NCBI GenBank assembly: GCA_017965765.1
Contig: JAGCPJ010000016.1
Coordinates: 1 to 56,210 of the forward strand
DNA length: 56,210 bases
Source: Bacteroidales bacterium
Lineage (GTDB): Bacteria > Bacteroidota > Bacteroidia > Bacteroidales > F082
Reading direction: 5' to 3'
Below are positions 1 to 56,210 of the stretch, in pieces (position 1 is the first letter of the stretch; every line of letters begins with the position of its first letter). Position numbers and translations under genes: made by a program. The notes under the pieces were generated by a model, which searched no databases, was not told where the DNA came from, and saw only the letters and a program-made list of their open reading frames with translations.

Positions 1-1263
1 GTTGACATCGTTACGCAACTGCTTGCAGCCCATCACGAGGTGGGAGCCACCATAAGACTTACGCAGAGTGACGGTGACCTTCGGCACGGTAGATTCGCCA
101 TAAGCATAGAGCAACTTGGCGCCGTGGACGATGATGCCGTTGTACTCCTGACCCGTACCAGGCAGGAAGCCGGGCACGTCGACCAAGGTCACGATCGGGA
201 TGTTGAAGGCGTCGCAGAAGCGGACAAAACGAGCGCCCTTACGCGAAGCGTCGCAGTCGAGCACGCCAGCGAAGAAAGCCGGGTTGTTGGCCACGATACC
301 GACCGACATGCCATCGAAGCGGGCGAAGCCGACGATGATGTTCTTGGCGTAGTTCTTATGGATTTCGAGGAAGTCGCCGTTGTCGACGATGGCATTGATG
401 ATGTCACCGACGTTGTAGGGCTTGTTCGGGTTGTCGGGAATGATCTGGTTCAACGCATCTTCCATGCGGTCGATGGGGTCGTTGCATTCAACCAGCGGAG
501 CGTTCTCCATATTGTTCTGCGGGATGAAGGAGATGAGTCTGCGGATGATGGCAAGGCCTTCCTCCTCGGTTTCGGCAGCGAAGTGAGCCACGCCTGATTT
601 CTGGCTATGGATGCGTGCGCCACCGAGGTCGTCGGTGCTGACATCCTCGCCGATGACGGTCTTCACGACTTTCGGACCCGTGAGGAACATGTAGCTACCC
701 ACATTGGTCATGATGATGAAGTCGGTGAGTGCCGGTGAATAGACGGCACCGCCGGCGCAGGGACCGAAGATGGCGGAGATCTGCGGGATCACGCCAGAGG
801 CATTGATGTTACGTTGGAAGATCTCGGCATAGCCAGCCAGGGAGCGGGAGCCCTCTTGGATACGGGCGCCGCCGGAGTCACAGATGCCGATGACGGGGGC
901 GCCGACTTTCATGGCTTGGTCCATGACCTTGCAGATCTTCAGTGACATGGTCTCGCTCAAGGCGCCGCCGAACACGGTGAAGTCCTGGGCATAGACATAG
1001 ACGACGCGTCCGTCGATGGTGCCGTGACCGGTGACGACGCCGTCGCCAAGGTACTGTTGCTTGTCGAGGCCGAAGTCGGTGGTACGATGGGTCACGAACA
1101 TGTCTGTCTCTTCGAAGCTACCTTCGTCGAGCAGGAGGGCGATGCGTTCGCGGGCAGTCATCTTGCCCTTCGCATGCTGGGAGTCGATGCGCTTCTGTCC
1201 ACCACCGAGGCGGGCTTCATTGCGCTTCTCTAACAATTCCTGGATTTTCTGTTCAATTAACAT
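1..1263 (-). CDS. mmdA: Acyl-CoA carboxyltransferase / methylmalonyl-CoA decarboxylase alpha subunit (3' end outside window)
   Basis: Reading the minus strand from the ATG at 1263 gives 421 open codons running off the left edge. The family is about 510-520 residues, so roughly the last 95 are missing. The sequence starts [20 protein letters not shown] and carries carboxyltransferase motifs: GGGQKRID near the start, [18 protein letters not shown], and [12 protein letters not shown] followed by the start of the second crotonase-like half. The family moves the carboxyl group of methylmalonyl-CoA or propionyl-CoA to or from biotin, either in Na+-pumping decarboxylase or in acyl-CoA carboxylase complexes. 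It lies 10 bp after the epimerase gene, so both act on methylmalonyl-CoA in the succinate-propionate route. Which biotin complex it joins cannot be told because downstream genes are outside the window. Confidence 0.93.
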
Positions 1264-1273
1264 GATGTATGGT

Positions 1274-1690
1274 TTATTTGTTTTTGTTTTCGCAGAGTTC
1301 GGTCAGCACGCTAAAGGTGGATTTGGGGTGCAGGAAGGCGATGCTGAGGCCTTCGGCGCCGGCGCGTGGGGTTTGGTCAATGAGGCGGATGCCAGCTTCT
1401 TTGGCTTCAGCCAGCTGCTCTTCGATGCCTTCCACCGCGAAAGCGATGTGGTGCATGCCACCTTTGCCGTTGTTTTTCTCGATGAAAGTGGCGATGGTGC
1501 TCTCGGGGCTGGTGGGTTCCAGCAATTCGATCTTGGTCTGGCCGCAACGCAAGAAGGCGGTTTTCACCTTTTGGTCCACGACTTCTTCGATGGCGTAGCA
1601 CTTGGTGCCCAGCAATTTCTCAAAAAACGGAATGGACTCGTCCAAGCTGGTGACGGCAATTCCAATGTGTTCAATGTGTGTAGGATTCAT
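1274..1690 (-). CDS. mce: Methylmalonyl-CoA epimerase
   Basis: 138 residues, the normal size for this VOC (glyoxalase fold) enzyme, which interconverts (R)- and (S)-methylmalonyl-CoA. Visible metal-ligand positions are the His of IEHIGIAV, the Glu of KIELLEP, the His of MHHIAFAV and the Glu near the C-terminus in LTELCE. It is the first gene of an operon with the carboxyltransferase 10 bp downstream and has its own promoter at 1739-1770. A second VOC protein at 6350 is clearly related but lies in a surface-modification operon and probably has another substrate. Confidence 0.93.
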
Positions 1691-1738
1691 GATTTATTCG
1701 AATAAATTAATAATAAAAATACGCGTTTTAAAATCGGT

Positions 1739-1770
1739 GCAAAGGTATAAACTTTTTTTGGGGTTTCCAA
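1739..1770 (-). promoter_or_regulatory. Bacteroidota-type promoter for mce-mmdA
   Basis: On the minus strand TACCTTTG (-7 box) lies 20 bp downstream of a TTG (-33). Predicted start is about 45 nt upstream of the epimerase ATG. Confidence 0.7.
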
Positions 1771-1789
1771 TATGAAAAATGCACTTTGT

Positions 1790-1827
1790 AAAAAACAGGA
1801 AAGGGCGACTTGTGGTCGCCCTTTCCT
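1790..1827 (-). terminator. Rho-independent terminator
   Basis: A perfect 13-bp stem (1797-1809 with 1815-1827, 5-nt loop) is followed on the minus strand by GTTTTTT. It lies just after the small secreted-protein gene at 1852-2223 and separates it from mce. Confidence 0.9.
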
Positions 1828-1851
1828 ATACTACTTGATTTTATGAATTGT

Positions 1852-2223
1852 TTAGCCTTTTGTCAGAATCTGGTTTAGTTTCGCGCTCGCCTTGTTATAG
1901 CGCCTGACCTGTGTTCTGTTCAGTTGGTCTTTAGCCTTTTCGATCTTGGTCTTGAGGTTCATCGCTTTGTTAAAACTCACATCGAATTCTTTTGGATCCA
2001 CTTTGGGGGTCGCAGCTTTGTCATTCATTGCCTTGTAGAGTTTGACAGCCTTCTCAACAGCCAGTTCATACTCTTTGATGACGTTATTCCAGTTTTCTTT
2101 TTTAACTACTTCCACCTTTGCTTTTCCGTCTTTGGATGACTTCTTTAAGAACTGGGCATTGGCGTTGGAAGTGAAACCGCCGATGAAGAGAGCCACAAGG
2201 GCGAACAGTAAGAATCTTTTCAT
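1852..2223 (-). CDS. Small secreted protein of unknown function
   Basis: About 123 residues. The start MKRFLLFALVALFIGGF at 2223 is preferred over an in-frame ATG ten codons upstream because it opens directly with a signal peptide ending near NANAQ. The mature part is Lys/Glu/Asn-rich and predicted helical with no Cys and no domain I recognise. It has its own promoter (2269-2300) and a strong terminator (1790-1827), so it is probably monocistronic. A periplasmic or secreted location is inferred from the signal peptide only. Confidence 0.75.
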   Translation of the reverse strand: MKRFLLFALVALFIGGFTSNANAQFLKKSSKDGKAKVEVVKKENWNNVIKEYELAVEKAVKLYKAMNDKAATPKVDPKEFDVSFNKAMNLKTKIEKAKDQLNRTQVRRYNKASAKLNQILTKG

Positions 2224-2268
2224 TGTATTATCCCTGATGTGTGTCGGGCGCAACTTTTAATTACATTA

Positions 2269-2300
2269 GCAAAAATATTAACAATTTTTGAGATATGCAA
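2269..2300 (-). promoter_or_regulatory. Bacteroidota-type promoter for the small secreted protein
   Basis: Minus strand: TATTTTTG (-7) with TTG 20 bp upstream (-33). Predicted start is about 40 nt before the ATG at 2223. Confidence 0.65.
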
Positions 2301-3263
2301 CTACTGTGCCAATAATCTTAAGTGATTCCAGATTGAATCCAGATCGTGACAAAGTTCCAAGGTAAACTCTTCAGAACCTCTTATGTTGAGATGGCCTGGA
2401 TTATAGAAGTAGGCAGAATCCATGCTGATTCTTGAAAAATAATAATCCAAAATCGTGATATCATATTTATTTGCGATTGCATTGAACACCGAATCCGTTT
2501 GTTCAATGTTTTCAAATTTTGACCTTAATGGATAGTAGATTGGGGATTTCACAAAAAACACCTGTATTCCGTCATCAATCAATTGTTTAGAAAAAGAATT
2601 GAGCTGCAAGACGGCTTCGGTATTGATTGAAATAGAAATCAAGGTGTCTTTAGACAGTGTTTCTTCATCCCAAGCATAATCATTTCCACGAAATCCTTTA
2701 TGCATTCCCCCGTCCAGGAAATCCTTTTTTCCAAAAAAGGCCAAGACACCATTCTCGATTTCTTCACGGTATCCGAAATAGCGCACCAAAGGCAAGTATC
2801 TTTCCTTCCAACCAAGATTTTTTGCCTCTGCCACTTGTGACATCAATTCCTTATCGTTAACAAAGGGGAAAAACTGTTCCCGCTCGTATTGCGGATGGGC
2901 TGATACATCGAGTGTCCCTGAAAACAAAGTGTTAATCAGCACAACTTTAGGTTTGGCATTAAAACGCCTATAAGTATTGTATCTAACTATATAATAATCA
3001 ATGTTATGACCGTCAAAACCGAGATTATATGAATTCAAATGCAGCGCTGAATCCATGATGTATGTATTGAATCCACTCCATGCATTGGAAGCGCCTATGA
3101 CCAACAAATCCGCATCCAACCCACCTTTGTAAATATCATTCCATGTTGAATACTTTCTAATATCTGTTTTTCTAAGACCCGCCGAGATCACATAATCAAC
3201 CGCTATTGCAATTACAATAACTATGATCACCCGAACACCAAACTGGCAGACAAATTTTTTCAT
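2301..3263 (-). CDS. SGNH-like periplasmic acyltransferase partner (copy 1)
   Basis: 320 residues with one N-terminal membrane anchor (about residues 9-28) and a periplasmic body. An SGNH-hydrolase-like nucleophile block is seen as VIGASNA (Ser59), and a late block as PGHLN (His about 291). This architecture, a membrane-anchored SGNH-like domain encoded directly after an MBOAT gene, is that of DltD-, AlgX/J- or PatB-type partners that pass an acyl group to an extracytoplasmic glycan. It starts 3 bp after the MBOAT gene. The paralog at 7674-8642 has its Ser at the same residue number, 59. Acceptor and acyl group are unknown. Confidence 0.75.
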   Translation of the reverse strand: MKKFVCQFGVRVIIVIVIAIAVDYVISAGLRKTDIRKYSTWNDIYKGGLDADLLVIGASNAWSGFNTYIMDSALHLNSYNLGFDGHNIDYYIVRYNTYRRFNAKPKVVLINTLFSGTLDVSAHPQYEREQFFPFVNDKELMSQVAEAKNLGWKERYLPLVRYFGYREEIENGVLAFFGKKDFLDGGMHKGFRGNDYAWDEETLSKDTLISISINTEAVLQLNSFSKQLIDDGIQVFFVKSPIYYPLRSKFENIEQTDSVFNAIANKYDITILDYYFSRISMDSAYFYNPGHLNIRGSEEFTLELCHDLDSIWNHLRLLAQ

Positions 3264-3266
3264 ATT

Positions 3267-4715
3267 CTAGAATTGAAAATAGATAAATGTTTCAGCATGG
3301 CCTCCGAACCAAAACAACGCCACAATCAAAACAACATAGATGAGATTCTTCAGCACTGGACTTTTAATGCCACGCAAATCAAGGGCATGTTCTTTATCTT
3401 TTTGAATCCACTCTACAATCAAAAACGCCAAAATACTTAGAACCAATGGAATATAGAAATGCCTATCCTTTAACCAAGGAATGGAAAACAAGCTCCTGTC
3501 ACCAATACCGCGCACATACTCCCAAGCCTGTCCGATACTCGCTGCCCTAAAGATTATCACGCCAAAGGTCACGAGCGCAAACGTCAAAAGCATACGCAAA
3601 AAATCTTTCAGGACTGGTAATCCGATACTATTGGTCCTCAATTGGTTTTTTTTCAAGAATGCACCCGACAAAATCAGCGGAACAAAAAGCAATCCGTGGT
3701 ACAATCCAAACAAGACATAAGTCCAGTTGGCACCATGCCACAAACCCACCAAAACCATATTAATCACGATGGCGAGGATCATACCCGTCTTGCGCCAATG
3801 GCGGAATCGGAAGTTTAAAGGCGTGAACACATAATCGGTCAACCATGTAGTCAAGGAAATATGCCACCGTCGCCAGAATTCAGCCATATTCAATGCGAAA
3901 AACGGGAATTTGAAATTGCGAGTGATCCTGAGGCCAAGCAGTTTCCCGACGCCTATCGCCATATCGCTGTAGCCAGAAAAATCAGCATACATTTGAAAAG
4001 AACATAATATGGCCGCCCAAAGCAATGTACTACCCGATTGGCTCATATAAGAGGAAAACACCTGATCAACATATTTAGCACAATTGTCGGCTACCACCAG
4101 CTTCATAAAAAGTCCCCAAAGAATCTGTCGCAATCCATCGACGGCCTGATTGTAGTCAAATTCGCGCTTTTGCTGCAACTGGGATATAAAACCGGGTCTG
4201 TCGATAGGACCGGATAGTATGCAAGGGAAAAAAGCAATATAAGTGGCAAAATCCACCACATTATTTGTTGGGTCGATTTCTTCGCGATGAATTTCTATGA
4301 CATAGCTGATCAATTTGAAGGTAAAGAAACTAACACCCAACGGCATAATGATATTGAACGTATGCCAATTGGTTTGAAAACCCATGCTCTCGAACAGATG
4401 GGCGAACGAGAGGATGAAAAAATCCAGATATTTGAAATAAAGCAACAACCCCACACCCAGAACCACTCCCAGCACTGTCAGCCATGAAGCCGTTTTTTCC
4501 GATTTCGATCGTTTAATGCCAATACCCAAATAGAAGAAAACAAGAGTAGCGATGATCAAAAGGGGAAGCATCTTCCAATCGGCATAGCCATAAAAGAAAT
4601 AACTAGCAGCCAAAAGGAAAACATTTTGGGCTTTCGTGTGCTTTTTCAGCGGAATCCAATAGATAAAGAAGACCACTGTGAAAAACAACAGAAAAGATAT
4701 GGAGTTGAATACCAT
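3267..4715 (-). CDS. MBOAT family membrane O-acyltransferase (copy 1)
   Basis: 482 residues from the ATG at 4715 (MVFNSISFLLFF). The ORF extends 37 codons further upstream, but that part is past the -7 box at 4741-4749 and does not match the paralog at 8642-10096, which opens MLFNSIHFALFL. Many membrane segments. Family signatures are FWRRWHISLTTWLTDYVF and the catalytic His in GLWHGANWT. MBOAT proteins of the DltB/AlgI type move an acyl group from a cytoplasmic carrier across the membrane. The gene is paired with the SGNH-like gene downstream and is divergent from the adenylation enzyme at 4833, sharing a 117-bp promoter region. Confidence 0.92.
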   Translation of the reverse strand: MVFNSISFLLFFTVVFFIYWIPLKKHTKAQNVFLLAASYFFYGYADWKMLPLLIIATLVFFYLGIGIKRSKSEKTASWLTVLGVVLGVGLLLYFKYLDFFILSFAHLFESMGFQTNWHTFNIIMPLGVSFFTFKLISYVIEIHREEIDPTNNVVDFATYIAFFPCILSGPIDRPGFISQLQQKREFDYNQAVDGLRQILWGLFMKLVVADNCAKYVDQVFSSYMSQSGSTLLWAAILCSFQMYADFSGYSDMAIGVGKLLGLRITRNFKFPFFALNMAEFWRRWHISLTTWLTDYVFTPLNFRFRHWRKTGMILAIVINMVLVGLWHGANWTYVLFGLYHGLLFVPLILSGAFLKKNQLRTNSIGLPVLKDFLRMLLTFALVTFGVIIFRAASIGQAWEYVRGIGDRSLFSIPWLKDRHFYIPLVLSILAFLIVEWIQKDKEHALDLRGIKSPVLKNLIYVVLIVALFWFGGHAETFIYFQF

Positions 4716-4740
4716 AATAATTACTGGGCGATTTGTTACG

Positions 4741-4773
4741 GCAAAAATACGAACTTTTGCAATAATAGCACAA
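4741..4773 (-). promoter_or_regulatory. Promoter for MBOAT copy 1
   Basis: Minus strand TATTTTTG (-7) with TTG 21 bp upstream. It sets the MBOAT start at 4715 rather than further upstream. Confidence 0.6.
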
Positions 4774-4801
4774 ATAATACAAAACAATGGGATAATTTGA
4801 C

Positions 4802-4810
4802 TACATTTGC
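4802..4810 (+). promoter_or_regulatory. -7 box for the adenylation-enzyme operon
   Basis: TACATTTGC fits TAnnTTTG and lies 22 bp before the ATG at 4833. No clear -33 TTG at standard spacing was seen. It forms a divergent promoter pair with 4741-4773. Confidence 0.5.
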
Positions 4811-4832
4811 ATCCATTGAAAATCACAAACTG

Positions 4833-6335
4833 ATGAAAAGCCTCTTTGACCGTATCGTCTTGAAAAAGATCGTTGATGCCATCGGATTATTTCCAGACCG
4901 TTTTGCGTTCTGCATTAATGAGATGCATTATACCTACCGTCAATTCGGGCAATGTGTTTCAAAGATAAGGAATAAACTGAGTAAGGCAGATCATTTCAAC
5001 ACCAAAGTCGGACTCGTTATCAATGACGATTTGGAGACTTACGCTTCCATCATCGCCCTATGGTTAGAGGGGTGCTGCTATGTACCACTACATCCCAACT
5101 GGCCATTGGAGCGTTGTCAGGATATCTGCGAGCAGGTGGAGCTGGATTTGATTCTTGATTCTTCTGAGCAAACACGCTACGAGGGCGTTCAGGTCATTAA
5201 TACATTGGCTTTGCCATATGAGCAGGATTGTTTGATGCCTAAAGCAGGTGTTTCAGACGAAGAACTGGCTTATATCCTCTTCACTTCGGGCAGTACGGGC
5301 AAACCCAAGGGTGTGATGATAATGCGCAAGAATGTGGCTTCTTTTATGGATTCGTTCTGGCAGACGGGCATCAAAATCACAGAAGAAGACCGTTGCCTGC
5401 AGTGCTTCGACCTAACTTTTGATGTATCGGTGCAAGGCTACTTAGTGCCGCTCACCAAAGGTGCTTGCTGCTACACCGTGCCTCATGGCCAAATCAAATA
5501 TATATACGCAAGCGGCCTCATTGAGGACCATCAGCTGACCTTTGGCGCCATGGCTCCATCCATGCTGAGGTATCTCAAACCATATTTTGAGGAGATTGAT
5601 GCTACCAGCCTCAAATCGTGCATCCTCACCGCTGAGGCTTGTCCACTCAATCTTATGGAGGATTGGTATAAATGTGCTACCAACGTAGAGCTGTACGACT
5701 TTTATGGTCCGACAGAATGTACGGTCTATTGCACTTATTACAAGTTGACCAAAGGTGGTGACAATAAAACACTCAATGGGATTATCTCCATCGGCAAGCC
5801 GTTAGCGAATTGTGTGGGGTTGGTTCTTGACGAGAATGGCAATGAATGTGGCGTAGGTGAGAAAGGTGAGTTATGTATTGCGGGCGACCAAGTGACCAAG
5901 GGCTATTGGAAAAATGAGGAGAAGAATGCCAGCGCTTTCTTCTACAAAGAGGTTGATGGCAAGAGCATGAGGTTCTACCATACAGGAGACTTGTGCTACA
6001 AGGATGCCGATGGCGACATCATGTATTCTGGCCGTTTGGATCACCAGGCAAAAATTCAGGGCTTCCGCGTGGAGATGGGCGAAATTGAGTGGCATGCCCG
6101 CGAGTTCCTTGGCGATATCAATGTGGTGTGCATGGCCTTTGAGAACAAGGATGCCCTCACAGAGATTGCGATGTTTATGGAAACCGAGGAATTCAACCCT
6201 GAGGACATGATAGCCTATATGCGCACCAAAATGCCGTCGTATATGATTCCGACACGCCTCTTTTATGTACCAGTGTTCCCACTCAATTCGAGCGACAAGA
6301 TTGACAAGGTGAAACTAAAAGCAATGATTCAATAA
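4833..6335 (+). CDS. Stand-alone amino-acid adenylation enzyme (DltA-like AMP ligase)
   Basis: 500 residues, the size of DltA. The start at 4833 is chosen because the 69 upstream codons of the ORF lie across the promoter. Adenylate-forming motifs: TSGSTGKPKG (151-160), YGPTE (291-295), GELCIAG, YHTGD, GRLDHQAKIQGFRVEMGEIE, and the late catalytic Lys in SDKID. The A4 region reads TFDVS with Asp197, matching the Asp that binds the alpha-amino group in amino-acid-activating domains including DltA. It probably activates an amino acid and loads it on the carrier protein at 7442. First gene of a tight four-gene operon (gaps 14, 9 and 6 bp). The amino acid cannot be predicted reliably. Confidence 0.88.
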   Translation: MKSLFDRIVLKKIVDAIGLFPDRFAFCINEMHYTYRQFGQCVSKIRNKLSKADHFNTKVGLVINDDLETYASIIALWLEGCCYVPLHPNWPLERCQDICEQVELDLILDSSEQTRYEGVQVINTLALPYEQDCLMPKAGVSDEELAYILFTSGSTGKPKGVMIMRKNVASFMDSFWQTGIKITEEDRCLQCFDLTFDVSVQGYLVPLTKGACCYTVPHGQIKYIYASGLIEDHQLTFGAMAPSMLRYLKPYFEEIDATSLKSCILTAEACPLNLMEDWYKCATNVELYDFYGPTECTVYCTYYKLTKGGDNKTLNGIISIGKPLANCVGLVLDENGNECGVGEKGELCIAGDQVTKGYWKNEEKNASAFFYKEVDGKSMRFYHTGDLCYKDADGDIMYSGRLDHQAKIQGFRVEMGEIEWHAREFLGDINVVCMAFENKDALTEIAMFMETEEFNPEDMIAYMRTKMPSYMIPTRLFYVPVFPLNSSDKIDKVKLKAMIQ

Positions 6336-6349
6336 TTTTATTTCCTGTT

Positions 6350-6760
6350 ATGAAACATCTAAAATCAGTTAATCATATTGGATATGCTGTCCGTGACATT
6401 CGAAAAACGGCACTGTATTATCTTGATGCCGGTTGGCAACTGTCAGAAATCTATGAGGAGGAAGTTCAACATACTAAGATTGCATTTCTCACCAAAGAAG
6501 GATTCCCGAAAATCGAACTTGTGGCTCCCTTAAAAGAAGGGGAACCTTCTCCCGTTGATACTTATTTAAAAAAAATTGGTTGCTGTACATACCACATTTG
6601 CTATGATGTTGACGACATTGAACTAGCTGTGGAAGACTTGTTCAACGAGGGCTTCAATCCCCTATTTGAGCCTATTGAATCTATTGCAATGGCCGGGCAT
6701 GAAATTTGTTACCTTTACCATCTTCATTTGGGATTAATTGAATTGGTTAGCACTAAATAA
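6350..6760 (+). CDS. VOC-superfamily protein, methylmalonyl-CoA epimerase-like
   Basis: 136 residues. It keeps the metal-ligand pattern of the epimerase at 1274-1690: His in VNHIGYAV, Glu in KIELVAP, His in YHICYDV and Glu in GLIELV. It lies between an adenylation enzyme and a GNAT in a carrier-protein operon, so the likely substrate is an acyl or aminoacyl unit on the carrier rather than methylmalonyl-CoA; that is inference. A role in epimerising or isomerising the loaded group would fit the fold's chemistry. Confidence 0.75.
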   Translation: MKHLKSVNHIGYAVRDIRKTALYYLDAGWQLSEIYEEEVQHTKIAFLTKEGFPKIELVAPLKEGEPSPVDTYLKKIGCCTYHICYDVDDIELAVEDLFNEGFNPLFEPIESIAMAGHEICYLYHLHLGLIELVSTK

Positions 6761-6769
6761 AACCTGACT

Positions 6770-7435
6770 ATGTATGATCCAAATAAACTGATTATCAGAC
6801 CCGCCACGCTTGACGATGTGGAATTCATAGCCACAACCATTATAGAAGCGGAAAAAAGCTCCACAGACAAAATAGGTCCAGCAAATTATTTTGAAGTATC
6901 CGAAGAAGACTATCGAAGATACTTGATTCTGATGTTGGAGGAAGAGATTGACGGCTGTGAAATATCTATCAGCAGCTTTGTTGTTGCAGAATATGCAGGG
7001 GAAGTGATTGCGGCACGAGGCGGTTGGTTAGAAGGCGATAATGAGGACCATGCTCCCTCGTCTTTGTTAAAGTCAAATCTGTTTGCCTATTTCTTGCCCA
7101 GAGAAAACCTGATGAAAGGTCAAAGCAAGTATGATATCGTGAAAGATATCATGATAGAACGAGAGATGGGGACTTACCAATTGGAGAATTCATATACAAA
7201 AGCAGCATTCCGCGGATTGCATATTATGGGGCTTTTGGACTCATATCACATAAACATTGCCATCAAAAAAGGAGTGAAGAAAATACAAGCCCACGTCAGT
7301 AAAGATAATATAAAGAGCTTAAGGGCTTGTGAGAGAAGCGGTTTTCATGTGGTCCGTTATTTCACATCTCACCATCCACAAGTGAAGGATTATTATCCTG
7401 ATGACACCATGGTCTTATTGGAAAGAATTCTATAA
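6770..7435 (+). CDS. GNAT-family N-acyltransferase
   Basis: 221 residues. The C-terminal half has the GNAT core: a pyrophosphate-binding-like loop around AFRGLHIMG and the later pattern VSKDNIKSLRACERSGF typical of GNAT motif B. The family transfers an acyl group from acyl-CoA (or acyl-carrier protein) to an amine. Position between the VOC and carrier-protein genes suggests that it N-acylates the amino acid being loaded, or the acceptor sugar. Substrate unknown. Confidence 0.8.
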   Translation: MYDPNKLIIRPATLDDVEFIATTIIEAEKSSTDKIGPANYFEVSEEDYRRYLILMLEEEIDGCEISISSFVVAEYAGEVIAARGGWLEGDNEDHAPSSLLKSNLFAYFLPRENLMKGQSKYDIVKDIMIEREMGTYQLENSYTKAAFRGLHIMGLLDSYHINIAIKKGVKKIQAHVSKDNIKSLRACERSGFHVVRYFTSHHPQVKDYYPDDTMVLLERIL

Positions 7436-7441
7436 CTAACA

Positions 7442-7699
7442 ATGCAACTATATATGGAAAAAAACGAAATTATCGAGAAACTTACGCTAGTTTTTCATGA
7501 AGTCTTTGGCGACAACAACATCGTTTTGCGCAACGATATGTCTGCCGCTGATATTGAAAATTGGGATTCGCTTACGCACATGCTTATGATTACCAAAGTT
7601 GAAGAAGTGTTTGGCATCCGATTCAAACTTAAAGAGCTGAATAAGTTGAAGAATGTGGGAGATTTGTGCAATACTATCGAAGGGAAACTTCAGGGGTAA
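7442..7699 (+). CDS. Acyl/aminoacyl carrier protein (DltC-like)
   Basis: 85 residues (81 if started at the second Met, 7454), with the carrier-protein signature NWDSLTH; Ser43 is the expected 4'-phosphopantetheine site. Last gene of the adenylation operon. Its 3' end overlaps the convergent SGNH gene (7674-8642) by 26 bp. With the adenylation enzyme and the two MBOAT/SGNH pairs it gives all four component types of a D-alanylation system. Confidence 0.9.
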   Translation: MQLYMEKNEIIEKLTLVFHEVFGDNNIVLRNDMSAADIENWDSLTHMLMITKVEEVFGIRFKLKELNKLKNVGDLCNTIEGKLQG

Positions 7700-8642
7700 T
7701 TCCTTTTTTCACCCACGAATCCAACCTGCAGGCAAGAGCGACCGAAAACTTGAACGCTCCCTTGGAATTCACATGGTTGGCATTATTGAAATAACCGGTG
7801 TCCCCACAAAACTCCATGGTTGAAAAGTCAACTATTGGTACATCATATTTTTCGGCCAATGCTTGGTAGGCTCGTTGCGAATCGGCTTCATCAAGATGCT
7901 CTTTCAGACTGCTGAACAGCGGGGCATAGACAAAAACCACCCGTGTCTTGTTTGCTTTTGCCTCTTTCAACAAGGCCTCCAGCAGCCACACGGCCTTGGG
8001 ATTCCCATGGTCTTTCACCACTCCCTCTTGCAATACCCTCTCAAGCTTTTCCCCGTCCCATACCCGGTTTTCATTGGAATAACCTTTGACATAGTCGCCT
8101 TTCGTATCGTGACGCAAGCCAAACCATTCCGTCAGACCGATGCCCATCAGTTTGTAATCACCCCGATAACGATACATGGGTAGATACCGGTCCGCCCAAG
8201 AAAAACCATACAAGTCAAGATAAGGCTTTACCAACACATCATGCATATAAGGATAGTATTGTTCCCGCTCAAATCCATTGTTCACCACCTCCAGCTCAGC
8301 ATAATCCATATTGACAATAAGCAATTTTGGCGGGTTGTTATTCCTTCGATAAAGCCGCCATCGCAAGTAACTCACCCCAAAAGGCTGGCCCGACACACCA
8401 AGATTCCAGGTGTTCACGCCTAGGATGGAATCCAACACTTCTGGTTGGTAAGAGCACGATGCCCTGGAATTGCCCAAGACGATGATATCGGCATTGATGG
8501 TGTCGTTCATCAGCTTATTCATCGTATAAAAGTGACCTCTTTCCGTTTTGGTCAAGCCCTTGCTGATGGCCAAATCAGCCAATAATGCAATCAAGAGCGC
8601 GATGATCATGAACGACAACAGCTTACGAGACAACCTTTTCAT
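7674..8642 (-). CDS. SGNH-like periplasmic acyltransferase partner (copy 2)
   Basis: 322 residues, paralog of 2301-3263. One N-terminal membrane segment (about 8-26), nucleophile block VLGNSRA (Ser59), and late block NANHVN (His about 290). Its start overlaps the stop of MBOAT copy 2 by one base (TGATG), so translation is probably coupled. It converges on and overlaps the carrier-protein gene by 26 bp. Confidence 0.75.
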   Translation of the reverse strand: MKRLSRKLLSFMIIALLIALLADLAISKGLTKTERGHFYTMNKLMNDTINADIIVLGNSRASCSYQPEVLDSILGVNTWNLGVSGQPFGVSYLRWRLYRRNNNPPKLLIVNMDYAELEVVNNGFEREQYYPYMHDVLVKPYLDLYGFSWADRYLPMYRYRGDYKLMGIGLTEWFGLRHDTKGDYVKGYSNENRVWDGEKLERVLQEGVVKDHGNPKAVWLLEALLKEAKANKTRVVFVYAPLFSSLKEHLDEADSQRAYQALAEKYDVPIVDFSTMEFCGDTGYFNNANHVNSKGAFKFSVALACRLDSWVKKGITPEVSLR

Positions 8643-10096
8643 CAGAATTGAAAATAGATAAACGTTTCAGGAGCGGCCCCAAAGGCCAACAAAAGGACGA
8701 TGAGGATCATGTACCCTATCCATCGCCAAACACTGGGCAGCCCAGCCCAGTTGATGGGACATTCCTCTGAGCGTCCCGTCCATTCGATGATGACGAACAA
8801 AAGCAACAAGAAGGGCATGGGGAAGAAATATGTGGCGCTGATCATCCAAGGAAGACTGAAAAGGCTCGAGTTACAGATCCCTATAAGATATCCAACGGCC
8901 TGGCCGATACTTTCCGCCCTGAAAAAGACCAGTCCTATCACAACCAAGGAAAAGGTCAGCAGCATTTGAAGCACTTCCATTCCCGAGGGAAGTCGCCGAC
9001 CCGCAGCCACCTGGTCCTTGAATCTATGGTTCTTCCCAGACAAGACCAAAGGCAGGAAGAGGACAGCATGGTACGCCCCCCAAGCGATGAAGGTCCAGTT
9101 GGCGCCATGCCAAAAACCGCTCAACAGAAAGATAATGAATATGTTACGAATAGTTTTCGGGGTACTCACCCAACTGCCGCCCAAAGGAATATAGACATAG
9201 TCGCGAAACCATGTTGACAAGGAGATATGCCACCTTCGCCAAAACTCAGCAATATCCCGACTGAAATACGGCATGTTGAAGTTACGCATCAGCTTCACGC
9301 CAAACAGTTTGGCCGTACCGATGGCGATGTCGGAATACCCTGAAAAGTCGCCGTAGAGCTGGAAAGTAAAAAAGACGGCGGCAAGGAGCAAGGTGCTCCC
9401 ACTTTGATCCGAATAAGTCGAAAACACCTGATCCACATAGACCGCACAGTTGTCGGCGATGACGACCTTCTTAAACAACCCCCATAGCATCAGTTTCAGT
9501 CCAGCCACCAGGGCTGCATAGTCCAGTTTTCGCTTATTCAGGAATTGCGGAAGCAAGGTCGTCGCCCTTTCAATGGGTCCGGCAACCAGTTGCGGGAAGA
9601 AAGAGATGTAGGCAAAATAGGCCAGAAGGTCTTCGGTGGGTTTCAATTGCTCACGATAGACATCAATGGAATAACTCATGGCCTGGAAAGTATAGAACGA
9701 GATGCCCACTGGGAGCACTGCATTCAACATGAAGTCCTCTGCTTCGAAATGGAACAACTGGGCGAACTCGACGACAAAAAAGTCATAGTACTTGAACAAG
9801 CACAACAACCCAAGATGAACGGCAACACTCAACCACATCAGCCAACGGGCACGATCCCTCCACACCTGCCTCCCGATGAGGAGGCCGCTGTACCAAGAGA
9901 AGTAGGAGGTGAAGGCTATCAAGAACAGAAAGCGCCAATCCCAAAAACCATAGAACACATAGCTTGCCACCACGAGAAAGGCATTCTGCAATCGCAGCTG
10001 GTGCTTTGACTTGCGGATAAGACGTTCAAATACAAGCCAATAGAGAAGAAAGACTATCGGCAAAAACAAGGCAAAATGTATAGAATTGAAAAGCAT
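8642..10096 (-). CDS. MBOAT family membrane O-acyltransferase (copy 2)
   Basis: 484 residues, paralog of 3267-4715; both end in ETFIYFQF. Family signatures FWRRWHISLSTWFRDYVYIP and the catalytic His in GFWHGANWTF are present, with multiple membrane segments. It starts at MLFNSIHFALFL, with a -7 box about 40 bp upstream. Two complete MBOAT/SGNH pairs around one loading operon suggest two acceptors or two transfer steps. Confidence 0.92.
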   Translation of the reverse strand: MLFNSIHFALFLPIVFLLYWLVFERLIRKSKHQLRLQNAFLVVASYVFYGFWDWRFLFLIAFTSYFSWYSGLLIGRQVWRDRARWLMWLSVAVHLGLLCLFKYYDFFVVEFAQLFHFEAEDFMLNAVLPVGISFYTFQAMSYSIDVYREQLKPTEDLLAYFAYISFFPQLVAGPIERATTLLPQFLNKRKLDYAALVAGLKLMLWGLFKKVVIADNCAVYVDQVFSTYSDQSGSTLLLAAVFFTFQLYGDFSGYSDIAIGTAKLFGVKLMRNFNMPYFSRDIAEFWRRWHISLSTWFRDYVYIPLGGSWVSTPKTIRNIFIIFLLSGFWHGANWTFIAWGAYHAVLFLPLVLSGKNHRFKDQVAAGRRLPSGMEVLQMLLTFSLVVIGLVFFRAESIGQAVGYLIGICNSSLFSLPWMISATYFFPMPFLLLLFVIIEWTGRSEECPINWAGLPSVWRWIGYMILIVLLLAFGAAPETFIYFQF

Positions 10097-10135
10097 AAGA
10101 GCATGCTTGTAGTTTTAATAGCTATAATTTTGCCA

Positions 10136-10143
10136 CAAAAGTA
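10136..10143 (-). promoter_or_regulatory. -7 box for MBOAT copy 2
   Basis: Minus strand TACTTTTG; no convincing -33 TTG at the usual distance. Confidence 0.45.
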
Positions 10144-10187
10144 AAACATTAATAATTAATAGAGTGTAGTTTTTTAAACTTTTTTAT

Positions 10188-10225
10188 CAAAAAAATAGAG
10201 GCACAATGTTGATTGCGCCTCTATT
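10188..10225 (-). terminator. Terminator of the gatE-gatD operon
   Basis: Stem AATAGAGGC/GCCTCTATT extended past one mismatch, then a run of seven T on the minus strand, 25 bp after the gatD stop. Confidence 0.8.
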
Positions 10226-10250
10226 ATTTTGGTAAGTTCTTTATTCTTAA

Positions 10251-11639
10251 TTACTTATGCACCTTGCGGATAAACTCCTCCAATTCAGGCACGCCGCCTT
10301 GATAGACGAGGTAGCCGTTGTAAGGCTCACGTGGGGTGATTTCGCTGTTGACGGGGGTAAGCATGATCTTCTTCACCTCTTCCCTGTCGTGCGTCTGACC
10401 CAAGGCCCAACCCAACTTGATATAGGCGGTCTCGGCGAGCATGTTACCTGCCGGGATGATGCCACGGTCCATGAGGTCGCGACCCGTGTCATAGACGAAC
10501 ATGTGGGCATAGCCCCAGATGGTCTGCACGCACATATACTGGTGTACGCCTTTCTCTGTGGCCCGTTGGATGGCGTCGAACATGCCGCGGTTGACGTGAC
10601 CCAATCCGGTACCGTCCCAGATGATACCCTTATAGCCGTTATCGACGAGAGCGTCGAGCACGTCGGGTTTCATGCCAGGATAGTAATATAGGATGGCCAC
10701 GCGGTCGTCGAAGGTGGGGATTATCTTCACGTCACGGTCGTTGCGACGGTGGTTGTACTCGTCCTTGATGGGCACCACGCCACGTTTGCGATCGACGGTA
10801 GCCACCGGCGTGTCACCGATGGTACGGAAGGTGGAGCGGTAGCTGGAGTGCATCTTACGGACGCGGGTGCCACGGTGCAGGAAGCCGTACTCGTCGGAGG
10901 TGGGACCGAACATGCAAACCATGACCTCTGCCACGTCACCGTGACCAGCGGCGGTCATGGCGTGCATCAGGTTCAAGGCCGCATCCGAGGAAGGACGGTC
11001 TGAGGAACGTTGTGAACCGACCAACACCACGGGGATCGGCAAGTTCTGGCACATGAAGGTCAGCGCGGCGGCGGTGTGGGCCAAAGTGTCGGTACCATGG
11101 CCGATCACGATGCCTTGAATGCCGTTCTGGATCTCCTCGCCAATCTTCTTGGCCAAGGCGATATATTCCTTGGGCGACATGTTCTCGGAGAACACGGCGA
11201 ACACCTTCTCGGTGTCGAGGTTGCAGATGTCAGCCAGCTCAGGCACGGCGCCGTAGAGCTCACCGGGGGAGAAGGCAGGGATGACGGCACCTGTGCGGTA
11301 GTCCAGACGCGAGGCGATGGTACCGCCTGTGCCGAGCAGCTTCACATGGGGAAGGCCTTCTGTGTAGGGGAACTCCTTCTCCGGGATATGGTAGTTGGCT
11401 TTCTTGTAGTCGGTCTCCACCATATTGGTGATGGTGCTGATATCCACGCCGATGTTGTATCCCGTGTTGACCTTCATCACGATATGTTGATCATCCTGGA
11501 AGGCGGCACGCGGAAGGATGGTGCCTTTGAAGAGACCGCCTGTGGTGTGGCATTCGGCCTGACTCCAAACGCGGCAGTTATATTTCTTGAGTACCTCCAG
11601 CGAGGCGCCCCAATATCCTTGGAAAAAATCTTCAGCCAT
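10251..11639 (-). CDS. gatD: Glu-tRNA(Gln) amidotransferase subunit D (asparaginase-like)
   Basis: 462 residues. The N-terminal ~100 residues form a small beta domain unlike plain asparaginases (KGTILPRAAF...HIVMKVNTGYNIG), followed by an L-asparaginase-type body with LLGTGGTIASR and GHGTDTLAHTA carrying the catalytic Thr residues. That two-part design identifies GatD, which releases ammonia from glutamine or asparagine for transamidation by GatE. It follows gatE by 7 bp. GatDE is the archaeal transamidosome, so finding it here is unusual; base composition and codon use look like the neighbours. Confidence 0.9.
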   Translation of the reverse strand: MAEDFFQGYWGASLEVLKKYNCRVWSQAECHTTGGLFKGTILPRAAFQDDQHIVMKVNTGYNIGVDISTITNMVETDYKKANYHIPEKEFPYTEGLPHVKLLGTGGTIASRLDYRTGAVIPAFSPGELYGAVPELADICNLDTEKVFAVFSENMSPKEYIALAKKIGEEIQNGIQGIVIGHGTDTLAHTAAALTFMCQNLPIPVVLVGSQRSSDRPSSDAALNLMHAMTAAGHGDVAEVMVCMFGPTSDEYGFLHRGTRVRKMHSSYRSTFRTIGDTPVATVDRKRGVVPIKDEYNHRRNDRDVKIIPTFDDRVAILYYYPGMKPDVLDALVDNGYKGIIWDGTGLGHVNRGMFDAIQRATEKGVHQYMCVQTIWGYAHMFVYDTGRDLMDRGIIPAGNMLAETAYIKLGWALGQTHDREEVKKIMLTPVNSEITPREPYNGYLVYQGGVPELEEFIRKVHK

Positions 11640-11646
11640 AATCTTT

Positions 11647-13593
11647 TTATTTGATAGTGTTAGCCAATTCTTTCAGATTGATGTTACCCACCGCTTCACG
11701 CATCTGACCCATGATCCAGTTACGCTTGTTCACAGCGGCATGGTATTTCTTGTTGGGGATGTAAGCGCTCATCAGCTTGTCGAGCTTCTTGTTTAGGGTG
11801 TCTTCCGAGGCTCTACGGAAGCCGATCTTGCGCAGCACTTCCTTCATGTCGAGGGAGGCGTCTTCCACCAAGGTCGGGGCCATGAACCAAGCCAAGCGGT
11901 AGTTCAGTTTCTCCTTCTTCAGGAAGGCGAAGAGTTTGTAAAGCGTCTCATAGCCGAAGGATGAGTTCGGGTTCTTGCAGAGGAGGTTCTTTAGCCTCAT
12001 GCCCACGAAGCAGCCCAGCAAACGACCATCCACGCCGAGTTTCTCCACGATATCGTTCATCGTCGGGAACCAGTTCTTGGCGAAGATGTAGGTAAAGCAA
12101 TCCTGCGGCACGTTCCATTCCTTGAGTTTATAGTAACGGTCGATGACCTCGGTGGGCAATGTCGCTTTCAGCGCTTCTATCTCCTTGGGGTTCAACGGAA
12201 TAGGAGCCGAGTCGGTATCGGGGTACATACGGTCGGCGCCTGGCAGCACGCGTTCAAAGATGGTGATGCCGTTGCAGATGGCCTTACGGGTTTCTTTCGG
12301 CACACCGTCGAACGCCATCAGGCAGCGTTCCTCGATGGTCTCGATGGCAGTAGGCATGTCGTTCTTGGGACCCCAGATCAGGATGAGGGCGTCCTTTTCG
12401 GTGGCATGGACTTTCTTGCCCAGCTTGTGCCAGGTGGAAGGTTCAAGCACCGGCTCCAGCATCTCGTCGTGGAGCATATTGGGACGTTCGAGGCAGGCGA
12501 TGACTTTCAGGCGGTCGGCGATTTCGTCGGCGAACATCTTGCCTGGTTGTGTGAAATGCGAAAGCACGCCACGGAAGCCAGGAAGACGGACGATCTTCAG
12601 CGCGCCATCGGCAGCTTTAGCGTCACAGATGGGAGCATAGTCGGTCTTGAAGCCCACATCGGCGACTTCGACTTTCCAGTTGTTTTTCTTTAAGGTCTTG
12701 CTCAGTTTCTCGGACAGTTTCACCAAGGACCATTGGCGGAAGCACTCGTTATGCGACAGCTCGGGGATCCATTTGGCATGTTGGACACCTTTGAGCTCAA
12801 CGCGGGTGCCGCCTTTGCAGCTCACGTTGACGTCTTGACGGCCAGCGCCCATGCCGGTGCGGACCAGTCCAGTGGAGCGGCCGAGGAAACGGATGTATTC
12901 GCAAGTCTCCCGCAGTTCGTCAGGGTTCTTACAATCCGGATAGGTCACCGTCTCGATCAACGGCACGCCCAGACGGTCGGTTTGATAGATACGGCGGTGT
13001 CCGATGTCGCTGATTTCGCGGCAGGCGTCCTCTTCGACACTCAATTGGATGAGGCGGATGTCTTTCTTGGGCATCTTCAGCAGGCCTTCCACGCCGATGA
13101 TGGCGGTACGTTGGAAGCCCGTCGGGATGGAGCCGTCGAGGTATTGTTTACGGGTGATATGCACCTCGCCCACGATGTTGAGGTTGGAACGCAGGGCGAT
13201 GACGATGGCATTGTGCAGTGCCTCCTTGTTGATGGGGAACGGCGGCGTATCGTCGATGTCGTAGGTGCAAGCCGTATGGTTGTTGATGCGATAGACGATC
13301 TCCTTCTTGGTCTTGAACTCCATGAGGGCGGTGCCGTCGTATTCGCCCAGCTCGGAGAGCGTGGGGCGCATGTGACGGATCAGCTCGGCGTCGTAGTCAT
13401 CGAATTTGTTGAATCGTCCGGCGGGACAGCGGCAGAACAGCTTTTCTTTCGTCTTGATCTGCTGGTGCACTTCCAGTCCCGACATGAAGCCTATACGGTT
13501 ATAGTCCTTCTGTGTGGCTTTCTTGCGTTCTACGTAACCGGCCTGTTTCTTGGTCTGCTCGTAGTTGGCGCGTGGATCAAAAGTAGTGCTCAT
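11647..13593 (-). CDS. gatE: Glu-tRNA(Gln) amidotransferase subunit E
   Basis: 648 residues, close to archaeal GatE (about 620-630). GatB/E signatures: GLEVHQQIKTKEKLFCRCP, a long GatB-like core with LDGSIPTGFQRT, VEEDACR, DRLGVPLIET, a central inserted AspRS-like domain (about residues 300-430), and a helical YqeY-like tail with repeated Lys-rich helices. It converts Glu-tRNA(Gln) to Gln-tRNA(Gln). First gene of a two-gene operon ending at the terminator 10188-10225. No clear TAnnTTTG box was seen upstream. Confidence 0.92.
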   Translation of the reverse strand: MSTTFDPRANYEQTKKQAGYVERKKATQKDYNRIGFMSGLEVHQQIKTKEKLFCRCPAGRFNKFDDYDAELIRHMRPTLSELGEYDGTALMEFKTKKEIVYRINNHTACTYDIDDTPPFPINKEALHNAIVIALRSNLNIVGEVHITRKQYLDGSIPTGFQRTAIIGVEGLLKMPKKDIRLIQLSVEEDACREISDIGHRRIYQTDRLGVPLIETVTYPDCKNPDELRETCEYIRFLGRSTGLVRTGMGAGRQDVNVSCKGGTRVELKGVQHAKWIPELSHNECFRQWSLVKLSEKLSKTLKKNNWKVEVADVGFKTDYAPICDAKAADGALKIVRLPGFRGVLSHFTQPGKMFADEIADRLKVIACLERPNMLHDEMLEPVLEPSTWHKLGKKVHATEKDALILIWGPKNDMPTAIETIEERCLMAFDGVPKETRKAICNGITIFERVLPGADRMYPDTDSAPIPLNPKEIEALKATLPTEVIDRYYKLKEWNVPQDCFTYIFAKNWFPTMNDIVEKLGVDGRLLGCFVGMRLKNLLCKNPNSSFGYETLYKLFAFLKKEKLNYRLAWFMAPTLVEDASLDMKEVLRKIGFRRASEDTLNKKLDKLMSAYIPNKKYHAAVNKRNWIMGQMREAVGNINLKELANTIK

Positions 13594-13609
13594 ATTTATT
13601 ATTGATTGA

Positions 13610-13640
13610 TTTTCCGTTTTCCGTTTTCAATTTTCCGTTT
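13610..13640. repeat. TTTTCCG-unit repeat
   Basis: Tandem copies of TTTTCCG in the gatE/methyltransferase intergenic region. Same unit as the repeats at 14861, 15944, 17041 and 21434. Confidence 0.8.
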
Positions 13641-13672
13641 AAAACAATCGGCTAAAATAAGAAATTATCGGA

Positions 13673-13700
13673 TTGGTTATGCTCAAAAACCGTATTTTTG
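13673..13700 (+). promoter_or_regulatory. Promoter for the THUMP methyltransferase
   Basis: TTG then 17 bp then TATTTTTG. The box ends 16 bp before a GTG at 13717, which decides the start codon of the next gene. Confidence 0.65.
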
Positions 13701-13716
13701 CCAAAAAATTCATCCC

Positions 13717-14895
13717 GTGGAAGACAACTATCAATTGATTACCAAGACGGTGGCTGGGCTGGAGGAGGTGCTGGCTGCTGAAATCAGGAACTTGGGTGCC
13801 AAGAATGTCAAAGTGATGCACCGCGCCGTCATCTGCGAAGGCAACAAAGAGATGATGTACCGGCTGAACTACAATGTGCGGACTGGGTTGAAGGTGCTGA
13901 AGCCCTTCAAGACCTTCTTCGCCAAGAACCCCGACGAGCTCTACAAGAAAGTGCAGGAAATCAACTGGTGGGAACTGCTCCGCACCGACCAGACCTTTTG
14001 CATCGATGCGGTGACCAGCGGACATTACTTTACGCATTCACAGTATGCCGCCCTCAAGACGAAGGACGCCATCGTGGATCAGTTCCGCGACGAGGTGGGG
14101 CCACGGCCTAGCATCAACACGTTGAACCCCGACCTCCGCATCAACCTGCACATCCGGGAGGACAAGGTGCAGCTTCTGTTTGACAGCTCCAACGAGAGTC
14201 TGCACCACCGCGGGTATCGCAAACAAGTCGATAAGGCCCCGATGAACGAGGTGTTGGCCGCAGGCTTGATCCAGCTCTCCGGCTGGAAGGCCGACTGCAA
14301 CTTCCTTGACTGCATGTGCGGTTCGGGCACCCTGCCCATCGAGGCGGCCATGTACGCCATGAAGATCCCGGCAGGCTACTACCGCAAGCAGTGGGGCTTC
14401 ATGAAATGGGACGACTGGGACCCGGAGCTGTGGCAACGGATCAAAGACGAAGCCGACAGCCAGATCTGTGATTTCGACCATGAGATCTGGGCTTCCGACC
14501 GTTCGCCCAAGGCGGTAGCCATCGCCGATAGCAACATCAACTACGCGCATTTGCAGCACGACATCCACTTGATGAAGAAAAACATGGAAGACCTCACCCC
14601 ACCCGAAGACGGCGGCATCGTGATCATCAACCCGCCCTACGGCGACCGTTTGGAAGAAGACGACATCGACCAGGTGTATGAGAACATCGGCAACACGCTG
14701 AAACACAATTTCCAAGGCTATCAATGCTGGCTCATCACCGATGATGCCGTAGCGCTAAAACACGTCGGCCTAAAACCTTCAGCCAAGATTCCCGTATGGA
14801 ACGGCCCACTGGAATGCCGATTTGTGCGGTTCGATATCTTTGGAGGAAGCCTTAGGGAGTGGAAAACGGAAAACGGAAAACGGAAAGCGGATTAG
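13717..14895 (+). CDS. rlmL: THUMP-domain class I SAM-dependent rRNA guanine-N2 methyltransferase
   Basis: 392 residues from GTG 13717. The ORF could start at ATG 13606, but that region is promoter and repeat DNA, while homologs begin just before the ITKTVAGLEEVLA segment. The N-terminal THUMP domain (about 1-160) is followed by a methyltransferase domain with a SAM-binding loop DCMCGSGTLPIEAA and catalytic NPPYGDR. This matches the RlmL N-terminal half / RlmK-less form in Bacteroidota, which methylates a 23S rRNA guanine; the exact target is inferred. The last dozen residues (WKTENGKRKAD) are encoded by a repeat, and the stop overlaps the convergent lipoprotein gene by 4 bp. Confidence 0.88.
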   Translation: MEDNYQLITKTVAGLEEVLAAEIRNLGAKNVKVMHRAVICEGNKEMMYRLNYNVRTGLKVLKPFKTFFAKNPDELYKKVQEINWWELLRTDQTFCIDAVTSGHYFTHSQYAALKTKDAIVDQFRDEVGPRPSINTLNPDLRINLHIREDKVQLLFDSSNESLHHRGYRKQVDKAPMNEVLAAGLIQLSGWKADCNFLDCMCGSGTLPIEAAMYAMKIPAGYYRKQWGFMKWDDWDPELWQRIKDEADSQICDFDHEIWASDRSPKAVAIADSNINYAHLQHDIHLMKKNMEDLTPPEDGGIVIINPPYGDRLEEDDIDQVYENIGNTLKHNFQGYQCWLITDDAVALKHVGLKPSAKIPVWNGPLECRFVRFDIFGGSLREWKTENGKRKAD

Positions 14896-14934
14896 TCTTC
14901 CGTTTTCCGTTTTCCGTTTTCCGTTTTCTGTTCC
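14861..14934. repeat. Palindromic GGAAAAC/GTTTTCC repeat forming two protein C-termini
   Basis: Left arm 14861-14890 is tandem GGAAAAC-type units and right arm 14898-14934 is nearly their reverse complement. It encodes the C-terminal tail of the methyltransferase on the plus strand and of the lipoprotein on the minus strand; both stops lie at its centre. Confidence 0.9.
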
Positions 14935-16019
14935 AGGAATCCCCATGGTTCACAGAAGAGGTCGTATTGGGTCCTGTAGCTCATTTCCACGGTTTTGCTT
15001 ACCTCATAACGCGAGGAAAACAGTCCCCATCCGCCATTCACGTTGCTATATTCCGGAGCCAGCGTAATCGCAGGTTGTGCAGAAAGATAGTAATGGGCAA
15101 AGTCCGCACCAGCGGCCGAGATGGAAATGACGAAATCCCCGATCGCGCGGACCACATTAAAGTGATTGGTATTCCATACCGTGTCGTTCCCGATGGCATA
15201 CCGCATATTGGTGAACAGGCTGTTCATGTCATAATAGAGCCTGTAAACATTCTCTGTGCCAGCTACCTTTTCATATTCCGTAAGACGTTTGATTCCATAG
15301 GACCAAGAGACTTCCTTGGGCATCATGGGGCCATCGTCATGACGCTCCAGGTAATGGAAGTGCATCACAATCTCATACAGTGAGGCCTCCTCTGAAGACG
15401 AAAAGAGTATATTGGCATTGTTGGTGGTCGGCTCGGATTGAAAAGTCACTTTAGAAGAGACCACTGAGATCTCACCGCCTACGACACTGGTTTCAGCAGT
15501 CACCGTATCGCCATTGGGTATGATGACGTTGAGGCGGTAGCGATAGCTAAGGCCATCATGGGCGGTATTGAACTGTTCGGTGGTATAATACAACAACTGA
15601 TGAGGGGAATAAAACGGTCCAGCTTCCTTATTGTGGATGGTTATGGTGTCCAGGACGATACGGCGACCTGTAGGTTGGAAGGGGCCGTCATGTCTTCGTT
15701 TCAGTTCCTCAATGTAGGCATTCAGTTTCCCAGGATAGTTGCTCGAGTCATATATAAGTGCCACTTCATAGGGGTCGATGGGGTCTTCGTTAGTGCTACT
15801 GAAGGCCCTGGTGATCTTGATGAAGTTAGTGTCGGCGTTAACGTCGAGCATCCCATAGACGACAGGGATTTCCTTATAATCCGCAAAAAGGTTGATTTGT
15901 GGTTTGGAACAGGAACAAACCAGCAACGACAGCAAGAGAACGTAGAACGGAAAACGGAGAACGGAGAACTGATTTGTTCTCCATTTTCCGTTTTCCGTTC
16001 TTCGTTTTCCGTTTTTCAT
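14892..16019 (-). CDS. Outer-surface lipoprotein, tandem paralog B (possibly DUF4249-like)
   Basis: 375 residues. Lipobox LLVCSC gives a lipoprotein with mature N-terminus near residue 37. The body reads as a beta-rich secreted protein with EIPVVYGMLDVNADTNFIKI near the start and YSNVNGGWGLFSSRY near the end, a layout resembling DUF4249 proteins; that assignment is uncertain. Its start codon, basic n-region and part of the hydrophobic stretch come from the palindromic repeat at 15944-16017, and its C-terminal tail KTENGKRKTED from the repeat at 14861. It lies 6 bp after its paralog at 16026-17117. Confidence 0.8.
   Translation of the reverse strand: MKNGKRRTENGKWRTNQFSVLRFPFYVLLLSLLVCSCSKPQINLFADYKEIPVVYGMLDVNADTNFIKITRAFSSTNEDPIDPYEVALIYDSSNYPGKLNAYIEELKRRHDGPFQPTGRRIVLDTITIHNKEAGPFYSPHQLLYYTTEQFNTAHDGLSYRYRLNVIIPNGDTVTAETSVVGGEISVVSSKVTFQSEPTTNNANILFSSSEEASLYEIVMHFHYLERHDDGPMMPKEVSWSYGIKRLTEYEKVAGTENVYRLYYDMNSLFTNMRYAIGNDTVWNTNHFNVVRAIGDFVISISAAGADFAHYYLSAQPAITLAPEYSNVNGGWGLFSSRYEVSKTVEMSYRTQYDLFCEPWGFLEQKTENGKRKTED
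15944..16017. repeat. Palindromic repeat at the 5' end of lipoprotein B
   Basis: Left arm 15944-15970 (AGAACGGAAAACGGAG type) and right arm 15977-16017, its reverse complement, around GATTTG. Read on the minus strand, one arm encodes basic residues (KRRTENGKWRT) and the other hydrophobic ones (FSVLRFPF). Confidence 0.9.
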
Positions 16020-16025
16020 TATTTC

Positions 16026-17117
16026 TTATTGTTCCCTAAATCCCCAAGGCATTTGGAATAAATCGACTTTTGCGCGGGGTGTAATACCAGAGGTGTTTCT
16101 CACGACCGTACGTGATGAAAGAATGCCATATCCGCCGTTGATATTGCTGTATTCCAACGAGGCGCCAATGTCCTGCTGCAGCAACTCAGAAAGCTGATAA
16201 TAATTGTAAAACTCTTCCCCTGCGGCTGAGATGGCAACATCAACACCATCGTAATAGCGGACCACGTTGGGATGGTTCATATCCCAAACCGTATCATTTC
16301 CAATCGCCAATTCCAAGGCCTTAAACAAGTCTCGAGCCGGATAATACAATCTATAGAAATCCGATCCTGGTATGCTTTCATAAACCAAGAGGTGTCTTAA
16401 GCCATACGACCAAGACACTTCTTTTTTCACCAAAGGCTGGCCGGTATGTCCTTCCCTATAGTTGAAGTGTATGACTATTTCATAAAGTACCGCTTCTTCT
16501 GTGGAAGAGAAATCCAGCGTGTTGATTTCATCACTGTCAAGAGGTTTGAAATTCATCAACGGCGTATTGGTTACATAGTCCGGCGTGGGTGTATTAATAG
16601 TGATATCTCCTTTTACGATACCCGTCTCAGAGGTGGCTGTGTCAGCGTCAGGAGTGATCACATACAGTTTGTAACGATATTTATCGTTGCCGTTGCTGGT
16701 ATTAAAACGTTCAGTGGTGTAATAGAGCTTGATGCGTTTGGTCAATGTGTCGAGAACAAGCTTACGGCCAGTAGGATGGAAAGCTTCTCCTTGACTACTA
16801 ATCAACTCTTCAAAATAGGCATTGAGTTTGCCGGGGAAATTACAAGAGTCGTATAAAATGGTCGTTCCATTGATATCGTCCGAGTTTTCTTTCTCAACAT
16901 AAAACGCCCTATTGATCCTCACGAAATTAGTGTCGTCATTGACATCAATCAGCCCATAGACGATTGGTATCTCTTTATAGTCGGCATAGATATTGATTTC
17001 CGGCTTGCAAGAGGAAAGCAGCAGGCAAAGCAAGAGAACAGAGAACGGAAAACGGAGAACGGAGAACTGATTTGTTCTCCATTTTCCGTTTTCCGTTCTT
17101 CGTTTTCCGTTTTCCAT
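16026..17117 (-). CDS. Outer-surface lipoprotein, tandem paralog A (possibly DUF4249-like)
   Basis: 363 residues with lipobox LLLSSC. Strongly similar to the next gene (EIPIVYGLIDVNDDTNFVRI, YSNINGGYGILSSRT), so the pair arose by tandem duplication. The ATG overlaps the pth stop by one base (TAATG), placing it in an operon with rplY and pth. Start and n-region come from the palindromic repeat at 17041-17114, almost identical to the one in front of paralog B. Surface localisation is inferred from the lipobox; function unknown. Confidence 0.82.
   Translation of the reverse strand: MENGKRRTENGKWRTNQFSVLRFPFSVLLLCLLLSSCKPEINIYADYKEIPIVYGLIDVNDDTNFVRINRAFYVEKENSDDINGTTILYDSCNFPGKLNAYFEELISSQGEAFHPTGRKLVLDTLTKRIKLYYTTERFNTSNGNDKYRYKLYVITPDADTATSETGIVKGDITINTPTPDYVTNTPLMNFKPLDSDEINTLDFSSTEEAVLYEIVIHFNYREGHTGQPLVKKEVSWSYGLRHLLVYESIPGSDFYRLYYPARDLFKALELAIGNDTVWDMNHPNVVRYYDGVDVAISAAGEEFYNYYQLSELLQQDIGASLEYSNINGGYGILSSRTVVRNTSGITPRAKVDLFQMPWGFREQ
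17041..17114. repeat. Palindromic repeat at the 5' end of lipoprotein A
   Basis: Near-identical to 15944-16017 over about 74 bp, so it was duplicated with the gene. It encodes the signal peptide n-region and the beginning of the h-region of lipoprotein A. Confidence 0.9.
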
Positions 17118-17674
17118 TAATTATATTGGTTCATGGTTCGGTCCGGGCCTTGGGTGACGAAGCTTTTGATGGCTTCGACGGCCTTGTCAACGGTTTCATC
17201 CACAATGGGCACTTCGGAGGGTTTCCATTGGCCCAGCACGTAGTCGATCTGGTGACCTAGCGGGAAGTCGTCGCCGATGCCGAAGCGGAGGCGGCAGAAG
17301 ACATTGGTCCCCAGTTTTTCGATAATGTCGGTGAGGCCGTTATGTCCGCCATCGGCGCCTTTCTTACGGAGGCGGATGGTACCCAGCGGCAGGGCGATGT
17401 CGTCGTTGACGACGAGGAGGTTTTCAATGGGAATTTTTTCCTGATCCAGCCAATACTTCACTGCCTTGCCGCTAAGGTTCATATAGGTGGTCGGCTTGAT
17501 GACAATGAGTGTCCTACCCCGGAATTTCATCTCCGAGGTTTGGGCGAGGCGACCCGTGGCAAACGAGGCTTCGAGATCTTTGGCCAGGCGGTCAGCGATC
17601 CTGAAACCACTGTTGTGGCGGGTGTTTTCGTATTCCTCACCGATGTTTCCGAGGCAGGCGATCAAGTATTTCAT
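17117..17674 (-). CDS. pth: Peptidyl-tRNA hydrolase
   Basis: 185 residues, normal length. Catalytic His20 in NTRHNSG, KPTTYMNLSG, the Asp in VVNDDIALPLG and the Asn in GGHNGL are all present. Releases peptides from peptidyl-tRNA. Lies after rplY, a common pairing in bacteria, separated here by a 150-bp inverted-repeat element. Confidence 0.96.
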   Translation of the reverse strand: MKYLIACLGNIGEEYENTRHNSGFRIADRLAKDLEASFATGRLAQTSEMKFRGRTLIVIKPTTYMNLSGKAVKYWLDQEKIPIENLLVVNDDIALPLGTIRLRKKGADGGHNGLTDIIEKLGTNVFCRLRFGIGDDFPLGHQIDYVLGQWKPSEVPIVDETVDKAVEAIKSFVTQGPDRTMNQYN

Positions 17675-17687
17675 AGGTGATTATTAA

Positions 17688-17837
17688 TCAAGAATTAGAG
17701 AATTTGAGATTCTTTTGGGATCACTCTTTAACTTATTCTCTTTGGAATTAGAGAAGGAAAAACGCATGCGTTTTTCTCTCAAATTCCAAGGAATACAGAA
17801 GCGTCGAAATCGAAATCTCTAATTCTCTAATTCTTGA
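17688..17837. repeat. Nested inverted-repeat (MITE-like) element between rplY and pth
   Basis: Outer arms TCAAGAATTAGAGAA (17688-17702) and its exact reverse complement (17823-17837), extending to about 25 bp with a few mismatches. Inside lies a near-perfect 48-nt hairpin (17742-17789) centred on AAAAACGCATGCGTTTTT. No ORF inside. Confidence 0.85.
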
Positions 17838-17846
17838 CAAAAAGAA

Positions 17847-18422
17847 TTATTCTTCGGTCTCCTCGGCGGCGACAGAAGCGCCACGAGCGGCACGCACTTC
17901 GACGATGATCTGGTAACCTGGGGTGACCATGGTTACGCCTTCGATGTTGAGGTCGCGAACCTTGATGGAGTCAAGGATGTTGAGGTTGCTGATGTTGACC
18001 GTGATGTTTTCCGGGAGGTCTTTGGCGAGGCCGCTGACTTTGATCTTGCGGATGGGCTGTTTCAGCTTACCACCACGCATGACGCCGGGGGCTGAACCTT
18101 CGATGACGAGAGGCAGCACGACGGTGATGGGTTTGTCTTCCTTCACGAGGAGGAAGTCGGCATGCATGACGTTGTCAGTCACAGGATGGTACTGCACATC
18201 TTGAAGGATGGTGTTGTAGGACTGACCATTGATGGTGATGTTGATGATGAAGCTCTCAGGGGTAAAGAGGATCTTCTTGAAGTTCTTGGCTTCGGTAGCA
18301 AAGTGGATTTGCTCGTCACCGCCATAGATGACGCAAGGCACCATTTCGGCCTTACGGAGGGCCTTAGCATCTTTTTTCCCTACGTTCTCGCGAAGAGAAC
18401 CGCTCAATGAGATGGTTTTCAT
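17847..18422 (-). CDS. rplY: 50S ribosomal protein L25 (CTC type)
   Basis: 191 residues. The N-terminal L25 domain begins MKTISLSGSLRENVGKK with VPCVIYGG, followed by the TL5/CTC C-terminal domain and an acidic tail (AAEETEE). Binds 5S rRNA. Follows prs by 43 bp; the gap carries a small tandem repeat. Confidence 0.95.
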   Translation of the reverse strand: MKTISLSGSLRENVGKKDAKALRKAEMVPCVIYGGDEQIHFATEAKNFKKILFTPESFIINITINGQSYNTILQDVQYHPVTDNVMHADFLLVKEDKPITVVLPLVIEGSAPGVMRGGKLKQPIRKIKVSGLAKDLPENITVNISNLNILDSIKVRDLNIEGVTMVTPGYQIIVEVRAARGASVAAEETEE

Positions 18423-18424
18423 GG

Positions 18425-18468
18425 ATTTGAAAATTTTAAGATTTAAAGATTTAAAGATTTAAAGATTA
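18425..18468. repeat. AGATTTAA tandem repeat
   Basis: About four 9-bp units (AAGATTTAA type) fill the prs-rplY gap. Confidence 0.75.
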
Positions 18469-19422
18469 TTTAAAGAGCGAACTAATCGACTCATAGTTTT
18501 CGATACGGCGGATCACATCGGCGAAGAGGTTGGCGGTGCTCACCACTTTGATTTTCTTGGAGGCGTGGGCGGGCAGCGGGATGGAGTCGGTAACCACCAC
18601 TTCGCTGAACACGGAGTTGTCGAGGCGTTCCATGGCGGGGCCGCTGCACACGGCGTGGGTGGCGAAAGCGCGGACGCTCTTGGCGCCGTGGTCCATCATC
18701 ACTTGACCGGCTTTGACGATGGTGCCGGCGGTGTCGATGATGTCATCGAGGATGATGACGTTCTTGTCTTTCACGTCGCCGATGAGGGTCATGCTCTCGA
18801 CCACGTTGGCGCGGGCGCGTTGCTTATGGCAAACCGCCAGGTCGCAGCCGAGGCGCTTGGCGTAGGCCGAGGCACGTTTGGAAGCGCCGAGGTCGGGGGC
18901 AGCGATCAGCAGGTTGTCGATGTTCATCTTCTGGATATGGTCGATGAAGACGCTGGAGGCGTACAAGGCATCCATCGGGATGTCGAAGAAGCCCTGGATC
19001 TGGTCGGCATGAAGGTCCATGGTGATGATACGATCGACATGGGCAGCCGTCAGCATGTTGGCCACCAGTTTCGAACCGATGCTCACGCGGGGCTGGTCCT
19101 TACGGTCCTGTCTCGCCCATCCGAAATACGGAATCACTGCGATGACTTTGTGCGCCGAGGCACGCTTGGCGGCATCGATCATCAGCAGCAGTTCCATCAA
19201 GTTTTCCGTCGGGGGCATCGTTGATTGCACGATAAACACGTGATGACCGCGGATGCTCTCGTCAAATGAAGGTTGGAACTCACCGTCAGAGAAGGTAACC
19301 ACTGATGATTTACCCAGTTGGAAATCGGGTTTATTCTCAAGGCGACCGTATGCTTCGGCGATTTTTGAACCCAGTTCCCGGGTGGCCCTACCTGCAAAAA
19401 TGGAGACGAATTTTCCTGACAT
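18466..19422 (-). CDS. prs: Ribose-phosphate pyrophosphokinase
   Basis: 318 residues from the ATG at 19422. A longer in-frame ORF upstream crosses the promoter and is rejected. Motifs: SDGEFQPSFDESIRG, the ATP/metal region FGWARQDRKDQPRVSIG, and the PRPP-binding loop ILDDIIDTAGTI. Makes PRPP for nucleotide, His and Trp synthesis. Confidence 0.96.
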   Translation of the reverse strand: MSGKFVSIFAGRATRELGSKIAEAYGRLENKPDFQLGKSSVVTFSDGEFQPSFDESIRGHHVFIVQSTMPPTENLMELLLMIDAAKRASAHKVIAVIPYFGWARQDRKDQPRVSIGSKLVANMLTAAHVDRIITMDLHADQIQGFFDIPMDALYASSVFIDHIQKMNIDNLLIAAPDLGASKRASAYAKRLGCDLAVCHKQRARANVVESMTLIGDVKDKNVIILDDIIDTAGTIVKAGQVMMDHGAKSVRAFATHAVCSGPAMERLDNSVFSEVVVTDSIPLPAHASKKIKVVSTANLFADVIRRIENYESISSLFK

Positions 19423-19448
19423 TGCTGAAATGTTTGATCTTTCGGGCT

Positions 19449-19480
19449 GCAAAATTACGGCTTTTCGGGGAGACTGCCAA
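19449..19480 (-). promoter_or_regulatory. Promoter for prs
   Basis: Minus strand TAATTTTG with TTG 20 bp upstream. Leader of about 23 nt. Confidence 0.7.
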
Positions 19481-19500
19481 AAGTTTTTTTCAATTAATGA

Positions 19501-19529
19501 TTGTAGTTTGAGAAAAATATGTAATTTTG
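19501..19529 (+). promoter_or_regulatory. Promoter for tRNA-Leu
   Basis: TTG, 18 bp, TAATTTTG. Ends 24 bp before the tRNA 5' end. Confidence 0.65.
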
Positions 19530-19553
19530 CACCCGCATTCCGATGGAAAGCGC

Positions 19554-19637
19554 GCCGAAGTGGCGGAATAGGTAGACGCGTCGGTCTCAAAAACCGATGA
19601 GGTTAAACTCGTGCCGGTTCGATCCCGGCCTTCGGTA
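19554..19637 (+). tRNA. tRNA-Leu, anticodon CAA
   Basis: 84-nt class II tRNA. Acceptor GCCGAAG pairs with CTTCGGT (first pair G-U), anticodon stem TCGGT/ACCGA encloses loop CTCAAAA (anticodon CAA), a long variable arm follows, and the T arm is GCCGG-TTCGATC-CCGGC. CCA is not encoded. A terminator follows directly, so it is a single-tRNA transcript. Confidence 0.95.
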
Positions 19638-19640
19638 CTG

Positions 19641-19670
19641 AAAAAGCCTCCACAGTTGGAGGCTTTTTTT
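19641..19670 (+). terminator. Terminator after tRNA-Leu
   Basis: Stem AAGCCTCC/GGAGGCTT with ACAGTT loop and a T7 tail. Confidence 0.92.
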
Positions 19671-19702
19671 GAATGCGGAATTAGGAATGCGGAATTAGGA
19701 AT
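19671..19702. repeat. GAATGCGGAATTAG direct repeat
   Basis: Two tandem copies plus a partial third. Related to the GGAATTC repeat inside the CotH gene at 32171. Confidence 0.8.
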
Positions 19703-19718
19703 TATAATTTTAAACCAC

Positions 19719-20411
19719 ATGATTTACACACAAGAAGTGCAGCATCAGTGCTGCGTGAAGAAAGGCGCCAACCATCCTTGCGCTCCGATCCCGGAAGAAG
19801 GCAAGTGGGTACGCGTCAAAGACGTGAAAGACATCAGCGGATTCACTCACGGCATCGGCTGGTGTGCTCCTCAGCAGGGAGCCTGCAAGCTCACCCTTAA
19901 CGTCAAGGACGGCATCATCCAAGAAGCTCTCGTGGAGACCATCGGCTGCTCCGGCATGACCCATTCTGCTGCCATGGCGGCGGAGATCCTGCCTGGCAAG
20001 ACCGTCCTCGAAGCCCTCAACACCGACCTCGTGTGCGATGCCATCAACACCGCCATGCGCGAGATCTTCCTGCAAATCGTTTACGGTCGTTCCCAGTCGG
20101 CCTTCTCCGAAGGCGGCCTGCTCGTCGGCGCCTCCCTCGAAGACCTTGGCAAGGGCCTCCGCAGCCAAATCGGCACCATGTTCGGCACCCTCGAGAAGGG
20201 TCCCCGTTATCTGGAGATGACCGAAGGCTACTGCACCCGTATCGCCTTGGACGAGAACAGCGAAATCATCGGCTACGAGTTCGTCAGCCTAGGCAAGATG
20301 ATGGACTTCATCAAGAAGGGCGACGATGCCAACGAGGCTTTGAAGAAAGCCACCGGCACCTACGGCCGTTTCGCCGATGCAGCAAAATATATTGATCCAC
20401 GTAAAGAATAA
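19719..20411 (+). CDS. NifU-like iron-sulfur scaffold-type protein paired with GGGtGRT protein
   Basis: 230 residues from ATG 19719; upstream codons of the ORF cover the tRNA and repeat. Conserved Cys positions are visible in HQCCVKKG, NHPCAPI, GWCAPQQGACKL and ETIGCSGMTH, the last two resembling NifU/IscU-like scaffolds. It sits 12 bp before the GGGtGRT gene, a pairing I recall from Bacteroidota and Clostridia. A role in Fe-S handling is inferred from Cys spacing only. Confidence 0.75.
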   Translation: MIYTQEVQHQCCVKKGANHPCAPIPEEGKWVRVKDVKDISGFTHGIGWCAPQQGACKLTLNVKDGIIQEALVETIGCSGMTHSAAMAAEILPGKTVLEALNTDLVCDAINTAMREIFLQIVYGRSQSAFSEGGLLVGASLEDLGKGLRSQIGTMFGTLEKGPRYLEMTEGYCTRIALDENSEIIGYEFVSLGKMMDFIKKGDDANEALKKATGTYGRFADAAKYIDPRKE

Positions 20412-20423
20412 GGAGGACATACC

Positions 20424-21434
20424 ATGGCAAGAAGAGAAGTTAAATTCGAAAGTCAGGAACGCCGCATGGCCAATGTCCTGAAAGTGTTGAACCAGTATGG
20501 CATTCAGAGCATCGAGGAAGCCGACGAGATCTGCGAAGCCAAGGGCATCGACCCCTACAAGATGGCTGAGGAGACCCAGCCCATCTGCTTCGAGAACGTG
20601 AAGTGGGCTTACACCTGCGGTGCTGCTATCGCCATCAAGAAAGGCTGCAAGAACGCTGCCGAGGCAGCCGAAGCCATCGGTGAGGGCCTTCAGTCGTTCT
20701 GCATCGACGGTTCCGTCGCCGACGACCGCAAGGTCGGCATCGGCCACGGCAACCTCGCCGCCCGTCTGCTCCGTGAGGAGACCGAGTGCTTCGCCTTCCT
20801 GGCGGGTCACGAGAGCTTCGCCGCTGCCGAAGGCGCCATCAAGATCGCTGAGATGGCCAATAAAGTGCGCCAAAAACCCTTGCGCGTCATCCTCAACGGC
20901 CTTGGCAAGGACGCTGCCAAGATCATCAGCCGCATCAACGGTTTCACCTACTGCCGTACCGAGTTCGACTACTACACCGGCAAGGTGACAGTGGTGGAGC
21001 GCATCCCCTACTCCACGGGACTCCGTTCCAAGGTAAACTGCTACGGTGCCGACGACGTCCGTGAAGGCGTGGCCATCCTGTGGCTGGAGAACGTCGATGT
21101 GAGCATCACTGGCAACTCCACCAACCCGACCCGTTTCCAACACCCAGTGGCAGGCACCTATAAGAAAGAGCGTCTGCTGGCTGGCAAGCCTTATTTCTCC
21201 GTCGCTTCGGGTGGTGGCACAGGCCGCACCCTGCACCCCGACAACATGGCCGCCGGTCCCGCCAGCTATGGCATGACCGACACCATGGGCCGCATGCACA
21301 GCGACGCCCAGTTCGCAGGCTCCTCATCCGTCCCGGCACACGTCGAGATGATGGGCTACCTCGGCATGGGCAACAACCCGATGGTGGGCGCCACCGTGGC
21401 TGTAGCTGTGGCTGTGGAGCAGGCGATGAAGTAA
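20424..21434 (+). CDS. GGGtGRT family protein
   Basis: 336 residues. The name-giving motif is SGGGTGRTLHPDNMAAGPAS near residue 265. N-terminus MARREVKFESQERRMANVLK. An AGGAGG-like site precedes the ATG. The function of the family is not established to my knowledge; constant pairing with a NifU-like protein hints at a metal-cluster role. The stop codon touches the repeat at 21434. Confidence 0.85.
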   Translation: MARREVKFESQERRMANVLKVLNQYGIQSIEEADEICEAKGIDPYKMAEETQPICFENVKWAYTCGAAIAIKKGCKNAAEAAEAIGEGLQSFCIDGSVADDRKVGIGHGNLAARLLREETECFAFLAGHESFAAAEGAIKIAEMANKVRQKPLRVILNGLGKDAAKIISRINGFTYCRTEFDYYTGKVTVVERIPYSTGLRSKVNCYGADDVREGVAILWLENVDVSITGNSTNPTRFQHPVAGTYKKERLLAGKPYFSVASGGGTGRTLHPDNMAAGPASYGMTDTMGRMHSDAQFAGSSSVPAHVEMMGYLGMGNNPMVGATVAVAVAVEQAMK

Positions 21435-21462
21435 CGGAAAACGGAGAACGGGAAACGGAAAG
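21434..21462. repeat. AACGGAAAACGGA repeat
   Basis: Single-orientation copy of the GGAAAAC-type repeat starting at the GGGtGRT stop codon. Confidence 0.8.
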
Positions 21463-21476
21463 TTTTCCAAAACAAG

Positions 21477-21518
21477 TCAACCCAACTTGACCGAAAGGTT
21501 AGGTCGGGTTGATTTTTA
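21477..21518 (+). terminator. Terminator of the NifU-like/GGGtGRT operon
   Basis: Long stem TCAACCC...GGGTTGA with GAAA tetraloop and one mismatch, then TTTTTAT. Confidence 0.85.
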
Positions 21519-21543
21519 TCTTAGATTAATTTATAACCAATTT

Positions 21544-21573
21544 TTGGTTATTAAAATAATTTGATTATCTTTG
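21544..21573 (+). promoter_or_regulatory. Promoter for the toxin-antitoxin pair
   Basis: TTG, 19 bp, TATCTTTG, 20 bp before ATG 21593. Confidence 0.7.
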
Positions 21574-21592
21574 CGGCCAAAATACCATCACC

Positions 21593-22108
21593 ATGAACAC
21601 GGAGATCTATTTGAATATGCCTTCAGTGCCAGCGGGAGCCATCTTGTATCGGATCGCTCAACACAAGCACCTGACTCAAACGACATTGGCACAAAAAACA
21701 GGTTTGATTCCACAAAGGATCAACGACTTGATCATGGGACGTCGCCGTTTTACCCCAAACAATTCCATGATGCTCGAACAGGCGTTGGACATTTCCCTTC
21801 AAGGCTTTTTTTATAAAATTCAAGCTAATCACGATATCTATGAAGTTCAATTGGCGAACCATCAATCCAAACCGGATTTAAGCAAATTGACACAAACCAC
21901 TTTTTGGGATGTTGACCTGTCAAAAATCGAGTGGATGAAATGCCAAGACTGGGCCATCCGGCGCATACTGGAATATGGAACTGAAGAAGAAATAAAGGAG
22001 TTATATCGCTATTATGGACATGATGCTTTTGTCAAGGTCAAGGAAAATCCGAAAGGGTTCTTACTGTTTGACACTGTCTTAAAGAACCTCAAAACCGTCG
22101 GACTATGA
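21593..22108 (+). CDS. HTH antitoxin-like protein
   Basis: 171 residues. N-terminal XRE-type HTH (about 15-65, TQTTLAQKTGLIPQRINDLI) and a C-terminal segment with FWDVDLSKIEWMKCQDWAIRRILEYGTEEEI, a pattern I associate with DUF6922-type antitoxins (recollection, not searched). The stop overlaps the start of the nucleotidyltransferase gene by 4 bp (ATGA). Probably binds and represses its own promoter and neutralises the partner. Confidence 0.8.
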   Translation: MNTEIYLNMPSVPAGAILYRIAQHKHLTQTTLAQKTGLIPQRINDLIMGRRRFTPNNSMMLEQALDISLQGFFYKIQANHDIYEVQLANHQSKPDLSKLTQTTFWDVDLSKIEWMKCQDWAIRRILEYGTEEEIKELYRYYGHDAFVKVKENPKGFLLFDTVLKNLKTVGL

Positions 22109-22767
22109 GCTTGTTCTATGACACCGTTTCCCCTATTTTGCTCTCCATACTTAAGAAACTAATGAGATCTGAGGGCTTCAAGGATTTCAGGCTCGTAGGA
22201 GGAACAGCTTTAGCGCTCCAACGCGGCCACCGCAGGTCCATTGACATCGATCTGTTTACTGATTTGGACTATGCCAATATGCCTATTCAAGCCATACGGG
22301 AATATCTTGAAGATGAGTTCCCTATTCATCGGGGAACTGAATCCCTGAGCATGCCCTCTAACGGATATCATATCTTCCTTAGCGAAGGGATGGAACCGCC
22401 CATAAAAGTGGATTTTTTCTATACTGATCCTTTTATTTTCCCTCCTTTAGAGGAAGATGGTTTACGTATCGCAGACCAACGAGAGATAGCCGCTATGAAA
22501 TTAGGGGTCATCGGAAACCAGATCTATAGACAGAAAGATTATTGGGATATCCATGACTTATTGGATAGCTATTCTTTACCAGAGATGATTCGATGGGCAT
22601 TACAAAGAGATCCGTATTCTATTACGAAAGAAGACATCATCAATGGCCTTCAACAAGTTGACCTTATTCCCGAATCTCCCGAAGGCATTATCAGCTTAAA
22701 ACCCCTGTCTTTCTGGGAATTGAAAGTATTGGATTTAAAAGAAGAGATCAATAAACTAATGCAGTAA
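22105..22767 (+). CDS. AbiEii/AbiGii-type nucleotidyltransferase toxin
   Basis: 220 residues. Nucleotidyltransferase-fold motifs: LVGGTALALQRGHR then SIDIDLF (the paired metal Asp residues) and KVDFFY (third Asp). Type IV AbiE toxins of this fold transfer nucleotides to tRNA or other targets. It forms an overlapping pair with the HTH gene, so a toxin-antitoxin or phage-defence role is likely. Target unknown. Confidence 0.85.
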   Translation: MSLFYDTVSPILLSILKKLMRSEGFKDFRLVGGTALALQRGHRRSIDIDLFTDLDYANMPIQAIREYLEDEFPIHRGTESLSMPSNGYHIFLSEGMEPPIKVDFFYTDPFIFPPLEEDGLRIADQREIAAMKLGVIGNQIYRQKDYWDIHDLLDSYSLPEMIRWALQRDPYSITKEDIINGLQQVDLIPESPEGIISLKPLSFWELKVLDLKEEINKLMQ

Positions 22768-22770
22768 TCC

Positions 22771-23022
22771 TTATTCTTCTCCCGTTCTCTCCTTGAGGCT
22801 TTGAAGGAACTCCGTGGTGTAGTATTGGAAGAAGTTGAACTGCATCACGATGGAGATACGGAGCAGTAATTCGCCATCCAAAGAAGGACGTTTAAACAGT
22901 TTATAAACGTGGTTGCGGCTACACGGGATTTGACGCGACAGCCAACCCACGCTGCGTTGGTCTTTCTTGAGCTGGTCTTGGATGAGTTGTCCGATATGGA
23001 GATGTCCCGTTGGGTATTCCAT
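22771..23022 (-). CDS. Small XRE-like DNA-binding protein
   Basis: 83 residues, mostly one HTH: GQLIQDQLKKDQRSVGWLSR followed by CSRNHVYKLFKRPSLDGELL. It is a common small regulator type in Bacteroidota. Convergent with the toxin gene and divergent from the kinase operon at 23148, so it may regulate that operon. Own -7 box at 23039. Confidence 0.8.
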   Translation of the reverse strand: MEYPTGHLHIGQLIQDQLKKDQRSVGWLSRQIPCSRNHVYKLFKRPSLDGELLLRISIVMQFNFFQYYTTEFLQSLKERTGEE

Positions 23023-23038
23023 GATTCAATGGTTTTTT

Positions 23039-23047
23039 GCAAAAATA
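23039..23047 (-). promoter_or_regulatory. -7 box for the small HTH gene
   Basis: Minus strand TATTTTTGC, 17 bp before the ATG at 23022. Confidence 0.5.
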
Positions 23048-23121
23048 CCCTTCAAGAGACGAACTATTTCCATCCAATTCATCCATTAGGTATTTTCTGT
23101 GCAACTATCATAATAAATGCT

Positions 23122-23129
23122 TATCTTTG
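23122..23129 (+). promoter_or_regulatory. -7 box for the HTH-kinase operon
   Basis: TATCTTTG, 18 bp before ATG 23148. It rules out the upstream in-frame start at 23037. Confidence 0.6.
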
Positions 23130-23147
23130 CAAGAAACAACCACAGCC

Positions 23148-23711
23148 ATGATCTCCCCCTCCATCATCGCCATGATCCGAAAGAAATCAGGGCTCGACTT
23201 CAACAACGCCAAGGACTTCGAGGTGTTATCAGCGTCGTTCCCTCCCAGCGACCGTTTGGGTGTCAACACCTTGAAGCGCCTGATGGGTTATGCCAAGTCG
23301 CCCATCGCACCCCGCAAGACCACCCTCGACGCGGTGGCGCATTACCTCGACGCACCTTCGTGGGAAGCCTTGACGGGCATCCAACCTGTGGAAAGCGACT
23401 GGGTGGAGAAGGCTTTTTTCGCCGATGAAATACGAGAAGGCTCCTTTGTGGAAGCCTCATGGTTCCCCGACCGCCACATCGTGTTGCAATGCATTGGTGA
23501 GAACCGTTTCCGTGTAACCCAAAGTCTCAACGGCAAGCTCCAGCCAAACGACGAGGTGGTCATCCAAAGTTTCCGCCTGCAATATCCCTTGCAGGTGCTG
23601 CAAGTCATGAGGAACGGCGAGATTGTGCGCGATGCCGCTGGCAACGAGTTGGGCTATGTGGCGGGACGGCAGAACGGATTGACAGAACTCTTCATCAAGG
23701 AGGCCTCATGA
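23148..23711 (+). CDS. HTH-type regulator in operon with a Ser/Thr kinase
   Basis: 187 residues. The first ~75 residues follow a Bacteroidota DNA-binding pattern: IRKKSGLDFNNAKDFEVLSA, VNTLKRLMGYA, TTLDAVAHYLDAPSWEALTG. The rest is a small beta-rich domain (FVEASWFPDRHIVLQCIGEN). The stop overlaps the kinase start by 4 bp, so the two products are probably made together; the protein may be a kinase substrate or set its expression. Inference only. Confidence 0.7.
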   Translation: MISPSIIAMIRKKSGLDFNNAKDFEVLSASFPPSDRLGVNTLKRLMGYAKSPIAPRKTTLDAVAHYLDAPSWEALTGIQPVESDWVEKAFFADEIREGSFVEASWFPDRHIVLQCIGENRFRVTQSLNGKLQPNDEVVIQSFRLQYPLQVLQVMRNGEIVRDAAGNELGYVAGRQNGLTELFIKEAS

Positions 23712-25354
23712 CGCAGGATTCAGACTTTATCGCCAACGACCGGCAAGGTCAGGAGGAAGTGCTATTCGACAGTGGCGGCACCTCCGATTGCTACCGTCTC
23801 ATCAAGGACAGCCGTATCTATTGCGTCAAGCGGCCCAAGCCACAGTTCCGCGACTCGGAGGCCTATATGAGCCTGTTCCACAAGGAATACGACCTGGGCG
23901 TCGCGCTGGAGCATCCCTACATCGTCCGCTATTACGAATACCAAGCTGACGATAGGGGCCCTTTCATCAAGATGGAATATGTCGATGGCGAAAACCTGGA
24001 TGAGTTTGTGGCCCAGCATCCTGACTATTTCAAGGACAAACACAATAAACAGCGTTTCCTCGATGAGCTTTTCTCTGCCTTGGCCTACCTCCACGACAAG
24101 AACATGCTGCATCTCGACCTCAAGCCTGGCAACATCCTCATCACCCACCAGGGACACCATGTCAAGCTCATTGATTTGGGTTTTGGTTGGAGTGAGAGCT
24201 ATTTGCACGACCTCGGCTTCACACGTGACTACTGCGCCCCAGAACAGTTGTCCGCCAAAATCGCCCAGATCGGTCCTGCCACCGATATTTATGCCGTGGG
24301 CAAGATCCTGCAGCATTATGGTTTGGCCAGCAATGTCGTGGTGCGACGCTGTTTGAAAGAAAACCCCAAGGAGCGTTTTCAAAGTGTCAAAGCTTTACGA
24401 AAGGCTTTGAGGCAGAGTGAAGCAAAGATAATCGCTTCAAGAATTGGGTTGGGCTTGGCTGTTGCGCTGTTGATAGGTGTTATTTTTTGGTTGTTGGCCA
24501 ACAGGGAAAAACCACTTCCTCCCCATCCCGACGCACCCGAAGGCGCTATTGCCGGGCTGTTTACCATAAATTGCGACGGCAACCAGGTGTATTTTTCAAA
24601 AGGCAACCTGCAATACCAAGCCTCCACCGACACATGGCGTTTTGCAGAGCACCAATGGGATTATATTGGAAGAGACAACCACAGGGCTTCGCCAACGTTT
24701 GAGGGATGGATAGACTTGTTCAGCTGGGGCACAAGCGGCCATGACCACGGTGCGGTGTGCTACCAACCCTGGAGCACGGGGGGCCAGTTTGACCATGCCG
24801 CCTATGGTCATGATGACTATAATCTGTACGATGGCGACGGTCAGGCCGACTGGGGCTACAATGCCATCAGCAACGGCGGCAACCAGGAAGGCCTGTGGCG
24901 AACTTTGAAATTGTCGGAATGGCGGTTTGTGTTGAAAAACCGGGAAACCACCTCCGGCATTTTGTTCGCAAAGGCTGTGGTCGACGGCATCAATGGCGTG
25001 GTGTTCCTTCCCGACGATTGGGATGCGTCTTATTATGTTTTGGACAGCACCAACAACGGGGACGTTTTCTATGATGCAAATGTCATCTCACCCGACGACT
25101 GGACCCGTGCGTTGGAAGCCAACGGTGCCGTCTTCCTGCCGGCTGCCGGCAACATCCAAAGTTGGTACGAGGACGCTTTTAATGAGCGTGGCGCTTATTG
25201 GTCGTCGTCCGCATCGGAAGGCTATGACACTCCCTGGCTGAAGAGCTTGTTTGATTTCAACGTGGATTACGTGGCTTCCGGGGGATCGTATTACCCACAC
25301 GAGCGGTATTCTGTACGGCTGATAAGGGAGGTTGAATCTCATCAACAGCGATGA
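23708..25354 (+). CDS. Membrane Ser/Thr protein kinase with C-terminal extracytoplasmic domain
   Basis: 548 residues. Eukaryotic-like kinase domain (about 15-235): Gly loop DSGGTSD, VAIK-type Lys41 (CVKRP), catalytic loop HLDLKPGN with Asp137, Lys139, Asn142, metal Asp156 in IDLG (DFG variant), and YCAPEQ. One membrane helix (about 246-264). The outer part starts GLFTINCDGNQVYFSKGNLQ and continues with WRFAEHQWDYIG, the layout of a common Bacteroidota extracellular domain (FISUMP-like/SUMF-like). It probably senses something outside and phosphorylates cytoplasmic targets. Residues needed for catalysis look intact. Confidence 0.82.
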   Translation: MTQDSDFIANDRQGQEEVLFDSGGTSDCYRLIKDSRIYCVKRPKPQFRDSEAYMSLFHKEYDLGVALEHPYIVRYYEYQADDRGPFIKMEYVDGENLDEFVAQHPDYFKDKHNKQRFLDELFSALAYLHDKNMLHLDLKPGNILITHQGHHVKLIDLGFGWSESYLHDLGFTRDYCAPEQLSAKIAQIGPATDIYAVGKILQHYGLASNVVVRRCLKENPKERFQSVKALRKALRQSEAKIIASRIGLGLAVALLIGVIFWLLANREKPLPPHPDAPEGAIAGLFTINCDGNQVYFSKGNLQYQASTDTWRFAEHQWDYIGRDNHRASPTFEGWIDLFSWGTSGHDHGAVCYQPWSTGGQFDHAAYGHDDYNLYDGDGQADWGYNAISNGGNQEGLWRTLKLSEWRFVLKNRETTSGILFAKAVVDGINGVVFLPDDWDASYYVLDSTNNGDVFYDANVISPDDWTRALEANGAVFLPAAGNIQSWYEDAFNERGAYWSSSASEGYDTPWLKSLFDFNVDYVASGGSYYPHERYSVRLIREVESHQQR

Positions 25355-25366
25355 CCTGTATGTTCG

Positions 25367-26326
25367 TTATCCCCCGTAGTCCTCACCATTAGTACCCTTC
25401 TTAAAAGCATCAGAGAATTCAGCGTATCGCTTTGAACCCGCAAGGCAAACAATTATTGCTATGCCTGACGGTATCACCAACCACAAACCTCCTTCTACGT
25501 CACTAAAAAATAAAATGAAACCGATGATTAGCAAAACCAGTGATATCAAGAAAACGGTCAATCTTCTTTTAGAGGCCTTTTGCTCTCGCTCTACAGCCTC
25601 TTGCTGCGCCTGTGCTTCTGCCTGTTCTTGAGCTATCCTCATTTGCTCTTTCTGCTTTTTCTCAGCCTCAACCCTTTGTTTTTCTTTCTTTATGGCTTTT
25701 TGCTTGTTTTCGCAGTAGTCGGCATAGCATGTTTCATCCACGAAATGGTGGTAAGCGCGTTTCATCACCCCTTGTATTCCCTCTATCTGAAGTTTTCCAT
25801 AGCCGTTTCTGGCATTGACGCTGCCACCGTTGACATTATATGCCCCGTCGGAGTCAAGATACAAATCAACATTTTTGGCTTCGGCAATGCGCTTGATGTC
25901 GTCGGGTTGAAGATCGAAATCCACCTTGCCAATGCCGCCAACATTAATTCTGTACGAATTAATACCTTTGATTTCTTCCTCCGAATAAGAGTTTTCTTCA
26001 TCGAATGTTTTATAATGCATTTTTCTAACCCAACCATGATTTGGTGAATCCACCTCCAATCTTTCCCCATCGATGTCAAATACGATTTTATTTTGGAACC
26101 AGGGTTCTGTTGCACAACATTTCGTAGAGATAGTAAAACCGATTTTTGCATCGTCGCTACGTGTTTTCCCTTCATAATGACGGGCGGGAAGGAGATCCAT
26201 TACCATATCCGACTTATCGCAACCAATGTCGGCATAGATAACGCCTCTTTTCAATTTTTCATAAGTGATGTTCTCCATTCCATCGTATGTTATTTCGATG
26301 GCATTGTTGTTGTTTTTCTTTTCCAT
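25367..26326 (-). CDS. Unknown protein with coiled coil and two C-terminal membrane helices
   Basis: 319 residues. Residues about 1-195 are mixed alpha/beta with no family I recognise. A charged, Gln/Glu/Lys-rich coiled coil (about 205-255, EKQRVEAEKKQKEQMRIAQE) is followed by two hydrophobic segments (VFLISLVLLIIGFILFF and LWLVIPSGIAIIVCLA). Last gene of the minus-strand run that begins with the radical SAM gene. Convergent with the kinase gene, 12 bp away. Confidence 0.65.
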   Translation of the reverse strand: MEKKNNNNAIEITYDGMENITYEKLKRGVIYADIGCDKSDMVMDLLPARHYEGKTRSDDAKIGFTISTKCCATEPWFQNKIVFDIDGERLEVDSPNHGWVRKMHYKTFDEENSYSEEEIKGINSYRINVGGIGKVDFDLQPDDIKRIAEAKNVDLYLDSDGAYNVNGGSVNARNGYGKLQIEGIQGVMKRAYHHFVDETCYADYCENKQKAIKKEKQRVEAEKKQKEQMRIAQEQAEAQAQQEAVEREQKASKRRLTVFLISLVLLIIGFILFFSDVEGGLWLVIPSGIAIIVCLAGSKRYAEFSDAFKKGTNGEDYGG

Positions 26327-26364
26327 TTTTTAATGATTTTATTTGGGTTTGCAATTTGTTTTGT

Positions 26365-26880
26365 TTATCGCTTTTTTAATAAGTAGCTTGGATTTTCCAT
26401 GAAATCTGCGAAAAAGTCGTCCAATGAGTTGTCGTAGTCGAATCCGCCAAACAACATTTCAAAGGTTGTTTCATCTTGTTTATTCCTACATGTCATCTTA
26501 AGTTTCCTGATTCGGATTTCTTGTTCCTTCCCGTCTTGACGGGCATGCACAAGCAACTCAAAAGAAACTGTGTCGCCGATGTTTCCGCCATAGCATTTGC
26601 CTCCGCCCATAAGGTAGTCGTCGTGCGATTGCGTCATGGTGTATTCGTTCCCGCTTGCGTCCTTTTGAAGGAACTCGTTCTTCTCTACCTCATATTTTGC
26701 ATTGACATCCAAACCATTTGTTTCAATCTGTTGCATGAAAAGGCGGTTCCTCTCTTTCCAATAATTGAAACGCTTCTTTTCAAAGATTCCCATCCTTTTC
26801 CCATTAATGGTCGGTGTACCTGTTGTTTCGGTAAAATCGCCATGATAATCCGATGTGATGTTTACTTGTTCTTCTTTCAT
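26365..26880 (-). CDS. Unknown cytoplasmic protein in the radical-SAM operon
   Basis: 171 residues starting MKEEQVNITSDYHGDF at 26880, preferred over an ATG 15 codons upstream that would overlap the previous gene. No signal peptide or membrane segment. The acidic C-terminus (FDYDNSLDDFFADFMENPS) could be a binding tail. Not recognised. Confidence 0.6.
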   Translation of the reverse strand: MKEEQVNITSDYHGDFTETTGTPTINGKRMGIFEKKRFNYWKERNRLFMQQIETNGLDVNAKYEVEKNEFLQKDASGNEYTMTQSHDDYLMGGGKCYGGNIGDTVSFELLVHARQDGKEQEIRIRKLKMTCRNKQDETTFEMLFGGFDYDNSLDDFFADFMENPSYLLKKR

Positions 26881-26896
26881 ATTGTTGTTTTTGAAG

Positions 26897-27190
26897 TTAT
26901 TCCAAATGATACGCAATCGTTCCAATTTTCAGTTGCCCTCTTCTGATATAACAGCCGTCAATGTTATAAAGGATTTCGCCATAGCTGGTTTGCCCTTTAC
27001 GGATATAGTTGCCGTCGATATTATAAACGATTTCGCCGTATGAGGTTTGGCCGCGACGGATCCATTTGCCATCGATATTATAGAGAATGGCGCCGTATGA
27101 GGGCTGTCCTTCCCTGATGAAACGCCCGTCAATGTTGAAAGCGATTCTTCCGTAGCTTGTTTGGCCTTCGCGTATGTATTTATAGCCCAT
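26897..27190 (-). CDS. Five-repeat beta protein (19-residue units)
   Basis: 97 residues from the Met at 27190, chosen because it avoids overlap with the gene ending at 27207. It is almost wholly five tandem units of about 19 residues with consensus YIRxGQTSYGEILYNIDG (57 bp each). The regular Gly/Tyr/Ile pattern suggests a closed beta structure such as the 5-fold beta-flower proteins I recall from Bacteroidota; that match is unverified. Confidence 0.65.
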   Translation of the reverse strand: MGYKYIREGQTSYGRIAFNIDGRFIREGQPSYGAILYNIDGKWIRRGQTSYGEIVYNIDGNYIRKGQTSYGEILYNIDGCYIRRGQLKIGTIAYHLE

Positions 27191-27206
27191 ATCAGTATTT
27201 GTGAAT

Positions 27207-28058
27207 TTATAACTTGAATTTTCTGAGGTCAAATCCATATTCAAGAAACAAATTGTCAAGTTGTTTGAAATCGACAGGTTCGTTGAGGCAACCGGCGATG
27301 TAGATGATGACTTGATAGGTTTGAATCACTTCTCTGTCGTATAGGTTGCACACATGCCGTTCATAGTCGGCTTGGGTGTAAGGATAGTTCGGCGTGCGGC
27401 ACAACTCAAAGTCGAGCAGTTCCAACGCCCAAGTGTAGTTCTGCTCATGGATGGCGTTATGTAGCACCTCATGGTCGTGCATGATGCGGAGGTTACGGAT
27501 GAGCACATTGGCGGCAATGAGATAATCCTTGTCAAAGCCTTTGTCGTTCATCTTCTCCCATTTGTTGACTTCAGCGGTGATTTGCTCCCGTGTCATGAAA
27601 GGTGCATCGCTGATGCGATAGGGGCACTCCACATTGTATTGCAGCAGAACGGGTTTCCTATCCACATTGGTTTTGGCAATATGGATGGAATAGTCCAGCT
27701 CCAACACGCATTCCATCTGGTTCGTCTTGATGCCCAAGGCTTGCACTTCCTGTCCGCAATGGAAATCACGCAAGGCATCTTCTTTGAGCAGCAAGCCCCA
27801 TACATCTGAAGGCATCTCTGGCGTATAGACAAAGTTGTATTGGGTGTAGCCCAAACCATTGCCTTTGCTCACCACATAGCGGCCTTCGCCAGTTCTACCC
27901 ACCACATAACTGCGGCCATGAATCGGACTGACTTGGTACATGGTTTTGTCGCCGTGCTCGGAACGGAGATAAGGATATAGATCCCTGTTTCCTTTCGTTG
28001 GAGATTTCTCTTCCAACACCAGACAATTTACATTTTTTGCGAACACCCTTAGCATCAT
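27207..28058 (-). CDS. Kinase-fold-like protein (possible SelO/YdiU relative) in the RiPP operon
   Basis: 283 residues, not confidently assigned. The pattern GRTGEGRYVVSKGNGLGYT, then LRDFHCGQEVQALGIKTN, resembles the Gly-rich segment and the EAMHALGIPTT helix of SelO pseudokinases, which AMPylate proteins. Further on, EVLHNAIHEQNYTW and ELLDFELCRTP could be the catalytic-loop Asn and the DFG-like Asp. The start overlaps the stop of the 46-residue gene by 4 bp. It may modify the peptide or act as a regulator; this is inference. Confidence 0.45.
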   Translation of the reverse strand: MMLRVFAKNVNCLVLEEKSPTKGNRDLYPYLRSEHGDKTMYQVSPIHGRSYVVGRTGEGRYVVSKGNGLGYTQYNFVYTPEMPSDVWGLLLKEDALRDFHCGQEVQALGIKTNQMECVLELDYSIHIAKTNVDRKPVLLQYNVECPYRISDAPFMTREQITAEVNKWEKMNDKGFDKDYLIAANVLIRNLRIMHDHEVLHNAIHEQNYTWALELLDFELCRTPNYPYTQADYERHVCNLYDREVIQTYQVIIYIAGCLNEPVDFKQLDNLFLEYGFDLRKFKL

Positions 28059-28195
28059 AAAACTCTTTTTCCAGGTTCAGGCTTCCTATCAGGCAACACA
28101 GGCTTTTGTGGTCTCTCAGGTAATGGTGCTTTCTTAGGCTCTGGAATAATCGGCTTATTCGGAGTTCTAGGTTCTTTGATTATTTCTTTTCCCAT
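28055..28195 (-). CDS. 46-residue Pro/Lys/Glu-rich small protein
   Basis: MGKEIIKEPRTPNKPIIPEP opens the protein, which continues with alternating Pro and charged residues to GKRVL. About a quarter of residues are Pro. No Cys. The stop overlaps the next gene's ATG (ATGA), indicating translational coupling. It could be a linker or adaptor peptide, or a second precursor; short length makes it uncertain, but the overlap and the clean start support a real gene. Confidence 0.55.
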   Translation of the reverse strand: MGKEIIKEPRTPNKPIIPEPKKAPLPERPQKPVLPDRKPEPGKRVL

Positions 28196-28237
28196 TTTTT
28201 TCTATTGTTTAATTCATTGAACTATAATTGATAAACC

Positions 28238-28271
28238 ATCAGAGGAGCACTAGTAGAAGTACTCCCCTGAT
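28238..28271 (-). terminator. Hairpin just after the candidate precursor gene
   Basis: 13-bp stem with two G-U pairs and an 8-nt loop, 12 nt after the precursor stop, with no T-run. Fits an attenuator or mRNA-stabilising hairpin that would raise precursor expression over downstream genes. The 88-nt gap it lies in has no gene. Confidence 0.6.
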
Positions 28272-28283
28272 AAAATGCTACAA

Positions 28284-28388
28284 TTAGACTTGTCTCCACA
28301 TAACGCCACAAACGCCTTCGCTGATCTGCGAGCAATGGCCAGGGGTCATGACATTGGAAGCCTTACTGATAACTAATTCTACTTTCAT
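28284..28388 (-). CDS. Candidate RiPP precursor peptide (34 residues)
   Basis: A short ORF 11 nt downstream of the radical SAM/SPASM gene. It opens MKVELVISKASNVMTPGHC and ends GVMWRQV, with two Cys (19 and 27), several Gly and one Trp (31) in the C-terminal half and a hydrophobic/charged N-terminal half, like a leader followed by a core. Directly followed by a hairpin. Sactipeptide-type thioether or cyclophane crosslinks would be possible chemistry for the enzyme; I do not recognise the precursor family. Its small size alone would not prove it, but the position does support it. Confidence 0.6.
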   Translation of the reverse strand: MKVELVISKASNVMTPGHCSQISEGVCGVMWRQV

Positions 28389-28399
28389 TGTCGTATGAT

Positions 28400-29965
28400 T
28401 TAGTTAGTTACAGGTGTACTGCGGGAGACACCATTTATCCCTTTTGTATCATAAATGCGTCGCAAGTCCACCTTTGTTTTTGATAAGGTTCGGAGCGCAG
28501 TTACAAAATCTTGACCATGCAACGGATCATATCCTTGCATCATCCGATGGGCCAAATTGCAGCGGATTTTGGCCATCGTGCAATTGTTTTCGGATGGTTT
28601 CTGAAAATCCCCATGTTCCACATAGTTATTGCCAGCACACAAATTACAATAAGCACAATAATCATGTTTGCCACAATCTTCATATTGTTGCAATGTGGCA
28701 GAACGCCATTTAATGAGCATAGGATTTTCTGTCAGAATCTCTTCTACGGATTGCTTTTTCAGGGTGCCAAATGGCATTGGGAAAGCACAACAAGGTTGAA
28801 GATTTCCGTCAGGCGTAATGCAAAATGTAGTACCACCTGCACCACAGCCATTCACATCCATAGGCTTGGACTGTCCAGCAAAATCTGGAGCTTCTGGCCC
28901 AACATAATATGGAATGTTGTCATCACGAAGCACCACTTGGAATTGTTCTTCATTTAGTCTCAATTGCCTAGAGCAACGATCGCCTTCAATAGAATCGTTG
29001 ATATTAATTTCAAACTGCGGAGCTGCACCGTATTTTTTCGCAATATCGGCTACCAAATAATAACTATGCAGGTTAGGTTGCATGATGCAACATTTCAAAT
29101 TCATCGGAACAGCCAAATCGGACAGTTGCTCCACCACCTTCATTGAGCGTTCCCAAGAGCCTTTCACACGAGTGATGGCATCGTGATCCTCAGCCACACC
29201 GCTATAGATGCTCACGCCCACCAAGCGCGGGAAATAGTTGGCCAATCGCTCCACTTTATCCACAATACGTTGCCCATTGGTGAAGACATCAAAGGCGATT
29301 TCTTTTTGGTAGAGATAGTTGATGATGTCCCAAACAATGGGCTTTGAGAATGGATCGCCTCCAGAAAGGCAGACTTTCACCAAACCATGCTCATACAAGT
29401 TATCAATGATGCGTTTATAGTCATCGAGGTTCAGTTCCTCGCGATCTCCACGATGTGAAACTTCCTTATCGTTGCGAGTAGCTCCAGGATTGTAGCAATG
29501 AATGCACTGTTCGCTACAATTATAGGTCAGCTCAAACATGACCGAAGTCACCGTTTTGCCATCATCCACGGTGTTGTAGTAGTCCTGCTCTGCCGAGGAA
29601 GTGTCGAAAGGAAGTTTCTCCTTGGTGGTTCTCTCCGTGGTCATTGAGGCATTGCGTTTGGCTTGGGCCAATTGAGAGCGCATCCGTTTGATGTCTTCAT
29701 CGGTGGGAACAAAGTCCGTCAGTAGGCCTGCATTAATTAAGGTGTCGAAAAATGCCAAGATGGATTCCTCGGCGATGCCAGTTGCAGAGACAATCTTTTC
29801 CACTTCGACTTGGCCGTTTCGCGGTACAGCAAGCACCTGCCCGATGACATCTGCTGAATACGACTCGAAGAAATAGCTGTAGCCAGCCAAGAGGTTGTAC
29901 ATCAGGGCTACATGTTTTTTGGCGTTGTAGCGGCCGCAGGTCCAGATGGGTCTATGAATTGTCAT
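28400..29965 (-). CDS. Radical SAM/SPASM peptide maturase
   Basis: 521 residues. The N-terminal ~100 residues look like a winged-helix / PqqD-like peptide-recognition segment (YSADVIGQVLAVPR...AEESILAFFDTLINAGLL). Radical SAM cluster Cys150, Cys154, Cys157 in NCSEQCIHCYNPG, then SGGDPF. The C-terminal SPASM region is Cys-rich: CGAGGTTFCITPDGNLQPCC, then CGKHDYCAYCNLCAGN and NCTMA. Such enzymes modify ribosomal peptides (thioether, C-C or other crosslinks). First intact gene of a same-strand run down to 25367. Confidence 0.85.
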   Translation of the reverse strand: MTIHRPIWTCGRYNAKKHVALMYNLLAGYSYFFESYSADVIGQVLAVPRNGQVEVEKIVSATGIAEESILAFFDTLINAGLLTDFVPTDEDIKRMRSQLAQAKRNASMTTERTTKEKLPFDTSSAEQDYYNTVDDGKTVTSVMFELTYNCSEQCIHCYNPGATRNDKEVSHRGDREELNLDDYKRIIDNLYEHGLVKVCLSGGDPFSKPIVWDIINYLYQKEIAFDVFTNGQRIVDKVERLANYFPRLVGVSIYSGVAEDHDAITRVKGSWERSMKVVEQLSDLAVPMNLKCCIMQPNLHSYYLVADIAKKYGAAPQFEININDSIEGDRCSRQLRLNEEQFQVVLRDDNIPYYVGPEAPDFAGQSKPMDVNGCGAGGTTFCITPDGNLQPCCAFPMPFGTLKKQSVEEILTENPMLIKWRSATLQQYEDCGKHDYCAYCNLCAGNNYVEHGDFQKPSENNCTMAKIRCNLAHRMMQGYDPLHGQDFVTALRTLSKTKVDLRRIYDTKGINGVSRSTPVTN

Positions 29966-30010
29966 GGCCGGTTGTTTCTTACCTTCCTAATCCTTAATAA
30001 TGTTCATTTC

Positions 30011-30268
30011 CTACTTGTTGATTTCTTTCGCAGCAGCTTCATCAAAAGCGTCCTGAAAGGCCCTTCCTTTTCCTTGATTTTCATAATATTGCTTGTGAGT
30101 AACAAAGTTTTCCCAAGCTTTCTCCTCGGCTTTTTTATCGCCCTTATCCAAGGCTTTTACAATAGCCTTTGCATCTTATTTTGCCTGTGCCTCTGGTGAA
30201 GTTGAACACGAAACATTAACCATGCTCAAACCAAGCAGGAGTATTACTGCATACATTAACTTTTTCAT
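30011..30268 (-). pseudogene. Small lipoprotein gene with an in-frame TAA
   Basis: ATG 30268 starts MKKLMYAVILLLGLSMVNVS with the lipobox Cys at 21. Codon 31 is TAA (30176-30178), after which the same frame stays open for 54 codons with a coherent charged sequence (DAKAIVKALDKGDKKAEEKA) to a TAG at 30011. Most likely a nonsense mutation in an 85-residue lipoprotein, or a sequencing error. Recoding is unlikely but not excluded. It lies 45 bp upstream of the radical SAM gene. Confidence 0.7.
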
Positions 30269-30429
30269 TGTAATCGTCATTATATTAATAGTCCGTTAAA
30301 TTTTTGATTATTACGCGGTTTTTACGCCATAAAACAATAGTTCTTTGACATTTGGTTGAATCAAGTTCATGTTCGGGGTGTTCCCGAACGTTGATAATAA
30401 TCGTTGGATCATTACTGTGGTTTGTCGGA

Positions 30430-30438
30430 GCAAATATA
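30430..30438 (-). promoter_or_regulatory. -7 box for the lipoprotein/radical-SAM operon
   Basis: Minus strand TATATTTGC. No good -33 TTG. Confidence 0.45.
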
Positions 30439-30594
30439 CGAATCAATATTGAATCTTAAACATATTTAATTGATTATCAAATTGTTAATTATCTAGAATA
30501 GATACAATTATTGCATCCAAAATGGATAATTCGGGGTGGAGATGGATGAATTGGATGGGAGAAAACAAACATTGGAAATAATTTCATCAACTTC

Positions 30595-30624
30595 TTGACA
30601 AATGAAAATTAATGCTTATTTTTG
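30595..30624 (+). promoter_or_regulatory. Promoter for DUF5618 copy 1
   Basis: TTGACA, then TATTTTTG with 19 bp after the TTG. Leader of about 43 nt. Confidence 0.75.
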
Positions 30625-30628
30625 CAGT

Positions 30629-30663
30629 AAAAATATTACGTATTGAATTAATAAACTAAAACA
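30629..30663 (+). repeat. Leader repeat, copy 1
   Basis: 35-bp segment in the DUF5618 leader, matching 31089-31123 at 34 of 35 positions. Core TACGTATTGAATTAATAAAC. Confidence 0.9.
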
Positions 30664-30671
30664 CACCCGTC

Positions 30672-31079
30672 ATGAGAGACCCGATGATTGAAATCGTAAG
30701 AGACCCAGTCAGTGAAGCCCGGCGTTACGTGGAAAACGCCCGTGAGACACTCAAAAACAACGCAAAACTTGACCCAGAAACCAATTCATATACAGACCGC
30801 AAATACGTTAAGGCCGCAGGTCATTATTTATGGAATGGCGTCTTGATTATCCTCAACACCGTTTTTCATGTAAATGAGAAAAAGGGACGTGTCAATATAG
30901 ACGACTACCGTATGGCAGTCGGGCCACGTGACCGCAAACTGCTCGCCTCAGTGAACAACGCCTACGATATTCTCCACCTCCACATGGGTTATGACGGGGT
31001 CCTCGACAAAACAGTATGCAACGAAGGCATCCGCCTCGCCAACGAGATCATTGACCGCTGCGCGGTGATGTTACCGTAA
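30672..31079 (+). CDS. DUF5618 family protein (copy 1)
   Basis: 135 residues, all-helical by composition. Opens MRDPMIEIVRDPVSEARRYV. Shares with copies at 35119 and 45878 the segments ARRYVENA, DRKYV..AG..LWNGVL, RDRKLL, MGYDG and ANEIIDRCA.ML. Function unknown to me. Followed 58 bp later by an Rpn-type nuclease gene, with a copy of its own leader in the gap. Confidence 0.8.
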   Translation: MRDPMIEIVRDPVSEARRYVENARETLKNNAKLDPETNSYTDRKYVKAAGHYLWNGVLIILNTVFHVNEKKGRVNIDDYRMAVGPRDRKLLASVNNAYDILHLHMGYDGVLDKTVCNEGIRLANEIIDRCAVMLP

Positions 31080-31088
31080 TTATGAAAC

Positions 31089-31123
31089 AAAAATAATACG
31101 TATTGAATTAATAAACTAAAACA
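31089..31123 (+). repeat. Leader repeat, copy 2
   Basis: Near-identical to 30629-30663, immediately upstream of the Rpn gene. Confidence 0.9.
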
Positions 31124-31137
31124 AATCCATCAATCCT

Positions 31138-32010
31138 ATGAGCAGATATGTTGACCCGCGTTACGACACAACGTTTAAAAAAGTGTTTGGCGAGCATTCC
31201 GACTTGCTAATCAGTTTCATTAACGCCATGCTTCCCTTAGAGGGAGACGAAATCGTCCAGGAAATTGAATACCTATCACCGGAACTCATGCCCCCGTTAC
31301 CCGACATCAAATATTCAGTAGTCGATGTCCGATGCAAGGACAAACGCGGACATCAGTTCCTTGTTGAAATGCAGATGGTTTGGACCGAAGACTTCAAAAG
31401 TCGCGTCCTCTTCAACGCCTCCAAAGCTTATGTCACCCAGCTTCATAAAGGAGAGGATTATGAATTGCTAGAGCCCGTATATTCCCTCAACATCGTGAAC
31501 GACACCGTCGAATCAGAATTACCCAAGGACCAGTTCTACCACTACTATCAGATGGTCCACGCCTGCGATTCAAACAACATCATCAAAGGATTGCACATCG
31601 CTTTCATAGAACTCCCAAAATTCAATCCTCAAACCCCCGTCGAAAAAGAAATGCAGCGTTTATGGCTCCGCTTTCTTACCGAAATCAATGAATACACTCG
31701 CAAAGCACCCGAAGAACTACTTGCCAATCCACTGACAAACAAGGCAGTAGAACTGATGGAAGAATGGGGAATGACCGATGTGGAAAGGTGCCTTTATGAA
31801 AGAAACATCGACAGCGTCCGTATCGAAAACGCCATAATTCGTGGCACAAAAAGGCACGCGATGGAAAAAGGCATGAAGAAAGGATTAGAAAAAGGTCTTG
31901 AAAAAGGACGAGCAGAAGCCAACAAAGAAAACGCTCAAAAGATGCTTGCTGCCGGCATAGACAAAAAAACCATCCTTGAAATCACCGGTGTTGAAATTGA
32001 CGAAGCGTAG
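31138..32010 (+). CDS. Rpn-family PD-(D/E)XK nuclease / putative transposase-like protein
   Basis: 290 residues. Opens MSRYVDPRYDTTFKKVFGEH, typical of Rpn/PDDEXK-family proteins. Nuclease core SVVDVRCKDKRGHQFLVEMQ with Asp and the Glu-x-Gln pair. The Lys/Glu-rich C-terminus (KGMKKGLEKGLEKGRAEANK) is usual for the family. Rpn proteins promote recA-independent recombination; whether this one is mobile is unclear, as no terminal repeats or target duplication were found. Confidence 0.85.
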   Translation: MSRYVDPRYDTTFKKVFGEHSDLLISFINAMLPLEGDEIVQEIEYLSPELMPPLPDIKYSVVDVRCKDKRGHQFLVEMQMVWTEDFKSRVLFNASKAYVTQLHKGEDYELLEPVYSLNIVNDTVESELPKDQFYHYYQMVHACDSNNIIKGLHIAFIELPKFNPQTPVEKEMQRLWLRFLTEINEYTRKAPEELLANPLTNKAVELMEEWGMTDVERCLYERNIDSVRIENAIIRGTKRHAMEKGMKKGLEKGLEKGRAEANKENAQKMLAAGIDKKTILEITGVEIDEA

Positions 32011-32033
32011 TCTTTGTTAAATAGATGGAAGAC

Positions 32034-34061
32034 TCACCTCACCACGACCTTCTGCGTCACCTCGGCAATGGTGATGAAATAGATTCCGGAAGGCAATGCG
32101 GAAATATCAATTCGGTCTTTCAATGGCCCGGCCATCAAGGTCTGGCCAAGCATGTTGGTGAGGTGGAAATGCGGAATTCGGAATTCGGAATTCGGAATTG
32201 TAGGGTTGAAAATAATGGTGACTATGCCGTGGGCGGGATTGGGATAAACCTTAAACGTTTCTTCCATCCTATTTTCGGAAACGGCAGTGACATCGTAACC
32301 CAAGGTCCAGCTTTCGGGAAGACTGTTGTCCAAATCCAAGTCGATGAGTTCGAGGTAAGGCCCTTCCCCATCGGCTTCCCAAGGCCAGGGATTGTTGTCG
32401 TAATAATGCACCTCGTCGATGACATTACCCCAGGCATCAGCTAACACAAGGTTCTCCGACTTGTTGGAGAGGTTGCGCTCAAACTGGCCGAAAGGGGTGA
32501 TGCCATAATACTCCATAAAAGCGATGGAATCGGAACACAGCAACAGCGGCTCATGGGCGGCAAGGGTGGCACCGGCAGGAAAAGCGTAGGTGATACCCCG
32601 CTCGCGGAAATAGATGCCCGTCAGGTCCACGGGATCGTCGCCGTTGTTGGTGATCTCCACAAACTCCAGTTGGTCACCATCGATATAGTAGTAATCCTCG
32701 GGATGGTAATGGATCTTGGAGATGACTAGTGGCGGCACCTCCACTTCGGAACAAGCGTCACATGGGCCGAAATTCGATGTCAACCAGTTGATACGTTGCA
32801 GCAGCCAGCTCTTCATCTCCGTCAAGGCATTGGCATGGCCCAGCATCTTGTGCCAACGCTGGTTGTCGCGACCTATGGCTTCCAGAATCAGCGCATCGAT
32901 CTCGTCGATACGGGCGCACACCACCCCATAGTTCAAAGGTTGTTCGGGTTGTATCAGCGCATTCCACCTTCGGGCCATATAACAGCGATACAGCTCCGTG
33001 TCGAAAAGATCCAAGAAAAACTTCGGGCCGTTGTTGTCCTCGTTGTCGAACTGCCACACGTCATAGCGGCTACGGTTGCCGAACTCGTCATGACCGAAGG
33101 CCAGGTTGTAGTCCCATACCGGACCAGCACGCAGCTTCCCCTTCCGGTCCTTGTGGAAGAAGGTGCTCAACGAATAGACATCGACGTTGGAACTGTATTC
33201 AGCGATCATCATGAAATCCACGAAGGAGGGGATGTCGATGATGGAAGGTATTCCCCCAGTAATCGCGGTGTTGTGTTGCCCGGCAACGTCTTGCAAGTCG
33301 AAAAACACTTGACGGATGTAATCGTTCTGGGCAGTGGTTACCTTTTCCGGTTTGGGTTCATGGTGGATGAAGATCACCGAGGTTGGCCACCACCAACTGC
33401 CGCCGTATCCCTCCATCTGCCAAGCCACAGGATCACCACCCGGCTTGTCTGCCTTGGAGATGTAGCCCCCAGTCACCTCTGGATAGCTGTTGCAGCCTTC
33501 GTCCATCTTCACGATGTTGACACGATTCTTGTCCGCCTTGATCTTTTCCATAAAGACATACAGTCCTTTATAGTCCCCGTTGACCATCACCTCGCAATAC
33601 ACACGTCGCGGGGCATACTGTCCCAGCTGTTCCGAGAGCCCGTAGGCCAGCACGTCGCGCATCCCCGTTTGATCGAAAGCCAGGGAATTCAGCACCCAGT
33701 CGTGTTCCTCTGGCATCCCGAGGATACGGACGTTGTTGTTTGTCACATCGTCCTCTTGAAGTGTGGTCAGACCATAGGGTTTCTTCTCCAAGAACTCTTG
33801 CGAGGTGCTTCCCCTCAATTCGATGCCGATGCGGCCGTCATAGTTCAGGAAATGGGGGTTGTCGATATCTGTGAGATAGTTACGGGATCCGTCGGGACGG
33901 CAGATGATCTTCATGGTGGCCAGCACCTTGGGCTCATCGGGGATGTTCACCCCACCATCGGTGTTGATGACCACTATCGGGAGATTGCTATCCGTCAGGA
34001 TCTGGCCAAAGGCCCAAGAGGAGAAGAATAGCAACAGAAAAAAAAGGATTTGTTTCCTCAT
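32034..34061 (-). CDS. CotH-kinase and lamin-tail protein with T9SS C-terminal sorting domain
   Basis: 675 residues from ATG 34061; an ATG seven codons upstream lies before the expected transcript start. Signal peptide MRKQILFFLLLFFSSWAFGQ. CotH-type atypical kinase region (about 90-400) with YGLTTLQEDD, NGDYKGLYVFMEKI, and GPVWDYNLAFGHDEFGN holding the metal Asp. A lamin-tail domain (about 440-570) follows, then VYPNPAHG...GIYFITI...KVVVR, the type A T9SS sorting domain. Secreted or cell-surface by T9SS. A GGAATTC repeat (32171-32200) encodes a loop inside the sorting domain. Confidence 0.88.
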   Translation of the reverse strand: MRKQILFFLLLFFSSWAFGQILTDSNLPIVVINTDGGVNIPDEPKVLATMKIICRPDGSRNYLTDIDNPHFLNYDGRIGIELRGSTSQEFLEKKPYGLTTLQEDDVTNNNVRILGMPEEHDWVLNSLAFDQTGMRDVLAYGLSEQLGQYAPRRVYCEVMVNGDYKGLYVFMEKIKADKNRVNIVKMDEGCNSYPEVTGGYISKADKPGGDPVAWQMEGYGGSWWWPTSVIFIHHEPKPEKVTTAQNDYIRQVFFDLQDVAGQHNTAITGGIPSIIDIPSFVDFMMIAEYSSNVDVYSLSTFFHKDRKGKLRAGPVWDYNLAFGHDEFGNRSRYDVWQFDNEDNNGPKFFLDLFDTELYRCYMARRWNALIQPEQPLNYGVVCARIDEIDALILEAIGRDNQRWHKMLGHANALTEMKSWLLQRINWLTSNFGPCDACSEVEVPPLVISKIHYHPEDYYYIDGDQLEFVEITNNGDDPVDLTGIYFRERGITYAFPAGATLAAHEPLLLCSDSIAFMEYYGITPFGQFERNLSNKSENLVLADAWGNVIDEVHYYDNNPWPWEADGEGPYLELIDLDLDNSLPESWTLGYDVTAVSENRMEETFKVYPNPAHGIVTIIFNPTIPNSEFRIPHFHLTNMLGQTLMAGPLKDRIDISALPSGIYFITIAEVTQKVVVR
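32171..32200. repeat. GGAATTC tandem repeat inside the CotH gene
   Basis: Four units of GCGGAATTC/GGAATTC in frame. On the coding strand it gives about NSEFRIPHF within the sorting domain. Confidence 0.9.
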
Positions 34062-34078
34062 TCGTCGTGTTTTAACGT

Positions 34079-34087
34079 GCAAAAATA
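34079..34087 (-). promoter_or_regulatory. -7 box for the CotH gene
   Basis: Minus strand TATTTTTGC, about 14 nt leader to ATG 34061. Confidence 0.6.
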
Positions 34088-34098
34088 GAAATAATCCT

Positions 34099-34106
34099 TA
34101 ATTTTG
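34099..34106 (+). promoter_or_regulatory. -7 box for rlmN
   Basis: TAATTTTG ends 4 bp before the ATG at 34111, so the transcript would be leaderless or start at ATG 34123. Confidence 0.6.
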
Positions 34107-34110
34107 CCGT

Positions 34111-35124
34111 ATGGAAAAAGAAATGCTTTTAGGAAAGACCCCTGAGGAGATCCAGGAGGTCGTGGACAAACTCGGTTTGCCGAAGTTCACCGGGAAACAG
34201 CTGGTGGATTGGATTTACAACAAACGCGTTGCCGCTTTCGACGACATGACCAACCTCAGCAAGAAGTCGCGTGAGCTGTTGGCCGAGCAATACGAGGTGG
34301 GGCTTTATGCGCCTTTGAAGGAGCAGACCTCCAGTGACGGCACCAAGAAATACCTCTTCCCTGCCGGCGACCTTCGCATTGAGACCGCCTATATCCCTGA
34401 CCGTGACCGCGCCACGCTCTGCATCTCGACGCAGGTGGGTTGCCAGATGGACTGTCTGTTCTGCGCCACGGGAAAGCAAGGCTTTGAGAAGAACCTGACC
34501 GCTGCCCAGATCGTGAACCAGGTGCTCAGCCTGCCGGAGTTCGACACCTTGACCAACATCGTGTTCATGGGCATGGGTGAGCCGCTCAACAACTACGACG
34601 CTTTGATGCGGTCGCTCGACATCCTGACGCAGGAGTGGGCGTTAGGCTGGAGCCCGACCCGCATCACCGTCTCCACCTGCGGCGTCATCCCCAACCTGAA
34701 GCGGTTCCTCACCGAGTCGAAGTGCAACCTCGCCATCAGCATGCACAGTCCTTTCCATGACGAGCGTCTCAAGATGATGCCCATCGAGAAGAACTACCCC
34801 ATCCGGGAGGTGATTCATCTGGTGAAGCAGCACGACTGGCATGGTCAGCGCAGGCTGTCCTTTGAGTACATCGTGTTCAAGGATCTGAACGACACCAAGG
34901 ATCACATCAAAGAGATCTGCCGGTTGTTGGGCAGTTTACGTTGCCGGGTGAACCTCATCCGTTACCATGCCGTTCCGGGCATCCCGCTGAAGAGTCCCAG
35001 CAACGACACCATGACCTGGTTCCGCGATGCTTTGAACGACAAGGGCATCATCGCCACGATACGCGCCTCAAGGGGTCAGGACATCGATGCCGCGTGCGGG
35101 TTGCTATCGACAAAACAATCATGA
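34111..35124 (+). CDS. rlmN: 23S rRNA (adenine-C2)-methyltransferase
   Basis: 337 residues, normal length. Radical SAM Cys111, Cys115, Cys118 in CQMDCLFCATGKQGFEKNLT, GMGEPLNNYD, and the C-terminal catalytic Cys in SRGQDIDAACGLL. Methylates A2503 of 23S rRNA (and A37 of some tRNAs). The stop shares TCATGA with the stop of the convergent DUF5618 gene. The start could be Met1 (34111) or Met5 (34123). Confidence 0.96.
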   Translation: MEKEMLLGKTPEEIQEVVDKLGLPKFTGKQLVDWIYNKRVAAFDDMTNLSKKSRELLAEQYEVGLYAPLKEQTSSDGTKKYLFPAGDLRIETAYIPDRDRATLCISTQVGCQMDCLFCATGKQGFEKNLTAAQIVNQVLSLPEFDTLTNIVFMGMGEPLNNYDALMRSLDILTQEWALGWSPTRITVSTCGVIPNLKRFLTESKCNLAISMHSPFHDERLKMMPIEKNYPIREVIHLVKQHDWHGQRRLSFEYIVFKDLNDTKDHIKEICRLLGSLRCRVNLIRYHAVPGIPLKSPSNDTMTWFRDALNDKGIIATIRASRGQDIDAACGLLSTKQS

Positions 35125-35541
35125 CGGCAACATCGCAGCGCAACGGTCGATGATGTCGTTGGCAATGATGATACCATCCTGACACGTCGCCTTTCTTTGA
35201 TTACCATCATAACCCATAAATAAATGTATTGTTTCGTAACCGCTCGTGACAAGTGCAAGCAATTTCCGGTCACGGGCGCCAACAGCATTTTTGTAGTCTT
35301 CGATACTCGGCCGACTCCTTTTGTTCTCTTTCACCTGGAACACTGCGTCAAGGATAAGCAACACGCCGTTCCAAAGCGTGTTGCCAGCCATGCGGACGTA
35401 TTTGCGGTCTTTGTATATCTGAAGTTCCATGTCAAATTTTCCCTTTTCATTCAGAATAGTCCGAGCATTCTCCACATAGCGGCGCGCCTCTTTTACAGGA
35501 TCTTTAATTACTTCCTTGTCTTTGTGTTTAAAAAAAATCAT
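35119..35541 (-). CDS. DUF5618 family protein (copy 2)
   Basis: 140 residues. Paralog of 30672 and 45878 with a short basic N-terminal extension (MIFFKHKDKEV). Same conserved blocks: ARRYVENA, DRKYVRMAGNTLWNGVLLIL, RDRKLL, MGYDG, DIIDRCAAML. Ends on the stop of rlmN, sharing TCATGA. Own promoter box at 35585. Confidence 0.8.
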   Translation of the reverse strand: MIFFKHKDKEVIKDPVKEARRYVENARTILNEKGKFDMELQIYKDRKYVRMAGNTLWNGVLLILDAVFQVKENKRSRPSIEDYKNAVGARDRKLLALVTSGYETIHLFMGYDGNQRKATCQDGIIIANDIIDRCAAMLPS

Positions 35542-35584
35542 AATAAGGTTTTATATAATTATCGATTATCGTAAATTTATCGCT

Positions 35585-35593
35585 GCAAAAATA
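35585..35593 (-). promoter_or_regulatory. -7 box for DUF5618 copy 2
   Basis: Minus strand TATTTTTGC, followed by a leader resembling those of the other two copies (TTTGCAG ... TTACG ... AAAAC). Confidence 0.6.
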
Positions 35594-35657
35594 CTGACTT
35601 TTTTAAAAATGTCAATAGTTTTTATGTAGAATTTTTTCTTTTTTTATTAAAAAATGA

Positions 35658-35665
35658 TAATTTTG
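35658..35665 (+). promoter_or_regulatory. -7 box for the fused dehydrogenase
   Basis: TAATTTTG. A possible GTG start at 35665 overlaps it and is therefore rejected in favour of ATG 35704. Confidence 0.6.
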
Positions 35666-35703
35666 TGCCTCTTAAAATAAAGAAGAACACAAACGCATAT
35701 CCT

Positions 35704-38700
35704 ATGTATAAAATCGAAAAACACCCTATTTTGGACATCCCACAGGAAGACCTCGTGGAATTTCTGTATGAAGGCAAAGTTGTCAAAGGCCAGCGAGGCA
35801 AGACCATTGCCGCTGCCCTACACCAAGCCGGTTATCCCATTCACAGCCACAGCCTCAAGGGCCGCAACCGAAGCCTCGAGTGCGGTATCGGCAAGTGCGG
35901 TGCCTGTGAGATGCTCGTCGATGGCAAGATCCGACGCATCTGCATTACGTTGGTTGACGGCGTCAAGGAAGTCCGTCAAGTGGATAACGGAAAACTGATA
36001 ACGGAAAACGGAAAACTTTCCGTTCTCAGTTCTCCGTTATCCGTTAAAATTTACAAGACTACCGTCGCCATCATCGGTGCTGGACCAGCGGGATTGGCTT
36101 GCCGTGAGAAACTGCGTGAGTTGGGCATTGCCAACATGGTCATCGACAACAATGCCCATATCGGAGGTCAGTTCAACATGCAGACGCACCAGTTCTTCTT
36201 CTTCGAGAAGGAGCAGAATTTCGGCGGCATGCGTGGCTTCGACATTGCGAAGACGTTGGCTGGTGACAGCCAGGAGGGCATCCTGCTCAACACCACCGTG
36301 TGGGACATCCTGGAGGGCAAGCGCATCGCCTTGAAGAACATCGTCACCCAGGAGATCAGCTACCTTGACGCAGAGCATCTGGTGGTCGCCACCGGTGCTG
36401 TACCTTTCATGCCGACCTTCGAGAACGACGACGTGCCAGGCGTCTATACCGCCGCCGTCTTCCAGAAGATGATGAACCAGGAACATACCCTGCTGGGTAA
36501 GAAAGTGCTCACCGTCGGTGCAGGCAACATCGGCTACCTGACCTCCTATCAAGGCATGCAGGCAGGTGCCACCATCAAGGCCATCATCGAAGGCATGGAC
36601 CACGAGGGCGGTTTCCCCGTCCAGGCCAACCGTGTGCGCCGCTTGGGCATCCCGATCATGACCTCCCATGTGTTGCTGAAGGCCATCCCGAATGAGGACC
36701 ATACGGGTATCGTGGGCGCCGTCATCGCCGAGTGCAAGAACTTCAAGCCTATTCCAGGCACTGAGAAGATCATTGATGATATCGACATCATCAACATTTG
36801 CACCGGCCTCGTCCCCGACGACCAGCTCCTCACCAAGGGCAAGCAGGTGTTCGGCCTTAACACTTACGGCTGCGGCGACGCCGTACGTATCGGTGAAGGC
36901 ACCAGCGCCGTGCTCCGTGGCAAGCAAGCCGCCTACGAAGTGGCCCAGAACCTCGGCGTGCGCTACAACTACGACGAGTATCTCGAGATCTCGAGACAAT
37001 ATATCGACTCACAACAGCGTCCCGTGCGTATCCTGGAAGAGCCCAACCTGCCTGACGAGGAACGCATGCACGCCAAGCCGTTTGTACAGCTCGACTGCCT
37101 CTACGGCTTCGCCTGCAACCCCTGCTCGTTCAGCTGCCCGCAAGGCGCCATCACCAAGGCCTCGACGAACACCACGCCGGTGGTTGATTACAACAAGTGC
37201 ATCGGCTGTATGCAATGCGTCAACCACTGCCCGGGATTGGCCATCTTCGGCTACGACCTCAACAAGAACGTGGTCTTCCTGCCCGTTGAATACGACGTGG
37301 AAGAAGGAAAGGATGTCTATCTTATCGACAACGATGGCACCATCCTCTGCGATGGCGTCATCGAGAAGGTGATGCGCAAGCCCAACAAGACCCACGTGGT
37401 GCGCGTGAAAGTGGAGAGTGGAAAGTGGAGAGTGGAAAACCCGATGATGACCGACATCAAGGGATTCATCTTGAAGGAGCGCTATCCAGAGCCGCTACGT
37501 TTCATGATGCTCGACCCGATGCCAGGGAACACGATGGCCACCGTCCACACCGAGGATGCCTTCGTGTGCCACTGCGAGGACGTGGATCTGAAGACCATCC
37601 TCAAGGCTGTCGGCGACCGCAAGTTCATCTCTGTTGATGAACTGAAGCACATCACCCGTATGGGCATGGGTCCCTGCCGTGGCAAGCGTTGCGTTTCGAG
37701 AGCCAAGCAGATCCTTCGTGGCTACGGCATCGAGGTGGTTGGTGATTCATCGCCCCGCGCACCGTTGGCCAACCAGGTCACCCTTGGCGACGTGTATCAG
37801 CCCAACCGCAAGGAGACCTTCGTGTTCCAGACCGGCAACGACGTGAAGAAGGAAACCGTGGAGGTGCTCATCGCCGGTGGCGGTATCGCAGGTAGCGGTG
37901 CCTTCCGTTACTTCGCCGAGGCAGGCAAGAAACCCGTGCTGGTCAACTACGACCGCGGCTCCTCTTGGAGTTGCATCGCCGGTGGACGTCCTGCCTTCTC
38001 GAATCCCGATATCGCCGACATCGCCAACCACAACCTTGAGATCTTCAAGAGCATCCAAGCCGTCCACAACATCGACTTCAAGTTGACGCGCTACGTGAAC
38101 CTCGTCCACGACGACGCCACCTATAAGGCCTTGGATGCCTCACGTGCCTGGAGCGACGCCTACATGATCGACAAGAAGGACTTCCGCGAGGAGATCTCCC
38201 CGCTGTGGAACATGGACAGCAACGTCTATAGCCACGCCTTGATTTCCAAGAACTGCTGGCAAGCCACGCCTGGACGCACCATTGACTACATCCGCGGCAT
38301 CGCCGTTGAACATGGCGGCACGCTGATGGAAGACTGTGAGCTGGTGTTCGTGCAGAAGAGCGGCGACAAGTATGTCGCCCTCGTCCGCACTCACGACAAG
38401 CAGTTTGTGGAGTTCACCTGCGATCACTTCGTCAACTCGATGGGTTGGGGCGCCGAGAAGTTCACCGACATGCTCGGCATCGACACGCAGCTCTATCCTG
38501 TGAAGCACCAAGCCTTCATCACCCGTCGTCTGCCCAACTTGGGTGCCCATGGCGACTCGCTCGACATGATCATCGACCGCCGTCATTACAAAGGCTTCAG
38601 TGCCGTCTATGGACAGCAGTTCCTGCACACGGGACAGGTCATCGGATGCGCTTCGCCCGACTGTGATGCCTTTGAGGCTCGTCAGAACCTGAAGTACAAC

Positions 38701-38982
38701 AGCAAGGAGTTCTTGGAGATCTGCTCTGAGGTCTTCTCCGACTGGATCCCGGAACTCGCTTCCGTGGGCTTCCACGCCGTGTGGGCTGGCTACTACATGG
38801 AGCCGCGTTACATCGTCGATCCAGAAGTCGGTATGCTCACCGGTCTCCGCGGCCACGGCTTCATGCTCGGCCAGTACCTCGCCAAGCTTTATGTTGACAA
38901 GTACCTCGGCAAGGAGGTGCCCAGTTACATGAAGGATCTGGCGTTGAGTGGCAAGGGCCTGAGCGAGAACGCGTTCAAGTAA
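35704..38982 (+). CDS. Fused multi-cofactor FAD-dependent dehydrogenase (HcnABC/opine- or D-hydroxyproline dehydrogenase-like)
   Basis: 1092 residues. In order: an N-terminal 2Fe-2S domain (Cys60, 65, 68, 80 in LECGIGKCGACEM...RIC); a pyridine-nucleotide-disulfide type FAD domain (VAIIGAGPAG at 121-130, NAD site TVGAGNIGY); a ferredoxin-like 4Fe-4S segment (CNPCSFSCPQGAI and CIGCMQCVNHCPG); a BFD-like 2Fe-2S (FVCHCEDVDL, PCRGKRC); then a DAO-type FAD oxidoreductase (VLIAGGGIAGSGAF). These parts are usually separate subunits (HcnA/B/C, OoxA/B), so this is a full fusion, probably oxidising an imino or amino acid. Repeats at 35983 and 37411 are translated in frame. Confidence 0.85.
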   Translation: MYKIEKHPILDIPQEDLVEFLYEGKVVKGQRGKTIAAALHQAGYPIHSHSLKGRNRSLECGIGKCGACEMLVDGKIRRICITLVDGVKEVRQVDNGKLITENGKLSVLSSPLSVKIYKTTVAIIGAGPAGLACREKLRELGIANMVIDNNAHIGGQFNMQTHQFFFFEKEQNFGGMRGFDIAKTLAGDSQEGILLNTTVWDILEGKRIALKNIVTQEISYLDAEHLVVATGAVPFMPTFENDDVPGVYTAAVFQKMMNQEHTLLGKKVLTVGAGNIGYLTSYQGMQAGATIKAIIEGMDHEGGFPVQANRVRRLGIPIMTSHVLLKAIPNEDHTGIVGAVIAECKNFKPIPGTEKIIDDIDIINICTGLVPDDQLLTKGKQVFGLNTYGCGDAVRIGEGTSAVLRGKQAAYEVAQNLGVRYNYDEYLEISRQYIDSQQRPVRILEEPNLPDEERMHAKPFVQLDCLYGFACNPCSFSCPQGAITKASTNTTPVVDYNKCIGCMQCVNHCPGLAIFGYDLNKNVVFLPVEYDVEEGKDVYLIDNDGTILCDGVIEKVMRKPNKTHVVRVKVESGKWRVENPMMTDIKGFILKERYPEPLRFMMLDPMPGNTMATVHTEDAFVCHCEDVDLKTILKAVGDRKFISVDELKHITRMGMGPCRGKRCVSRAKQILRGYGIEVVGDSSPRAPLANQVTLGDVYQPNRKETFVFQTGNDVKKETVEVLIAGGGIAGSGAFRYFAEAGKKPVLVNYDRGSSWSCIAGGRPAFSNPDIADIANHNLEIFKSIQAVHNIDFKLTRYVNLVHDDATYKALDASRAWSDAYMIDKKDFREEISPLWNMDSNVYSHALISKNCWQATPGRTIDYIRGIAVEHGGTLMEDCELVFVQKSGDKYVALVRTHDKQFVEFTCDHFVNSMGWGAEKFTDMLGIDTQLYPVKHQAFITRRLPNLGAHGDSLDMIIDRRHYKGFSAVYGQQFLHTGQVIGCASPDCDAFEARQNLKYNSKEFLEICSEVFSDWIPELASVGFHAVWAGYYMEPRYIVDPEVGMLTGLRGHGFMLGQYLAKLYVDKYLGKEVPSYMKDLALSGKGLSENAFK
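35983..36045. repeat. In-frame inverted repeat inside the dehydrogenase gene
   Basis: Arms AACGGAAAACTGATAACGGA... and its imperfect reverse complement, encoding residues about 94-114 (DNGKLITENGKL then SVLSSPLSV) between the 2Fe-2S and FAD domains. Confidence 0.9.
37411..37437. repeat. In-frame GTGGAAA/GTGGAGA repeat inside the dehydrogenase gene
   Basis: Tandem GTGGAGA-GTGGAAA units, encoding VESGKWRVE at about residues 570-578. Confidence 0.85.
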
Positions 38983-38983
38983 A

Positions 38984-39010
38984 TGAAAGAGGGTGTTCCA
39001 CCCTCTTTCA
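38984..39010. terminator. Bidirectional hairpin between convergent genes
   Basis: Perfect 12-bp stem with a 3-nt loop two bases after the dehydrogenase stop, overlapping the macroglobulin stop codon. T-runs are weak on both sides. Confidence 0.65.
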
Positions 39011-42000
39011 CTTTTCCACTTTAATCTTCATGCCGTCCGAGTATGCGCTGAATTCGGGGGCATACTGGCATTGGATCAAGGCATAACCATTGCAGAGCAC
39101 GCCTTCTTTCGTCACAAACATGCTGTACTCCAGCTGGTGCTGTCCTTTTGGCAAGCGCTCGATGAAGAATTCCATGTCGGTGTCGGTATTGCTCTGGTAG
39201 TAATACATGCCGTCAGCATAGTCATAGGTTGAGATCTGGTCGATCGGCTCGAAGCCTGCGGCACGCAAGTCTTTGATAAACACGAACGACATATCCTGAC
39301 TGTTCTCGAAGAAGATCCTTACCGTGAGCTTGTCGCCGATTTTCAGCGGCTGCTTGCTCACTGGGATGAGTTTGGTGCCCTTGGCGTCCACGGTCTCCAC
39401 ATAGAGTTCGCGACGGATCTTGAAGCCCGACTGGTCGCTCTTCACCTCGTCGATGGGCACGAAATATTGCCTGAACAAGCCGCCCCAAACCAGATGACCG
39501 GTAGGGTTGTTGACAGTGAGATGACGCATGTCTTCGGTGACTTCGCCGGCATCCCAGCGGCGCTGGATGAAGCCGGTGCCGGCCTCGCCGCCCTCGGTGC
39601 TGATGGGCGTACCGCTGAAACTCAAGGTCACGTCCTTGCCTTCCTCGAACCAGTCGCTGCCCCGCATCAGCAAGGCATAGATGGCATCGGCGGTTGAAGC
39701 GGAGTTCTCCCACATATTGGTACGTTTCTGTGTCAGCAGCCAGATCCTCAGCTGGTCAAGCGTCTCTTGGTTTTGATCGATCTCGGCAAAGGCCGCCATG
39801 ATGTTGGCATGTGTGGCGACGTGAGAGATGAAGCTGAAGTACTTCTTGGGCCAATACATGCCGATCTCTTCGTTCTTCTGGGCACATTCCTTGAACGACT
39901 GGATGATGAGTTTGGCGGTCTTCTCATGGCCGTTACGCCACAACACGATGGCGGCATAGGAACGGTAGTTGAAGGTGAATTCGGTCCACTCTTTCTTGTC
40001 GTCCAACCGGTCGAGGTAATACTTCTTTGCCGTGGCGAAGTCTTTGTCCGACTTCTGCTCCGGGAAGAAGCTCAAGGCGTAGAGTTCGTTGAGCGTGAAG
40101 CCGCCAATGCCCCATTCCTCTTTGTGTTTCCGCATCTCACGGTAGCTTTCGGCCACGTCATTCTCGATGAAACGGACCGCCTTGCGGCAGATTTCTTCGG
40201 CCTTGAGTTTGTCGGATTTGCTCATGGAATCCCAGACGCCCATGGACTTCAACCGGCCGAAACCGCTGAGGATATAGGTGGTGATGTAGGCACTCTCGGG
40301 CATGCCATCGATCCAAGGCCAGCCGCCGTTGTATTTCTGTTTCCGCTCCAACAGCGACAGGGTGTGAGACTGTTGATAGCGCAAGTTATTGAGGTCGAAG
40401 AGGTTGACGATACGGGAACGCTGCTCGCTCTCGCTCTTGGCCTCCATCACCCACGGGGTCTCCTTCAGCATGATGGCCTTCAGATCCTCGTCTTTCTCGA
40501 GTTGTGACATCAAGGCGTCGGGGGTCTCGATCTGCCAGCGTTTGATATAGGCCAACAGGTTCGGCACATGGTCGGCGATATAGGCGGAGAGGCTGTTGGC
40601 GTAGAACACGTAGAAGGCGTTCTCGGCGTAGTTGGTTTGGATGTTGGCCAGGTAAGGCAGGCTCTGCACGGCATACCACACGGGGTTGGTGCTGAAGTTG
40701 AGAGTCAGGCTGTAGTCGCGTTCATGGCTCTTGGGGTTGGCGATGGCCTCGAAGTCGAAGGTCTTCTGGGTCTCTGCCATGACGGTGATCGGCAAGGTCT
40801 GCGTGAGGAAGATCTCGCTGCTGAGCACGGGCAGCAGGTGTTGTTCGGCATCGCTGAAGTTGCCTGTGTATGCCGTGAAACGGAAGGCCAGCAGGCTGAG
40901 GTCGTACTTGCCGGCGACCTTCCAACGGACCTCTTTGCTGCGTCCCGGGACGATTTCCTGCATCGGGATGGTCTGGTCGGAGAGCAACAGGTCGAGCGGC
41001 TTCATGGTGGTGGCATCGAAGATCTCCAGTTTCGCCTTCGGGGTGACGGCCTCGTCGCCGGTGTTGATGACATTGGCGACCAGCCACAGGGTGTCGATGT
41101 CGTACATGAACCTCGGCATGTCTGCCATGATCATCACGGGTTTGGAAGCCGTGAAGCTGTATTCCTTGCCTCCAGTCTGACCCTCTTTAGTGTAGGCCAA
41201 AGTCATGAGTTTCCATCGGGTGATGGCATCGGGAAGCGTGAAGGTGAAGGTGCTGCTGCCATCCTCCTCAGTTCTCAGGTTGGGGAAGAAGAAGGCGGTT
41301 TCGTTGAAGTTCTCGCGCAACGACGGCGATGATTCTTCGGTAGATTGAGGAGCACCGGTTTCTTCTGTAGCACTGTCATCTTCGGCTGCGTCGGCGGTGA
41401 CACTATCCATCATCGCTACCTCTTCGACAACCTCCCCTGCTGCCGCTGCATACACTACTGCTTCTTCTTCGACAGCCATGCTGTTTTTGCGTAAGACTCT
41501 GGCGCCCATCATGTTGTCCAAGTGGTAAGCATAAATCCTGAGGAACGGGAAATCGGACGGCAGTTCATCGTCAAACATGACATAGAGGGTGAAGTGGTCG
41601 TGCGAGGTGGCGTTGCTGATGAATTGCTGTCTGTCGTGACGGAAGGAGCGTGAACCCATGGAATACGGTTTCATGCCGAAGCTCCAGTAATGATAGGCGA
41701 ACTCGTCCAAGGAGGCGTCGTACATGCCGGCCAGCAAGGCGGCTTTCACCGGCTGGTTCTTATAGTCCTTCACGTTGATGGTCCAGGTCTCTTCCGCGCC
41801 GGGGCTGAGTTTGTCGCGCACTGTGGCCAAACTGACGTCGAGGTCGTAGTTGTCATACGGCACGCTGACATGCAAGTTACGGGTGTTGTAGCAGTTTTCC
41901 TTGGCGAAAGCCGTCTGCAAGGTCAAGCCGCCGCGATCTTCTTCGGTGACCTTATAGTCGATGGTCTGGACATCGTTGTTCAGGATGATCCAGCGTTCCA

Positions 42001-45000
42001 GCCTCACCTCGTCGCCATGGGTCAGCCGCACCCACATCTTGACATTGCTGGCGGCGCTACCCAGTTGGAATTGGACCGTCTCTCCGGGATGGGCGGTGCC
42101 TTTATCGACACGGTACCAGGCCATGGTGGGATAAGGCAGTTGTTTCGAGCTGCTTTGGAGCACGGTGAATTCGGTGGCCGTTTGGGCCAAAGGATCGTCA
42201 AGGCTCTTCAGTTCGATGTAGTATTTGCCAGGTTTCAGGGCTTGTTTTCCCGGGTAGAAGTTGGCTTTTTCGTTGATGTTGACCTCGTCCTGATACACCA
42301 GCTTCTTGTGCTTCATCTTGTCGTCCTGTGTGCGGAAGCTGTAGTTGGGGAACAGCGTGCGCAACTCACCATCGCTAAGTGCCTGACGGTCGAGGTTGTC
42401 CTGTTGGCCAAAGGCTTCGAAATAGTTGATGCGGCTGTCCTCCTCAAACAGATAGATCTTGCGTGCCACTCGGCTCTTGGCAGGTTTGCCGTTCATGGTA
42501 AACACCTCGATATTGTATTTACCCACTTCCGACTGTTCCACCAGACTGGGGATGTTGGTGCTGATGGCGATCTCGTTGTATCCCGCGCGCAGGTAATAGG
42601 TGTCGCTGTGGGTCTCGCCTTGGGCGCTGGTTGCGGTGACTTCGATTTTATAGGTGAACACCGGCTGTTGTTCGGGTTTTGTCTTCAAGGAAGGCTTCAG
42701 GTTGAAGGAGACGGTGAACTTGCCATCACCATCGGTGCGTCCCTCGCCGAAGTCGATGGTCTCGTCGGGGATGACGGGGTACCACCACCACCAGCAGCGC
42801 CACGGGAACTGGGTCATGCGCACCACGTTGTAGGTGTATTTGACGTCGTCAAGGCCAAAGCCGGCGTAGGCATCCACGCTGCCGTGCACTGTGACGTCTT
42901 GGTTGAGTTTGTATTGCTCCTTCACCCCGTCGAAGTGAATCTCGAAGGTGGGGCGCTTGTATTCTTCCACCCGGATGTCGGTACTGCCGTGCAGCGCGTC
43001 GAGGATGAATATGCCGTTGAGCAGGTCGGTGGGGATGACGAAGGAGCCGTCGAAGCCACCATATTCATCGGTGGTGAAGGAAGCATCGGCGATGTTCTGG
43101 CGGTTGGCATCCTTGAAATAGATATGCTCCTTACAGTTGGTGGCCAGGGTCTGGTGTCCGTTTTCGTAATGCACTACGATGCCTTTGAAATACACCGTCT
43201 GTCCCGGCCGGTAGATGGCGCGGTCGGTGTACAGTCTGGTCTGTTCGTAGGAGCCGCGGCTGGAGGGCTCACCTTCGATGTAATGCGATTCTGCAGGCAG
43301 CAGCACATCCTTGCCTTTGCGAAGCGTGATGTTGAACGAGTTGTGTCCCGTAGTGTTGGTGAACACCGCCCGTCCGTCTTTGTCGGACACGGCTGAGCCC
43401 ACCTCTTTGGTTTCGTATTCGCGGAGCTTGTAGTTGTATTCGCGTCGGGTAGCTTTCACTGAGACGCCGGGCAGCGGGTGGCCGGTTTTGCGGTCGATGG
43501 TCACCAGGGTGAATTTGTTGGGCTGGCTGTCGATGAGGTAGCCCAGCTGCGACACCTGGAAGCGCAGCACGCAGCCCTTACTTCTGGTATTGGCGTCGCG
43601 GTCGGTCTTGCCGAGAATGTAATAGATACCTTCCTCCAGGGCGGGAAGTGCGATTGCGGTGCTGTGTTGCAGGTAGTCGGCCTCTTCAGGAAGAAGCGCC
43701 TGACGATCCAACAGGGGTTTCCGCTGCTCGAGGGTATCATAGAGGTCGTACTCATACAGTCTCGAGAGTTTCTCCGCTTCCGCTTCGGTGACCTTATAGA
43801 TTTTGAAGTAGGGACGCGTCACATTGCGGTATTGCAGGACGACGGGGATGTTCTCGTTGGGCAGCTGCACGTTGTTGAGTTTGAACGACATCTCGCTGTG
43901 GGTGATATGCTCGAGGGTGCTCTTGCACTCGTAGGTATTCTTGTTGTAGGCCGCGATGGTCTCACGGCAGATGTCGGCGGCTTTCTTGTAATTGTCGTGA
44001 TATGCTTCGTTGTCGGGATTGTCCTCATACTGTTGGATAAGGCTGCTGGCAAGGCAATTGGCGAGTTCGGGATACTGCGCGTTGCCCTTGTTTCGTTCCA
44101 TCAGGCCGCGGAATGCCTGCTGGTAGCGGTCGTGGTCCTTGAGGATGTTGTTGACGAACTCGTAGCGTTTGTAGTCGTTGTAAAGCCGCAGGTCTGGGTT
44201 GTCCATGTTTTCCGAGATGAGTCGCTGGAAAAGCTTCAGGCATTTAATGATGGGTTGGTCGCTTTCGCCCAGGTCGGCTTTCACGAAGTCCTTGTCGGCA
44301 AGCCACCAAGTGTCGGTGTTCCAGCTGGGATGGATGTCGTCGGCGCTGGAGGACTCTTGGTAATGTTTGGCGGTCTTGTGGAAGATAAAGTCGAACATCG
44401 TCGGCTCGTATTCCAGGGTCATGCGGTTATGCTCCTCATAGAGGCAGAGGTAGTCGCTGGTCGGGGCGGCTTTCAGTTCGGCCACCGGCTTGAGCGCCTC
44501 GAAGTACTGTTCGTCGATGAGTCTGTTGAAGGTATGCCTGTCCCACTTGTCCATGGACATGTTGCTGATGTCGCCGTCAACCACCTTGTTACTGTTGATA
44601 CGGTAGCTGAAGATGGAATAGTATTCCGCGTAAGTCGAAGCGATATCGGCGTGGAGCACGGCGCGGGGCACGGGGTCGAGCCGGTCAAGCTGTTTCGTGG
44701 CATAGTTCAGATAGGCGGTTTCCACATCGCCTTCTTCGGTCTCCAGCATCACCTTTTTCCGGTAGATGATGGTCTTGAGGAGCTGGACCTGATCGTGATC
44801 TTTGATGGCGTTTGCCTCGATTTTGTCAAGCACTTTGGCCGCGGATTCGGGCAAGGAATTTGACAGGTGTTCATTGAATTGTTTCCACATGGCTTCATAC
44901 GGCTCTTTTGCCGGTTTGTTGTTATCGTTGTTGTTGGCTTTTTGGAAGGATAATAGCGTGATTGCGACAATGAGTATTGCGGCAACGGTGATGAGGACGC

Positions 45001-45007
45001 GTTTCAT
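39008..45007 (-). CDS. Alpha-2-macroglobulin family protein (YfaS-like, large)
   Basis: 1999 residues from ATG 45007; the ORF runs 98 codons further upstream through the promoter and the divergent gene and is not used. N-terminal membrane/signal segment MKRVLITVAAILIVAITLLS. Macroglobulin domains with RLYTDRAIYRPGQTVYFKGI (MG2 type), a mid-protein A2M segment FFPNLRTEEDGSSTFTFTLP, and a thioester-domain-like helical barrel (KYNGGWPWIDGMPES). The CxEQ thioester motif is not seen there. The family acts as a periplasmic or surface protease trap. A Glu/Ala-rich variable stretch lies at about residues 1180-1220. Confidence 0.9.
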   Translation of the reverse strand: MKRVLITVAAILIVAITLLSFQKANNNDNNKPAKEPYEAMWKQFNEHLSNSLPESAAKVLDKIEANAIKDHDQVQLLKTIIYRKKVMLETEEGDVETAYLNYATKQLDRLDPVPRAVLHADIASTYAEYYSIFSYRINSNKVVDGDISNMSMDKWDRHTFNRLIDEQYFEALKPVAELKAAPTSDYLCLYEEHNRMTLEYEPTMFDFIFHKTAKHYQESSSADDIHPSWNTDTWWLADKDFVKADLGESDQPIIKCLKLFQRLISENMDNPDLRLYNDYKRYEFVNNILKDHDRYQQAFRGLMERNKGNAQYPELANCLASSLIQQYEDNPDNEAYHDNYKKAADICRETIAAYNKNTYECKSTLEHITHSEMSFKLNNVQLPNENIPVVLQYRNVTRPYFKIYKVTEAEAEKLSRLYEYDLYDTLEQRKPLLDRQALLPEEADYLQHSTAIALPALEEGIYYILGKTDRDANTRSKGCVLRFQVSQLGYLIDSQPNKFTLVTIDRKTGHPLPGVSVKATRREYNYKLREYETKEVGSAVSDKDGRAVFTNTTGHNSFNITLRKGKDVLLPAESHYIEGEPSSRGSYEQTRLYTDRAIYRPGQTVYFKGIVVHYENGHQTLATNCKEHIYFKDANRQNIADASFTTDEYGGFDGSFVIPTDLLNGIFILDALHGSTDIRVEEYKRPTFEIHFDGVKEQYKLNQDVTVHGSVDAYAGFGLDDVKYTYNVVRMTQFPWRCWWWWYPVIPDETIDFGEGRTDGDGKFTVSFNLKPSLKTKPEQQPVFTYKIEVTATSAQGETHSDTYYLRAGYNEIAISTNIPSLVEQSEVGKYNIEVFTMNGKPAKSRVARKIYLFEEDSRINYFEAFGQQDNLDRQALSDGELRTLFPNYSFRTQDDKMKHKKLVYQDEVNINEKANFYPGKQALKPGKYYIELKSLDDPLAQTATEFTVLQSSSKQLPYPTMAWYRVDKGTAHPGETVQFQLGSAASNVKMWVRLTHGDEVRLERWIILNNDVQTIDYKVTEEDRGGLTLQTAFAKENCYNTRNLHVSVPYDNYDLDVSLATVRDKLSPGAEETWTINVKDYKNQPVKAALLAGMYDASLDEFAYHYWSFGMKPYSMGSRSFRHDRQQFISNATSHDHFTLYVMFDDELPSDFPFLRIYAYHLDNMMGARVLRKNSMAVEEEAVVYAAAAGEVVEEVAMMDSVTADAAEDDSATEETGAPQSTEESSPSLRENFNETAFFFPNLRTEEDGSSTFTFTLPDAITRWKLMTLAYTKEGQTGGKEYSFTASKPVMIMADMPRFMYDIDTLWLVANVINTGDEAVTPKAKLEIFDATTMKPLDLLLSDQTIPMQEIVPGRSKEVRWKVAGKYDLSLLAFRFTAYTGNFSDAEQHLLPVLSSEIFLTQTLPITVMAETQKTFDFEAIANPKSHERDYSLTLNFSTNPVWYAVQSLPYLANIQTNYAENAFYVFYANSLSAYIADHVPNLLAYIKRWQIETPDALMSQLEKDEDLKAIMLKETPWVMEAKSESEQRSRIVNLFDLNNLRYQQSHTLSLLERKQKYNGGWPWIDGMPESAYITTYILSGFGRLKSMGVWDSMSKSDKLKAEEICRKAVRFIENDVAESYREMRKHKEEWGIGGFTLNELYALSFFPEQKSDKDFATAKKYYLDRLDDKKEWTEFTFNYRSYAAIVLWRNGHEKTAKLIIQSFKECAQKNEEIGMYWPKKYFSFISHVATHANIMAAFAEIDQNQETLDQLRIWLLTQKRTNMWENSASTADAIYALLMRGSDWFEEGKDVTLSFSGTPISTEGGEAGTGFIQRRWDAGEVTEDMRHLTVNNPTGHLVWGGLFRQYFVPIDEVKSDQSGFKIRRELYVETVDAKGTKLIPVSKQPLKIGDKLTVRIFFENSQDMSFVFIKDLRAAGFEPIDQISTYDYADGMYYYQSNTDTDMEFFIERLPKGQHQLEYSMFVTKEGVLCNGYALIQCQYAPEFSAYSDGMKIKVEK

Positions 45008-45024
45008 GGTGTTTGATTTTAAGA

Positions 45025-45032
45025 CAAAGATA
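45025..45032 (-). promoter_or_regulatory. -7 box for the macroglobulin gene
   Basis: Minus strand TATCTTTG, about 13-nt leader to ATG 45007. Confidence 0.6.
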
Positions 45033-45066
45033 ATAGTAATACAAAAAACGTGCAAAAAAATTTTGT

Positions 45067-45074
45067 TACTTTTG
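45067..45074 (+). promoter_or_regulatory. -7 box for the polyprenyl synthetase
   Basis: TACTTTTG ends 5 bp before ATG 45080, predicting a leaderless mRNA. Confidence 0.6.
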
Positions 45075-45079
45075 CAGCC

Positions 45080-45877
45080 ATGGAAAACGAAATGAAGGAA
45101 TTCGAGCGGGTCTTTCTTGACTCGCTGAAGGGAACCACGGTGCCGATGGACACTGTGCTGGGCCATGTGGCTGCAGCCAAGGGCAAGCGTCTGCGTCCGA
45201 GGCTGGTGTTTCTTTCGGCCCTGCTCTTCGGCGACATCAACGATTCCACACGGCGCACGGCACAGTTTGTGGAGATGCTTCATACCGCCACCTTGATCCA
45301 CGATGACGTCATCGACGAGTCGGATATCCGTCGTGGGCAGGCCACCGTCAACGCTGTCTGGGGCAACACCACGGCCGTACTTTCCGGCGACTACTTGCTG
45401 ACCAAGGCGATGAAGATTCTCTCCAACCCCGTCGATCTCGAAATCCTTCAGGACATGCTCTCCACCGTGATGATGATGGTGGAAGGGGAAGTACTACAGA
45501 GTGGAAAGTGGAGCGTGGAAAGTGGAAATACGGAAAGCAAATATTTGGAGATCATCGAACGGAAGACCGCCCGGTTGATCCGTTCCTGCTGCGTGGGAGG
45601 AGCGATGTCGGTGCTTAGTGAGAAGACAGAAGACAGAAGACAGAAGATAGAAGGGGTGGGGGAATTTGGGCTGAACTTGGGGCTGGTCTTTCAGATGCGT
45701 GACGACATCCTGGATGACGATGATCATGAGAACACCGTCATCGCGGAACGGCTGCTTCCGCAGTATCTCGATAAAGCTTTGAAATCTCTCGATGCCTTGG
45801 CACCATGGGTGAAAGACCGAGACGTCCTCACTCGGCTACGGGAACTGACCGTTTTTTGCGCCGAAAGAAATCATTGA
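45080..45877 (+). CDS. Polyprenyl diphosphate synthase (short, with repeat insertions)
   Basis: 265 residues from ATG 45080; an upstream start at 45050 lies before the promoter box. First Asp motif HDDVIDESDIRRG and second MRDDILDDD are present. Adds isoprene units to an allylic diphosphate for quinone or lipid-carrier synthesis. Family members are near 320 residues. After the second Asp motif the usual GKPxGxD..KxTLP segment is missing, and the sequence jumps to a C-terminal helix. Two repeats are translated in frame (45499-45526 and 45621-45653). Activity is therefore uncertain. Confidence 0.82.
   Translation: MENEMKEFERVFLDSLKGTTVPMDTVLGHVAAAKGKRLRPRLVFLSALLFGDINDSTRRTAQFVEMLHTATLIHDDVIDESDIRRGQATVNAVWGNTTAVLSGDYLLTKAMKILSNPVDLEILQDMLSTVMMMVEGEVLQSGKWSVESGNTESKYLEIIERKTARLIRSCCVGGAMSVLSEKTEDRRQKIEGVGEFGLNLGLVFQMRDDILDDDDHENTVIAERLLPQYLDKALKSLDALAPWVKDRDVLTRLRELTVFCAERNH
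45499..45526. repeat. In-frame GTGGAAA repeat in polyprenyl synthase gene
   Basis: AGTGGAAAGTGGAGCGTGGA units encoding QSGKWSVESG, between the two Asp motifs. Confidence 0.85.
45621..45653. repeat. In-frame AGAAGAC repeat in polyprenyl synthase gene
   Basis: Tandem AGAAGAC-type units encoding EKTEDRRQKIEG, just before the second Asp-motif helix. Confidence 0.85.
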
Positions 45878-46288
45878 TTAGGCCAGCATGGTCGCACAGC
45901 GGTCAATGATTTCGTTGGCGAGGCGGAGTCCACAAGCACTGGTTTCTTTGGCTTGAATACCGTCGTAGCCCATAGAGATGTGCATCGTTTCGTAGCCGGT
46001 AACCACAAGTTTCAACAGTTTCCCATCACGATTCGAGACAGCGTCCTTATAATCGATAATATCTGGATGGGGGCGGTCAAGAGTCTTCACATGGAACACG
46101 GCGTCCAAGATCAGTAGCACCCCATTCCAGAGGGTATTGCCGGCCATGCGGATATATTTACGGTCCTGGTAAAGTTGGGTTTCGTAATCCAGTTGGCCAT
46201 GGTCTTTGAGAAGTTTTTTGGCGTTTTCGACATAGCGTCGGGCTTCGGTGACGGGGTTGGTGACGACTTCAAGCATGGGGTCTCTCAT
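45878..46288 (-). CDS. DUF5618 family protein (copy 3)
   Basis: 136 residues, opening MRDPMLEVVTNPVTEARRYV as in copy 1. Ends directly against the stop of the polyprenyl synthase gene with no gap. Conserved blocks as in the other copies. Own promoter box at 46335. It is the second of three copies that sits tail-to-tail against a housekeeping gene. Confidence 0.8.
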   Translation of the reverse strand: MRDPMLEVVTNPVTEARRYVENAKKLLKDHGQLDYETQLYQDRKYIRMAGNTLWNGVLLILDAVFHVKTLDRPHPDIIDYKDAVSNRDGKLLKLVVTGYETMHISMGYDGIQAKETSACGLRLANEIIDRCATMLA

Positions 46289-46334
46289 GACGGTAATGTT
46301 TTATGGAATTAATGGATTTCGTTAGTTTTGCACT

Positions 46335-46343
46335 GCAAAGATA
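46335..46343 (-). promoter_or_regulatory. -7 box for DUF5618 copy 3
   Basis: Minus strand TATCTTTGC, with a leader resembling that of copy 1 and ending in CCGTCATGAGAGACCC. Confidence 0.6.
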
Positions 46344-46498
46344 GGACTATTTTTTAGATTGTCAAGATTTCTATGAAAATATTGTCAAAAATATTTATCG
46401 GAAAGAGGGTCAAAAGAAGTTTCTTAAATAATTTTCATTTTTTCCAATTCTCCTCTTAAAAAAAGCATTAATTAGTAATACCATTCCAATATTTTTTT

Positions 46499-46506
46499 TA
46501 ATTTTG
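46499..46506 (+). promoter_or_regulatory. -7 box for the giant surface-protein gene
   Basis: TAATTTTG; no clear -33 TTG. Confidence 0.45.
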
Positions 46507-46622
46507 CCGCGCCAAAAAAAGGGATAATTGTGTTTATTTTAGCCATTAACCAAGAAAATCGTTTTTAAAAATTAACAAAAAAATGTAATACAGAAAATTA
46601 GAAATCAACAAAGAGAATACAA

Positions 46623-49600
46623 ATGAATAAAAAAAGTACTAATCCCATGGTCTCGAATAGACAAAAGAAAAAACGTCTCGTGATGAGAACGTTCGCCATG
46701 ATGTTTTTCATGGCGCTATTCACCCAAATCGCGCAAGCGCAAAATGTTTACATGCACGGCGGTACTCAAACCGTGCCCGCCACTGGTTCACTAGATTTCT
46801 ACGATTCAGGTGGTCCCTCCTCAGCCGACTTCTGCTGGGAGAAGTGGTACAGCCACAACGAGAACGCCACCTTGACGTTCAAGAAAGATGCCAGCACACC
46901 GGTTGTGGTGACTTTCAACCAGTTCACCGCATACGACGGCAATAGTGGCAACCACGCGACACCACTCAATGGCAGCTTCAGTCTTCGCATCAACGACGAT
47001 CATCTTTACGTGTATGAAGGTGAGAAAGAAGACGCCAGCAAGCTGATTGTTGATCTCACTGGTACCATTGTGGAGCCTTTCTCCATTATGGCAAATGGTC
47101 CCATCACTTTCAAGTTCGTCTCCAACGGATCCTACCGTGATGAGGGCTGGGCCGCCCAGGTGAGTGCCGCTTCGAGCTACGCTATGCAGAAGCCCATCAT
47201 CGTGAAAGAGATCTGCGACGACGAGGTGGTGCTGTACCCCACCGCCCCGGGCGCGACCATTTATTATACCACCAATGGAAGCACTCCTACCACTTCGTCA
47301 ACCGAATACATGGGTCCTTTCAGTATCGACCTCAGCGGTAACGTCACCGTGAAGGCCATCGTCGTGAAGGACGGCCAAAACAACAGTGCCGTGGCCACGC
47401 ACACCTTCACTCCCGCCGACCAGCGGCCCACCCCGACGACACCTACCATCAGTATTAACGGCAACATGGTTCATATCACCCCTGGTACTGTGCCTGCAGG
47501 CCTCAATGAGACCTACAATGTGCGTTATACTGCCGACGGCACCGAGCCTTCGGCAACCAACGGCACGCTGATCACTTCTCCTTGGGATGCCTTTGAGTGG
47601 CACACGCCCAACACCACCTTCAAGGCGGTGAGTGTGGCTGTGACCTGCTCCGACAAAGTTTCAAGTGTGGAAACGGCGAATTTCGGCAACGTGACGGTAC
47701 CCACACCAGTGATTACTTTCAACGCCGACGGCACAGCTACCATTACCTGTTCGCTAGTAGGAGCTTCTATCTTCTATACCCTTGACGGCTCTACACCCAC
47801 TACCTCCAGTGGCGACTTTGGCACTACTTCTGTGACCACTGCTGCACTGACCCCGGGTGCCACCGTGAAGGCCATCGCCCACTACGAAAGCCAAGGCTAT
47901 GTTGACTCGCAGGTGGCCTCCAACACCTACGTGCCAAGCGGTGGAAGCACCGTGGGCGGCGGCATCGTCCTCCTCGACGACCGCGAGGATCACAGCTGGA
48001 GCTACTATAGCGATGACTCCAGCCCCATCAAGAGCCTCAACCCCGCCGACGTGAAAATTACCTACTTCGGTAACGGCACGGGCAACATGACTACTGCTGC
48101 ACAAAGCGGCGACAACCCCACCGCTTTCGGCGCCAACGCCACTGGTGTTCAGGTGAACATCGGAGAAACCGAGAACCAATTTATCTACCTGAAAACCTTG
48201 GAAAAAGACGGCAACAGCTACCCCTATACCATGATTCCCAACCCATTCCAAGTAAGACCAATGGGAGAGAGCGGTACTGTTCAATCTCCTACTAGAACGC
48301 TTTACATTTCTGGTACAGTTAATGGTAGTAATAACCAAAGATTTATTAGAGTTACATACACAGACGAAAACAACCAGCAGCAAACATGGCAACAGACGAG
48401 CTCTGGCAGTGGAAACACAACGATTACTGTGAAAGCAGGAACTTCCATTACACTTACTGCAAGAGGAAGATCTGGTAATAATTGGAGTGGTTACTCTTAC
48501 AGTACTATTACAGCACGCTATGATGATTCATCAACCGCTACGATTGGCACTGTAACAGCGAATTCCTCCAACTATAACACTTCTCCATACGCTCAAGGTA
48601 CTTATACAACTAGCACTGCAACAATTACCGTTCCTGGTTACCGTGGTTTCTACGCTTGGCGTGTGAAACGTTTGGGTGGTGGTCTCTCCATCCAAAGAGC
48701 CAACGGCACAGCGGTAAATGTGGGTGGCATTATCAACGCTGAGGAAGACATTAAGTTCGTTACCTCCAACGAAGAAGGCAATGAAGTGGATTTCGAAGCT
48801 TTGTGGGCGCAGGCATATGTGGCAGTTGGTTCTCTTTCCGGACTGAATTCAAGTGTTTCTTACGAACGTAATTTCATGATTATTGATGGTGCGGGATATC
48901 ACGCAACTTCTGGCGTTTCAGTTCCCGTTACCATAACCTCGGTTTATCCTAACGGCACATCTGACGGAAGTACTCCCACCACCACTGTTCCATCCAGTTA
49001 CTATTGGTTTGACGATTTTTCCGCCGCAAATCATACGAAATTCGAAAACATCGTGCTTAGAAACGCCTATATGGATAATAACAATCTCGTTGAAGGCAAC
49101 GCTTATTACTATTCAAACGGATATGACTTAGTCTTCGGTCGAGGTATTCAAAGCTATGACAGCAACGGTAGTGTGGGACAAATTCAAGCCTATGGCTATA
49201 GTTCTTCTGCCCATGCAGCATTTGATTATCATCTCCGATTAGAGAGTGGTGAGATTGTTTCTCTTGCTCCTATGGGAGCGGGGTATGTATATAATAATAC
49301 CAACTATCCTTGCACAATTTCTGGAACACCTCATGTGAATGTGACATTAGGAAGCGATTACGACAGAGCCAAGAAAAACAATGGCTTGTTTAGTGTCACA
49401 GGTGCGTTTTTCGGTGGTCGATATGTTGTGTTTTCATCTTCTGCCAATGCCACCGCCATCAATTATGATTATACGATGAAAAGCGGTAATATATTAACTG
49501 GTGATGTAGGTTCAGGAGCTCAAGGCGAATCAATGTATTTGGGCGTAATACCCAACGTCTGCCAGTACCAAGGCGGCAGAAGATTGACTGTTGAAGGCGG

Positions 49601-52600
49601 TGTCATCAACAACATCGCTGGCGGTTTGGATCAAGACAGTTATGCAAGCACTACAAACGAGAATGTTTATATCCGCATCAAAGGCGGACAAGTTGATGGT
49701 TGTGTGTATGGAGCAGCCGCATATGTTACTGCAACGGGTAATCGTAAATTCGTGATTACTGGAGGAACTATTAATGGCTGGATTGCTGGCGGTTGCAATG
49801 GTACTGCAAGTACTGGTGGTGAAACCTACGGCGATAGTTATATCTACTTTGGCGGCGATGCCCAAGTGGGTAATTCTGAGGGAGGAACCCATGTTGGAGG
49901 TGAAATTGCTTTGGATTCTGATGGTGACAATGTGATTGACAGTTATGGCATCAACGGTGCTGATGGCGGTATCATTTTCGGTGCTGGTTGCGGTATCAAC
50001 CCGACCGATAGCAGTTTTGTACCTGACGGCTCTTATACCACCAACACTGTAGGCCAGGTTAATAATTCCACCGTTGTAGTTGCTGACAATGCCATCGTTT
50101 GGCGTGATATCTATGGTGGCGGCAACTATGGTTATATTGCTAATTCGGGCACTGCCAACCTTCATATCATTGGCGGAGAGGTGAAAGGCAACGTTTATGG
50201 CGGCGCCAACAACCAAAAGTCTCAAACGGTGAACATAAGTATGACGAATGGTGTTGTGGAAGGAAATATTTATGGTGGCTCCAATAGTTGGGGTATCGCC
50301 AACGGCCTTGCCTCGATCAATGTCAGTGGCGGTAAGGTCAGCAACGTGTTTGGTGGCGGCTATGGTAGTGGCACCGACATGCAGGGCGGCACCAAGGTCA
50401 ATATCGCTGGCGGCACTATTAATAATAATGTGTATGGCGGCGGCGAACAAGGTACTGTCAGCAATGGTGGCACCGAAGTAAACGTCAGTGGCGGTACCAT
50501 GAAAGATGTGTACGGTGCTGGCAAGGGTGCTTCAAGCATCACAGCTCTCGTTTCTGGACAAACCAAAGTCACCATTAGCGGCGGCACCATTAGCGGTGAC
50601 GTGTTCGGCGGCGGACAGAACGGCAATGTGGTGTATGCTGGTGGTTCTTCCTCGAACGATAATTATTCATATAACTTTGATGACGGCACTTTACAAGGAT
50701 GGACAACCATTCAAGTTAATACCTCTGGTGGTAATTGGCTTCATAGTAATAACAATCCTGGTAATTATGATTATACATCACTTGCTCATAGCGGAACTGG
50801 ATTTGCAATGAGTTATTCATTTATTGATAATGTTTCTGCCTATAACACCAATGCTTACCTTGTTTCACCCAGACAATATGAGGTGAGAGATGGTGCTACC
50901 TTAAGCTTTTGGTATGATTATGCTAATGATACTTATCAAGATTATTTTGAAGTATGCGTTTCTACGGCTGCCACACCAAGTAGTGCCAGTGACTTTACCG
51001 CAATTTGGACATCTTCATCCAAGGGTAATGCAACCCCAAACGATGTTTTGCGTCATAACAACAATCGTTATAATAATTGGCGAGAAATTGAACTCAATTT
51101 AAGTAGTTATGCAGGACAAAACATCTGGATTGCTTTCCATCACCAAGACGAGGACCAATATGAAGTTTGGATTGACGACATCACCATTAGTATTCCCAGT
51201 GATGATGCTGAAGTCGTTCCTGCTTCGCTCGTCAGTGTGAGTGGCGGTGCCATCAGCGGCAGCGTGTTTGGCGGCGGCAAGATGGGTACTACCACGGGTG
51301 CCGTTACCACCACAGTGAGCGGCGGTAACATCCGCGGCAATGTGTTCGGCGGTGCCGAAGGCGAGCAGAAGAAAGTGTTCGTCACCGGTCTGCGCACCGT
51401 GAACATGACGGGCGGCCAAGTGTATGGCAATGTGTATGGCGGCTCGCGTAACGCCAACGACGGCAATGACCTCAACCTTGCCCACAACAGCTTCTCCAGC
51501 AGCACCGAGACCGGCACCATCTGCGTCACCAACATCAGCGGTGGTTCCATCGATCAGAACGTGTATGCTGCAGGCTACTACGGCAACACCTTCGGTTCCG
51601 TGTATGCCTTCATCGGCAAGAACGCCATCGAGAATGCGCCGAACAAGCGTCCTACTTCGGATGCCAACTACGCCGTGAGCAACCTCAACATCCTCGGCAC
51701 CGTGTGGGCCGGCGGTGACTGGGGTACCTTCAGTGGCAGCTTTGGCGGCTCTACCATCTCGGGCAACTCCAACATCTATATCGATGGCTTGGACTACCAA
51801 ACCACCACCAACCAGACGAGCAACGCCCAATATATGAACATCGGCGGATCCGTCCTTGCCAGCGGCACCTCGTGCGACGCCGGTAAGGGTGAACGCACCG
51901 TCATCATCCGCAACTATGGTACGGCCAACAACAACGGTGGCAAAGACGAACCTTACATCGACGCCACCCGAAGCCTCCTTTCCATACAGCGCGCCAAGCT
52001 CCTCATCATTGACAACGCCAACCTCAACCTCAATGGCCAGGGTATGATCAACTCGCTGAACGCGACCGAGAAATACGGTATCTATGAGATCGGCAATGGC
52101 GCCGTCACCGAAGACATGCAATATGGTGTCCGCCTGGTGAACGGTTCCGGCCTCTTCCTCAACGCGCCGGTGAGCCAGATCGCCAACTTCGTTAGCTGCA
52201 GCTGCGACGATGTCTATACCGCAGAACTCACCACCGACGACTATCCAGCCCTCACCCCGAGCGACCTAAGCACCACCGACAACAAGGTGCGTGTGAACGG
52301 CGGTAACTATGTGGAGGTGAAATACGACACCCAGTACGGCATGTTGAGCGGTTACGCCCATATGATGGTCAGTACTGCCGAAACCGACGCCACCTGTGCC
52401 TATGCCCGTCCGCGTTGGGAAAGCAATGCTCCATTTAACATGAACGACTCCAACTACGATAACCGCAACGACGGTGGCTGGGTGAGCTACACCGCGTCGA
52501 ACAACACTTTCGACCTCGCCGGCAATAGCGGTAACATCCAGATGCCATACGAAAACCACACCCATTCCTCAAAGAACGGTGAGCAGTATTTCCGCATCTG

Positions 52601-55600
52601 GCGTGCCGGTGGTATTGAGCACTATCGCGAAGGTGTGTTTAATGCCCATGCCACAGGTTCTGATACCTATAAGACTGTGGATGTCACCATCACGCTTCCC
52701 GCCCTCCGCAACAGCGGTTACGTGTATCGTTTCGAGACCGTCGGTACTGGCTCTAACACTAGCATCAGCTACGGCGCCGACATCATGGCCTACGATGCCG
52801 CACGCGCAACCGGTAGCGGCGATGACTGGATTTCTTATACCACCAGCCAGCAGAGCGGGCAAACCCAAGCCCAGGTACAACAGCTCCTCAACGACGGCAT
52901 TCTCGCCAACCCCGATGTCAACTTCGGCTTGGTGGTCATGCCGACATCAGGCTTGGGACTGACCGGCGACACCTACCTCATCAGCCAAAACGCCGACGAG
53001 AACCTGGCCTTGGCCTCCACACAGTTCACCAACGCCGACTTCACCAAGGAAGACCAGATCACCTTCCGCCTCACCTATTACGACAAGTTGAGTTCCAACA
53101 TGACTTGGGATCCGATGACCATCGTGCTTGTACAGGTGGATCCCGACCATCCTGACGTTGTGTTGGACCGTGTGACCATTTCATTGGCGGTGAACACCAG
53201 CACCACCATCACGCAAGAGTTCTCCACGACGCTCTACGCCGTGATGCAAGGCAAGGGCAGCAACGCAGAAAGCTACACCGCCAAGGTGACCCTGCCCCAC
53301 TTCACCGTGGAGTCAGGACATGAATCGACTTTCACCGTCAACAGTGTGAGTTTCTCCTCTAACCATATTGACGCCACCAACGAAGACGGCCTTTTGGTCA
53401 ACCGTGGCGGTACCTACACCCGTACCAACTTCGCTGTCACCTACGGCGCGTCCAACAACTACGACAACACCAACGGCTGGGCCAGCAACACGGGCCAAAA
53501 CCATGACGCCAACCAAACCACCAACGTGGAAATCGGCAAGACTGGAGGACGTAACGAATTCGCCATCGACTTCACATTGCACTACAACGGCCATGAGAGC
53601 ATCACCACCACCGACACCCTCGGCGTACTCACCTTCAACATCACCTTCGACTACTTTGTGGCTGAAAACGATGAGACGCAGATGAATCAGCCGATGACCA
53701 TCTTGGTATATGTGATCCGTCGTGGTGGCGGTACGAAGTTCTACTTGGACGGCATCAACGGCTCGAACAATTTTGACGGCAAGCATCCCGACCAAGCTGC
53801 TCTGTCGCTGAGTACCATCTTCAACCGTCTCGGCTACCTCGCCGGCGACGAAATCTATATTGTCAACAAGGTGACTATCGACAAGCAGCTCACCTGGAAC
53901 GGTTCGACCTACGACAACGTGCTGATTTACCGTTACGACGGTGGCCATGAACTGGCCACTTCAACAGGTATCATCGGCAACCCCGACAACGAGGCTTACC
54001 TCGACACCTTGGTTTATGTGACCCACAACCTGGTGATGACGGGTATCACGCTTGACGGTCATTACAACGGAGGCAACACCCAGATCCAAGTCGGTGTTGA
54101 CAACGAAAATAATCCCGTTTACGCCCCCTTCACGCCTGTGACCGCCGAGTCGCCGATGATTGTCATCGCCAACGGCGCCACTGTGGAACTCAACGACGGC
54201 ACTGTACTCAGGCAGAACAACAACAACACTTCTGATGGCGGTGCAGTCTATATCGCCGATGGCGGAACCTTGATGATGAATGCCGACGCCACCATCACCA
54301 ACAACGTGTCGGTGGGCGACGGTGCCGGTGTATATATGGACGGCACGCTGAACGTGTCAGACGATGTCGTGATTTACGACAACATCGGCAAAGGCGTTCA
54401 GAACAACGTGTATCTGACTGATCCCGACAAGGTGGTGACCATCGGTACCGGCAGCACCACCGATGCCTACGGTGCTTTGAGCTCCAGTGCCCAGATCGGT
54501 GTCACCAAGACCACCAGCAGCGAATACACCAAGGTGGTGCATGTCGATAGTGAGAACGACATCGCCTGGCTTGAAACGCCTTACCCGCGTCCTAACACCG
54601 TCATCTTCCACGACGACGGCATCTATGAGTTAGAGTATTACGAAGACCCGACCTATCTCTACTGGGTTGGTACTTGGGTGACCACTGTTACCTGGAACCC
54701 CTACTTCACCAGCAGAGAACAAACCGGATATACAGATTACATGACTGCGGCACAGCTGCAAGACATCCACACCCCACAACAGTTGGCTTGGGTGATCTCC
54801 ATGCTCAACGGCGAGAACCACTGTGTGGCCGGTGAAAACAGCAATGCCAACATCAAGGTAACTGCCGACATCGACATGTACGCCAGCATCTGGGTGCCTA
54901 TGGGCACCACCGCCCATCCTTTCACGGGCACTTTCGACGGCAACGGCTTTACCATTGAAGGCATCCACAGCACCTTGGTTCACCAAGACATGGGTATGTT
55001 CGGCAACACCGCCGGCACCGTAAGCAACGCGGTCATCAAGGTTGACTTCGATGCCAACTCAGCCAACATCGGCACGGTGGCCGGCACCGTAAGCGGCGGC
55101 ACCATCAGCAATGTGGAGGCTGCCGGTACGCTCACCGGTGGCAGCAATACGGTGAACATAGGCGGCATCGCCGGTGTGACAGCATCCGGCAGCGAGATTC
55201 ACTCCAGTTTCGCAGTCAACACCATGAGCAGCATCGCCACCACCGTCATGGGCGGCCTCGTCGGCACCAACGGCGGCGACCTCATCAACAGCTACGCCAA
55301 CACTGCCATGAGCGTCTCCGAACACATCGGCGGCCTCGCTGGCGACAACACTGGACGCATTGAGAACTGCTATTCCGTGGTCGGCATCAAGAACTTCCCC
55401 TCGTTTGCCTACAACAACAGTGGCACCATCACGTACTGCTACGCCGACAAGGCCGGCAATTACGTGACCGCTGGTCAGACCGAGCCCACCAAGAGCGGCA
55501 ACTACAGTGCCGTGTTGGGACGCAAGGAGTACGGTTACATGTACGGCGACAACATCGTCACCGCCACGGGCAACGATTATGTTAAGACCACACATGCCTA

Positions 55601-56210
55601 CGACAACAACCACATCGTGAAATGGGACGGCTTGCTGAGCGTGTTGAACCAGTGGGTCAATGATGGACACACAGCCTACACTAAGTGGTTCCGTCCGACC
55701 ACGCAGAATGTCAACGGCGATTTGCCCGTGTTAGGCTTCCCGAAGAACATCTGCATGGCCACGGAAAACAGCAACAAGAAGTTCCTTGACTATTCGAACA
55801 ACCTCGACCATCTGTTGGAAGGCTACGGCGGCAAGACAGCCAGCATCTTCCTTTATGGCAACGCCACCAACGTGGCGAACGTGCCTGGTACCAACCTCTA
55901 CGTGTATGTCAACGAAGACGCTGCCCTGATCCAGTCAGGCACTGGTGACTTCAAGAACACCACGGTGGGTGTCACCTTCGACAACTCCTCCGATGGTACC
56001 GGTACCACCTGGAACCAGCTGGAAGGCACCCAGACCCTCACATACGACTGGCACTTCCTGTCAAGTCCGTTACAGAATGCACCTCTCGGTATCGTTTACA
56101 CCGACGAAGCTGAACACCACTGGTGGGGTCCCTACGGCGACAACGCACAAGTTGAATCTGTGAGTGGAAGCTACCTACCCGATGGCATTGAAAGTGCCAC
56201 CAAACCTGGA
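46623..56210 (+). CDS. Giant multi-domain surface protein (3' end outside window)
   Basis: One open frame of more than 3195 codons; frame was checked at several points and no break was seen. Long basic n-region then a signal peptide, cleavage near AQAQ (residue 39). Domains: two chitobiase/CHB_HEX_C-like modules (about 190-260 and 360-435; GATIYYTTNGSTPT, GASIFYTLDGSTPT); Gly-rich beta-helix repeats of the type SGGTISGDVFGGG (about 976-1340 and 1533-1660); between them a cleaved-adhesin domain (about 1346-1524; YNFDDGTLQGW ... VWIDDITIS); GLUG-type repeats (about 2793-2926; GGIAG, GGLVGTNGG). Probably exported, perhaps by T9SS, but the C-terminus is not visible. Adhesion or glycan binding is inferred. 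Confidence 0.85.
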   Translation, partial: MNKKSTNPMVSNRQKKKRLVMRTFAMMFFMALFTQIAQAQNVYMHGGTQTVPATGSLDFYDSGGPSSADFCWEKWYSHNENATLTFKKDASTPVVVTFNQFTAYDGNSGNHATPLNGSFSLRINDDHLYVYEGEKEDASKLIVDLTGTIVEPFSIMANGPITFKFVSNGSYRDEGWAAQVSAASSYAMQKPIIVKEICDDEVVLYPTAPGATIYYTTNGSTPTTSSTEYMGPFSIDLSGNVTVKAIVVKDGQNNSAVATHTFTPADQRPTPTTPTISINGNMVHITPGTVPAGLNETYNVRYTADGTEPSATNGTLITSPWDAFEWHTPNTTFKAVSVAVTCSDKVSSVETANFGNVTVPTPVITFNADGTATITCSLVGASIFYTLDGSTPTTSSGDFGTTSVTTAALTPGATVKAIAHYESQGYVDSQVASNTYVPSGGSTVGGGIVLLDDREDHSWSYYSDDSSPIKSLNPADVKITYFGNGTGNMTTAAQSGDNPTAFGANATGVQVNIGETENQFIYLKTLEKDGNSYPYTMIPNPFQVRPMGESGTVQSPTRTLYISGTVNGSNNQRFIRVTYTDENNQQQTWQQTSSGSGNTTITVKAGTSITLTARGRSGNNWSGYSYSTITARYDDSSTATIGTVTANSSNYNTSPYAQGTYTTSTATITVPGYRGFYAWRVKRLGGGLSIQRANGTAVNVGGIINAEEDIKFVTSNEEGNEVDFEALWAQAYVAVGSLSGLNSSVSYERNFMIIDGAGYHATSGVSVPVTITSVYPNGTSDGSTPTTTVPSSYYWFDDFSAANHTKFENIVLRNAYMDNNNLVEGNAYYYSNGYDLVFGRGIQSYDSNGSVGQIQAYGYSSSAHAAFDYHLRLESGEIVSLAPMGAGYVYNNTNYPCTISGTPHVNVTLGSDYDRAKKNNGLFSVTGAFFGGRYVVFSSSANATAINYDYTMKSGNILTGDVGSGAQGESMYLGVIPNVCQYQGGRRLTVEGGVINNIAGGLDQDSYASTTNENVYIRIKGGQVDGCVYGAAAYVTATGNRKFVITGGTINGWIAGGCNGTASTGGETYGDSYIYFGGDAQVGNSEGGTHVGGEIALDSDGDNVIDSYGINGADGGIIFGAGCGINPTDSSFVPDGSYTTNTVGQVNNSTVVVADNAIVWRDIYGGGNYGYIANSGTANLHIIGGEVKGNVYGGANNQKSQTVNISMTNGVVEGNIYGGSNSWGIANGLASINVSGGKVSNVFGGGYGSGTDMQGGTKVNIAGGTINNNVYGGGEQGTVSNGGTEVNVSGGTMKDVYGAGKGASSITALVSGQTKVTISGGTISGDVFGGGQNGNVVYAGGSSSNDNYSYNFDDGTLQGWTTIQVNTSGGNWLHSNNNPGNYDYTSLAHSGTGFAMSYSFIDNVSAYNTNAYLVSPRQYEVRDGATLSFWYDYANDTYQDYFEVCVSTAATPSSASDFTAIWTSSSKGNATPNDVLRHNNNRYNNWREIELNLSSYAGQNIWIAFHHQDEDQYEVWIDDITISIPSDDAEVVPASLVSVSGGAISGSVFGGGKMGTTTGAVTTTVSGGNIRGNVFGGAEGEQKKVFVTGLRTVNMTGGQVYGNVYGGSRNANDGNDLNLAHNSFSSSTETGTICVTNISGGSIDQNVYAAGYYGNTFGSVYAFIGKNAIENAPNKRPTSDANYAVSNLNILGTVWAGGDWGTFSGSFGGSTISGNSNIYIDGLDYQTTTNQTSNAQYMNIGGSVLASGTSCDAGKGERTVIIRNYGTANNNGGKDEPYIDATRSLLSIQRAKLLIIDNANLNLNGQGMINSLNATEKYGIYEIGNGAVTEDMQYGVRLVNGSGLFLNAPVSQIANFVSCSCDDVYTAELTTDDYPALTPSDLSTTDNKVRVNGGNYVEVKYDTQYGMLSGYAHMMVSTAETDATCAYARPRWESNAPFNMNDSNYDNRNDGGWVSYTASNNTFDLAGNSGNIQMPYENHTHSSKNGEQYFRIWRAGGIEHYREGVFNAHATGSDTYKTVDVTITLPALRNSGYVYRFETVGTGSNTSISYGADIMAYDAARATGSGDDWISYTTSQQSGQTQAQVQQLLNDGILANPDVNFGLVVMPTSGLGLTGDTYLISQNADENLALASTQFTNADFTKEDQITFRLTYYDKLSSNMTWDPMTIVLVQVDPDHPDVVLDRVTISLAVNTSTTITQEFSTTLYAVMQGKGSNAESYTAKVTLPHFTVESGHESTFTVNSVSFSSNHIDATNEDGLLVNRGGTYTRTNFAVTYGASNNYDNTNGWASNTGQNHDANQTTNVEIGKTGGRNEFAIDFTLHYNGHESITTTDTLGVLTFNITFDYFVAENDETQMNQPMTILVYVIRRGGGTKFYLDGINGSNNFDGKHPDQAALSLSTIFNRLGYLAGDEIYIVNKVTIDKQLTWNGSTYDNVLIYRYDGGHELATSTGIIGNPDNEAYLDTLVYVTHNLVMTGITLDGHYNGGNTQIQVGVDNENNPVYAPFTPVTAESPMIVIANGATVELNDGTVLRQNNNNTSDGGAVYIADGGTLMMNADATITNNVSVGDGAGVYMDGTLNVSDDVVIYDNIGKGVQNNVYLTDPDKVVTIGTGSTTDAYGALSSSAQIGVTKTTSSEYTKVVHVDSENDIAWLETPYPRPNTVIFHDDGIYELEYYEDPTYLYWVGTWVTTVTWNPYFTSREQTGYTDYMTAAQLQDIHTPQQLAWVISMLNGENHCVAGENSNANIKVTADIDMYASIWVPMGTTAHPFTGTFDGNGFTIEGIHSTLVHQDMGMFGNTAGTVSNAVIKVDFDANSANIGTVAGTVSGGTISNVEAAGTLTGGSNTVNIGGIAGVTASGSEIHSSFAVNTMSSIATTVMGGLVGTNGGDLINSYANTAMSVSEHIGGLAGDNTGRIENCYSVVGIKNFPSFAYNNSGTITYCYADKAGNYVTAGQTEPTKSGNYSAVLGRKEYGYMYGDNIVTATGNDYVKTTHAYDNNHIVKWDGLLSVLNQWVNDGHTAYTKWFRPTTQNVNGDLPVLGFPKNICMATENSNKKFLDYSNNLDHLLEGYGGKTASIFLYGNATNVANVPGTNLYVYVNEDAALIQSGTGDFKNTTVGVTFDNSSDGTGTTWNQLEGTQTLTYDWHFLSSPLQNAPLGIVYTDEAEHHWWGPYGDNAQVESVSGSYLPDGIESATKPG

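Follow-up and report, generated by a model that had tools for sequence, protein, structure and literature searches.

Maturases of sactipeptides and ranthipeptides, such as SkfB, AlbA, StsB, and CteB, are radical SAM/SPASM enzymes encoded beside short Cys-containing precursors, and the gene group described here has the same arrangement. It differs in that its enzyme scores far under the curated cut-offs for those maturases and in that it adds an RNA pseudoknot and a kinase-like protein. For Bacteroidales, the excerpt consulted of a RiPP survey (PMC10352776) describes radical SAM enzymes with precursors, GG-motif leaders, and peptidase-containing transporters, and calls characterized class I bacteriocins elusive. 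The present group shares with those clusters the order and the pairing of a radical SAM enzyme with a precursor, and its type is not mentioned in that excerpt. Inactive kinase homologs have been described from RiPP pathways, namely, TvaE (thioviridamide type) and KinH (kintamdin), and TvaE is described as binding the leader jointly with a partner enzyme (PMC9415263, in excerpt). The group studied here likewise includes a kinase-like protein without catalytic residues; as far as that excerpt goes, the partner of TvaE and KinH is a LanD-like flavoprotein, whereas here it would be a radical SAM enzyme, and the likeness is one of description.

Gene group and related loci

The window, i.e., the whole stretch of 56,210 nucleotides that was analyzed (JAGCPJ010000016.1, positions 1 to 56,210; assembly GCA_017965765.1), comes from a Bacteroidales bacterium of lineage F082, and the gene group occupies positions 25367 to 30268. 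It was compared with 27 related loci and 6 held-out loci; the downstream genes were searched by tblastn over 30 loci, and the enzyme alignment, A2, contained 24 related loci (all but L013, L024, and L025) plus the window. The hosts are uncultured gut and rumen bacteria of the Bacteroidales. The layout given in an earlier note was confirmed: a radical SAM/SPASM gene, an 11-nt gap, a 34-codon open reading frame (ORF), a hairpin, a 46-residue ORF overlapping a 283-residue ORF at ATGA, and three further genes on the minus strand. The features are as follows.

28400-29965, minus strand: radical SAM/SPASM enzyme of 521 residues, presumed peptide maturase (Pfam domains, invariant Cys)
28413-28441, minus strand: predicted H-type RNA pseudoknot (covariation), overlapping the end of the enzyme ORF
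28284-28388, minus strand: putative precursor peptide of 34 residues, with a leader of approximately residues 1 to 13 and a core with Cys19 and the invariant Cys27
28236-28273, minus strand: predicted hairpin (RNAfold), terminator-like or mRNA stabilizing, 3' of the peptide stop
28055-28195, minus strand: Pro/Lys-rich 46-residue ORF in a variable slot between the peptide gene and the kinase-like gene
27207-28058, minus strand: degenerate kinase-like protein of 283 residues (P0004), presumed accessory partner or tailoring protein (weak profile matches)
26897-27190, minus strand: Bflower_3 repeat protein (P0005; PF21786, E 4.1e-24), variable downstream cargo
26365-26880, minus strand: 171-residue protein (P0006), no Pfam match, variable downstream cargo
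25367-26326, minus strand: 319-residue protein with a hydrophobic segment (P0007), no family over the cut-off, variable downstream cargo

The gene group is likely (probability about 0.7) to be a RiPP-type operon that yields a modified peptide of about 34 residues, is bracketed by RNA structures, and at some loci includes a kinase-like partner. Because the pseudoknot has no Rfam match and about half of the relatives carry the kinase-like protein, the group appears to be a new family of natural products whose control element is unusual.

A radical SAM/SPASM enzyme and its putative adjacent precursor

Pfam domains Radical_SAM (PF04055) and SPASM (PF13186) were found in all 25 members of A2, and the radical SAM CxxxCxxC cysteines (C150, C154, and C157) and seven SPASM cysteines (C374, C392, C431, C437, C440, C443, and C462) are invariant in these sequences. 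The best-matching solved structures were SkfB, PqqE, and 5wgg (CteB), which we take to be enzymes with peptide substrates; the remaining solved matches are not peptide enzymes. The curated sactipeptide-maturase models were not passed (AlbA, 87 bits for a cut-off of 850; StsB, 56 for 625; SkfB, 43 for 300), and the top NCBIfam scores, from haem b and haem d1 enzymes, were also far under the cut-off; the enzyme fits no curated family. Winged-helix-type Pfam models gave weak matches in a few of the 25 members (best, 0.0019; position in the protein not given), and the N-terminal region of the enzyme is presumed to be leader binding (RRE). Enzyme genes were found in 12 of 173 family genomes and in 7 of 393 order genomes.

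A similar short ORF follows the enzyme gene in 26 of the 27 related loci and in all 6 held-out loci, which bears out the proposed pairing of a maturase with an adjacent precursor and runs counter to the absence of the ORF from homologous loci, named in the earlier note as a refutation. In the 27th locus (L024), the contig ends inside the short ORF, with its first codons visible. The peptides range from 33 to 41 residues. Of the three residues that had been singled out, Cys27 is present in 27 of 27 peptides and Cys19 in 24, whereas Trp31 is found in only 2 and is often Tyr; the NVMTPGHC segment, expected to be conserved, occurs in 3 of 27. Whole-peptide pS exceeded pN in 16 of 16 hand-chosen pairs, contrary to neutral codon evolution, the other refutation that had been named, and the window and L013 peptides differ by five synonymous changes and one nonsynonymous change. 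A leader/core organization was also upheld: pN was higher in the core than in the leader (consensus, MKvEL.IS..S.V) in 11 of these 16 pairs, and the leader changed more in 5, all of them close (L017/L031, L018/L019, and three among L028 to L030). A motif scan that recovers 19 of the 27 known precursors revealed no second copy, consistent with a single precursor per locus. Within the window clade, the peptide type does not follow the nearest kin of the enzyme.

Sequence comparison shows that the enzyme and the short peptide are inherited together and that the leader varies in step with the N-terminal two thirds of the enzyme. The partial correlation between enzyme residues 1 to 330 and the leader, corrected for residues 331 to 505, was 0.40 (p 0.0005; 25 sequences) and was 0.51 without L018 and L019. 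With the same two loci left out, the correlation with the core was 0.12 for the SPASM half (p 0.16) and 0.25 for residues 1 to 330 (p 0.03); the SPASM-half/core coupling rests on one recombinant lineage, L018/L019. The enzymes of L018 and L019 are 91% and 88% identical to that of the window over residues 1 to 330 and 45% and 44% identical over residues 331 to 505, and their peptide core differs and lacks Cys19. These natural enzyme chimeras, in which the SPASM half and the peptide core differ together, could show which parts of the substrate are recognized by each domain.

RNA elements flanking the peptide gene

A pseudoknot that the earlier note had not listed was found between the enzyme gene and the peptide gene. 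Its stem a pairs positions 28441-28438 with 28426-28423, and its stem b pairs 28432-28428 with 28417-28413. In its alignment, A4, 93.1% of cells were paired, both-side changes occurred in 8 of 9 base pairs, the covariation was 0.414 (0.151 in shuffles), and the pair-type count was reached by 1 of 500 shuffles. A +1 register control still had both-side changes in 8 pairs and 17 further pair types (16 in the true register), but the proportion of paired cells fell to 54.9% and the covariation fell to 0.143. Of the 16 unpaired cells, 11 fall in five rows whose register is partly off (L018, L019, L035, L036, and L037), and L039 was omitted from A4 before counting because it has no such pseudoknot. 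The pseudoknot was found in the window and 26 of the 27 loci, those of A4 matching the search model by construction. Single-sequence searches were weak: the same pseudoknot ranked best in 25 of 28 sequences, and only 13 of these had 5 or fewer of 100 shuffles scoring equally high.

When 149 genomes were searched for the pseudoknot, 9 gave hits at E<=4.8e-6, all of them directly 3' of the enzyme gene. Rfam searches yielded one chance-level match on the other strand over positions 28100 to 28700 of the window (E 9.8; none over the gathering score) and, in eight loci, no match other than to a tmRNA lying elsewhere in L028. In the searches made here, the pseudoknot thus appears to be an unlisted RNA element confined to one presumed biosynthetic operon. 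The preQ1-I and SAM-II RNAs are likewise small, compact H-type pseudoknots, located in front of a gene; the present one, which has no Rfam match, lies between two genes, overlapping or close behind the end of the upstream ORF. A frameshift signal, suggested by a 1-nt length difference 5' of the pseudoknot in the window clade, was dropped on inspection only, because a slippery site would abut the stem.

The hairpin after the peptide stop is where it had been reported, but its main stem in RNAfold is 16 bp rather than 13 bp (z = -5.1). It is kept in position at most loci, with z<-2 in 20 of 27 sequences (the window and 26 loci), and the stem sequences differ; it is missing in L018, L019, and L027.

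A degenerate kinase-like protein accompanies about half of the enzymes

Of 26 assessable loci, 14 carry the gene for P0004 and 12 lack it. This gene adjoins the enzyme gene in all 5 of its carriers among the 173 family genomes and in all 5 among the 393 order genomes (the sets share two genomes), and it was not found away from the enzyme in either set or at all in the viral contigs, phages, and plasmids searched. Its divergence parallels that of the enzyme (rho 0.83; 78 pairs from 13 loci, kinship uncorrected). In 17 of 17 sequences, the HRD Asp is replaced by Ala, which is not the pattern of an active kinase, and Lys65, Asn207, and Asp216 are kept. In hhalign, P0004 scored 41.0 against Ser/Thr kinases, with 40 column permutations scoring no more than 27.6; profile matches to catalytic loops of solved kinases were weak (best E, 0.71). 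The match lies in the C-lobe and is poor in the N-lobe; the kinase-like features proposed earlier are backed by weak profile evidence, mainly in the catalytic-loop and DFG region. With its nucleotide-site Lys, Asn, and Asp retained, the protein probably has a partner or tailoring role like that of the inactive RiPP kinase homologs.

SelO also has a degenerate catalytic loop in which the Asn and the metal Asp are kept, and our own first reading of the P0004 motifs was membership in the SelO/YdiU pseudokinase AMPylases. P0004 shares with them the degenerate loop and the colinear motifs KGxGxxY, RD/EF, LGIxT, Asn, and Asp, and has no significant similarity to them. Adenylylation of the peptide or the enzyme by P0004, acting as a SelO-type AMPylase, now seems improbable: PF02696 was found in 0 of 14 P0004 members at E<=1, the hhalign SelO score of 21.7 falls within the permuted range (maximum of 60, 26.9), the kinase profile scores higher (41.0 and 39.6), and no SelO was found among 60 genomes of the order. 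It is kept as a weak rival because the SelO score rose to 27.9, a value without a permutation control, when three distant members were added.

Proposed function and alternative readings

In the RiPP reading, the N-terminal domain of the enzyme would bind the leader, and the SPASM enzyme would then use radical chemistry to form a linkage in the core. This linkage would most likely be a thioether from Cys27 and, where present, Cys19, and the result would be a short peptide that is macrocyclic or cross-linked. The pseudoknot upstream and, at most loci, the hairpin downstream may protect or separately control the short peptide mRNA, by which the substrate would be made in excess over the enzyme. 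At loci that have it, the kinase-like protein probably binds the peptide as a partner or carries out a tailoring step by chemistry other than that of a kinase. The final product is probably a signaling or antagonistic peptide. Of the RiPP system proposed in the earlier note, the maturase/precursor pair, the leader/core organization, and the hairpin position stand, and the NVMTPGHC segment and the fixed Pro-rich and downstream parts do not. Far more speculative is a RiPP class in which one 34-residue peptide is the substrate of both the radical SAM enzyme and a catalytically repurposed pseudokinase. Instead of phosphorylating, the pseudokinase would add a nucleotide or activate a carboxyl or amide group, and the pseudoknot, as a dedicated RNA between the genes, would set the substrate-to-enzyme ratio by sensing the enzyme, the peptide, or a small ligand.

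Other readings give the short ORF or its neighbors different roles. Being tiny and lying between two conserved RNA structures, as attenuator ORFs do, the short ORF could be a regulatory leader peptide or a translated spacer, with the substrate of the enzyme elsewhere; its conserved amino acids with an invariant Cys, the excess of pS over pN in the chosen pairs, the coupling of its leader to the N-terminal part of the enzyme, and its place behind the enzyme at every readable locus make this very unlikely. It is also doubtful that the modified peptide is retained for use within the cell, where, in the manner of mycofactocin or PQQ, it would become a small redox cofactor or carrier. No exporter, leader protease, or partner oxidoreductase was recognized among the recurring flank ORF clusters (exporters and proteases without a family search); the lack of the first two weighs against the main reading and would suit a cofactor, as would the NCBIfam mycofactocin and PQQ maturase models that match the enzyme far under cut-off, but the missing oxidoreductase, the variable core, and the peptide type that departs from enzyme kinship in the window clade would not. 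The strongly varying downstream content and the other cargo that relatives hold beside the neighboring kinase pair (see below) would fit a variable island in which the enzyme and peptide are the whole system, unconnected to the kinase-like gene, the small ORFs, and the RNA elements around them. Against this, which we regard as unlikely, stand the kinase-like gene, unseen away from the enzyme and codiverging with it (kinship uncorrected), and the covarying pseudoknot.

The RiPP-type operon would add to gut and rumen Bacteroidales a radical SAM/SPASM maturase family without a curated model and with a minimal precursor. Its pseudoknot makes control of the enzyme-to-substrate ratio in RiPP producers directly testable, and its kinase-like partner would be an instance of a degenerate kinase acting alongside a radical SAM maturase.

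Downstream cargo and neighboring kinase pair

The Pro-rich miniprotein and the three downstream genes did not prove to be fixed parts. Homologs of the Pro-rich ORF were found by tblastn only in L013, L031, and L032; L016 and L034 also have Pro-rich ORFs, judged by eye, and elsewhere the slot between the peptide gene and the kinase-like gene is filled by other small ORFs. Among the 30 loci, tblastn found homologs of P0005 in one, of P0006 in one (plus a fetched stretch, L065, that ends before any enzyme), and of P0007 in four (L013, L017, L018, and L031). A phage or plasmid origin was rejected (P0004 not found in the viral contigs, phages, and plasmids searched; one distant viral match to the enzyme, 23% identity), as was a defense system, the PADLOC matches being generic (viperin-type radical SAM and kinase models).

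A kinase gene and a 224-residue-protein gene at 23037 to 25354 were considered as a further dedicated part and not upheld, since genomes without the enzyme also carry the pair, even though it is clearly commoner in those with the enzyme. Homologs of the 224-residue protein with at least 60% identity were found in 19 of 149 family genomes, including that of the window; 9 of these 19 belong to the set of 12 enzyme genomes, and the other 10 (G050, G058, G061, G063, G095, G106, G107, G113, G114, and G115) do not. The enzyme genomes G137 and G141 lack the gene, and G070 is not shown. More distant homologs of both members of the pair occur close to the enzyme in L028, L030, and L037, and in G089 the pair and the enzyme are on different contigs. 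We read the juxtaposition as a shared insertion site, with a functional link possible. In five of six stretches from genomes with no known enzyme (L066 to L070; L065 ends early), the pair is followed by other cargo, which by eye includes lipoprotein-like ORFs in four of the five.

Gene order and the precursor peptide

The gene layout of the earlier note was confirmed. The enzyme gene is followed, after an 11-nt gap, by a 34-codon ORF, a hairpin, a 46-aa ORF, and an ATGA-overlapping ORF for a 283-aa kinase-like protein. Three more minus-strand genes, reaching 25367, lie beyond the last of these; their earlier place as parts of the operon was not sustained, because the cargo 3' of the operon core and its kinase-like gene differs among loci.

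Features of the operon and of the neighboring kinase pair
28400-29965, minus strand: radical SAM/SPASM enzyme (Pfam radical SAM and SPASM)
28284-28388, minus strand: 34-codon ORF, second in transcription order, after the enzyme
28236-28273, minus strand: hairpin after the 34-codon ORF
28055-28195, minus strand: Pro/Lys-rich 46-aa ORF, after the hairpin
27207-28058, minus strand: 283-aa protein, ATGA overlap with the 46-aa ORF
26897-27259, minus strand: Bflower_3 ORF (Pfam)
23037-25354, plus strand: Ser/Thr kinase (548 aa) and 224-aa gene, a recurring pair in the genus

Pfam searches at E<=1 gave no match for the 283-aa and 171-aa proteins, and no Pfam family scored over its cut-off for the 319-aa protein.

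The short ORF is a real precursor gene. A pattern-based scan for the enzyme in a genome collection yielded 27 distinct loci, and the enzymes of the 24 loci that were aligned (L013, L024, and L025 left out) were 34 to 90% identical to that of the window. As the earlier note had anticipated, 26 of the 27 loci have an ORF of 33 to 41 codons that begins shortly 3' of the enzyme; the remaining contig (L024) ends past the first codons of the ORF. The ORF is also present in 6/6 held-out loci (L010, L011, L012, L044, L045, and L047) that came from whole-genome searches and were kept out of the peptide alignment; L046 repeats L039. In the alignment of 27 peptides, from 26 loci and the window, the N-terminal part forms a leader (MKvEL.IS..S.V) and the C-terminal part a core that often ends in CGI.YR. 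Of the two cysteines proposed as conserved, Cys27 was present in all 27 peptides and Cys19 in only 24.

Neutral evolution of the codons, which the earlier note had named as a ground for refutation, did not fit: over the whole peptide, pS exceeded pN in all 16 pairs that we chose. The window and L013 peptides differed by 5 synonymous versus 1 nonsynonymous change and those of L018 and L019 by 10 versus 3; L033 and L038, with one change of each kind, differed too little for judgment. In 11 of these pairs the core was the more changed part, and in five close pairs the leader was; between the window and L017 pN was 0.07 in the leader and 0.51 in the core despite 90% enzyme identity. Since the window and L013 carry a near-identical peptide and L017 and L031 share another type, peptide type here does not follow the nearest kin of the enzyme.

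Two loci without the kinase-like gene have, 3' of the peptide, a gene that we take to resemble M42-type aminopeptidases (L022:7874-8818 and L025:8090-9073). Near the operon, L027:4372-5346 and L029:9449-10216 are presumably an ADP-ribosylglycohydrolase-like gene and a NADAR-type-like gene.

Coupling of the enzyme to the peptide

All cysteines expected of a SPASM enzyme are present in the enzyme alignment. No NCBIfam model came near its cut-off for the window enzyme among the best 25 of 61 matched models, and the picture was unchanged over 25 enzyme members, so the enzyme is without a curated model. It matched eight solved sequences, of which the top three were SkfB, PqqE, and 5wgg (CteB in PMC10352776); the others included MoaA, a viperin-like enzyme, and cytosylglucuronate decarboxylase.

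Enzyme residues 1 to 330 tracked the leader (alignment columns 1 to 18) with a partial correlation, corrected for residues 331 to 505, of 0.40 (p 0.0005, n=25), which became 0.51 when L018 and L019 were dropped. Residues 331 to 505 tracked the core (0.57, p 0.0005); this coupling hinged on the same two loci, falling to 0.12 (p 0.16) without them, and residues 1 to 330 then correlated with the core at 0.25 (p 0.03). The L018 and L019 enzymes are 91% and 88% identical to that of the window over residues 1 to 330 versus 45% and 44% over residues 331 to 505, and their peptide cores lack Cys19; judging from these sequences, they look like natural chimeric maturases with a junction at about residue 330.

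At the level of sequence comparison, these data establish gene association, precursor conservation, and leader coupling. The N-terminal domain of the enzyme may bind the leader, the peptide would acquire a Cys-based radical linkage, and the product could be a signaling or antagonistic peptide. Literature searches on SPASM/Bacteroides, kinase-like/Bacteroidetes, and rumen/RiPP, with partial coverage, revealed no recognizable description of the system in the titles and abstract openings of the matches listed.

The kinase-like protein

Besides the window, 13 of the 27 loci have a homolog of the kinase-like protein 3' of the peptide; with L024 and L039 ending too early, this makes 14 of 26 assessable loci. 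Among 173 family genomes the gene was found in 5 and the enzyme in 12 (E<=1e-60), with 5/5 adjoining the enzyme. Among 393 order genomes, two of them common to both sets, the numbers were 5 and 7 (E<=1e-70), and all five genes lay within about 1 kb of the enzyme; the chance of 5/5 falling inside 7 of 393 is ~3e-10 if kinship is ignored. A phylum sample of 395 genomes contained the gene only in the window genome. Its presence required 6 changes on the enzyme tree, which has several long branches, versus a shuffled mean of 8.7 (29/500 shuffles as low), and the gene is thus accessory.

The kinase-like features proposed earlier were supported by profile similarity, mainly in the C-lobe. Aligned to canonical kinases, the family profile scored 41.0 versus <=27.6 in 40 permutations, and unrelated families of the loci scored 16 to 17.5. 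Among the 45 solved sequences listed (E up to 10), one of them named by its depositors as a rhodanese-family protein, only protein kinases were matched, all weakly (best E, 0.71). Lys65, Asn207, and Asp216 are retained and the HRD Asp is replaced by Ala in 17/17 members. A SelO-like reading was not supported by the tests, although its score rose to 27.9 with three more members.

PMC9415263 describes, for the thioamitide and kintamdin pathways, inactive kinase homologs that bind leaders or partner enzymes, and the kinase-like protein may likewise be a partner. In the part of the literature covered, a search combining SelO, radical SAM, and RiPP found nothing, and one on SelO, pseudokinase, AMPylation, and biosynthetic gene clusters gave no RiPP by title among the matches listed. 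The sole match for pseudokinase, radical SAM, and RiPP cites the nitrile-forming pseudokinase CalN in its discussion and reference list.

RNA structures flanking the peptide gene

Two interleaved pairings, GGGA/TCCC and GGTGT/ACACC, were read by eye in the DNA at 28413-28441, and relatives replace them with other complementary sequences. We aligned 27 sequences, 26 of them distinct, without L039; some rows of the alignment are misregistered. In it, 93.1% of cells were paired versus 77.5% in shuffles, and 8/9 pairs changed on both sides versus 3.6 in shuffles. The covariation score was 0.414, versus 0.151 for shuffles and <=0.159 for slid structures; a +1 slide also gave 8 pairs changed on both sides, but with 15 such cells versus 30 in the true register and 54.9% paired. 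Per-sequence support was modest. This covariation argues strongly for an RNA pseudoknot between the enzyme and the peptide gene.

Of 149 family genomes searched with a covariance model built on stem a alone, 9 gave a match at E <=4.8e-6, always directly 3' of the enzyme. Three weaker matches (E 0.13-0.45) comprised the true site in genome G137 and two, probably due to chance, in genomes where no enzyme was found; among the matches listed, none lay at the enzyme in G070 or G141, which also belong to the 12 enzyme genomes. The held-out loci L044, L045, L010, L011, and L012 matched, the last three weakly (E 0.02-0.1), and L047, absent among the matches listed, has by eye an equivalent knot of different sequence. 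An Rfam search gave nothing at this position, and in literature on pseudoknots with RiPP or other peptide terms, neither the titles nor the opening lines of the abstracts mentioned such an element among the matches listed.

The pseudoknot overlaps the enzyme stop codon or closely follows it. Owing to a one-base length difference 5' of it (window 28400-28448, minus strand), the enzyme ORFs of the window, L014, L017, and L031 extend across the knot and terminate close to where the peptide begins, whereas those of many relatives stop at or 5' of it.

The hairpin noted earlier after the peptide stop recurred in relatives: RNAfold on 75 nt from the stop gave z < -2 in 20/27 sequences, with differing stem sequences, and values between -1.6 and -2.0 for L023, L033, L034, and L038; L018, L019, and L027 gave no convincing hairpin. 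Because a long T run follows in few loci (by eye), the hairpin could serve termination or mRNA stabilization. Together, pseudoknot and hairpin may have a dosage or regulatory role.

Variable neighbors

A close homolog of the 224-aa gene occurred in 19 family genomes, 9 with the enzyme and 10 others; its presence in 9/12 enzyme genomes is a strong enrichment. The kinase and 224-aa pair was rejected as a dedicated operon part, since it also occurs without the enzyme. We put the co-enrichment down to a shared insertion site, as other cargo adjoins the pair in relatives, and a functional link between the pair and the enzyme is possible. The cargo is this operon in the window and arrays of lipoprotein-like genes in the related stretches L067 and L070.

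To the 5' side of the enzyme, 30011-30280 (minus strand) is a short lipoprotein-like ORF with an early stop and a same-frame open stretch beyond; by eye, a relative of the lipoprotein-like genes beside the kinase pair elsewhere seems to have decayed here. Two DUF5618-like genes lie at 30672-31079 (plus strand), which matches PF18498, and at 35119-35541 (minus strand), and both match the same place in L067.
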